Shown here one piece after another: positions 1 to 34,318 of a stretch of DNA of 34,318 bases (within the stretch, counting starts at the first letter, position 1; each line of letters starts with the position of its first letter). The stretch is from NCBI GenBank assembly GCA_030530785.1, contig JAUMUJ010000023.1:1-34318 (forward strand). Direction: 5' to 3'. The stretch is from Moraxella sp. Lineage in GTDB: Bacteria; Pseudomonadota; Gammaproteobacteria; Pseudomonadales; Moraxellaceae. The translations under genes were made by a program, and so were the position numbers. The notes beneath the pieces are model-generated. The model saw only the letters and a list, made by a program, of their open reading frames with translations, ran no database searches and had not been told where the DNA came from.

Positions 1-27
1 GTGCTCTACCAACTGAGCTATAGCCCC
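1..27 (-). tRNA. tRNA-Ala, 5' part only (cut by window edge)
   Basis: Read on the minus strand from position 27, the sequence begins GGGGCTATAGCTCAGTTGG, the acceptor 5' strand and D-arm typical of bacterial tRNA-Ala, followed by GTAGAGCAC. The anticodon lies outside the window, so the isoacceptor cannot be read. A consensus promoter sits immediately upstream. Alanine identity is inferred from similarity of the acceptor and D-arm to known tRNA-Ala; another tRNA with a GGGG acceptor is possible. Confidence 0.75.
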
Positions 28-44
28 TTTGTTAAGGTGGGCGT

Positions 45-73
45 ATTATATAAAGAGATTGGCAAGGTGTCAA
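45..73 (-). promoter_or_regulatory. consensus sigma-70 promoter of the tRNA
   Basis: On the minus strand there is TTGACA (73-68), a 17-base spacer, then TATAAT (50-45): a full match to the sigma-70 consensus. The DNA just after the -10 is GC-rich (CGCCCACC), resembling the discriminators of growth-rate-controlled stable RNA promoters. The tRNA begins about 18 bases downstream of the -10. Confidence 0.85.
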
Positions 74-156
74 GAAATTTATTAAAAAATTTTTCAATTT
101 TTGCAATAAATTCTATAATTACTTGATTTTATTGTATTTTTAAAAATAAGAAAAAA

Positions 157-516
157 TCACCAATCTCTTGGGGCGATGATTTCTTCTAGGTCATCACCCG
201 TCAGCTCAAAGCCGTACGCCTGAGCAATCACGTCAAAATCACCACCCATGCTCTCACGAGCCACCGTTTCAAGCTCGCTGTCGTTTTCATAAAACTCATC
301 TTGCAACTCATTGATTTGCTCTACCGCAGGGTGCGTGTATTGACAAAGTTCATCAATGGTGGCAGGCTTGTTGGTTTCTATCTGCACGCACATTTGTAAT
401 AAAATCTGCTCAATTTTTGCCACCAAGTGCTTAGGATAGTAATCATCTTCATACATATCCACCAAAAAATCATGGTGTTTTAGGGTGTCGTTACTTAGAT
501 CATCTTTGCTCAACAT
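157..516 (-). CDS. DUF5713-family protein
   Basis: A 119-residue acidic, soluble protein with no signal peptide or membrane segment. The order of its motifs (MYEDDYYPKHLV near residues 21-32, a middle helix rich in Leu/Ile, SELETVARES near 80-89, DFDVIAQAYGF near 93-103 and the terminal APRDW) fits the uncharacterised family DUF5713 as I recall it. No catalytic signature is visible and no function is known to me. The start is supported by an AGGA-type ribosome site (CAGGAAAGCCC before the ATG). The gene lies downstream of gltX on the same strand, but a terminator separates them, so it is probably its own unit. It stops about 84 bases before the tRNA promoter -35, with only AT-rich DNA between. 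Confidence 0.7.
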   Translation of the reverse strand: MLSKDDLSNDTLKHHDFLVDMYEDDYYPKHLVAKIEQILLQMCVQIETNKPATIDELCQYTHPAVEQINELQDEFYENDSELETVARESMGGDFDVIAQAYGFELTGDDLEEIIAPRDW

Positions 517-564
517 GGGCTTTCCTGTTGTTTATAAAAGCATTTTTATCAAAAATACAACCAT

Positions 565-596
565 AAAAAACCGATAATAAACATCATCGGTTTTTT
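565..596 (-). terminator. rho-independent terminator after gltX
   Basis: AAAAAACCGAT (565-575) and ATCGGTTTTTT (586-596) form an 11-bp perfect stem with a 10-base loop. Flanking A and T runs mean it can work in either orientation, but its position 10 bases after the gltX stop fits termination of gltX. Confidence 0.8.
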
Positions 597-606
597 GACA
601 TTGTGC

Positions 607-2112
607 TTAATTTAAAAAATTTGGTAAGGACTTATTCGTCTCTTCTAGTTTTTTTAATTTCTTTTTACCCAGTCCGCCAAGCACTTCGCACGCATGACGT
701 AAGCGTGATAAGGTCATGTCTGCCCCAATGACATACATTGAATTCATGACGGGGGTGGAGCTGGTAGAACCTGCAATCGCCACAAAAAACGGTTGCATAA
801 AGTCTTTTAATTTAATCTCAAAATGCCCCGCCAAACCTTTTAGTGTGGCGTAAATGTTACTTTCGCTCCACTCGGGCAAGGCTTCTAGTTGCCATGTGGC
901 AAGGTAGAGAATTTCTAAGAGCGTGTCATTATCCAGCGACTTATGGGCAAAATCATCTGCCGACACCTTTGGCAAATTTTGAAAATAAAACCCTGCCCAA
1001 TTCACCGCATCGGACAAGATGTTAATGCGTGGCTGAATGGCTTTGGCAATGGCGGTGAGCTTATCATCATCGCTTGCCCACGCCAAAATCTTGTTCTTCA
1101 ATTCGTCCGCACTCATCGCACGCAGATATTCGCCGTTTAGCCAGTAGAGTTTTTCAATGTCAAACACAGGTCCGCCAAGCGACACACGCTGAATGTCAAA
1201 GCTCGCCATCATCTCGTCCAGACCAAACTTCTCCGCTTCATTAGGCAGACTGTATCCCATACGCCCCAGATAGTTAATCAAGGCTTCGGGCAACACGCCT
1301 GCGTCCCGATAGTAGGTGATGGACGTGGGGTTTTTGCGTTTTGATAATTTAGACTTGTCAGGGTTACGCAAGAGAGGCATATGACACAGGACGGGCATCT
1401 CCCAGCCAAAATACTCGTACAGAAGTTTGTGCTTGGGGGCAGAGTTAATCCACTCTTCGCCACGAATGACGTGGCTGATTTGCATAAGATGGTCGTCCAC
1501 CACGTTGGCAAGATGATAAGTGGGCAAGCCGTCCGTTTTTAACAAAACTTGCATATCCACCGTCTCCCAAGGAATGCTAATCTCACCACGAAGCAGGTCA
1601 TGAAACACGCACTCGCCTTCGGTTGGTACTTTCATGCGAATGACAAAGGGCTTACCACTTTCGGCAAGTTTATCGCTCTCTTCACGGGATAAATTGGCAT
1701 AACGACCATCATAACGTACTGGCAAGCCTTGTGCTTCTTGCTCTTTACGCATTTGATCTAGCTCGTCTGTGGTGCAAAAACAGCGAAAGGCATGACCCTT
1801 GTCCAACAGCTCATTGGCGTATTTTTTATAAATCTCGGAACGCTCGGACTGACGATAGGGAGCAAACGGCCCACCCACATCAGGACCCTCGCTCCAAGTC
1901 AGACCTGCCCATTTTAGGGCGTTTAAAATCATCTGCTCAGATTGGGCGGTGGAGCGGGCTTGGTCAGTGTCTTCAATACGTAGGATAAACTCGCCCCCTT
2001 GTGATTTGGCAAATACCATATTAAACAAGGCAATATAAGCCGTGCCAACGTGAGGAAAGCCTGTTGGAGACGGAGCGATACGGGTACGAATGGGTTTGGT
2101 TGGATTTGTCAT
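607..2112 (-). CDS. gltX: Glutamate--tRNA ligase (glutamyl-tRNA synthetase)
   Basis: Class I aminoacyl-tRNA synthetase charging tRNA-Glu with glutamate in the cytoplasm. The N-terminus carries [15 protein letters not shown], with the HIGH-type signature as HVGT at residues 21-24, and DTDQARS just after it. The KMSKS-type loop appears as KLSKR near residue 255 ([15 protein letters not shown]). The remainder is the helical anticodon-binding region. The length of 501 residues is close to family size. The ATG is preceded by GAGAAATCCC, and an extended -10 lies 27 bases upstream, so this start is convincing. A strong terminator follows. Whether the enzyme is discriminating for tRNA-Glu or also charges tRNA-Gln cannot be told from this window. 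Confidence 0.97.
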
Positions 2113-2138
2113 GGGATTTCTCGGTGAAAATTTCTAGT

Positions 2139-2144
2139 ATTATA
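2139..2144 (-). promoter_or_regulatory. -10 element of gltX
   Basis: Reading the minus strand, GGTATAAT places a perfect TATAAT at 2144-2139, about 26 bases before the gltX ATG. No good -35 hexamer is seen at 16-18 bases, so the call rests on the -10 and its position. Confidence 0.5.
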
Positions 2145-2244
2145 CCTTACTATTTCTTAACTTTAAATGATAAATATGAGAGACATAGACCGATTCAATC
2201 AGGAGCAAACAATATGGCAATCCCTTTGAGCTAAATTTTAGATA

Positions 2245-2273
2245 TTGAGATTGGTTTATTAGATTGGTATAAT
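2245..2273 (+). promoter_or_regulatory. sigma-70 promoter of the 2311 gene
   Basis: TTGAGA (2245-2250), 17-base spacer, TATAAT (2268-2273) preceded by TGG, an extended -10. It lies 37 bases upstream of the ATG at 2311, which supports an individually transcribed gene. Confidence 0.75.
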
Positions 2274-2310
2274 CAATTTTTATTTAAGTCAGGCAACAGG
2301 GCAACACACA

Positions 2311-3309
2311 ATGAATACCAAGAAAATAGGCTTCTTAGAAACCAGATATTCTTTTTATGATAATGATAGCCATACAATCAATGCTTTTGTTAGAAATCAG
2401 TGCGAAAAAGAAATTCTAGCGATTGCACAAGAGGTATTTAAAGTAATGGGCTTAGATAAAAAACTCACTATCGAAATAACACCATCTAGAAAAGGTTCTT
2501 ATGTTGATTTCTTTATATTTTTAGTTAACCATACTAAATTTCCAGAAATACTCTTGGCTGGACTAGCCGTTATAGCAGGACTCATGTCTATATCAAGGGA
2601 AACAAAACTAGATACAGAGCTAAAAAACAAACAGATAGAAAGCATTAATTTGGATATTATTAAAAAAACATTAGAAATACAAGAAATGACCGCCAAATCG
2701 AAAAAAGAAGAAGATTTGATTTCAAAAATAGAAGAATTGGTTAGATTAAATTATGATAATCTAGCTTACAACCCTATTATCTCTCGTCATATTTCAAATT
2801 TTTACAAGCATGTATTGGATTATGAAAAAATAGAGCATATGGAGTACACGCCCTATGATCAGCACCAACAACCCATAACCAAAACAAGAGTTGTTTATCG
2901 AGAACAATTTGAAAGCTTTATCATAACAACTTCCGAAGATGAGCAGATTGATACTGACGCAAAAATTTATATACACTCACCTGTGCTGGTTAAAGGAAAA
3001 AGACATTGGAGTGGTTTCTATACACTCGAAGAAAAAGCAATTAATTTTTCAATGCTTGATAAGGAATTTAAAGAAGATGTTACCAATGGAACTATTAATT
3101 TTAGCAACGGTTCTTTCATATATGCTGTATTAAGAAAAACTATCAAGTATGACGAGCTTGGAAACGTAAAAAGCCAAAATTATGCTGTTGAGGAAGTTAA
3201 GCAAATATCCAATGACAATAATTACCACTACAATAAAAAACGCAGTAAAGACCATCAATCTTTAAAAGAAAAAACAAAAAAGCAGTTTAGTCTTGACTTT
3301 GAAACCTAA
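2311..3309 (+). CDS. Unknown membrane-anchored protein with coiled coil
   Basis: A 332-residue protein I do not recognise by name. Residues 1-65 form a small soluble region ending in a GSYVDFFIFL segment. Residues about 77-93 (ILLAGLAVIAGLMSI) are a single hydrophobic membrane-length helix. Residues about 97-145 are charged and heptad-like, probably a coiled coil. The C-terminal half is soluble and beta-rich by composition; the stretch with HWSGFYTLEEKAINFSMLD, a following NGTINFSNGS and YDELGN resembles a tail I associate with uncharacterised bacterial proteins of scattered distribution, but I cannot name a domain. It ends in a lysine-rich tail. The gene is visibly more AT-rich than its neighbours, has its own strong promoter and sits alone between housekeeping genes, consistent with acquisition by transfer. 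A defence role is possible but nothing catalytic supports it. Confidence 0.85.
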   Translation: MNTKKIGFLETRYSFYDNDSHTINAFVRNQCEKEILAIAQEVFKVMGLDKKLTIEITPSRKGSYVDFFIFLVNHTKFPEILLAGLAVIAGLMSISRETKLDTELKNKQIESINLDIIKKTLEIQEMTAKSKKEEDLISKIEELVRLNYDNLAYNPIISRHISNFYKHVLDYEKIEHMEYTPYDQHQQPITKTRVVYREQFESFIITTSEDEQIDTDAKIYIHSPVLVKGKRHWSGFYTLEEKAINFSMLDKEFKEDVTNGTINFSNGSFIYAVLRKTIKYDELGNVKSQNYAVEEVKQISNDNNYHYNKKRSKDHQSLKEKTKKQFSLDFET

Positions 3310-3356
3310 CTGGCGGATATTTGTAACCAATATCATTCTAGCCAATCTAAGCTAGC

Positions 3357-4121
3357 TCAAATCCCAGTAGTTTTATCAAGTATCAATCTCGCCCCTATCG
3401 GCAAATGGTCGGACAAATCAGACCACGGCACACCGCCATAGACTTGGGCGGATAGGACGGTCAAATGCCGTACATAAATGCGGTCAAGGCTTATCATGGG
3501 AAATTTGGCAGGGAATGTCGCAGGGTGTTTGCCATGTTTGCTTAAAAAGACTTCTTTTAACCCCAAATCTGACATAAAATGATGAGACTTTTTTGTCCAA
3601 TCATTAAAATCCCCCGCCAAGATGAGCGGTTTGTCCTTATCAATCTCACTATTGATATAGTCGCTGATGGCTTGGTATTGTTTGGTGCGGTCTTTTTCTA
3701 GCAGGTTTAGATGGGCGTTTAGCACAACCGCAGGCACGCCCCACCCATCAGGGATTATCTCGCTGTGCAATACGCCCCGTTTTTCTAGACGTGAAACGGT
3801 GATATTAACGTTGTGTTTGGGGTCTAGGCGGTGGCGTGAAAGCGTGGCATTGCCATGATGACCATGCTCATAACTGGCGTTTTTCCCATAGCTGTTTGAT
3901 AAGGACAAATACTCACCAAACCACTCATGATGCGACTGGTCGGGGTATTCATTAAAGGAGACGGCTCGTTTTAGGTTTTGCCCTTGTACTTCTTGTAGGC
4001 ACAAAACGTCAATGGGCAAATCCGCCAACGCCTGCCCCATATATGGTAGCACAACTTTACGGTTTAAAGGCGACATGCCTTTATGAACATTATAAGAAAC
4101 AACATGAATGGGGTGGGTCAT
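3357..4121 (-). CDS. Endonuclease/exonuclease/phosphatase family protein
   Basis: A 254-residue metal-dependent hydrolase of the EEP (DNase I/exonuclease III-like) fold. Ordered signatures are visible: SYNVHKG at residues 9-15, LCLQEVQG near 40-47 with the metal-binding Glu, HHGNATLSRH near 88-97, NAHLNL near 135, LAGDFNDW near 164-171 with Asp and Asn, and the terminal SDHLPI containing the catalytic Asp-His pair. No signal peptide is present, so the protein is cytosolic. The family includes nucleases, phosphodiesterases and lipid phosphatases, and the substrate cannot be decided here. It shares strand with the baeRF gene upstream, with a 65-base gap, so the two may be cotranscribed. Its 3' end converges on the unknown gene at 2311-3309. 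Confidence 0.9.
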   Translation of the reverse strand: MTHPIHVVSYNVHKGMSPLNRKVVLPYMGQALADLPIDVLCLQEVQGQNLKRAVSFNEYPDQSHHEWFGEYLSLSNSYGKNASYEHGHHGNATLSRHRLDPKHNVNITVSRLEKRGVLHSEIIPDGWGVPAVVLNAHLNLLEKDRTKQYQAISDYINSEIDKDKPLILAGDFNDWTKKSHHFMSDLGLKEVFLSKHGKHPATFPAKFPMISLDRIYVRHLTVLSAQVYGGVPWSDLSDHLPIGARLILDKTTGI

Positions 4122-4186
4122 GACGTATTTTAAAAATTACCATCTTAGCATAATAACACAGACCACCCCAAACGTGCCTTAATCCA

Positions 4187-5314
4187 TCAATAACGAGTGA
4201 TGAGAGCGATGTCCGTTTCCATCAGCTCTTTGGGCAAAAACACCACATCGCCACCGTGTGATGACACCGCCTGTATGATGTCGCTGACCACATCATCGGT
4301 TACGCCATCAGCCGATGGGTCGTCTGCCAAGGTTAGGGTTTGACTCGCTTCATCAACCACCGCAGGTTGCAGATAACCGATACGCACAAACAAAGTCTCG
4401 CCCACGCCCTGATGTGCCAAGCGATAGATGTTTTGTACATCTTCGGCAAGTTTGTTTTGGCTTTTGGCGATGTCAATTTTGCCTTTGGCCTGGGTTTGGC
4501 GTAACTCATGGTAGGCTTTGACGGCAGGTTGTAATCCCTTAATCAGATGCTCAGGCGAGCCTGTTTCAAGGTCAGTTACGTTATCTGCTGAACCTACAAT
4601 CAGTTCAGGACGGTCGCACACGTCTTTATAAAAGCTCACATTACGAGCATCACCGATGACAAAAAGTGGGATTTTTTCGCCCGTTTTACCAATAAGTTCT
4701 TGGACGCTTTTATCCACACGATTTAAGAACTCTTTTAGGTAATTGTCTTCGTTAGACGCTCCTGAACGCTCCGCCCCACTGGTGGTATATAAGGTGTTAT
4801 TTTCAATAGGGAAAGGCTGATTTTGAAAATCAGGTTGGGCTTGTTCTGAGCTGTTGTGGGTAAATTCTTTGACCACCCTATCGCCTGTGGCTTCTATCAA
4901 GCGAGCGTGCGTGCGAGTTACCACCACCGCATAATAATGCACACTGTGGCTAAGCTCACGTACCAGCTCTCGGGTGGCGAACTGCTTGGCAACCACCACA
5001 CGGGGCGTTACATCAATCGGCAAAGTCAGCACCCGAGCTTCATCAGGCGTGGCAAACACTGCCAGTGTGTCCAGATTATGCTGGTGGTCATGGTTGCTGA
5101 TGGCGTTTTGTATATGACCGATGATGGTGTCGCTTAGGCGTTTGTTGTATTCATGACTGACACGCTGTGCCAATTCTGATAAGGCATTTTTTAGGGCGAT
5201 GGGGTCTTGCTCGTTGGCAGGGTGGGTGCGATGAGTTTTTACAAGTACCGACACCGCAGGGTCGGCGGTTACATCACGCAAGGATTTTAGGGTAGATTTT
5301 AAAGAGATGCTCAT
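4187..5314 (-). CDS. Bacterial archaeo-eukaryotic release factor-like protein (baeRF family 3)
   Basis: A 375-residue cytosolic protein. The start VSVLVKTHRTHPANEQDP at residues 21-38 followed by a region rich in charged helices, then VHYYAVVVTRTHARLIEATG near 125-144, matches what I know of bacterial homologues of eRF1/Pelota-type release factors (baeRF family 3). The middle region carries LFVIGDARNVSFYKDV near 215-230, and the C-terminus is a L7Ae/eRF1-domain-3-like segment with GVGETLFVRIGY and GGDVVFLPKELM. There is no GGQ peptide-release motif. Members are proposed to act on stalled or stressed ribosomes, but this is family-level knowledge and no biochemical role is shown by the sequence. 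The ATG is well placed after TGGAG. It is probably first in a two-gene unit with the EEP-family gene. Confidence 0.75.
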   Translation of the reverse strand: MSISLKSTLKSLRDVTADPAVSVLVKTHRTHPANEQDPIALKNALSELAQRVSHEYNKRLSDTIIGHIQNAISNHDHQHNLDTLAVFATPDEARVLTLPIDVTPRVVVAKQFATRELVRELSHSVHYYAVVVTRTHARLIEATGDRVVKEFTHNSSEQAQPDFQNQPFPIENNTLYTTSGAERSGASNEDNYLKEFLNRVDKSVQELIGKTGEKIPLFVIGDARNVSFYKDVCDRPELIVGSADNVTDLETGSPEHLIKGLQPAVKAYHELRQTQAKGKIDIAKSQNKLAEDVQNIYRLAHQGVGETLFVRIGYLQPAVVDEASQTLTLADDPSADGVTDDVVSDIIQAVSSHGGDVVFLPKELMETDIALITRY

Positions 5315-5507
5315 GATTACTCCATTTGGTAAAACAAAACCAATCAGTTTTATTATACAATATAACCTTGATGTCTCTATGGGTATTATGACGGTTTTTT
5401 ATCACTTTATGTAACAATACTGTTTTTGTTAGTAAGATAAGACAGTTTTGGCTTGTAAATCATCACAAAACCCCCATTTATGGCAAAAATTTTATACGGA
5501 TTTACTC

Positions 5508-7601
5508 ATGACAGACCCCATTCTTTATCAACACCCCACCCTTGACGACCGCCTACATCTTGTGGACTTTGGCAAAACAGATGCAAGCACACTCAAAAAC
5601 TTGGTTGAGCAAAATTTAAAGGTTGCCGATGAGTTTTTGAACAACCTGCCAGCCACAGACGACCCGACAGTCGCCCTTGATATCATTGGTCAATTTAACC
5701 GTTTAAATTTAATGCTCAACCGCAGTTTTGGCATACTGTCGCACCTAAACAGCGTGGTGTCTGGCCCAGAGATTCGCACCGCCCATCATGACGTACTGCC
5801 CGCCCTGTCAGCATTTTCCACCAAAACAGGGCAATCGGTCGGGCTGTATCAGCTGTATAAACTCATCAATGACAATTTGGATAAACTTGGGGCGGACAAT
5901 GCCCTAAGACGAGCGGTGGAGCTTGCCTTACAAGGCTTTACGCTGTCGGGGGTTGCCTTAGATGATGACAAAAAAGCACGCTTTGGTGAGATTTCTGCTC
6001 GCTTATCGGTTTTGTCCGCCAAATTTTCAGACAATACCCTAGACGCCACCCAAGCCTTCGCCCTGCCCCTAACTGCCGAGCAAATCCAAGGCATTCCCCC
6101 AAGTGGTCTTGCCCTGTTAAAATCAGCAGGCGACATCTATAAGGTCAAACACCCCAACACCGTGCTTGCTACCGATTATGTCGCCACGCTTGATGTGCCG
6201 ATGTACTTGGCGGTCATGCAATATGCCGATGACCGCACGCTCCGTGAGACACTCTACCACGCCTACAACACTCGTGCCAGTGGCGTATGCAGTTATGGAC
6301 ATACCGAATTTGATAATGGCGACATCATGAGCCAAATACTCGCCCTACGCCAAGAAAAAGCCAAATTGCTTGGCTTTGACGATTACACCCAAGTATCACT
6401 CGCTGGCAAAATGGCAAACGACAAAGATGAGATTAAAACCTTTTTAAAAACGCTCGCTCATCACGCCACGCCTTTTGCCAAGTCAGATTTGGCGGACATG
6501 GAAATTTTAGGTAAAACACTTGGGCTTGATAAGGTTGAGCCGTGGGATACGCCCTACTTGGCAGAAAAAATCCGCCTTGAAAAATACAACCTAAACAGCG
6601 ATGAGCTTCGCCCTTATTTTCCACTACCTGTGGTGCTTGACGGCTTATTTACCATCATCGGTAAATTGTTTGATGTCAGTTTTAAAGACCGCACAAGCGA
6701 AGTTCCACGCTGGCATGATGACGTACAATTTTTTGAACTTCATGACAAAGATGGCTTAATTGGTGGGCTATATCTTGACTTATTTGCTCGCACGGGCAAG
6801 CGTGGCGGAGCGTGGCTATCAAGCTTTCAAGAAAAACACCAAGACAGCAAGATTGAGCAACTCCCTGTGGGCTTTATCGTGGGTAATTTTTCGCCTGCGG
6901 TGGGCGATTTGCCAAGCCTTTTGACCTTTGATGAAGTTACCACGCTCTTTCACGAATTTGGGCACGGCTTACACCATCTGCTTACCAAAATTACCCTAAG
7001 CGATGTGGCGGGCATCAGTGGCGTGGAGTGGGACGCTGTGGAGTTGCCCAGTCAATTTATGGAAAATTTTGCCACCGACAAAGACGGCATTGTACTCATC
7101 AGCCGTCATGTAGAAACGGGTGAAGCACTGCCCCAAGAAAAACTGACCGCCCTACTCAACGCCAAAAACTTCCAAAGCGGATTACAAACCCTACGCCAAA
7201 TAGAATTTGGACTGTTTGATTTGTACATTCATGGCAAAGATTTGGCAGATTATGATGAGATTTTGGCGGTGGCAGACAACGTGCGTGATGAAGTTGCCGT
7301 CATCAAACCCCCTGCCAATAACCGCTTTGCCAACACGTTTAGCCACATCTTTGCAGGGGGCTATGCGTCAGGGTATTATTCGTATAAATGGGCAGAACTG
7401 TTGTCGGCGGACGCTTTTGGTAAATTTGAAAGCAATGTCAGCGATGAGCATGGCGTGTTTGACCCCGCCATAGGCGAACTGTTTAAAAGCGAAATCCTAC
7501 AAATGGGCGGTTCTCGCCCTGCCAAAGACAGCTTTGTCACCTTTATGGGGCGCGATGCTGACATGGGGGCATTACTGCGTCATAGTGGGTTTGTCAAATA
7601 A
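5508..7601 (+). CDS. prlC: Oligopeptidase A, M3 family zinc metallopeptidase
   Basis: Thimet-type oligopeptidase that degrades short cytosolic peptides, including cleaved signal peptides. The zinc motif HEFGH lies at residues 482-486 (TLFHEFGHGLHHLL), followed by GISGVEWDAVELPSQF, which supplies the third zinc ligand Glu and the substrate loop. The C-terminal FSHIFAGGYASGYYSYKWAE is also diagnostic of M3 peptidases. I chose the ATG at 5508 (697 residues, near the usual about 680) because the protein then begins MTDPILYQHP. A TTG at 5448 would add 20 residues that look non-homologous. In other gammaproteobacteria this gene is followed by yheV; here an effector module separates the two. A weak hairpin follows the stop. 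Confidence 0.95.
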   Translation: MTDPILYQHPTLDDRLHLVDFGKTDASTLKNLVEQNLKVADEFLNNLPATDDPTVALDIIGQFNRLNLMLNRSFGILSHLNSVVSGPEIRTAHHDVLPALSAFSTKTGQSVGLYQLYKLINDNLDKLGADNALRRAVELALQGFTLSGVALDDDKKARFGEISARLSVLSAKFSDNTLDATQAFALPLTAEQIQGIPPSGLALLKSAGDIYKVKHPNTVLATDYVATLDVPMYLAVMQYADDRTLRETLYHAYNTRASGVCSYGHTEFDNGDIMSQILALRQEKAKLLGFDDYTQVSLAGKMANDKDEIKTFLKTLAHHATPFAKSDLADMEILGKTLGLDKVEPWDTPYLAEKIRLEKYNLNSDELRPYFPLPVVLDGLFTIIGKLFDVSFKDRTSEVPRWHDDVQFFELHDKDGLIGGLYLDLFARTGKRGGAWLSSFQEKHQDSKIEQLPVGFIVGNFSPAVGDLPSLLTFDEVTTLFHEFGHGLHHLLTKITLSDVAGISGVEWDAVELPSQFMENFATDKDGIVLISRHVETGEALPQEKLTALLNAKNFQSGLQTLRQIEFGLFDLYIHGKDLADYDEILAVADNVRDEVAVIKPPANNRFANTFSHIFAGGYASGYYSYKWAELLSADAFGKFESNVSDEHGVFDPAIGELFKSEILQMGGSRPAKDSFVTFMGRDADMGALLRHSGFVK

Positions 7602-7627
7602 TCATGGCACAATAACTGCAAAATCAG

Positions 7628-7658
7628 TAGCCACGCCCACCAAAAATGCGTGTGGCTA
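7628..7658 (+). terminator. possible weak terminator after prlC
   Basis: TAGCCAC (7628-7634) pairs with GTGGCTA (7652-7658) around a 17-base loop. No uridine run follows, so termination here is uncertain. Confidence 0.35.
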
Positions 7659-7682
7659 TTATGCCAATAATGGTGCGTCTGA

Positions 7683-7711
7683 TTGATTTATTTGCCATAA
7701 TCACCTATAAT
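7683..7711 (+). promoter_or_regulatory. sigma-70 promoter of the effector gene
   Basis: TTGATT (7683-7688), 17-base spacer and TATAAT (7706-7711), 32 bases before the ATG at 7744, with AGGGC as ribosome site in between. The effector-immunity pair therefore has its own promoter. Confidence 0.75.
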
Positions 7712-7743
7712 CATGTTTTTTCTCATCATTTTAGGGCAAATAA

Positions 7744-9582
7744 ATGTCTGTTGCTCGTTACTATATTTTAGAAAGCGACACAACCACAGCAGGGGGCATC
7801 GTCCAAAAAACCACCAATCCGCTCTCTTTTAAAGTCTATGGCAAAGAACAAAGCCATGTCGGTGATGACGTTTGGTGTCCTGCTTGTGGGTCTATGGGGA
7901 AAATAGCCCCTGCTGGTCCTAGACTAAATACATCAGTCGGTGGTCGTATGCCCGCTCTTAATGATGACCTATGTCTGTGTAAATGCAGTCCACCACCCAA
8001 ACTTATCAACTCCCAAACCAGTTTTAAAGAAATCATTGACGATAACACACTTACCAAATACCAACAAGCCAAAGAGCAATATCTGCAATCAAAACAAAAC
8101 AGCATAACCAACACCGCCCAAACAGACGATGATGAACTGCCAAACTTTACCGTGCATTTTAGACGTCCTGATGATTATCAAGGAGAGTATGAGTTTGATT
8201 GGCTAAGAGATGAATATGTGTATAATGTCAGCTTGGCAGACGGTAGCGTGCAGGGGAATATAGTAGGTGTTTCTCTGCATAGAACCAATCTTATACAGCC
8301 CATTATGAATGAATATATAACCTACCAGAATAATCCCGTATCATTTATAGACGACTTTATCTTCAATCAATCAGATTATGTACCAGCTTGGCTATCTATT
8401 TTTGCCAAAGGTCAGATAGACGATGTTTATCTATCAAATGTCAATCTGCATTTGCAAATAGAGCAAGATGAAACGCATGGCAGTACACCATTAACAGATG
8501 ATGGCACGATGATTTTGTTTGAATGCAGTCAAGGGCTTGAAGCACAAAGCACCCTAACACTTGCTGACTATCTAAAAAATGCCAAACGACAAAAAATTGA
8601 GTTGGTGGCAAGCAGTCTTGCGATGTCAAGTAAAAAAATATATCGCTACACCAATACAACATTTAGCATCAATATCACATGTACCCAACCCATTGATGAG
8701 TTGGGCTATGTCAAAATATTTGCTCAAAAACCCAATGGCAAGAAAAAACAAGTGGGACTACTCTGCGTCTATCCTAATAACGACATTCCCACTGCGGTCA
8801 TTCAGCCTGTGGTGTGGATAACCACTCACAATCTGACAATGATAAGCCATCCTCAAAGCATTCTTAGTGTGGGTAGAGCTTTTATTCCTTATGGTAAAAT
8901 CCAAACCGCTTTGTTTAATCAGGCACTCATCAAAGCACAAATCAATGATTATCTTGCCATCAATCTACCAGACAAAAAAGTATACATTGGTGCAAAAGGG
9001 GCAGTTTTGGACATACCGCACTCCCTAGACCAAGAGATTAGCAACTATCTAACCCAATATCCATCCCAAGCCAATGTCAGCGACCAGAGTATCTTGATGG
9101 ATACAAGAAATCTCTATCATAACATCATAAGCAACATACCTGAACTGTCCGACAAAAAGCAAAAGTTTCATCAAACAACCCATATTGTATTTACAGACTA
9201 CCCAAAAAAATATCAAGAAGGCAATACAATTATGACAACCCATGGGGAGGCAGAACCCATAGGAAAAAACCCAATGGACTGTACCTTGGGAGGTTGTACT
9301 TATTGGGGTAATTTTTGCCTAACCTATGACCGCCCTAATAATGATGAAGGGTTACGCACAACCGTACATGAGTTAGGACATACCTTAGGATTGGAACATA
9401 CATTTAATGACGCAAGTTTATTTCTTTTAAGACAAGGACTTACCGACAATTTGTTGGATTACACCAAAGACGAATTTGGCAATGATAGCCCATATTTAGG
9501 TAAGCAATGGGCATTATTCAAATGGCAATGGGACATCATCCACAAAGACAACCATCTTATCAAATACTATGGGGCATTCTAA
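7744..9582 (+). CDS. PAAR-like domain zinc-metallopeptidase, probable T6SS effector
   Basis: A 612-residue probable type VI secretion toxin. Residues about 5-88 form a PAAR-like tip domain: YYILESDTTTAGG, then VGDDVWCPACG and GGRMPALNDDLCLCKC, with cysteines 45, 48, 77, 79 and 81 likely to bind metal. Residues about 134-345 form a middle region (FTVHFRRPDDYQGEYEFDWL) of the kind found in PAAR effectors. The C-terminal domain from about 350 holds HELGHTLGLEH at 542-552, the full metzincin HExxHxxGxxH signature with three His ligands and a catalytic Glu. TDNLLDYT at 567-574 and GKQWALFKWQWDII near 586-599 follow. No signal peptide is present, as expected for T6SS cargo. The stop overlaps the start of the candidate immunity gene (TAATG). 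No VgrG or Tss gene lies in the window. The role as effector is inferred; the metallopeptidase motif is seen directly. Confidence 0.88.
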   Translation: MSVARYYILESDTTTAGGIVQKTTNPLSFKVYGKEQSHVGDDVWCPACGSMGKIAPAGPRLNTSVGGRMPALNDDLCLCKCSPPPKLINSQTSFKEIIDDNTLTKYQQAKEQYLQSKQNSITNTAQTDDDELPNFTVHFRRPDDYQGEYEFDWLRDEYVYNVSLADGSVQGNIVGVSLHRTNLIQPIMNEYITYQNNPVSFIDDFIFNQSDYVPAWLSIFAKGQIDDVYLSNVNLHLQIEQDETHGSTPLTDDGTMILFECSQGLEAQSTLTLADYLKNAKRQKIELVASSLAMSSKKIYRYTNTTFSINITCTQPIDELGYVKIFAQKPNGKKKQVGLLCVYPNNDIPTAVIQPVVWITTHNLTMISHPQSILSVGRAFIPYGKIQTALFNQALIKAQINDYLAINLPDKKVYIGAKGAVLDIPHSLDQEISNYLTQYPSQANVSDQSILMDTRNLYHNIISNIPELSDKKQKFHQTTHIVFTDYPKKYQEGNTIMTTHGEAEPIGKNPMDCTLGGCTYWGNFCLTYDRPNNDEGLRTTVHELGHTLGLEHTFNDASLFLLRQGLTDNLLDYTKDEFGNDSPYLGKQWALFKWQWDIIHKDNHLIKYYGAF

Positions 9583-9587
9583 TGAAA
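9565..9587 (+). repeat. gene-junction repeat, copy 1 (toxin/immunity junction)
   Basis: A 23-base segment spanning the toxin's last codons (YYGAF), its stop and the next ATG, beginning TACTATGGGGCATTCT. It matches 10185-10207 at 21 of 23 positions. Confidence 0.8.
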
Positions 9588-10202
9588 CTTATCACTCTAT
9601 TCTTTTTGGTCGTTTTATTAAGCTTACCCACCATTGGTTATACAAGCCCTGATTTATCTATTAAACCGTATTTTGGCAGAGAGGAATTATTTAGACGTGT
9701 ACAAAAATATGACCAAAATAAGTTTATTCAATACCGAGAGGTAAAGATTGACGAAAACAAATCTACTTACTATTTTAAAGATTATTTTTTCAGTGATGAA
9801 AGAGGTATTATTCAATTGGGTTACCCTTTTTCAGAAAGAGAAGAAATGGTCAATAATCCAGCCTTGTTTAATTATATCTCTGACAAAGAAAAAGAAGAAG
9901 CCATTACCATCATCGCCATTGGTATTGATGATAAAGATAAGGCAAGAGAGATATTTGATAAACTTTATCAAGACTATCTAAAAAATTATCAAGAAAAAAA
10001 GGAGTGTTTAAGATGCACTGTGGAGGCAACATATCATTATCAAGGCATGGAAATTGTTATGTTTGGCATGGTTATTAATAAACAGGATAAGCCAAATGGT
10101 ATCCTTAGATATGATATTGACTATGCCTACATCGTCAATGTTCATTTTTCAAAATTAAAATCCACACCAGAAGATCTTAAAAAGTACTATGGGACATTCT
10201 GA
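9582..10202 (+). CDS. Candidate periplasmic immunity protein
   Basis: A 206-residue protein with a clear Sec signal peptide: MKL followed by a hydrophobic core through residue about 16 and a cleavage site near YTS at 20-22. No lipobox Cys is present. The mature part is charged, with two cysteines spaced ECLRC near residue 146. I do not recognise a domain. The start at 9582 is chosen because its A overlaps the toxin stop in TAATG, giving translational coupling, and because the signal peptide starts exactly there; an in-frame ATG at 9507 lies inside the toxin gene. Overlap with a metallopeptidase effector and predicted periplasmic location point to an immunity protein, implying that the toxin acts in the periplasm. 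This role is inferred. The gene is more AT-rich than the flanking prlC. Confidence 0.8.
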   Translation: MKLITLFFLVVLLSLPTIGYTSPDLSIKPYFGREELFRRVQKYDQNKFIQYREVKIDENKSTYYFKDYFFSDERGIIQLGYPFSEREEMVNNPALFNYISDKEKEEAITIIAIGIDDKDKAREIFDKLYQDYLKNYQEKKECLRCTVEATYHYQGMEIVMFGMVINKQDKPNGILRYDIDYAYIVNVHFSKLKSTPEDLKKYYGTF

Positions 10203-10207
10203 TGAAA
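10185..10207 (+). repeat. gene-junction repeat, copy 2 (immunity/remnant junction)
   Basis: Repeats the 9565-9587 junction with two substitutions: last codons YYGTF, stop overlapping an ATG as TGATG, then AAA. The new ATG opens only MKSL before a stop, so the downstream gene is broken. Confidence 0.8.
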
Positions 10208-10411
10208 TCGCTGTGAAATAGAGTTTTTTAATATCAAAAACCTTAAAACACATGAGAGTATTTCCGCCTTTGATGGTTGCAATGAAAAATACATTCTACA
10301 AAATGAAAAAGTACTACGGTTTTTGTTCGTGGTGAGCCATGCCTACCCATGATGGCTTTCCTACTCACAGATGAGCCTAGAGCGAATGGAAAATTGTGGG
10401 AAGTCTCATGA
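10202..10411 (+). pseudogene. Remnant of a further gene of the effector module
   Basis: The ATG at 10202 overlaps the immunity stop (TGATG) but reads MKSL and stops. From 10206 another frame stays open to the TGA at 10350-10352 with protein-like content (for example HESISAFDGCNEKYILQNEK). A second short frame starts in the overlapping TGATG at 10352 and reads MAFLLTDEPRANGKLWEVS before a stop at 10409-10411. Joined by a frameshift these look like the end of one lost coding sequence, perhaps a second immunity gene. No intact start or domain is recognisable, so this is a tentative call. Confidence 0.4.
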
Positions 10412-10429
10412 AACCATGATAATCAGCCA

Positions 10430-10472
10430 TTGCACAAATGGACAAATGGGGGTAAAATTTACCCCCATTTTT
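10430..10472 (+). promoter_or_regulatory. yheV promoter embedded in a 23-bp palindrome (operator or terminator)
   Basis: TTGCAC (10430-10435), 17-base spacer and TAAAAT (10453-10458) form a good promoter 28 bases before the yheV ATG. The -10 lies in the centre of a near-perfect palindrome with 11-bp arms ATGGGGGTAAA (10446-10456) and TTTACCCCCAT (10458-10468). As DNA this is operator-like. As RNA from upstream it is a terminator hairpin followed by TTTTT up to 10472. Both uses are possible: ending effector-module transcripts and controlling yheV. Confidence 0.6.
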
Positions 10473-10486
10473 ATTAACAAAACGCC

Positions 10487-10723
10487 ATGAGATACCAGTC
10501 CACCCGCCCAAAACGCCAATTTCTCGCTGGGGTCAAATGCACCCAATGTGGAGCGACAGACACCACCGTACAGGTGCAAATTTTTGAACCCATGCCTGAT
10601 GAATATATTGAGTGTATACAATGTAATCACACTGAACGCCGTCCAAGTGCCGATGATTTATCCAAAATTCAATCAGATAACCCCAATCATGACATCAGCG
10701 TGGTAAGATTTATCCCCAAATAA
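10487..10723 (+). CDS. yheV: YheV-family putative zinc ribbon protein
   Basis: A 78-residue cytosolic protein with two CxxC knuckles, KCTQCG at residues 17-22 and ECIQCN at 42-47, the layout of a one-zinc ribbon. The opening RPKRQFLAGVKC and the closing VVRFIPK match YheV/DUF2387 as known to me; its function is not established. In related bacteria the gene commonly follows prlC. Here about 2.9 kb of effector module lies between them, and yheV has its own promoter. A second hairpin terminator follows at 10747-10786, so it is probably transcribed alone. No strong Shine-Dalgarno is visible before the ATG, and the predicted leader is only about 20 bases. Confidence 0.85.
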   Translation: MRYQSTRPKRQFLAGVKCTQCGATDTTVQVQIFEPMPDEYIECIQCNHTERRPSADDLSKIQSDNPNHDISVVRFIPK

Positions 10724-10746
10724 CATTTGGGCATATTTTTTGCTAC

Positions 10747-10786
10747 AATACAGCATATCTTTATGGATAAGCTGTATTTTATTTTT
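10747..10786 (+). terminator. rho-independent terminator after yheV
   Basis: AATACAGC (10747-10754) pairs with GCTGTATT (10771-10778), and the inner TATC pairs with GATA across one A-A mismatch, leaving a six-base loop. A T-rich tail runs to 10786. Confidence 0.75.
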
Positions 10787-10855
10787 GCTCTTATTTTGTT
10801 ATAGTAGCACGACAAGCAACACAGCTTTAACCTGAATCAGACTACAAGGTTTATT

Positions 10856-12013
10856 ATGTCAGACCAAAAAAACACCACCGACACCCCAAATATTGATGAC
10901 TACCTTTTAAACATCAATATAGAAGATAACAACGCCCCATCGGACAATAAGATGGAGCAAGGGCTTGATCTGGACTTTTTAAATCAGTTAGGTGTTGAAA
11001 CTGACACCCAAAAATCAGCCCCCAACACACCCGCTGATGAATTCAGTCTTGACAGTCTAAGCTCCCCCACCCAAGATGTACAAACCCCAAAAGGTGATGA
11101 TAATTTAGACTTTTTAAACCAAACCAACACCCAAGACAACACGCCCAGTCTTACCGACATTGCAGGTGTGGCCACCATTGGAGCGGGCGTAGGAGCAGTA
11201 ACAAATGCTGTCGCTGACACCGCCAAAGACACCGCCAAAAAAGGCAAAGGATTTTTTAGCGGGCGTTTTGGCAAAAAACAAAAGCCAGCACCCGCCCAAA
11301 GCACCGACAAAAAAGACAGCTTTACTGAGACCTTATTGGCAAATAAAAACACCAAAAAAGGGCTATTTAGTCGCCTAAATAAAAAAGAACAACCCACCCC
11401 AACGGATGCAACTTCTGCCCCCACAGCCACGCTCACCAAAGCCAAACAGGACAAAAAATCCCCCTTTGGTGGCTTTGGCAAAAAAACTGCCACCGCCCCA
11501 AAAACCAAAGCCCCAAAAACCCCAAAAGCCACCAGTCCTGATACCAAAAAGAAAAATCAGCTTTTAATTGGTGCGTTGGTATGCTTGGCACTGCTTGCGT
11601 TGGTTGCGTATTTATTCTTAAATAACACCAGCTTAATCAATACGCCCGCCCCCACTCCTACTCCTGTGGCGACACCGGCTCCGGCTCCTGCTCCTGCTCC
11701 TGCCAACGAAAATATTCTGCCTAATACCACCCCCACCATCAATCCTGATGAGATTTTAAATGCCGAAATCCCATCTGACCCTGCATTAGTCAAAGAAGAG
11801 ATTGATCGCCTAAATGACACAGGGGCAAGGCTGGACGAACAAGGCAAAATCATTGAAGAGCAACTGACCATCATGGAAGATTTGACCACCGCTAAGGCAG
11901 AACAAATCGCCCTACTAGAACAGCAAATCGCTGAACTAGAAAAACAAAAAGCCAATGTGGCAACCCCCACCCCCAGCGAACAACCCGCTCCGACACCTGC
12001 CCCACAGCAGTAA
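10856..12013 (+). CDS. Unknown single-pass membrane protein with repetitive disordered regions
   Basis: A 385-residue protein I do not recognise. Residues 1-100 are acidic and disordered, with LDFLNQ twice (39-44 and 84-89). Residues 101-122 are Gly/Ala-rich. Three basic repeats follow, near 129-141 (KGKGFFSGRFGKK), 167-177 (KKGLFSRLNKK) and 200-210 (KKSPFGGFGKK). Residues 236-255 are a single transmembrane helix after a KKKNQ stop, predicting the basic part in the cytoplasm. Beyond the membrane come Pro/Ala repeats (264-283), a coiled coil (about 311-365) and another Pro-rich tail. The architecture recalls envelope-spanning or scaffold proteins of the TonB/FimV type, but no named domain supports that. 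AAGG precedes the ATG. A strong bidirectional terminator follows. It lies alone between yheV and a convergent operon. Confidence 0.85.
   Translation: MSDQKNTTDTPNIDDYLLNINIEDNNAPSDNKMEQGLDLDFLNQLGVETDTQKSAPNTPADEFSLDSLSSPTQDVQTPKGDDNLDFLNQTNTQDNTPSLTDIAGVATIGAGVGAVTNAVADTAKDTAKKGKGFFSGRFGKKQKPAPAQSTDKKDSFTETLLANKNTKKGLFSRLNKKEQPTPTDATSAPTATLTKAKQDKKSPFGGFGKKTATAPKTKAPKTPKATSPDTKKKNQLLIGALVCLALLALVAYLFLNNTSLINTPAPTPTPVATPAPAPAPAPANENILPNTTPTINPDEILNAEIPSDPALVKEEIDRLNDTGARLDEQGKIIEEQLTIMEDLTTAKAEQIALLEQQIAELEKQKANVATPTPSEQPAPTPAPQQ
11676..11703 (+). repeat. in-frame hexanucleotide tandem repeat (Ala-Pro)
   Basis: About four and a half units of GGCTCC/TGCTCC inside the 10856 gene encode alternating Ala-Pro just outside the membrane helix. 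Slippage would change linker length without shifting the frame. Confidence 0.6.
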
Positions 12014-12022
12014 GTCAAAATA

Positions 12023-12054
12023 AAATAGCCTAACATCTCGTTAGGCTATTTTTT
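12023..12054. terminator. bidirectional terminator between convergent genes
   Basis: AAATAGCCTAAC (12023-12034) and GTTAGGCTATTT (12040-12051) form a 12-bp perfect stem with a five-base loop. T-rich DNA follows on both strands, serving the 10856 gene and the minus-strand rph operon. Confidence 0.85.
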
Positions 12055-12068
12055 CTCAACAGCACCAT

Positions 12069-12548
12069 CTAATCATCAAACCGCTCTATCGCTTGCTCTA
12101 CGACTTTTTGAGTATAAGCATGAATGGTAGGCATTAGTGAGCCACGAGACCCTCCAAAATTTAAGGTGCTGATTTGATATTTTTTAATAAAATCAATAAC
12201 ATACATAGATGCAACCGCCACATCAAAGACATTCATGTCAATTAACAGATACGGCTTATGCTGACTGATACACGTCTTTAAGGTCAGCTCCGTGCCACTT
12301 TTGGGCGTAATTTGGGCATGATAAATGATGACAGTAGCATCACTGTCCATGACATTTTGGCGGGTGCGTCTGCGATAACCTGCCCCCACCAATGGCGTTA
12401 GGGGGTATTTGTCATCAATTTTGCCGTCTTCGGCTCGTCTATCTTCTGGACAATGACCACCACACGGCACGCCTTTTGCCAACGCCCCATCCAACGCTCC
12501 CCTATCCACGCCCGTCTGCCCGCCACTGATGACTGTTGGAAAATTCAT
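12069..12548 (-). CDS. SLOG-fold putative molybdenum carrier protein
   Basis: A 159-residue cytosolic protein. ISGGQTGVDRGALDGA at residues 7-22 is the glycine-rich nucleotide-binding loop of the SLOG/LOG-like superfamily, and GHCPEDRRAEDG near 32-43 with YPLTPLVG fits the putative molybdenum cofactor carrier family (MoCo_carrier). VIIYHAQITPKSGTELTL near 74-91 matches the central strand and ligand loop. The family binds nucleotides or molybdenum cofactor, but the natural ligand of bacterial members is generally unproven. No molybdenum enzyme genes are near. It is the third gene after rph and the small membrane protein, with a nine-base gap, so cotranscription is likely. No strong Shine-Dalgarno is seen. 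Confidence 0.8.
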   Translation of the reverse strand: MNFPTVISGGQTGVDRGALDGALAKGVPCGGHCPEDRRAEDGKIDDKYPLTPLVGAGYRRRTRQNVMDSDATVIIYHAQITPKSGTELTLKTCISQHKPYLLIDMNVFDVAVASMYVIDFIKKYQISTLNFGGSRGSLMPTIHAYTQKVVEQAIERFDD

Positions 12549-12557
12549 ATTGCTTGC

Positions 12558-13010
12558 TTACATTAGCCTGATGGCTTGCTCTCGTTTTTCTAGTGCCTTG
12601 CCTTCTAGGACAGATTTGGCAACATGACGTTCTTTGTCATCATCAAAGCCACCAATGTGCCAACTTCTGCCCAAATCTTTGATGAGCAACGTCTTACCCA
12701 CCAGCTCAATCGTGGCGTTAGGTGTCAGTCTGACGGTTTGTCCGCCTGCGATGAACGCACGATTTTTGATGGTGATTTGACCGCTGTTGATGTGGCTTTG
12801 GGTTTGTAGGCGGTTTTTGTAAACATTAAACACAAAAATCAGCACCGCAAGCAGTGTCATCACACCGATGGTAACTTCCGTAGGGGCAATCATGGCAACC
12901 ACCGCCACACACACAGCCAACGCCACCAACACCCCAGCCATGACAAACAAAGGGTTGGCATCCTTGCCATTTAGTGTGATGGACACGCCCCCATCAACCA
13001 CCCTTAGCAT
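12558..13010 (-). CDS. Small membrane protein of unknown function
   Basis: A 150-residue protein with two adjacent hydrophobic helices at about residues 22-44 ([21 protein letters not shown]) and 48-67 ([19 protein letters not shown]). A soluble C-terminal domain follows (about 80-150) with [24 protein letters not shown] and [22 protein letters not shown], which has the look of a small beta domain. I know no named family for it. The ATG lies inside the last codons of rph (7-base overlap), strongly suggesting translational coupling in one operon. The C-terminal domain should face the cytoplasm if the short N-terminus does, but topology is inferred. Confidence 0.8.
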
Positions 13011-13726
13011 GGCAGACCCAATGCGTGTTTTTGTAATTCAAAAATCTGCCCAATACCCGCTTCGGCAAGGTCTAGCATGGCATTCATCTCATCACGACTA
13101 AACTGCTGAGCTTCTGCTGTGCCTTGAATCTCAATAAATCCGCCCGCTTGGGTCATCACGACATTCAAATCGGTATCGCAGGTGGAGTCTTCATCATAAT
13201 CCAAATCCAAATACGCCCGACCGTCCTTCATGCCGACCGACACCGCCCCTACCAGTCCGATGAGTGGGTCAGTGATGAGTTTTTTGTCCCGTTGTAGGCT
13301 TTGTAGAGCATCAATGAGTGCCACCGCCGAGCCTGTGATGCTTGCGGTGCGTGTGCCACCGTCTGCTTGAATGACATCACAGTCCACATAAATGGTGTTT
13401 TCGCCCAATTTTGACAAATCCAACATGGCACGGAGCGACCGCCCAATAAGACGCTGTATCTCTTGGGTGCGTCCTGATTGCTTGCCCCGAGTAGCTTCAC
13501 GAGCAGTGCGTGTGCCTGTGGCTCGTGGGAGCATACCGTATTCGGCAGTAAGCCAGCCTTGACCTTGACCTTTTAGCCAGCGTGGTACGCCTTGCTCTAT
13601 GCTGACGTTACAAAGCACTTTGGTGTCGCCATAGCAGACAAGCACCGACCCTTCGGCGTGCTTGGTGTAGTGGCGGGTAAAACTGATGGGACGCATCTCG
13701 GAGATGGAACGGTTGTTGTGTCGCAT
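13004..13726 (-). CDS. rph: Ribonuclease PH
   Basis: A 240-residue phosphorolytic 3'-5' exoribonuclease that trims tRNA precursors before CCA maturation. The whole chain matches RNase [20 protein letters not shown] at the start, [18 protein letters not shown] near 26-43, [19 protein letters not shown] near 59-77, [13 protein letters not shown] with the substrate-binding Arg residues near 87-99, and [22 protein letters not shown] near 115-136. Full length, with AGGCAACCC before the ATG. It heads a three-gene unit with the small membrane protein and the SLOG protein. The strong terminator of fadD lies upstream, so rph should have its own promoter in the roughly 50-base gap, though none stands out. 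Confidence 0.97.
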
Positions 13727-13773
13727 GGGTTGCCTTTTTTTAAAACATTTAAACTATTCTACCACCTTTACAT

Positions 13774-13807
13774 AAAAAACAAAACCGCCCAGTTTTATGA
13801 GCGGTTT
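13774..13807 (-). terminator. rho-independent terminator after fadD
   Basis: AAACCGC (13782-13788) and GCGGTTT (13801-13807) form a seven-bp stem with a 12-base loop. On the minus strand it is followed by a T-run (the A-run at 13774-13784 on plus), 12 bases after the fadD stop. Confidence 0.75.
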
Positions 13808-13818
13808 GGTAAAAAATG

Positions 13819-15513
13819 TCAGGATTTTTTATTTTTTTCAAGTTCTCTTAATTCTTTACGCAAAATCTTACCGACATTAGATTTTGGTAATTCATCAACA
13901 AATTCTACGAATTTCGGGCGTTTATAACCCGTCAGGTCTTCTTTTGCCCACGCCTTAACTTCTGCTTCGGTCAGGCTGTCGTCTTTTTTGACAATAAAGA
14001 CCTTAACCAGCTCGCCACTGTGCTCATCAGGCACACCAATCACGCCACATTCTAACACTTTGGGGTGAGCGGTGATGACTTCTTCTACTTCATTGGGATA
14101 GACATTAAAGCCTGACACCAAAATCATGTCTTTTTTGCGGTCAACGATTTTTACAAAACCCTGCTCATCCATCACGCCGACATCACCTGTTTTAAAGTAA
14201 CCATCTGCTGTCATCGCTTTGGCAGTTTCATCGTCTCGCTTCCAGTAGCCCTTCATGACTTGCGGACCCTTAACAGCAATCTCACCTGCTTCACCAAATG
14301 CCACTTCATGTCCATCATCATCAATCAAAATCACGTCCGTATCAGGAAACGGAATGCCGATTTTGCCTGTGTATTTACCCGGTGGGTTTAAGATGACGAC
14401 AGGCGAAGTTTCAGACAAGCCATAGCCTTCAATGATACAAGTCCCTGTCAAACTCTCCCACACCTTAGCCGTGCTGGGCAGCACCGACATACCACCACCT
14501 AACGACAGACGCAAATTAGAATGGTCAAGTGCCTTAAAACCATCATGATGCGCCAGTGCGTTAAATAAGGTGTTCACCGCAGGGAAAAATACAGGGCGGT
14601 ATTTGGCAAAATCTTTGGTCAAGGCATTAAAATCTTTGGCATTGACAATCAAAAGCAAGCTAAATCCCCGCTTAAAGCCAAGCATGGATACCGTAAACGA
14701 AAAAATATGATACAGCGGTAAGGCGGTCGCCAGATATTTGCCCGTCAAATCTTCGTTGGAGGGGAACACTTTTTGTAAAAAGATGTCGCACTGCTCCACG
14801 TTAATGAGCAAATTTTTGTGGGTAAGCATTGCTCCTTTTGCCACGCCCGTTGTCCCGCCTGTGTACTGTAACACCGCCACATCATCAAGATCCGCTTCGG
14901 GTCGGACATAGCGATTGATAGGGACAGCATTTAGAGCGTCTTTAAAAGTGGTATGGTTAGGAATGTTCCACGTTGGCACCATTTTTTTGATGTAACGCAC
15001 AACCATATTTACCAAAAAGCCCTTTATCCCCATCATGTCGCCAATACTTGCTACGATGATGTGCTTAACTTGCCCCTTATTTTGTACTTTTTCAAAGGTG
15101 TGAGCAAAGTTTTCTACGATAAACAACGCCTTAGCTTCACTATCGCCCAGCTGATGTTCCAGCTCATGGGGGGTATATAGGGGGTTGATGTTTACCAGCA
15201 CCATGCCTGCTCGGATAATCCCCATGACCGTGATGGGGTATTGCAAGATGTTTGGCATCATGACCGCCACCTTATCGCCCTTTTGTAGTCCAATGGACTG
15301 CAAATAGCCTGCAATCTGACGACTATAAACATCAAGCTCAGCATAGGTGATGGATTTATCCATGCCTGTCAGGGCGATTTTATTGCCGTGTTTGGCGAAA
15401 ATATCATCAAAACTGTCAAGCAGTGAGTTCACCCCGTTTGGCAAAGATACGTGGGGGGATAAGTCGTAATCGGCGTACGTTTTTAGCCAAAGACGGTCAT
15501 GGGTGGTGGTCAT
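13819..15513 (-). CDS. fadD: Long-chain fatty acid--CoA ligase
   Basis: A 564-residue ATP-dependent acyl-CoA synthetase of the adenylate-forming superfamily that activates fatty acids at the inner membrane for beta-oxidation or lipid synthesis. AMP-binding signature YTGGTTGVAKGAMLTH lies near residues 218-233, GYGLSETSPVV near 365-375, the hinge-proximal YFKTGDVGVMDEQGFVKIVD near 437-456 and the C-terminal lysine motif LPKSNVGKILRKEL near 544-557, where the catalytic Lys sits. The length is standard. AAGGA precedes the ATG. The promoter region contains a perfect hexamer inverted repeat over the -10, hinting at repression by a fatty-acid-responsive regulator. The acyl-CoA dehydrogenase at 24.3 kb could act in the same pathway but is a separate unit. 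Confidence 0.95.
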   Translation of the reverse strand: MTTTHDRLWLKTYADYDLSPHVSLPNGVNSLLDSFDDIFAKHGNKIALTGMDKSITYAELDVYSRQIAGYLQSIGLQKGDKVAVMMPNILQYPITVMGIIRAGMVLVNINPLYTPHELEHQLGDSEAKALFIVENFAHTFEKVQNKGQVKHIIVASIGDMMGIKGFLVNMVVRYIKKMVPTWNIPNHTTFKDALNAVPINRYVRPEADLDDVAVLQYTGGTTGVAKGAMLTHKNLLINVEQCDIFLQKVFPSNEDLTGKYLATALPLYHIFSFTVSMLGFKRGFSLLLIVNAKDFNALTKDFAKYRPVFFPAVNTLFNALAHHDGFKALDHSNLRLSLGGGMSVLPSTAKVWESLTGTCIIEGYGLSETSPVVILNPPGKYTGKIGIPFPDTDVILIDDDGHEVAFGEAGEIAVKGPQVMKGYWKRDDETAKAMTADGYFKTGDVGVMDEQGFVKIVDRKKDMILVSGFNVYPNEVEEVITAHPKVLECGVIGVPDEHSGELVKVFIVKKDDSLTEAEVKAWAKEDLTGYKRPKFVEFVDELPKSNVGKILRKELRELEKNKKS

Positions 15514-15538
15514 AAGTTTTCCTTAGAAAAAAGCACAA

Positions 15539-15577
15539 GTGTATCATAAAATACACCATTTTTTAAAAAAATGCCAA
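15539..15577 (-). promoter_or_regulatory. fadD promoter with overlapping inverted repeat
   Basis: On the minus strand TTGGCA (15577-15572) is followed after 18 bases by TATTTT (15553-15548). GTGTAT (15539-15544) and ATACAC (15551-15556) are perfect inverted arms separated by six bases and cover the -10, so a bound protein would block RNA polymerase. The regulator is unknown. Confidence 0.55.
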
Positions 15578-15689
15578 TAAAAAATTTTAATAAACTCATG
15601 GATTTTTACCAAATCAGGCACCAACATTTTGCTAAAACTTATTCGCACGCCATGCCAAGATACCGACCAAAGCCCGACATGATAAGCCA

Positions 15690-16064
15690 TCATTTGTCTT
15701 GCTCGTTAATATCGCCAAAATCATAATCTTGACAAATAATTTCTATCTTGCTGTTTAAACCAAATTGCAATGCACCATGATAATATCCCTTTTCGCCCGT
15801 TTTGGGTTTTTGCCAAATCAGATGACCGCTTTCTAGCCCCAATAGATGATTGGCAACACTTGGACTGTCCATATGGCATTTTATCACATCAAAAAAGGTC
15901 AGTTTTTTTAGGGTATAATTGGCATACCGATGTGTATCAATAATCTCCCAATTACCCAAAAAGAAACAATGGCAAATCTTTGGGTAATGTGTCATATTAA
16001 CTGTCAATAACGAACTTTCAAATAATTCATCATCAAAAAATGTGGCGTTCTTATGGGTATTCAT
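15690..16064 (-). CDS. Hypothetical protein, unknown function
   Basis: A 124-residue soluble protein without signal peptide, membrane segment or a domain I recognise. It is rich in His, Phe and Tyr, with five cysteines including a CHCFF pair near residues 32-36. HLIWQKPKTGEKGYYHGALQFGLNSKIEIIC in its second half looks like a short beta meander. It lies between fadD and the SGNH hydrolase gene on the same strand, 35 bases after the SGNH stop, so it may be the last gene of the coaBC-SGNH unit. No clear ribosome site is seen before the ATG. The open frame, codon content and position make it a likely real gene, but no function can be offered. Confidence 0.65.
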   Translation of the reverse strand: MNTHKNATFFDDELFESSLLTVNMTHYPKICHCFFLGNWEIIDTHRYANYTLKKLTFFDVIKCHMDSPSVANHLLGLESGHLIWQKPKTGEKGYYHGALQFGLNSKIEIICQDYDFGDINEQDK

Positions 16065-16099
16065 AACGACTGTCTGATGTTGTTTATTTTGGTGATGAT

Positions 16100-16843
16100 T
16101 TATTTACTGACAATCCTAGTCACATAATTTGCCAACGTATTTGCCCACACATCATAAGTGGCACGGCTTGGGTGAAAACCGTCTTTGGCGAACATGGTTT
16201 GGCGATTTAGTGAGCTTTTGGCAAACTCATCAGGCACATAATGCACACCTTGTTGCTGACAAATTTGCTCTAATATCTTACTTAATGCGACCGCCCTACG
16301 CCCAATCAATCCGTTTAACGGCGTTGGTAGGCTTGGGGCTAGGTGCATGGGTGGTAAGCTCAAAAAGATGATATCAGATACGCCAAATTTGCGTGCCAAT
16401 AGGTCAATCACGCCCTGCAAATTATCCGCCCACACCTTATCGGACGTGCGTTTGACCACGTCATTAACCCCAATGCTCACAATCGCCACATCAAAAGACC
16501 GCACAGGCATGGCGTATAAGCGGTGCAATAAATCAAAACTGGTGTGTCCGCTCGTGGCGTGCAACTGTACATGAATGGGCTTTTGTAACCGTTTGGCAAG
16601 TAGCGAGCCGATTCGCCCAAACGGTGCGTCATCTTGGCTATCCACGCCCACGCCTGCCGCCGAACTGTCGCCAAAAATGGCGATATTTAAGTCATGACAA
16701 TCACAGTCTTGATTAAAATTGGCAATCCGAACACCGTCAGGCTCTGGCAATCTTAGGGCAGTTTTGGCGACTTTTTTGGCTTGTAGGTAATACAGCGGAG
16801 CAAGCAGATAATCTTGTTTTTTGCCAAACAGTTCAGTTGCCAT
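16100..16843 (-). CDS. SGNH/GDSL-family hydrolase
   Basis: A 247-residue esterase or lipase-like hydrolase. Block I IAIFGDSSAAGVG lies near residues 54-66 with the nucleophile Ser in GDS, the block III region reads VSIGVNDVVKRT near 126-137 with the oxyanion Asn, and block V KDGFHPSRATYD near 215-226 has the catalytic Asp and His. All four SGNH residues are therefore present. The N-terminus is not a typical signal peptide, although LLAPLYYLQAKKVAKTAL is amphipathic and might associate with membrane. The substrate is unknown; relatives hydrolyse lipids, thioesters or acetylated sugars. The ATG lies 11 bases inside the coaBC end, so it is probably translationally coupled to coaBC. Confidence 0.88.
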   Translation of the reverse strand: MATELFGKKQDYLLAPLYYLQAKKVAKTALRLPEPDGVRIANFNQDCDCHDLNIAIFGDSSAAGVGVDSQDDAPFGRIGSLLAKRLQKPIHVQLHATSGHTSFDLLHRLYAMPVRSFDVAIVSIGVNDVVKRTSDKVWADNLQGVIDLLARKFGVSDIIFLSLPPMHLAPSLPTPLNGLIGRRAVALSKILEQICQQQGVHYVPDEFAKSSLNRQTMFAKDGFHPSRATYDVWANTLANYVTRIVSK

Positions 16844-18065
16844 GAATCACCCCCGCCACACAATTCACCAAACTTTGGGCGATACTGTCTTTACTTGCCT
16901 TATCCAGCACCACTTTATCCTTGCCGTACCGCTCGGCAAAAAACACCGTGATGGCATTGTTATCCGAACCAAAGCCGATGCTTTTATCCGACACGTCATT
17001 GACAGCTATCATGTCTAGGTTTTTGGCAACAAGTTTGGTGCGAGCGTAATTTTCAGTGTCTTGCGTCTCAGCAGCAAAGCCCACCATGACAGCATTTGGG
17101 AAAGTATGGCTCATCGTTGCCAAGATGTCGGGGTTTTTAACAAGCTCTAAGGTTAAGCCGTCTTGGTCGGACGTTTTTTTGATTTTTTGGGTGGCGATGT
17201 TGGCAACTTTATAATCTGCTACGGCAGCGGTGGCGATAAAAATGGTGTCGCCATCGTCCGTCATGACCGACTGGCACGCATTGAGCATTTCATCAGCCGT
17301 ACCGACCGTGAGCCGTGTTGCCCCAAAGGGGGTTGGCAAATGCACCGTCCGCCCTGCGACCAAAGTAACGTCCGCCCCCGCATTCACGCACGCCCGAGCA
17401 ATGGCAAAGCCCATTTTTCCTGTGGAATGATTAGATAAAAATCGCACAGGGTCAATCGGTTCAACGGTCGCTCCTGCGGTGATGATGACTTTTTTACCAT
17501 GTAAGGATTGGGGGGTTTGGTGTTTGGCAATGAGTGTCAAAATCCGCTGGCACAAATCATCAGGCTCAGGCAGTCGCCCTGCCCCCACATCGCCACACGC
17601 CTGCTCACCGCTGTCAGGGGTCAACACGGTGTGACCAAAACGGGCAAGTTTGGCAAGGTTGTCCTGCACGATGGCGTGAGCGTACATCGCCTGATTCATG
17701 GCAGGGACGATGATGATGGGGGCAGTCGTGGCAAGAGCTACGGTGGTTACAAGATTATCTGCCAAACCACCTGCCAATTTGCCAATCGTGTTGGCACTTG
17801 CTGGGGCGATAACAACCATGTCTGCCCATTTGGCAAGCTCAATATGTCCCATGCCACGCTCGGCTTGTTCGTCAAGCAGCTTGGTGTAAACTTCGTTACC
17901 TGTCAAGGCTTGCAGGGTCAAAGGCGTGATAAACTCACACGCACCGTCCGTCATCATCACGCGCACGGTGCAACCTGCCTTGATAAGCAAGCGGGCAAGC
18001 ACGGCAGATTTGTAGGCAGAGATACCACCTGTGATGGCAAGCAGGATTTTAGGGGAATGGGTCAT
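16833..18065 (-). CDS. coaBC: Bifunctional phosphopantothenoylcysteine decarboxylase / phosphopantothenate--cysteine ligase
   Basis: Two-domain enzyme of coenzyme A synthesis: CoaB adds cysteine to 4'-phosphopantothenate and CoaC decarboxylates it. CoaC domain, residues 1-about 185: ILLAITGGISAYKS at 7-20, HIELAKWADMVVIAPASANT with the catalytic His, GKLAGGLADNL, PAMNQAMY and the catalytic loop SGEQACGDVGAGRLPE with Cys. CoaB domain, from about 195: VIITAGATVEPIDPVRFLS, NHSTGKMG, ATAAVADYKV, GFAAET and AVNDVS. I start it at 18065 (410 residues, MTHSPKILLAI) because the longer frame from 18131 adds a hydrophobic leader foreign to this cytosolic enzyme and because a TATAAT box falls inside that extension. 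The SGNH gene overlaps its 3' end. Confidence 0.95.
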   Translation of the reverse strand: MTHSPKILLAITGGISAYKSAVLARLLIKAGCTVRVMMTDGACEFITPLTLQALTGNEVYTKLLDEQAERGMGHIELAKWADMVVIAPASANTIGKLAGGLADNLVTTVALATTAPIIIVPAMNQAMYAHAIVQDNLAKLARFGHTVLTPDSGEQACGDVGAGRLPEPDDLCQRILTLIAKHQTPQSLHGKKVIITAGATVEPIDPVRFLSNHSTGKMGFAIARACVNAGADVTLVAGRTVHLPTPFGATRLTVGTADEMLNACQSVMTDDGDTIFIATAAVADYKVANIATQKIKKTSDQDGLTLELVKNPDILATMSHTFPNAVMVGFAAETQDTENYARTKLVAKNLDMIAVNDVSDKSIGFGSDNNAITVFFAERYGKDKVVLDKASKDSIAQSLVNCVAGVIHGN

Positions 18066-18087
18066 GACAAAATCACAAAAATAAAGC

Positions 18088-18093
18088 ATTATA
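18088..18093 (-). promoter_or_regulatory. -10 element of coaBC
   Basis: The minus strand reads GTGTATAAT, with TATAAT at 18093-18088, 22 bases before the chosen ATG. The -35 is weak (TTTTCA at 17 bases). The predicted leader is very short and lacks a clear Shine-Dalgarno. Confidence 0.5.
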
Positions 18094-18238
18094 CACGATA
18101 AAACCAAACATGAAAAACGCCAGCTCGCCACACCCTAAAAAACGCACAAATCTTATCCATCGTGGGGAGACTCATTAGTGCTTTGAATGCCCAAATCTCA
18201 CCACGAAACCTTTTTACATAAAAAAATAACAAAACCCT

Positions 18239-18266
18239 TTGACTACATCACTTTTTATGATATATT
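18239..18266 (+). promoter_or_regulatory. nhaA promoter
   Basis: TTGACT (18239-18244), 16-base spacer, TATATT (18261-18266) preceded by TGA, an extended -10. It lies about 65 bases before the nhaA ATG. Confidence 0.7.
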
Positions 18267-18331
18267 CACAGAGTTTCATCATTATTTTTATCTTTATATT
18301 TGATTGGTTATTTTAAAAGGAAAAAACAACC

Positions 18332-19555
18332 ATGCCAATGAGTCGCATAAAGTCCTTTTTTGAGCTTGAAGCTGCGGGGGGCATTATTCTTGCCTTATCC
18401 GCCGTGCTTGCCATGATAGTTGCCAACTCGCCACTATATGACTTATATAACGCCTTTATTCATGCTCCTGTGGTGGTGCAGATTGGGCAGTTTGAGATTG
18501 CCAAAGACGCTCATCATTGGATAAATGACGGTTTGATGGCGGTGTTTTTCTTTTTGGTGGGGCTAGAATTAAAACGTGAAGCCCTAATCGGCGAATTGTC
18601 CGACATCAAACAAATCGTCCTGCCCGCCTTGTGTGCCGTTGGGGGTATGATTGTCCCTGCACTTGTGTATTTTGGCTTAAATCACGACAACACAGAAGCC
18701 ATGCAAGGCTGGGCAATCCCCACCGCCACCGACATCGCCTTTGCCATTGGGGTGCTTAGTCTTTTGGGCAATAAAGTCCCCAATGCCCTAAAAGTCTTTT
18801 TGGTATCCATCGCCATTTTTGATGATTTGGGGGCGATTATCATCATCGCTTTATTTTACACATCAGAGTTATCACTGGTGTCGCTTGGTGTGGCAGGGGT
18901 ATGCTTGCCATTTTTATTCTTGCTTAACCGCTTAAACGTCGTGCGTTTAACCCCCTACTTGCTCATCGGACTGATTTTGTGGTCCGCCATGTTAAAATCA
19001 GGCGTTCATGCCACCTTAGCAGGCGTGCTGTTGGCATTTTTTATCCCCCTAAGAGACAACAACGACCCTGAACACTCCCCCCTAGAAGAGCTAGAACACG
19101 ACTTGCACAACACGGTGGCGTTCGGGATTTTGCCTTTATTTGCTTTTGCCAATGCAGGCATTTCTTTGGCAGGCACCAGCATGGACAGCTTAGTACATGG
19201 CGTGCCACTTGGCATTGCGTTAGGATTGTTTATCGGCAAACAGCTTGGCGTGATGATACCTGTGGTTTTGGTGGTCAAATTAGGGCTTGCCAAACTGCCA
19301 AAAGACACCAACTTTATGCAAATCTACGGTGTGTCGCTATTATGCGGGATTGGTTTTACCATGTCGCTGTTTATCTCAGGGCTTGCCTTTGGTGGCATTC
19401 CTGATGGCCATGACCCACGTCTGGGCATCATTTTAGGTTCGCTCATCTCAGGCATTGTCGGCTACCTTATCTTACGTGCCAACATCAAAGATGCCGACCA
19501 CCCTGTACTCATCAAAAACGATGAGATGTATCTGGGTACAGGTAACGTGGACTGA
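18332..19555 (+). CDS. nhaA: Na+/H+ antiporter NhaA
   Basis: A 407-residue inner-membrane antiporter that expels Na+ (or Li+) in exchange for protons, used for sodium and alkaline pH tolerance. The start [17 protein letters not shown] and the [21 protein letters not shown] segment near residues 63-83 are typical. [17 protein letters not shown] near 130-146 contains the Thr-Asp of the TM4 assembly, and [18 protein letters not shown] near 159-176 holds the pair of ion-binding aspartates. Near the end, [15 protein letters not shown] is the usual closing signature. About twelve hydrophobic segments are seen. GGAAAAAA lies before the ATG, and a well-placed promoter is upstream. No adjacent nhaR regulator gene is present. 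Short hairpins but no classical terminator follow. Confidence 0.97.
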
Positions 19556-20099
19556 TACTTGCTTTGCCTAACTTTTGGGCAAAGCACATCATCGTGCCAC
19601 TCATCACAAATACGGTGGGGCTTACCCCACCCAACAAGGGCGTGAGTGGTTTTACGGCGTGCAAGGCGTGCCCAGTGGGTCGGTCAAAAAAAAGCATAAC
19701 CAAGCACGCCATTTCTCCTGATGTCCAATTACAAAAACCTTACGTTATCGCACGAAAGTTTTGTTAATTTAAAAACCCATTATTTTCATTGTGAATTTGG
19801 GTTTAATGATAATTTTTGTCAAAATGCCACCCCATTTGATGGCAAAAAAACACCACCTACCAAATCATTGATTGCAAGCGTTTTTCACGCCACACCTTAT
19901 GTTATCCACCGTGCCATCATGATGGTGATGTTAATGCTTTGTCGGTTTGGAGACTCTTAATCAACCCAAATAAAGCGTGATGGGATTTAAAATAACAATG
20001 GCAGACATTGGTTTTTATCATCATGAGTGGGATTTTTTGGCATGATTATGGCAATGATTAGCCACCCCCATGCGTGGACATGATATTTTTGGAGCACTT
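19556..20099. other. 544-base gap without a convincing gene; hairpins
   Basis: Directly after nhaA, GCTTTGCC (19561-19568) pairs with GGCAAAGC (19578-19585). GGTGGGG (19614-19620) pairs with CCCCACC (19625-19631) over a four-base loop. AAACCCA (19773-19779) pairs with TGGGTTT (19798-19804). None has a good T-run. CCATCATGATGG at 19914-19925 is a 12-bp palindrome. On the minus strand a 66-codon frame (19712-19512) begins two bases after AGGAG, is hydrophobic and overlaps the nhaA end; it could be a small membrane protein or a fragment, but spacing and content do not establish it. Plus-strand short frames look random. The region may hold an sRNA or decayed gene; I cannot show either. Confidence 0.5.
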
Positions 20100-20429
20100 A
20101 TGAACCTAAACACCGTCAAAGATATGGCAAGTCAGCTAAACCGTGATGACAAACTGCGTCTGGCTTCTTTGCTCATTCAGATGGCACTCACCGACAGCCA
20201 AAGCACCACCAAAGGCAATGAACCCCAAGCCTCCGATGATTACCGCTACTGTCTTGAACGTATCCGCAAAAGCCGTCCTGCTCGCCTGCCTGCCCTAGAA
20301 AATTATCTAGAAGCCATATTAAGTTTTAAAGGTAGCACCACCACCGACATCAAAGACATCATCACAGAACTCCAACAACGCAAAGCCATCAGTCTTGACG
20401 GCGAAAAAGTCATCTATCTGACAGACTAA
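20100..20429 (+). CDS. Small hypothetical protein with winged-helix-like C-terminus
   Basis: A 109-residue soluble protein. I start it at 20100 because GGAG lies five bases upstream; the ATG at 20070 has no such site. The N-terminal half is helical (VKDMASQLNRDDKLRLASLLIQMAL). The C-terminal half, beginning near PARLPALENYLEAILSFKG and closing with DIITELQQRKAISLDGEKVIYL, has the helix-helix-helix-wing pattern of small winged-helix modules and recalls the OST-HTH-like tails of NYN nucleases, but no NYN domain is attached. Such modules can bind RNA or DNA. This likeness is by eye only. The gene's last 20 bases overlap the convergent nitronate monooxygenase-like gene. A function is not assigned. 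Confidence 0.7.
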   Translation: MNLNTVKDMASQLNRDDKLRLASLLIQMALTDSQSTTKGNEPQASDDYRYCLERIRKSRPARLPALENYLEAILSFKGSTTTDIKDIITELQQRKAISLDGEKVIYLTD

Positions 20430-21441
20430 GCCGAGCGATGAGCTCACTCATGGACTCATCACGACAGTCTGCCACGCCCACGCCCGCCCATAGGCTCATC
20501 AGCTCGCTGTTTTGGCTGGTCGCTCCATAGGCTCTTAGGGGCTTGGTCATGGCATTTAATGTCGGATACATCGGCAACTCATCAGCACCATCAAACTTAC
20601 CAAATCTTTTCATATAATCGGTAATAACACCCCTTGCCCACTTGCCAGAGTACAGCCGTGTTAGGCGGGTATCGTCCGCTTTGGCACTTAACAGACGCTG
20701 TTTCCAAAGGGGGCTGATGGGGCATTCATACGTGGTCAAAAACGCCGTCCCTACCGCCACCATGTCCGCCCCATAATCCAACATGAGTTTAACCTGCTCA
20801 CGATTGGCAATGCCTCCTGCTGATATCAGGGGGATGTTGGTGGCATTTTTGGCAAGGGTTAATAATTCTAATGTGGATAATTTTTCTCCACTTTCGTCAA
20901 GCCAGCCCCCTTGATGACCGCCCGCTCCCACGCCTTGCACGACCACAGCATCCGCTCCCACGTCCGCCCACGCCATCACTTCTGCCGTGCCATTTGCCGT
21001 GCCAATGACCAAACTACCCACAGCGTGCAAGCTGTCCACTTGGGCTTTATCCAAAATCCCAAAAGTAAAGCTCGCCACAGGCACAGGGTTGTCAAGCAGT
21101 ACAGCAAATTGCTCGGCAAAATCATGAGCAGGTCGCTCATCAAGCGTGGGCGTGATGCCAAGCTCTTGATAAAAATCAGCAAGCCAATCAGGCATAGGCT
21201 TACTGTATGTTGCGGTCAAACTTTTATCCAAAATCATCAGATTGACAGTGAACGCCCTATCCGTGCCTGCTTTTATCTTTGCAATCTCATCACAGATTTG
21301 GGCAGGCGACATCATGCCCGCCCCAAGCGACCCCAAAACACCCAACTCACAGGCTTGTATGACAAAATCCGCATGGCTTGCCCCTGCCATCGGAGCTTGC
21401 ATCATGGGGACAGACAAGCCCAGACGTGCTTGCAAACTCAT
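20410..21441 (-). CDS. Nitronate monooxygenase-family flavoprotein
   Basis: A 343-residue FMN-dependent TIM-barrel enzyme that oxidises alkyl nitronates such as propionate 3-nitronate. PMMQAPMAGASHADFV near residues 12-27 starts the barrel. LGSLGAGMMSP follows near 36-46. VVQGVGAGGHQGGW near 157-170 contains the conserved His used as catalytic base in the family. PLISAGGIANREQVKLMLDYGADMVAVGTAFL near 193-225 is the FMN phosphate-binding part. Two ATGs stand in tandem (21444 and 21441); AGGAG lies closer than usual to the first, so I prefer the second. Enoyl-ACP reductase FabK and 2-nitropropane dioxygenase annotations share this fold, so the exact substrate is uncertain. It overlaps the small plus-strand gene tail to tail. 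Confidence 0.88.
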   Translation of the reverse strand: MSLQARLGLSVPMMQAPMAGASHADFVIQACELGVLGSLGAGMMSPAQICDEIAKIKAGTDRAFTVNLMILDKSLTATYSKPMPDWLADFYQELGITPTLDERPAHDFAEQFAVLLDNPVPVASFTFGILDKAQVDSLHAVGSLVIGTANGTAEVMAWADVGADAVVVQGVGAGGHQGGWLDESGEKLSTLELLTLAKNATNIPLISAGGIANREQVKLMLDYGADMVAVGTAFLTTYECPISPLWKQRLLSAKADDTRLTRLYSGKWARGVITDYMKRFGKFDGADELPMYPTLNAMTKPLRAYGATSQNSELMSLWAGVGVADCRDESMSELIARLSLSDR

Positions 21442-21597
21442 CATCGTCTCCTACCGATAAAATTTCATCATATCATAACGTATCTTTTTATCAAAAGCAA
21501 AGCATCATCAACATTTCGCCCAATTATCATCAAGAAAGTTTATTGACATTATTTGTACGATTTAAAAATCTGGCGTGATGTTTTGGCGTGGTTTTTT

Positions 21598-21606
21598 TGG
21601 TATAAT
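21598..21606 (+). promoter_or_regulatory. extended -10 of the MliC-like lipoprotein gene
   Basis: TGGTATAAT (21598-21606) is an extended -10, 28 bases before the ATG at 21635. No clear -35 is present, which extended -10 promoters can tolerate. Confidence 0.55.
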
Positions 21607-21634
21607 AGTTTTATCTTTTTTGTTGGAGTATTTT

Positions 21635-22183
21635 ATGAAATCCCTACTTATTGCAACAGGCGTACTGTCCGCCCTAGTCATGACAGGTTGTGCCACCAAT
21701 AAAGACCAAGCACCTACTGACAAACCCACTCTTGAACACAAACATAAAGGCGAACACCACAAAAAATTCGCCAAAAAACCTGACAACATGACAAAAAGCT
21801 ATACTTGCGACAGCAACGCCACCATCAAAGCAAATTACAGCTTTAAGAACAAAAACACCGTTTTAAACATCACCGCTCCCACACTGGGACTAAATGCCCA
21901 AGACGTTACCTTAACACACGTCAAAAAAGACAAACCATCACTGGATAAAGTCATCAAAAAAGACGACCAAGCTCGCCCAAATCCTAAGGAACGTGGCTTT
22001 GAATTCATCAACGAAACCAACGCCAACGCCAAATATCACTGGAAAACTTCTGGCAAAGATGCCACACTTAGCGTTACCACCCCGAACGCCACCCATACCA
22101 TCACCTGCCAAGACGACCTCCCCATGCCCCAACGTATGCCACCTAAAAAAGATGCTCCCAAACCTGCGGACAATGCCCAATAA
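21635..22183 (+). CDS. Lipoprotein, MliC-like (possible lysozyme inhibitor)
   Basis: A 182-residue lipoprotein. I chose the ATG at 21635 since GGAG lies six bases upstream and the product then starts with a short signal peptide ending in the lipobox LVMTGC (Cys at residue 19). A His/Lys-rich linker (HKHKGEHHKKFAKK) follows. The domain from about 52 starts SYTCDSNATIKANYSF and ends with KYHWKTSGKDATLSVTTPN and a second Cys (THTITC), resembling the CD-x-n start, aromatic-W-x-x-x-G-x-x-A-x-L end and disulfide of MliC/PliC periplasmic inhibitors of C-type lysozyme. A long insertion in the middle is unusual. The similarity is judged by eye, so lysozyme inhibition is an inference. A terminator follows directly. 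Confidence 0.8.
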   Translation: MKSLLIATGVLSALVMTGCATNKDQAPTDKPTLEHKHKGEHHKKFAKKPDNMTKSYTCDSNATIKANYSFKNKNTVLNITAPTLGLNAQDVTLTHVKKDKPSLDKVIKKDDQARPNPKERGFEFINETNANAKYHWKTSGKDATLSVTTPNATHTITCQDDLPMPQRMPPKKDAPKPADNAQ

Positions 22184-22196
22184 TGGCAACCTAAAC

Positions 22197-22223
22197 AAAA
22201 ACGCACATTAGGTGCGTTTTTTT
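22197..22223 (+). terminator. rho-independent terminator after the MliC-like gene
   Basis: AAAAACGCAC (22197-22206) and GTGCGTTTTT (22212-22221) form a 10-bp stem with a five-base loop and a T-run. Confidence 0.85.
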
Positions 22224-22310
22224 GTGGAGATTTTTATGTCAAATGGCATAAATTTGCAAGCTGTCCTTATCTGGGGTAAAATGAATCATTTACCGCATTA
22301 GGGGCATATC

Positions 22311-22742
22311 ATGAAACGCCTGCTATCCTTATCCATCGTTTGTCTTATCATGTCAGGCTGTGCCACCACCAGCACCCTAAAAGCCAAAGATTGCACGGTC
22401 GCCAACTGGCAAGAGATCGGCTACCAAGACGGCATTCGTGGGGCAAGCTCCCAGATGATACTTCGCCACACAGACACCTGCCAAGGTCAAGCCACCCCCG
22501 ACCGCAAACTGTGGGAGACGGGTCGCCAACAGGGATTGACCGAATATTGCACACCCACCAATGCCTATAATCTGGGACGCACAGGACGCACACTAACAGG
22601 AGTGTGCGAGCATAATTTAGACGAGCTACACCGTGCCAACATCATGGGACTGCAACAGTACGAGATGAACGAACGCATTAACCGCCTAAACTACGGTTAT
22701 GGTGGCTGGTATCACCCTTGGTTTAGACCTTGGTGGTGGTAA
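22311..22742 (+). CDS. DUF2799 lipoprotein
   Basis: A 143-residue lipoprotein with signal peptide and lipobox LIMSGC (Cys at residue 17). The mature part carries the cysteine and glycine pattern of DUF2799: NWQEIGYQDGIRG near 33-45, DTCQGQATPDRKLWETGRQQGLTEYCT near 57-83, NAYNLGRTGRTLTGVC near 86-101. The final GYGGWYHPWFRPWWW is an aromatic tail. Family members are envelope lipoproteins of unknown role. GGGG precedes the ATG by about seven bases. The last 20 bases overlap the convergent minus-strand gene, with no terminator visible between them. Confidence 0.88.
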   Translation: MKRLLSLSIVCLIMSGCATTSTLKAKDCTVANWQEIGYQDGIRGASSQMILRHTDTCQGQATPDRKLWETGRQQGLTEYCTPTNAYNLGRTGRTLTGVCEHNLDELHRANIMGLQQYEMNERINRLNYGYGGWYHPWFRPWWW

Positions 22743-23298
22743 TGCCCAGTATTTTGGTGTTCATGACAAGCCGACATTGGTACGCCTGACAAGTGGCATA
22801 TGTCAGCCCAACGAGCGTGGGAGCAGACTTACCTACTAAGATGGCTTGCATGAGTCTATTACCGTTTTTGCCATAGACGGCAGTGGCTAGGGCGTGGGCT
22901 TTTTTGGCGTGGGCTTGACTGGCATTTTTAAAATCATCGTCGTCTTTGGCATTGGCATGATACCACACAAGCTCTAACACTCCTGACCCCACCACCAAAT
23001 ATAAAGGCGGTTCGTGATGATGGCTAAAATGATGACGAATGGCAAGATTGCCATAAAAATCCAACGTCTCATCGTTACTTACAGGCGTGCCTAGATGGGC
23101 AATAAGTGCGTCTAATTGGCGGTTTTTGGGCTCAATCGCCCACGCCTTGACATCATAGACCACATCATCATGACTGGGCGGAGCGGTGTCTGTAGGGGTG
23201 GTCGGCTTGCTTTTGGGTGTTGGCTTTGTTTGCCAAAACATCAACCCACCAAGCCCAAGCACCACAAGCAAAACCAACCAACGTCCAACCATTTTCAT
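22723..23298 (-). CDS. Small membrane-anchored protein of unknown function
   Basis: A 191-residue protein with one N-terminal hydrophobic helix (WLVLLVVLGLGGLMFW near residues 6-21) that can be an uncleaved anchor, then a Pro/Thr/Lys-rich linker (KPTPKSKPTTPTD) and a periplasmic-looking domain of about 140 residues. Within it, HDDVVYDVKAWAIEPKNRQLDALIAHLG and LAIRHHFSHHHEPPLYLVVGSGVLELVWYH are the most protein-like parts. No named domain is recognised. The frame is open from a GTG at 23304; I prefer the tandem ATG at 23298, five bases after GGGG. It is divergent from aroE, with 55 bases between the starts, and overlaps the DUF2799 gene tail to tail. Confidence 0.75.
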   Translation of the reverse strand: MKMVGRWLVLLVVLGLGGLMFWQTKPTPKSKPTTPTDTAPPSHDDVVYDVKAWAIEPKNRQLDALIAHLGTPVSNDETLDFYGNLAIRHHFSHHHEPPLYLVVGSGVLELVWYHANAKDDDDFKNASQAHAKKAHALATAVYGKNGNRLMQAILVGKSAPTLVGLTYATCQAYQCRLVMNTKILGITTTKV

Positions 23299-23353
23299 CA
23301 TCACCCCAAAAAAATCATCATTGTATCATCAAAACTTAAAACAGGAAAATCTC

Positions 23354-24130
23354 ATGTATCATTTTATCGTCATTGGCAACCCCATCAACCACTCAAAAAG
23401 CCCTGCCATTCATACCGCCTTTGCTCGTGCGGTAGGGCTTGACATTCGCTATCATCGCCAGTTTTGTCCTGATGACATGGACAGCTTTACAGCGGTGGTG
23501 GAAGCCTTTTTTAATGGTGGTGGCACAGGAGCGAACGTAACTTTGCCCTTTAAAGAAATGGCGTTTGAGCTTTGCCAAAATGTCGGCACATTAAGCAACC
23601 ATGCCAAAAAAGCAGGAGCAGTAAACACCCTTGCCATCAAAGATGACAAGCTCTACGGTGATAACACAGACGGTCGGGGGTTGGTGGCAGATTTGACCGA
23701 TAAAGGCGTGGATTTACAAGGCAAAAAAGTCGCCATACTTGGAGCAGGCGGAGCAACTCGGGGGGCAATCTTGCCACTATTAGAAGCAGGGGCGGTGGTG
23801 TCGGTCTATAATCGCACACTCACCAAAGCCCAAGCCCTTGCCCAAGATTTTGACGTATCTGCCCACGCCCTAGATGAGCTGACAGGACATTTTGACATAA
23901 TAATAAACGCCACTTCCGCCACCACCACAGGACAACATCTTGATTTGCAAGGCGTATCGGCTGATGTCGCCTATGACATGATGTATGGCAAATCGTCTGA
24001 GTTTTTAACGCATTTTAAAACCGCCAAACAGATAGACGGCACAGGCATGCTCATCAACCAAGCCAAACTGTCATTTGAGCTGTGGACGGAGCAGATGGTG
24101 GATTTGTCAAACGTGGTGTTGGATTTATAG
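23354..24130 (+). CDS. aroE: Shikimate dehydrogenase (NADP+)
   Basis: A 258-residue enzyme of aromatic amino-acid synthesis, reducing 3-dehydroshikimate to shikimate. The shikimate-binding NPINHSKSPAIH lies at residues 8-19, the catalytic Lys in NVTLPFKE near 60-67, the Asp of NTDGRG near 101-106, the NADP-binding AILGAGGATRGAI near 125-137 and NRTLTKAQ near 150-157. The C-terminal GTGMLINQAKLSFELWTEQ completes the active site. I use the ATG at 23354, just after AGGAAAATCTC. An upstream frame from 23186 runs through the divergent gene and would add non-homologous residues. The length is slightly below the usual about 270. No terminator is evident after it. Confidence 0.96.
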   Translation: MYHFIVIGNPINHSKSPAIHTAFARAVGLDIRYHRQFCPDDMDSFTAVVEAFFNGGGTGANVTLPFKEMAFELCQNVGTLSNHAKKAGAVNTLAIKDDKLYGDNTDGRGLVADLTDKGVDLQGKKVAILGAGGATRGAILPLLEAGAVVSVYNRTLTKAQALAQDFDVSAHALDELTGHFDIIINATSATTTGQHLDLQGVSADVAYDMMYGKSSEFLTHFKTAKQIDGTGMLINQAKLSFELWTEQMVDLSNVVLDL

Positions 24131-24251
24131 CTTATTTTTTTGATATATTGATTTAACCATGAAATTTATTTATGGATAGATGGTCTTAATGAATTTTTAG
24201 CCAATTTAGGGTATAGTGAACAGATGGCCCAAAAACCCATAAGGAGATGTT

Positions 24252-26072
24252 ATGCTGACCTATAAAGCCCCCCTAAGAGACTTACGTTTCTTATTTAACG
24301 AAGTATTTGACTATCCAAAGCATTATCAATCTCTAAACTGTGGCAAAAATGCCGACCCAGAGACGGTGAACATGATACTAGAAAGTTTTGCCGACTTTGC
24401 CCAAAGCGTGCTTTTGCCCCTATATCAGTCAGGCGACAATGAGGGCTGTACCTTTAAAGACGGCAACGTAACCACACCCACAGGCTTTAAAGAAGCCTAC
24501 CGTCAGTTTGTAGATGGGGGCTGGCAAGGCATTTCTTATTCCGATGAGTATGGTGGCATGGGTTTGCCCATGTCCCTAAATCTGGTCAAATCCGAGATGA
24601 TGGGGTCTGCCAACTGGGCATGGGCAATGTATTCGGGACTGACCATCGGCTCGGTCAATACCATCTTGCAATATGGCACACCCGAACAAAAATCACTATA
24701 TCTGCCCAAGCTCATCAGTGGCGAGTGGTCAGGGACGATGTGTCTGACCGAAGCGGGGTGCGGTACTGACCTAAATCAGATGAAAACGTCCGCCACACCC
24801 AACGATGATGGCAGTTACACCATTAACGGCACTAAGATTTTTATCAGTGCAGGCGAACACGACCTGACTGACAACATCGTGCATATCGTCCTAGCCCGCC
24901 TGCCTGACGCACCTCTTGGCACAAAGGGAATCTCACTGTTTATCGTGCCAAAATTTCTGCCCAATGCCGATGGCAAGATTGGCAAGCGTAATGGCGTAAC
25001 GTGTGGTTCTATTGAACACAAAATGGGCATCAATGCATCCGCCACGTGTGTGCTAAATTTTGACAATGCCACAGGCTATCTTATCGGTGAGCCAAACAAA
25101 GGACTAAAAGCGATGTTTACCTACATGAACACCGCCCGTATCGGCACAGGTATGCAAGGCTTATCCCACATGGATTTGGCTTATCAAAACTGTGTCCCCT
25201 ACGCCAAAGAAAGACGCTCCATGCGAGCCTTATCAGGCACCAAAGAACCCAATGAACCCGCCGATGCCATTCATCATCATGCCGATGTTCGCCGTTTGCT
25301 ACTGACCCAAAAAGCCTTTGTGGAGGGGGCACGGTCTATGGTCTATCATGTGGCACGCTATGCCGACCATTTGGGCGAAGCGGTGGCAAAAGGCGATGAT
25401 GTGCAGATTAGGCACTGGGAAGACAAAATGGGCTTTTTTACCCCTGTATTAAAAGGTTTTTTAACCGAGCTGTCCATTGAATCGGTCAAGCACGCCCAAC
25501 AAATCTATGGTGGACATGGCTACATCAAAGAATGGGGGCTAGAACAAATCGCCCGAGACGCTCGTATCAGCACTTTATATGAAGGCACGACAGGCGTACA
25601 AGCCTTAGACTTATTGGGTCGCAAAATTTTATTGCAAGGTGGTGGCAAAGTGGTCAGAGACTACACCGCCAACATTATGAAATGGTGCAGTGATTATGCC
25701 TTGGATAAGGACATGCGTAAATACGTCTGGGCATTAACCAAGCTGTGTGCCGAATGGAACGCCCTAACCCTACGTCTTGGCATCACCGCCCGCCGTAAAA
25801 ACAAAGACATCATCTCATCGGCGTGTGATGACTACCTAATGTACACAGGCTACATCATGATGGCATACCATTGGGCAAGAATGGCAAGCGTGGCATACGA
25901 CAAGATGAAACACGGCGGCAACGACACCTACGAGTTTTATCTTGCCAAAACCCAAACCGCCAAGTTCTATTTTGAAAAAATCCTACCTCGCACACAAGGG
26001 CTTGCCGAGAGCATGACCACCCCGAGTGAGACCTTGACCGAGATGGACATTGAGCATTTTTTGATGGAGTAA
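24252..26072 (+). CDS. Acyl-CoA dehydrogenase
   Basis: A 606-residue FAD-dependent dehydrogenase that introduces the alpha-beta double bond in acyl-CoA thioesters. LTEAGCGTDLNQMKTSA near residues 171-187 binds FAD and substrate. Middle and C-terminal helices include GHGYIKEWGLEQIARDARISTLYEGTTGVQALDLLGRK near 425-463, with the catalytic Glu in the YEGTTG segment. An added C-terminal domain after about 480 matches the large bacterial subfamily often called FadE-like or DmdC-like (3-methylmercaptopropionyl-CoA dehydrogenase). Substrate length cannot be read here. The ribosome site AAGGAGATGTT before the ATG is near perfect, implying strong translation. A TATAGT -10-like box lies about 40 bases upstream. 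A terminator follows, so this is a single-gene unit. Confidence 0.93.
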   Translation: MLTYKAPLRDLRFLFNEVFDYPKHYQSLNCGKNADPETVNMILESFADFAQSVLLPLYQSGDNEGCTFKDGNVTTPTGFKEAYRQFVDGGWQGISYSDEYGGMGLPMSLNLVKSEMMGSANWAWAMYSGLTIGSVNTILQYGTPEQKSLYLPKLISGEWSGTMCLTEAGCGTDLNQMKTSATPNDDGSYTINGTKIFISAGEHDLTDNIVHIVLARLPDAPLGTKGISLFIVPKFLPNADGKIGKRNGVTCGSIEHKMGINASATCVLNFDNATGYLIGEPNKGLKAMFTYMNTARIGTGMQGLSHMDLAYQNCVPYAKERRSMRALSGTKEPNEPADAIHHHADVRRLLLTQKAFVEGARSMVYHVARYADHLGEAVAKGDDVQIRHWEDKMGFFTPVLKGFLTELSIESVKHAQQIYGGHGYIKEWGLEQIARDARISTLYEGTTGVQALDLLGRKILLQGGGKVVRDYTANIMKWCSDYALDKDMRKYVWALTKLCAEWNALTLRLGITARRKNKDIISSACDDYLMYTGYIMMAYHWARMASVAYDKMKHGGNDTYEFYLAKTQTAKFYFEKILPRTQGLAESMTTPSETLTEMDIEHFLME

Positions 26073-26077
26073 CGCAT

Positions 26078-26103
26078 AAAAACCGCTATTTTGGCGGTTT
26101 TTT
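26078..26103 (+). terminator. rho-independent terminator after the acyl-CoA dehydrogenase
   Basis: AAAAACCGC (26078-26086) pairs with GCGGTTTTT (26094-26102) around a seven-base loop and ends in a T-run. Confidence 0.85.
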
Positions 26104-26133
26104 CAACCAAAATCATTTACCAAGCGAGTAACC

Positions 26134-28329
26134 ATGACCGACCCAATCGCCCAACTAGAAGCCATCTACCAAAAACCCCTAGACGAGATAAATGAAGACG
26201 AGCTTTTTACCGCCATAGAAGCATGGAACGATGACGGCAATTATCTGCCCATCATTGAACTGGTGGATGAACTGCCCATCTATTATCGCAGTCCTGAACT
26301 GCTGGACGAACAAGCCAAAGCCTGCCTAAACATCTACCACACCAACCAAAATCCTGACTACTTGCACAAATCGCTCAGTATTTATCACGACATTGAAATG
26401 TTTATGACGGACAAGCAGTCTTGGCATTATCATGTCGGCTGTGTATATTTTTACCTAAACGACCCCATCAACGCCCAAAAACACCTAAGCGACTCCCAAG
26501 ATTATGCAGACGAATACCGTCTGCTTGCTTACATCAACCACGCCCTTAACAAAAACATCAGCACACACTCTGCCATGCAAGGCGGTCAAGGCGGGTTGGC
26601 TTATGCCTTAGAAGATTTTATCCACGCCCTAGAAGTTCATGCCCCAAAAATCCTAGCAACCCTAAATCCACCTGCTGGCGATGATGAGCTGGCAGATTTT
26701 GAAAAAAAACTTGGCTTGCCCCTGCCTGAGAGCTTTCAGGTGCTGTATCGCACTTTTAATGGACAAAAATTCGGCGTGCTTTTTTCAAACGATGAGACCT
26801 TGCACCGCTTTTTAAGCCTAGAAGAAATTGACATGGTCAAACAGCAGTACATCGCCAAGCTATGTCAGGCTTATGGCGATGATTGGCAAGACGTCATCTT
26901 GCCTAACCACAACGTTATTTTTGGCGATAAAATCAAAAACCGTCTATATCATTCTGCATGGCTACCGATTGCCATGAGCGAAGAAAATGCAGATAATTTT
27001 GATGAGATGAGCCTGCTTTGTTTGGACTTAGACCCCAACACAGATGGCATGGTCGGTCAGCTTATCAGGGTATATTTTGATGAACTGCCCGATTTTTATC
27101 AAGTATTATCAAGCCATGACCAACCACAACATCTGTTTTATGATTTGACCGAAAAACTCCAAAACGGCACGCTCATCTATGACGAAGACACTCGCTGTCT
27201 GACAGACATCACCCCAGATGATGACACCGCTCAAAATACCCATTTTTATCAGCCAAAAGAAAGGGACGCCTTAGAACGGTACATTGAAGCCACCTTTGGT
27301 AAGATAGATGATGTTTTTCATGAGATTATCTCGCTGGACATTGAATGTCGCATCTACGTCATCAAAGCCACCGAAGATTATCCCTATCACACGCTCATCA
27401 CAGGAGGCATGGGAGCATACGCAATGAATGTCCCAAGCCTTGAAATCCCCAAACACGCCGAACTGCTCATCAGAGTGCCAGCCGACTGGGATTTGACCAG
27501 CAACAAAGAAAAAAACTACTGGCCCATTCGTTGGCTCAAAAATCTGGCTCGCCAGCCACTGCACCAAAACAACCACCTTGCCAGTGGTCATACTTTGACC
27601 ACCTACACGCTGGCAGATACCGATTTTGAGGGCTTGCTACTTTTGGAAGTTGATGATGGCGACCACATCGCCTGTGTGAAACTGCCCAGCGACAAAACCA
27701 TCTTTTTTTATCAGCTTGTCCCCTTATATCGCCAAGAGCTACATTATAAACTGGACGTGGGACTGATGGCACTCATGCAACGCCTAGAACAAGCGGGCAT
27801 ACCTTATCCGCCTGTGGTGGACAGCCATCGCCAAAATGTCTGTGGCGACTACCATCCAAAAGATGAGACACTCAGGGTGTTTGACGGGGTGTTTTGGACA
27901 TTTGACCACACGGTTTATCCTGAGCTTAGCGATTTTTATGAAGCCATCTATGACCATAATAACGAGCTGGATAACCCACTGCTTCAATTTGACCCTTTGC
28001 AGGTTTTGTTTGAAAGCTCCTGTGCCTACATCATCTATGAAGCGTATTTAGAATTTACCGATGATTTGCACGAACATGAGTTTTTACAAAACCCGCACAT
28101 TTTAACCAACAAATATGATGACCACCCCCAAGCGGTCAATGTCGTCAGCAAAATCAGCAGTGATAATCCGATGGGCATGGGGGCGTTAGAGCTGTTACAC
28201 AAAGTGCATAACAGTCTTGCTAACAAACAAATCGGAGAGCGGGTGTTTTTTGAAGGATTTTATAAGGTTGGGGTCATCAACGATGATGACGAAGATGTCC
28301 CCGTTTTGACGATTTTATTGGGAAATTAG
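26134..28329 (+). CDS. SMI1/KNR4 and Suppressor-of-fused domain protein
   Basis: A 731-residue cytosolic protein in at least three parts. Residues 1-about 150 are helical and repeat-like (TPR-type by eye). Residues about 175-330 match the SMI1/KNR4 (SUKH) fold: LADFEKKLGLPLPESFQVLYRTFNG, then LPIAMSEENADN and LLCLDLDPNTDGMVGQLIRV. Residues about 380-570 match the bacterial Suppressor of fused (SUFU) domain: HTLITGGMGAYAMNVP, AELLIRVPADWDL, YWPIRWLKNLARQP and SGHTLTTYTL. The final 160 residues are unassigned. Both domains are known as immunity modules in polymorphic toxin systems, but no toxin gene is adjacent, so an immunity role is inference; a housekeeping role is equally possible. Its 3' end overlaps bamE by 15 bases. 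Confidence 0.88.
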   Translation: MTDPIAQLEAIYQKPLDEINEDELFTAIEAWNDDGNYLPIIELVDELPIYYRSPELLDEQAKACLNIYHTNQNPDYLHKSLSIYHDIEMFMTDKQSWHYHVGCVYFYLNDPINAQKHLSDSQDYADEYRLLAYINHALNKNISTHSAMQGGQGGLAYALEDFIHALEVHAPKILATLNPPAGDDELADFEKKLGLPLPESFQVLYRTFNGQKFGVLFSNDETLHRFLSLEEIDMVKQQYIAKLCQAYGDDWQDVILPNHNVIFGDKIKNRLYHSAWLPIAMSEENADNFDEMSLLCLDLDPNTDGMVGQLIRVYFDELPDFYQVLSSHDQPQHLFYDLTEKLQNGTLIYDEDTRCLTDITPDDDTAQNTHFYQPKERDALERYIEATFGKIDDVFHEIISLDIECRIYVIKATEDYPYHTLITGGMGAYAMNVPSLEIPKHAELLIRVPADWDLTSNKEKNYWPIRWLKNLARQPLHQNNHLASGHTLTTYTLADTDFEGLLLLEVDDGDHIACVKLPSDKTIFFYQLVPLYRQELHYKLDVGLMALMQRLEQAGIPYPPVVDSHRQNVCGDYHPKDETLRVFDGVFWTFDHTVYPELSDFYEAIYDHNNELDNPLLQFDPLQVLFESSCAYIIYEAYLEFTDDLHEHEFLQNPHILTNKYDDHPQAVNVVSKISSDNPMGMGALELLHKVHNSLANKQIGERVFFEGFYKVGVINDDDEDVPVLTILLGN

Positions 28330-28698
28330 CCCAACGGCAGTGCGTGGCAAGCTCTCTCGCCCTGCGATACGCACCACACGCCCATTTTCAAAATAAATAG
28401 ACAGATACTGACTGGCGTTTTTGATGTCGCTTTTTTTCATCTTTTTGCCGTCCGTCCCTGCTTTGTAGTCATACAGGTAATCAAAACGGTTGGGATTTAG
28501 AGTATCACGCAAGGCAGGCGAACCAAGCAGATACAACACTTGGTCTTGGGTCATGCCCACTTGGATTTGGTTGGCTTGGGTGCGAGTGATGGGCGTGCCT
28601 TGTGGCAGGTCAATGGTATAAACCCGAAAGACCGAGCAACCACTCAATAACAACACCGTCCCCAATGTGATGGGCAAAAATTTAGCAAATAAGTTCAT
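28315..28698 (-). CDS. bamE: Outer membrane protein assembly factor BamE (OmlA/SmpA)
   Basis: A 127-residue lipoprotein of the BAM complex, which inserts beta-barrel proteins into the outer membrane. From the ATG at 28698 the signal peptide ends in the lipobox LLLSGC (Cys at residue 21). The mature domain shows the SmpA/OmlA pattern: ANQIQVGMTQDQVLYLLGSPALRDTLNPNRFDYLYDYK near 42-79 and LSIYFENGRVVRIAG near 98-112. An upstream in-frame ATG at 28746 would bury the signal sequence behind 16 extra residues. It is divergent from fur, an arrangement conserved as omlA-fur in pseudomonads. Its stop overlaps the SMI1/SUFU gene by 15 bases. Confidence 0.93.
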   Translation of the reverse strand: MNLFAKFLPITLGTVLLLSGCSVFRVYTIDLPQGTPITRTQANQIQVGMTQDQVLYLLGSPALRDTLNPNRFDYLYDYKAGTDGKKMKKSDIKNASQYLSIYFENGRVVRIAGRESLPRTAVGLISQ

Positions 28699-28874
28699 AA
28701 CAATGTTCCAAAAAAATTTTTTCCATATTAAAACACAAGTGGTCAAATATGCAAGCGTCTTTTTGAGTATCTGTATTTAAAATTTAGCTTTTTTGATGAT
28801 AAAGGGTGTAAAATTGATGAAATTGTGGTAAATTAGAGAGAATTTTCTTTTTAAATGATTAACAGGTGAGAATC

Positions 28875-29330
28875 ATGTCATTTACCAATAAAGATTTGCG
28901 TAAAGTCGGTCTAAAAGTAACCTTGCCCCGCATTAAGATTTTAGAACTGCTAGAAAACGCCGAACATCATCACATGAGTGCCGAAGATGTCTATAAAGCC
29001 CTTGCCAATCAAGGCGAGGATGTCGGACTTGCCACCGTTTATCGTGTTTTGACACAGTTTGAACAAGCGGGCATCGTGGAACGCCATAACTTTGAAAACA
29101 ACCTATCGGTGTTTGAGATTGTCCAAGACGAACATCATGACCATCTGGTGTGTGATGTCTGTGGCAAGATTGAAGAATTTCATAACAAAACCATTGAGGA
29201 CGAACAGCACAAGGTCGCTGACGAATATGGCTTTAAGCTGTCGGGTCATTCTTTGGTCTTGTATGGCGTATGTAGCAATGAAGAATGTCAAAAGACCCTA
29301 GACAAGGACAAAAACCAAAAACCCCAATAA
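28875..29330 (+). CDS. fur: Ferric uptake regulator Fur
   Basis: A 151-residue iron-dependent repressor. The N-terminal winged helix includes LRKVGLKVTLPRIKILELLE near residues 7-26 and LATVYRVLTQFEQAGIV near 54-70, the recognition helix. The metal-binding dimerisation domain has HHDHLVCDVCGKIEEF near 86-101 with the regulatory His cluster and a CxxC pair, plus CSNEEC near 132-137, a second Cys pair. The ATG at 28875 follows AGGTGAGAATC; a GTG at 28866 belongs to the ribosome site. An inverted repeat ATGATT/AATCAT (28855-28860, 28871-28876) around the start may be an autoregulatory site, but it is not a clear Fur box. A terminator follows. Confidence 0.96.
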   Translation: MSFTNKDLRKVGLKVTLPRIKILELLENAEHHHMSAEDVYKALANQGEDVGLATVYRVLTQFEQAGIVERHNFENNLSVFEIVQDEHHDHLVCDVCGKIEEFHNKTIEDEQHKVADEYGFKLSGHSLVLYGVCSNEECQKTLDKDKNQKPQ

Positions 29331-29335
29331 AAACA

Positions 29336-29365
29336 AAAGACTGGTTAAATGCCAGTCTTTTTTTG
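29336..29365. terminator. bidirectional terminator between fur and pilU
   Basis: AAAAGACTGG (29336-29345) pairs with CCAGTCTTTT (29353-29362) around a seven-base loop, with a T-run to 29365 on plus and an A-rich flank that gives T-rich RNA on minus. Confidence 0.85.
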
Positions 29366-29367
29366 GT

Positions 29368-30501
29368 TCAGTTATAATCCGCCATGTCAATGGACAGCTT
29401 ATCCGCCCCTTCGTCCAGATTGCCACTTTTGGCGTGCTTGCTCTCCAATTTGATTTTTAGGCGTAAGTCATTGGGACTGTCAGCGTGCTTGATGGCATCG
29501 GAGTAGCTGATTTGGTCGCTTTCGTACAAATCAAACAAGGCTTGGTCAAAGGTCTGCATACCGATGTCTCGTGAGCGTTTCATGACAGGCTTAATCTCAT
29601 GAATCTCGCCTTTACGAATATAGTCAGCAATCAGCTGTGTGCCAAGCAAAATCTCAATGGCAGCACAGCGACCCTTACCGCCCAGCGTGGGGATAAGCAT
29701 CTGGGCGATGATGGCACGCAAGTTTAACGACAAATCCATGTACAGCTGGCTGTGGCGGTCAGCTTCAAAGAAGTGAATGATACGGTCTAAGGCTTGGTTG
29801 GCGTTGTTGGCGTGCAAGGTGGCAAACACCAGATGCCCCGTCTCGGCATACTGAATGGCATAGCTCATCACCTCACGATTACGAATCTCCCCAATCAAGA
29901 TGACATCTGGGGCTTGACGCAGGGTGTTTTTTAAGCCCTCTTCAAAAGACAAGGTATCAATGCCCACCTCACGCTGAGTTACGATACAACCCTTATGCTC
30001 GTGAACGTATTCAATCGGGTCTTCAATGGTAATGATATGCCCCCGTGAATGCTCGTTACGATAACCCATCATCGCCGCCAGCGTGGTGGATTTACCCGTA
30101 CCTGTCGCCCCCACCAATAGGATAATGCCACGTTTTTTCATGGCAAGCTCATTTAAGATGGACGGTAACTTTAAATCATCGGTGGTGGGGATTTTGGTCT
30201 CAATCTTACGCAAAACCATGCCTGCTTTATCACGCTGAATGAATGCACTGACACGAAAACGGGCGGTTTCGGCTCTGTCAGTGATGGCAAATTGGCATTC
30301 GTGCGTGCTTAAAAACTCATCTTTTTGTTTGTCGGTCATCACACCCGTAACCAACGCCATCGTTTGTTCTGCTGTCAGGGCATTTTTACCCATCGGAAAA
30401 ATCGTGCCATTTACCTTTAAAGACGGTGGCACACCTTCGGTAATAAAAAGGTCAGAGCCATTTTTGGCAATCATCACCTGTAATAATTTATCAAAATCCA
30501 T
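29368..30501 (-). CDS. pilU: Type IV pilus retraction ATPase PilU
   Basis: A 377-residue PilT-like hexameric ATPase that assists PilT in type IV pilus retraction and twitching motility at the cytoplasmic face. Walker A GATGTGKST lies near residues 130-138, the Asp box FITIEDPIEYVHEHK-type motif near 157-170, Walker B VILIGEIRNREVM near 199-211 and the His box HLVFATLHANNANQALDR near 222-239. I call this PilU, not PilT, because of the ATLHANN variant, the longer acidic C-terminus and its position after pilT. The ATG follows AAGGG. The pilT gene lies 21 bases upstream on the same strand, so the two form an operon. Confidence 0.94.
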   Translation of the reverse strand: MDFDKLLQVMIAKNGSDLFITEGVPPSLKVNGTIFPMGKNALTAEQTMALVTGVMTDKQKDEFLSTHECQFAITDRAETARFRVSAFIQRDKAGMVLRKIETKIPTTDDLKLPSILNELAMKKRGIILLVGATGTGKSTTLAAMMGYRNEHSRGHIITIEDPIEYVHEHKGCIVTQREVGIDTLSFEEGLKNTLRQAPDVILIGEIRNREVMSYAIQYAETGHLVFATLHANNANQALDRIIHFFEADRHSQLYMDLSLNLRAIIAQMLIPTLGGKGRCAAIEILLGTQLIADYIRKGEIHEIKPVMKRSRDIGMQTFDQALFDLYESDQISYSDAIKHADSPNDLRLKIKLESKHAKSGNLDEGADKLSIDMADYN

Positions 30502-30522
30502 AAGATACCCTTATTGTTAATC

Positions 30523-31569
30523 TTAAAAAAAGCTCTCAGGTTGCTTGGCGTAAATACGAGCGGTCTCTTTGGTGATGGTACGAGAAGTTACCAAGTTCTT
30601 TAAGGTTTGGTCAAGCGTAATCATACCTTCGCCTGCCCCCGTCTGAATGGCAGAGTACATCTGGGCGACTTTGTTTTCACGGATAAGGTTACGAATGGCG
30701 GGCGTGCCAATCATAATCTCATGAGCCGCCACACGACCACCTCCGACACGCTTTAATAGTGCCTGCGAGATGACCGCCTGTAAAGACTCTGATAACATCG
30801 CTCGTATCATGTCTTTTTCGGCGGCGGGAAATACGTCAATCACACGGTCAATGGTCTTAGCAGCAGAGTTGGTGTGCAGTGTGCCAAACACCAAATGCCC
30901 CGTCTCGGCGGCAGTCAAGGCAAGACGAATGGTTTCAAGGTCTCGCATCTCACCGACCAAAATCACGTCAGGGTCTTCACGCAGTGCCGAACGCAAGGCA
31001 GCGTCAAAACCTAAGGTATCCCGATGAACTTCACGCTGGTTAATGAGTGATTTTTTGGATTCGTGGACAAATTCAATGGGGTCTTCAATGGTCAAAATGT
31101 GCTCTTTACGGGTCTCATTGATGTAGTTAATCATGGCAGCAAGCGTGGTGGATTTACCCGAACCTGTCGGACCTGTAACAAGCACCACGCCCCGCTTAAA
31201 GTCCGACACTTTTTTAAAGACAGGCCCCATGCCCAAATCGTCCATCGTCAAAACCTTAGACGGAATGGTACGAAATACCGCCCCTGCCCCACGGTTTTGG
31301 TTAAAGGCGTTCACACGAAAACGGGCAAGATTGGGAATTTCAAACGAAAAGTCCGTTTCTAAAAACTCTTCATAATCAGCACGTTGCTTATCATTCATGA
31401 TGTCATAGATGAGCTTATGGACGGTGGAGTGATCCATCTCAGGCGTGTTAATCCGCACCACTTCGCCATCTACCCGAATGATGGGGGGCAACCCTGCGGA
31501 CAAATGCAGGTCAGATGCTTTATTTTTGACCACAAAACGCAGTAAATCTTCAATGCTGGGATTTGACAT
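30523..31569 (-). CDS. pilT: Type IV pilus retraction ATPase PilT
   Basis: A 348-residue retraction motor for type IV pili, needed for twitching and DNA uptake. The start IEDLLRFVVKNKASDLHLSAGLPP is the PilT N-terminal domain. Walker A GPTGSGKST lies near residues 133-141, the Asp box ILTIEDPIEFVHESKK near 157-172, Walker B VILVGEMRDLETIRLAL near 202-218 and the His box HLVFGTLHTNSAAKTIDRV near 225-243. The C-terminal AIRNLIRENKVAQMYSAIQTG is also typical. AAGG precedes the ATG. Divergent from yggS with pilU downstream, as in Pseudomonas. The presence of pilT and pilU implies that pilus assembly genes lie elsewhere in the genome. Confidence 0.96.
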   Translation of the reverse strand: MSNPSIEDLLRFVVKNKASDLHLSAGLPPIIRVDGEVVRINTPEMDHSTVHKLIYDIMNDKQRADYEEFLETDFSFEIPNLARFRVNAFNQNRGAGAVFRTIPSKVLTMDDLGMGPVFKKVSDFKRGVVLVTGPTGSGKSTTLAAMINYINETRKEHILTIEDPIEFVHESKKSLINQREVHRDTLGFDAALRSALREDPDVILVGEMRDLETIRLALTAAETGHLVFGTLHTNSAAKTIDRVIDVFPAAEKDMIRAMLSESLQAVISQALLKRVGGGRVAAHEIMIGTPAIRNLIRENKVAQMYSAIQTGAGEGMITLDQTLKNLVTSRTITKETARIYAKQPESFF

Positions 31570-31710
31570 GGTGATACCTTAAATTTTTTTAGATACAGAC
31601 TATTAAACCATGCTCCATCAAATCAGACAAGCCATTTTGTGCCAAAGTTTCTGCCATTGATGGTATTTTTTGTTAAAATAAAGCATTTTAGATAATTAAA
31701 GGCAAATACC

Positions 31711-32403
31711 ATGACCATTGATAACCCACTCATCAGCCGTTACCATGCGGTCAAATCCCATCTTGACCAGTTAAATCACACCCATCACGCTCATGCCACG
31801 CTTATCGCCGTCTCAAAAACGCACTCTGCGTCCGCCATCGGTCAGCTTGCCACACTTGGTCAACGTGATTTTGGTGAAAACTACCTGCAAGAATCCCTAC
31901 CAAAAATCCACGCCCTAAAAGACTTGGGATTAACGTGGCACTACATTGGGCATATCCAAAGAAACAAAACCCGTGACATCGCCACGCATTTTGACTGGGT
32001 GCAAACGGTGGAACGAGACATCATCGCCAAACGCCTAAACGACCAACGACCTGACGATTTGCCACCATTAAACGTCCTGATCCAGCTAAATATTGATGAT
32101 GAAACCAACAAATCAGGCTGTCAAACCCACGAACTAAATGAACTTATAAACACCATCATCGCCCTGCCCCGCCTTACTTTGCGAGGGCTGATGATTATCC
32201 CTGCCAAAGAAGGCTCGGACGCTTTTGCCCGTACGGCAGACATTTTTGATAAAATGAAAGAAAAATACGACCTGCCCCACTTTGACACGCTGTCTATGGG
32301 CATGAGTGGCGACATGGCAGATGCTGTGGCACACGGTAGCACGATGGTGCGGGTGGGGACAGCCATCTTTGGACAAAGAGACTATCCCGTCTCCCACCCA
32401 TAA
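31711..32403 (+). CDS. yggS: Pyridoxal phosphate homeostasis protein (YggS/PLPBP)
   Basis: A 230-residue PLP-binding protein of the alanine-racemase-like barrel type, lacking known catalysis and acting in vitamin B6 and amino-acid homeostasis. TLIAVSKTHSAS at residues 30-41 carries the Lys that binds PLP. DFGENYLQE near 54-62, LTWHYIGHIQRNKTRDI near 73-89, LIQLNIDDETNKSG near 120-133, LRGLMIIP near 156-163, SMGMSGDMADAVAHGSTMVRVGTAIFG near 197-223 complete the family signature. AAAGG precedes the ATG. It is divergent from pilT. Its stop is six bases from the convergent zapA stop. Confidence 0.95.
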   Translation: MTIDNPLISRYHAVKSHLDQLNHTHHAHATLIAVSKTHSASAIGQLATLGQRDFGENYLQESLPKIHALKDLGLTWHYIGHIQRNKTRDIATHFDWVQTVERDIIAKRLNDQRPDDLPPLNVLIQLNIDDETNKSGCQTHELNELINTIIALPRLTLRGLMIIPAKEGSDAFARTADIFDKMKEKYDLPHFDTLSMGMSGDMADAVAHGSTMVRVGTAIFGQRDYPVSHP

Positions 32404-32409
32404 AAGTGG

Positions 32410-32985
32410 TTATGCGGTCGCTTTGGCGTTTTTTAGAAGTTTTTCAATCAACACCAACGCCTCATCTCTTTCGGTGGTGTAATAATCTTCGCTGTCTTGT
32501 AAGGCTTTTAATTGGTCGTACATTTCAAGACACGTCAAAACCAATAGCTCTTCGTTGGTTGGGCTTTTGCCTTTGATGTCTTGGCGGATACTTCGCACGG
32601 TATTGTTAATATAAGACACCGCCGTTTCCAAGTGGCTAATCTCGCTGGTCGGGCAAACAATGCGATGATGTGTGCCTGCAATACTGATATCCACAGGGGT
32701 AACATCAGATTTAACGGCAGGCTTGGCTTTCTCCACAAACTCACTGTGAGACGCTGTCGCTGGGGCTGTGGTGGGTGTTGTCGCACTGTCGCTGGGAGTG
32801 TCATCTTGTGGTGATGGTTTTGGTTCTGGGGCAGTAGGCGTGGGGACGACTTTTGGCTCTGGCGGAGTGTTATCTGTCGGTGTTTCGTGGTCTGCTTGGG
32901 AAAGATTGTCCGTTTGCAGAGCTTGGCGAGGTTTCATCTTGATGGGATTTTTTTTACTCATGGCAAAAATTTCATTGATGTCCAT
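32410..32985 (-). CDS. zapA: Cell division protein ZapA with long N-terminal extension
   Basis: A 191-residue protein whose last about 100 residues are ZapA-like: VTPVDISIAGTHHRIVCPTSEISHLETAVSYINNTVRSIRQ near 88-128, followed by a coiled coil through NEELLVLTCLEMYDQLKALQDSEDYY. ZapA promotes FtsZ bundling at the division septum. Typical ZapA has about 100 residues; here the first about 85 are a disordered segment rich in Pro, Thr and Ser (TPPEPKVVPTPTAPEPKPSPQDD). The ATG at 32985 has AGGA upstream and a short gap of 13 bases from the coiled-coil gene, so the extension looks genuine. An internal ATG for a short form is not obvious. It pairs with the coiled-coil gene and lies opposite ygfB, a known arrangement. 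Confidence 0.88.
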   Translation of the reverse strand: MDINEIFAMSKKNPIKMKPRQALQTDNLSQADHETPTDNTPPEPKVVPTPTAPEPKPSPQDDTPSDSATTPTTAPATASHSEFVEKAKPAVKSDVTPVDISIAGTHHRIVCPTSEISHLETAVSYINNTVRSIRQDIKGKSPTNEELLVLTCLEMYDQLKALQDSEDYYTTERDEALVLIEKLLKNAKATA

Positions 32986-32998
32986 AATTTATCCTGAT

Positions 32999-33337
32999 TT
33001 AATCAACATGGTCAATCTTAGCAAGCCAGTTTTGAATGGCTTCGGCACGGCTGATGGCAAGGGCATTTTTTTCGGTCAGCTCTTGGTTTTGAGCAATTAA
33101 GGCTTGGTTTTGCTTGCACAGCTCGGCAAGTTGAGCTTCCAAATCGGCATTTGTCTGCGTCAAGGCGGTGATGGTGTCTTTGGCACTTTTTAGATCTGAC
33201 TGTAATGTGGCAAGCTGATGGGGGGTGTTATCATGCGACATTTTATTTTTTAGATTGACCAGCTCTGTGGCGGTGATGTGATAACGCTCTTTGAGCTCGC
33301 TAACGGCTTGCTCAAGCAGTTTTAGTTGGGTAATCAT
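32999..33337 (-). CDS. Small coiled-coil protein, TIGR02449/ZapB-like
   Basis: A 112-residue protein that is almost entirely a coiled coil: heptads run from MITQLKLLEQAVSELKERY through LKSAKDTITALTQTNADLEAQLAELCKQNQALIAQNQELTEKN. No membrane segment or signal peptide is present. Small coiled-coil proteins encoded beside zapA in this position are annotated as the TIGR02449 family and sometimes as ZapB-like division proteins; direct function is not proven. AGGGAGA precedes the ATG. It is the first gene of a two-gene unit with zapA. The divergent ygfB starts 198 bases away; the region between holds no small RNA that I can recognise, and I specifically find no 6S RNA. Confidence 0.8.
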   Translation of the reverse strand: MITQLKLLEQAVSELKERYHITATELVNLKNKMSHDNTPHQLATLQSDLKSAKDTITALTQTNADLEAQLAELCKQNQALIAQNQELTEKNALAISRAEAIQNWLAKIDHVD

Positions 33338-33534
33338 ACCGTCTCCCTATAACAAATGGCACAATTTGGTCAAGACAAATGCCCCACCAAACGGTTAATT
33401 CTCACAAAGTCGCTATCATAGCATGGATTTTTGTCTTTTTCTGTCAATTTTTTTAAACAAAACCCAAAAAAATCTCTTGATTTTTGAACAAATGCAATCA
33501 TTTACAAAATTTTGTATCAATAAAAGGGCGAACC

Positions 33535-34164
33535 ATGAGCGACTATCTATCAGGCTTTCACGACTGGCAAAGTGCTTTTAGTGAGTGGACAGATGTATCC
33601 ATCAGCGAACTTCACGGGCTGATGAGTGCCATCATGACCGCCTGCCAACCCACAGACGCTGAAGGCTGGGCGATGATTTTACAAGAACTCAGTTTTCACA
33701 TACCTAACCAAGACGCTTTGGAATTACTGACCGAATACGCCGAAGATGTCAGCTTTATGCTAAAAGACAATGATGACGCCTATGGCTATGAACCGCTTGT
33801 GCCTGATGATGAACACGAGCTGTCGGAGCGGTTTTTGGCATTAAAAGATTGGGCAGGGGGCTTTATTACAGGGCTTGGGGTGGCAGAAGTGGTATTGTCT
33901 GATGATGAACGTGAACAAATCGCTGACCTTGCCAAAATCGCCAGTATCCGACCTGACGAAAACGATGAATTTGACGGCGATGAAGAAGCCTACCTACATC
34001 TGTTTGAATTTGCTCGCATGATACCTGTGGGTCTATTTCGTAAAAATCGCAAAAACATCAAAGAGCTGTCCATCATCAAGGGTCTTGCCCCTGACCGTCT
34101 TACCGCTTATGAAAGCCAAGCCAAAAACCTACCACCTGTGTTTGATGTCATGCAAAAGCAATAG
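33535..34164 (+). CDS. ygfB: UPF0149 family protein YgfB
   Basis: A 209-residue acidic helical cytosolic protein of the YgfB/YecA (UPF0149) family. Typical parts: SELHGLMSAIMTACQPTDAEGW near residues 23-44, EHELSERFLALKDWAGGFITGLGVA near 99-123 and EEAYLHLFEFARMIPVGLF near 150-168. There is no C-terminal SEC-C zinc motif of the YecA type. In Pseudomonas a relative modulates beta-lactamase expression, but a general biochemical role is unknown. The ATG at 33535 follows AAAGGGCGAACC; an earlier frame start at 33484 adds residues not seen in the family. It is divergent from the coiled-coil gene and zapA, the usual neighbourhood. A terminator follows. Confidence 0.92.
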   Translation: MSDYLSGFHDWQSAFSEWTDVSISELHGLMSAIMTACQPTDAEGWAMILQELSFHIPNQDALELLTEYAEDVSFMLKDNDDAYGYEPLVPDDEHELSERFLALKDWAGGFITGLGVAEVVLSDDEREQIADLAKIASIRPDENDEFDGDEEAYLHLFEFARMIPVGLFRKNRKNIKELSIIKGLAPDRLTAYESQAKNLPPVFDVMQKQ

Positions 34165-34191
34165 CCTGAATAAATTTCAAGCAATATTAAA

Positions 34192-34219
34192 AAGAACATT
34201 GTATAAATGTTCTTATTTT
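34192..34219 (+). terminator. rho-independent terminator after ygfB
   Basis: AAGAACATT (34192-34200) and AATGTTCTT (34206-34214) form a nine-bp stem with a five-base loop and a short T-run. Confidence 0.7.
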
Positions 34220-34318
34220 GTATCTAAATCTTAAAAAAACTTTAAAGATTGCGGGGTGGGGTGTTAAAAAAATCCATGCTTATTTAACAACAAAACAGGA
34301 GAAAAAATATAAGGTAAA
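34220..34318. other. leader region of a gene beyond the window edge
   Basis: AT-rich DNA ending in CAGGAG (at about 34297-34302) and AAGG near 34311. Purine-rich sites so close to the edge suggest that a plus-strand gene starts just outside the window. No start codon is present, so nothing more can be said. Confidence 0.3.

What the first reader, a model, noticed from the sequence alone, without database searches (positions are those of the whole stretch)
7744..10202. Orphan T6SS-type PAAR-metallopeptidase effector with an overlapping secreted immunity gene
Seen: a Cys-rich PAAR-like N-terminus (C45, C48, C77, C79, C81), a middle region and HELGHTLGLEH at 542-552, then a TAATG overlap with a gene for a Sec-exported 206-residue protein. 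Known: PAAR domains cap the T6SS spike and carry toxins; HExxHxxGxxH binds catalytic zinc. Inferred: a periplasm-acting protease toxin with its immunity protein. I recognise no family for the immunity protein, so this pair could be undescribed.
Basis: partly seen in the sequence, partly recalled or inferred. Interest (0 to 1): 0.8.

Follow-up and report, generated by a model that had tools for sequence, protein, structure and literature searches.

The report
Orphan PAAR-metzincin toxin with immunity gene
A Moraxella genome carries a small island that seems to encode a protein-cutting weapon of the kind bacteria inject into rivals, plus its likely antidote, although the injection machine itself was not found there.

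Summary
The window encodes a 612-aa PAAR protein with a C-terminal HExxHxxGxxH peptidase and, overlapping by TAATG, an exported 206-aa protein. The peptidase looks like a metzincin: 24 aligned relatives keep the zinc ligands; Met-turn Met is kept in 22, replaced by Leu here and in one other. Relatives occur in Moraxella, Psychrobacter, Gilliamella and Bacteroidota, several beside VgrG or DUF4123 or fused to DUF4280; in two Moraxella genomes the pair follows a ClpV-like gene in a T6SS region. In the loci collected, the 206-aa family lies downstream of toxin ORFs (33 of 34 hits, 20 of 21 distinct places). This supports an antibacterial T6SS toxin-immunity pair, untested at the bench. The host assembly (86.9% complete) shows none of five T6SS markers. 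M. lacunata, with a T6SS, has a broken copy at the same prlC-yheV site with the same promoter; 18 of 20 Moraxella genomes with both genes are empty there. A second carrier, by inference M. boevrei, listed 100% complete, lacks TssC and TssF hits. So it looks like an orphan island in a T6SS-free lineage. M12/Reprolysin-type T6SS candidates are already in print: a new variant of a known kind.

The parts
7605..10425 (.). Island between prlC (oligopeptidase A gene, 5448-7601) and the yheV-like gene (10487-10723); limits approximate, by comparison with the empty sites of G001 and G018
   Evidence: In 18 of 20 genus genomes with both genes the gap is 8-519 bp; G000 has 2888 and G002 3638
7683..7711 (+). 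Probable sigma-70 promoter TTGATT-N17-TATAAT, 61 bp before the toxin ATG
   Evidence: Same hexamers and spacing 59 bp before the start of M. lacunata's copy at the same site; not before the 9 other PAAR starts listed, one of which had only 82 bp of upstream DNA
7744..9582 (+). PAAR-metzincin protein, 612 aa, probable T6SS effector
7777..7986 (+). PAAR domain, residues 12-81, with Cys 45, 48, 77, 79, 81
   Evidence: Pfam PF05488 over cut-off; 79.8% identical over 99 residues to the PAAR protein encoded next to tssC in G001
8137..9000 (+). Conserved middle region (about residues 132-420) opening with a signature like HFRRP..Y.G.Y.FDWLRDEY
   Evidence: In the 24 rows of A2 with variations, with or without PAAR; no Pfam family over cut-off there
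9367..9399 (+). Zinc-binding motif HELGHTLGLEH, residues 542-552
   Evidence: H542, E543, H546, H552 in 24 of 24 rows
9442..9462 (+). Met-turn TDNLLDY, residues 567-573, Leu571 in place of Met
   Evidence: Met in 22 of 24 rows, Leu in the window and in L117
9580..9584 (+). TAATG stop/start overlap of the two genes
   Evidence: four-base overlaps also in L137 and L049
9582..10202 (+). Probable immunity protein, 206 aa, with a Sec signal peptide judged by eye (about residues 1-22)
   Evidence: 33 of 34 profile hits of its family lie downstream of a toxin ORF on the same strand
9554..9587 (+). 34-nt repeat copy 1: toxin 3' end and immunity start
10174..10207 (+). 34-nt repeat copy 2: immunity 3' end followed by the trace of a further TGATG start; probable recombination scar
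   Evidence: 29 of 34 identical; best in 200 Markov sequences 27

Best explanation
The pair is a T6SS effector-immunity unit. PAAR caps the VgrG spike and carries a C-terminal metzincin into the periplasm of a neighbour, where it cuts envelope proteins. The 206-aa Sec-exported protein binds it in the producer's periplasm and blocks it. In this genome the unit sits alone in an island with its own promoter, at a site also used in M. lacunata. The most likely history is that an ancestor had a T6SS, or received the island, and that the machine was lost while the pair stayed. Shown: domains, conserved catalytic residues, gene linkage, shared site and promoter, no hit to five T6SS markers in the assembly. 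Inferred: toxicity, periplasmic target, substrate, binding, loss of the machine.
For: PAAR over the Pfam cut-off. 24-row alignment with invariant zinc ligands and a Met-turn. T6SS context of relatives: of ten proteins picked by eye, nine of nine neighbours or fusions gave VgrG domains (6), DUF4123 (2) or DUF4280 (1); the tenth, a lone metzincin, gave no hit. ClpV-like gene, toxin, partner order in G001 and G002. 11 of 13 Moraxellaceae carriers have VipB against 132 of 335 others (Fisher p = 0.0023); without G128, whose match is to the PAAR part only, 10 of 12 against 133 of 336 (p = 0.0046); neither corrected for kinship. Partner family downstream of toxin ORFs in 33 of 34 hits, by my count 20 of 21 distinct places. 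For 19 of the 23 other rows of A2, in both phyla, the next gene starts with an export-like stretch as judged by eye. Island at the same site in M. lacunata.
Against: No T6SS marker hit in the host genome. Leu at the Met-turn. Exceptions to the downstream-partner rule: L123, L125, L128 and L134, all Bacteroidota. The window's partner is 15-29% identical to nine partner proteins. Some toxin ORFs used as anchors are fragments, and the loci had been chosen for the toxin. No structure could be predicted. Substrate unknown.
Confidence: 0.7

Rival explanations
1. The host does have a T6SS, missing from the 86.9% complete assembly, and the pair is a normal working auxiliary cargo.
For: In G001 the VipB, VgrG, Hcp and TssF hits lie within about 27 kb, so one gap could hide all; 11 of 13 family carriers have VipB.
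Against: Five markers gave no hit; G241, listed 100% complete, is a second carrier without VipB and TssF hits.
Confidence: 0.2
2. Only the immunity gene is under selection: the island protects a T6SS-free cell against relatives with homologous toxins, and the toxin is a passenger on the way to decay.
For: No T6SS marker hits; M. lacunata's copy at this site is split; a second PAAR gene of this genome is cut short beside an IS1-type transposase ORF; Leu at the Met-turn.
Against: The toxin frame is open over 612 codons with all zinc ligands; the promoter lies before the toxin.
Confidence: 0.3
3. The metzincin acts on eukaryotic host cells and not on bacteria.
For: Moraxella lives on mucosae and many metzincins act on matrix proteins (both recalled).
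Against: An exported partner gene follows in most relatives of both phyla, including Bacteroidota known as marine (habitat recalled; names).
Confidence: 0.07
4. The peptidase is a self-processing domain that releases another toxin.
For: Releasing metallopeptidases are known (PVC-metallopeptidase, passages of PMC3482391).
Against: It is the last domain of the protein; the partner gene follows directly.
Confidence: 0.04

Closest known systems
VgrG2b C-terminal domain / PA0261 (Tpe-Tpi family), Pseudomonas aeruginosa
   Same: T6SS-delivered zinc metallopeptidase acting in the periplasm, with an exported immunity protein encoded beside it (PMC6899460, passages)
   Different: That enzyme is a thermolysin-like gluzincin with Glu as third ligand, fused to VgrG; here the third ligand is His552, there is a Met-turn region, the fusion is to PAAR, and no DUF4157 hit was listed
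M12 metallopeptidase (pfam13688) in VgrG neighbourhood 2 of Acinetobacter
   Same: VgrG of 878-879 aa with DUF4123 and a metallopeptidase (PMC6838775, passages); L154 shows an 878-aa VgrG, DUF4123 and a member of this family
   Different: A survey row; no PAAR fusion and no immunity family named in the passages seen. That G087 is an Acinetobacter is my inference; the L154 protein itself gave no Pfam hit at E up to 0.001
Reprolysin_4 candidate effector in Salmonella SPI-6
   Same: Metzincin-type motif and a bicistronic partner with signal peptide (PMC10469887, passages)
   Different: 243 aa; homology to this family not tested
Metzincin and TIMP-like pair of a Listeria prophage remnant
   Same: Secreted metzincin next to an inhibitor-like lipoprotein gene (PMC8235301, start of abstract in the listing)
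   Different: Gram-positive host, other context
Orphan Rhs toxin ends and C-terminal displacement
   Same: Displaced toxin ends with immunity genes, recombination at shared ends (PMC8125069, passages)
   Different: Rhs toxins, not PAAR-metzincins

Membership tests
T6SS PAAR effectors (PF05488) | PAAR domain at the N-terminus | tested here: met
   27.8 bits, cut-off 27
T6SS PAAR effectors (PF05488) | T6SS in the same genome | tested here: not met
   0 of 5 marker families hit in G000, 86.9% complete
T6SS PAAR effectors (PF05488) | T6SS-dependent secretion | not testable with these tools
   needs bench work
Metzincins (clan MA(M)) | HExxHxxGxxH zinc motif (definition recalled) | tested here: met
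   Residues 542-552; the Gly position is G, S or T among the 24 rows
Metzincins (clan MA(M)) | Met-turn (definition recalled) | tested here: inconclusive
   Met in 22 of 24 rows but Leu in the window protein
Metzincins (clan MA(M)) | Match over the cut-off of a curated metzincin family | tested here: not met
   Reprolysin_5 25.1 against 27 bits, others lower
Metzincins (clan MA(M)) | Metzincin fold | not testable with these tools
   Structure prediction switched off
VgrG2b / Tpe-Tpi | Gluzincin with Glu third ligand, DUF4157 | tested here: not met
   His552 invariant in 24 rows; no DUF4157 hit listed
Effector-immunity pairs | Partner gene linked to the toxin gene | tested here: met
   33 of 34 hits downstream of a toxin ORF in loci chosen for the toxin
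Effector-immunity pairs | Toxicity relieved by the partner | not testable with these tools
   needs bench work

The most novel reading that the evidence does not exclude
A metzincin toxin family marked by HFRRP..Y.G.Y.FDWLRDEY spans two phyla and several T6SS carriers (PAAR fusion, DUF4280 fusion, VgrG neighbour with DUF4123). In T6SS-free Moraxella its PAAR form persists at fixed chromosomal sites, with its own promoter, as an immunity island that protects against relatives' attack, so that weapon and shield outlive the machine.
Probability: 0.3. Interest if true: 0.65.

Novelty: new variant of a known kind. Interest (0 to 1): 0.5.

Why it matters
It gives a protease-type T6SS toxin family with a sequence signature, an exported partner family without a Pfam or NCBIfam model over cut-off, and natural cases where the pair is kept while the machine was not found. 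That makes testable whether effector islands survive T6SS loss as defence. Moraxella T6SS seems little studied: a passage of PMC6838775 calls the cluster in Moraxella and Neisseria unreported, and a library search for Moraxella lacunata with T6SS found 0 papers.

Tried and rejected
Tried with little gain: plasmid collection, 16 records, all matching the PAAR part only, in Burkholderia (11) and Paraburkholderia (5), none covering 80%. PDB sequence search: weak adamalysin and MMP matches for the toxin, E 0.012 at best; two purple acid phosphatase sequences at E 0.85 for the partner. IMG/VR scan: 2 loci on one contig, one with the ClpV-like gene and an effector cut by what looks by eye like an IS transposase, one with an intact member. 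Not searched: phages, E. coli genomes and metagenomes; Neisseria genomes.

Considered and rejected: a VgrG2b-type gluzincin (third ligand His); a releasing peptidase (C-terminal position). Fold comparison was planned and could not be done.

Literature searches for prior description. Eight papers were opened, and in each only the passages returned for my terms were seen: PMC6899460, PMC3482391, PMC6838775, PMC10673891 (M35 domain of VgrG2b), PMC8263058 (six Neisseria cinerea effectors, none described there as a metallopeptidase), PMC10469887, PMC8125069, PMC8651086.

Full report
Observation. PAAR is over the Pfam cut-off; metzincin models (Reprolysin_5, M43, M10 and others) match at or around the motif below their cut-offs. 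The 206-aa protein matches no Pfam model over cut-off (one weak DUF3352 hit, E 0.053) and no NCBIfam model.

Relatives. One scan of genome contigs with a five-row alignment gave 25 loci in Moraxella, Psychrobacter, Gilliamella and Bacteroidota (Aquimarina, Aequorivita, Cochleicola, Chitinophaga, Patiriisocius, Sinomicrobium, Mesonia, Lacinutrix and an unnamed Flavobacteriaceae). I aligned the window protein with 23 full ORFs, 22 from these loci and one from an IMG/VR contig, and left out broken or partial copies (L112, L127, L131, L132, L136). His542, Glu543, His546, His552, Phe554, Asp572 and Tyr573 are invariant. Position 571, the Met of the metzincin Met-turn (the definition is recalled), is Met in 22 of 24 and Leu in the window and in L117. 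The rows share, with variations, an N-terminal signature HFRRP..Y.G.Y.FDWLRDEY.

Delivery context. Of ten proteins picked by eye from relatives' loci, six gave VgrG domains, two DUF4123 and one, a metzincin fusion, DUF4280; the tenth, a lone metzincin, gave no hit at E up to 0.001. Other loci show no such neighbour (for example L114 and L117, as judged by eye). In G001 and G002 the PAAR-metzincin gene overlaps the end of an 883-aa ClpB/ClpV-type ATPase gene, which I call ClpV from context, and is followed by partner genes. The G001 region also encodes TssA, TssB, TssC, TagF, TssJ, TssK, TssL, TssM and PAAR by Pfam. G002 has the contig lengths of Moraxella lacunata NCTC10359, so I use that name. 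G241 has a contig with the length and ORF layout of M. boevrei DSM 14165, an inference.

Partner gene. With the window's protein alone phmmer finds 18 ORFs at E up to 0.01, itself and duplicates of the same records included. After iteration 34 of 1017 ORFs match at E below 1e-4, by my count 21 distinct places. 33 of the 34 (20 of 21 places) lie downstream of a toxin-profile ORF on the same strand, at most 2130 bp away; some of these anchors are toxin fragments; the exception is L049:2207-3214. The loci were chosen for the toxin, so this is linkage within them and not a genome-wide test. Among the 21 places none is from Gilliamella, Bacteroidota or the G087 and G115 loci. For the 23 other rows of A2, the next same-strand gene starts with an export-like stretch or lipobox, judged by eye, in 19; L123 and L125 are followed by a DUF4280-like ORF, L128 by an ORF without such a start, and L134 by no ORF of 80 aa within 400 bp. 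On a crude hydropathy score 18 of 23 chosen downstream genes, the window's included, reach 2.3, against 8 of 30 window ORFs.

Distribution. The family profile hits 13 of 348 Moraxellaceae genomes at E up to 1e-8 and VipB 143 of 348. 11 of the 13 have VipB, against 132 of 335 others (Fisher p = 0.0023). G128's match is to the PAAR part only and G143's match holds three stops; without G128 it is 10 of 12 against 133 of 336 (p = 0.0046). Kinship is not corrected for. The exceptions are G000 and G241. G000 also has no Hcp, Phage_GPD, VasE or TssF hit; G241 no TssF hit. In the genus PAAR is found in 3 of 22 genomes and VipB in 3 of 22, with G001 and G002 in both. G000 is 86.9% complete, so absence is not proof.

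Island. The yheV-like gene was found in 21 of 22 genus genomes; prlC lay beside it in 20 (G003's stretch had none). In 18 of these 20 the gap is 8-519 bp; G000 has 2888 and G002 3638. G002's copy is split and followed by a partner gene and remnants of a second unit. Window and G002 share TTGATT-N17-TATAAT 61 and 59 bp before the start; the nine other PAAR starts listed lack it, one with only 82 bp to look at. The stretch 7744-10202 has 37.9% GC; 109 overlapping windows of that size elsewhere in the window range from 38.8 to 48.8%. The toxin's 3' end with the partner's start is repeated at the partner's 3' end (29 of 34; at most 27 in 200 Markov sequences), and in a ten-row alignment the window partner runs past the end of seven of the nine others, as if a toxin end had been fused on. 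This resembles displaced cassettes described for Rhs toxins (PMC8125069, passages).

Known work. VgrG2b is a periplasmic T6SS metallopeptidase with exported immunity PA0261, but a gluzincin (PMC6899460, passages). An Acinetobacter survey lists an M12 peptidase with VgrG of 878-879 aa and DUF4123 (PMC6838775, passages). L154 of G087, a genus I take for Acinetobacter without a name from any call, shows an 878-aa VgrG, DUF4123 and a member of this family, probably the same thing. A Salmonella survey lists a 243-aa Reprolysin_4 candidate with a signal-peptide partner (PMC10469887, passages). A PAAR survey names M35-like peptidases among PAAR toxins (PMC8651086, passages). A search for Moraxella lacunata with T6SS found 0 papers. 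The find is thus a new variant of a known kind.

Judgement. The toxin-immunity reading is well supported by linkage and context, but toxicity, periplasmic site, substrate and binding are inferences. Whether the pair is still used, or kept for protection only, cannot be decided from sequence.

Noticed in passing
L021 (G000:C27) 83-634: A second PAAR-type gene start in the same genome, open for 71 aa only, followed by an IS1-type transposase ORF (90.3 bits, below that model's cut-off of 100).
   Followed up: partly
L058 7260-8501; L150 10020-10589 and 15265-15822: PAAR effector-like genes in the nuo operon, between nuoB and nuoCD, in both M. lacunata and G241 (inferred M. boevrei); a second one follows nuoCD in G241. 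The PAAR match of L150:10020 is just under cut-off (26.3 against 27 bits).
   Followed up: partly
L049 9760-14728 and L053 2-3918: Runs of short ORFs next to tssC in G001 and G002, some matching the last part of the PAAR domain onward: look like displaced toxin ends.
   Followed up: no
L057 7542-9500: M. lacunata's island toxin is split into pieces; two of them begin with the same short peptide, as if one repeat had inserted twice.
   Followed up: no
G004 (L022, L036): A third Moraxella genome with VipB, Hcp and TssF hits but no PAAR_motif hit at E up to 0.01.
   Followed up: no
L123 and L125, 36 bp downstream of the toxin ORF: In two Aquimarina records the metzincin is followed by a second DUF4280-like ORF of 410 aa instead of an exported partner (family judged by eye).
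   Followed up: no
window 2311-3309: 332-aa protein over the cut-off of NCBIfam's LAPAL putative phage structural protein (62.6 against 60 bits), alone among housekeeping genes.
   Followed up: no
window 10856-12013: 385-aa protein rich in repeats of few residues, with a TraP-like stretch far under cut-off (26.8 against 135 bits).
   Followed up: no
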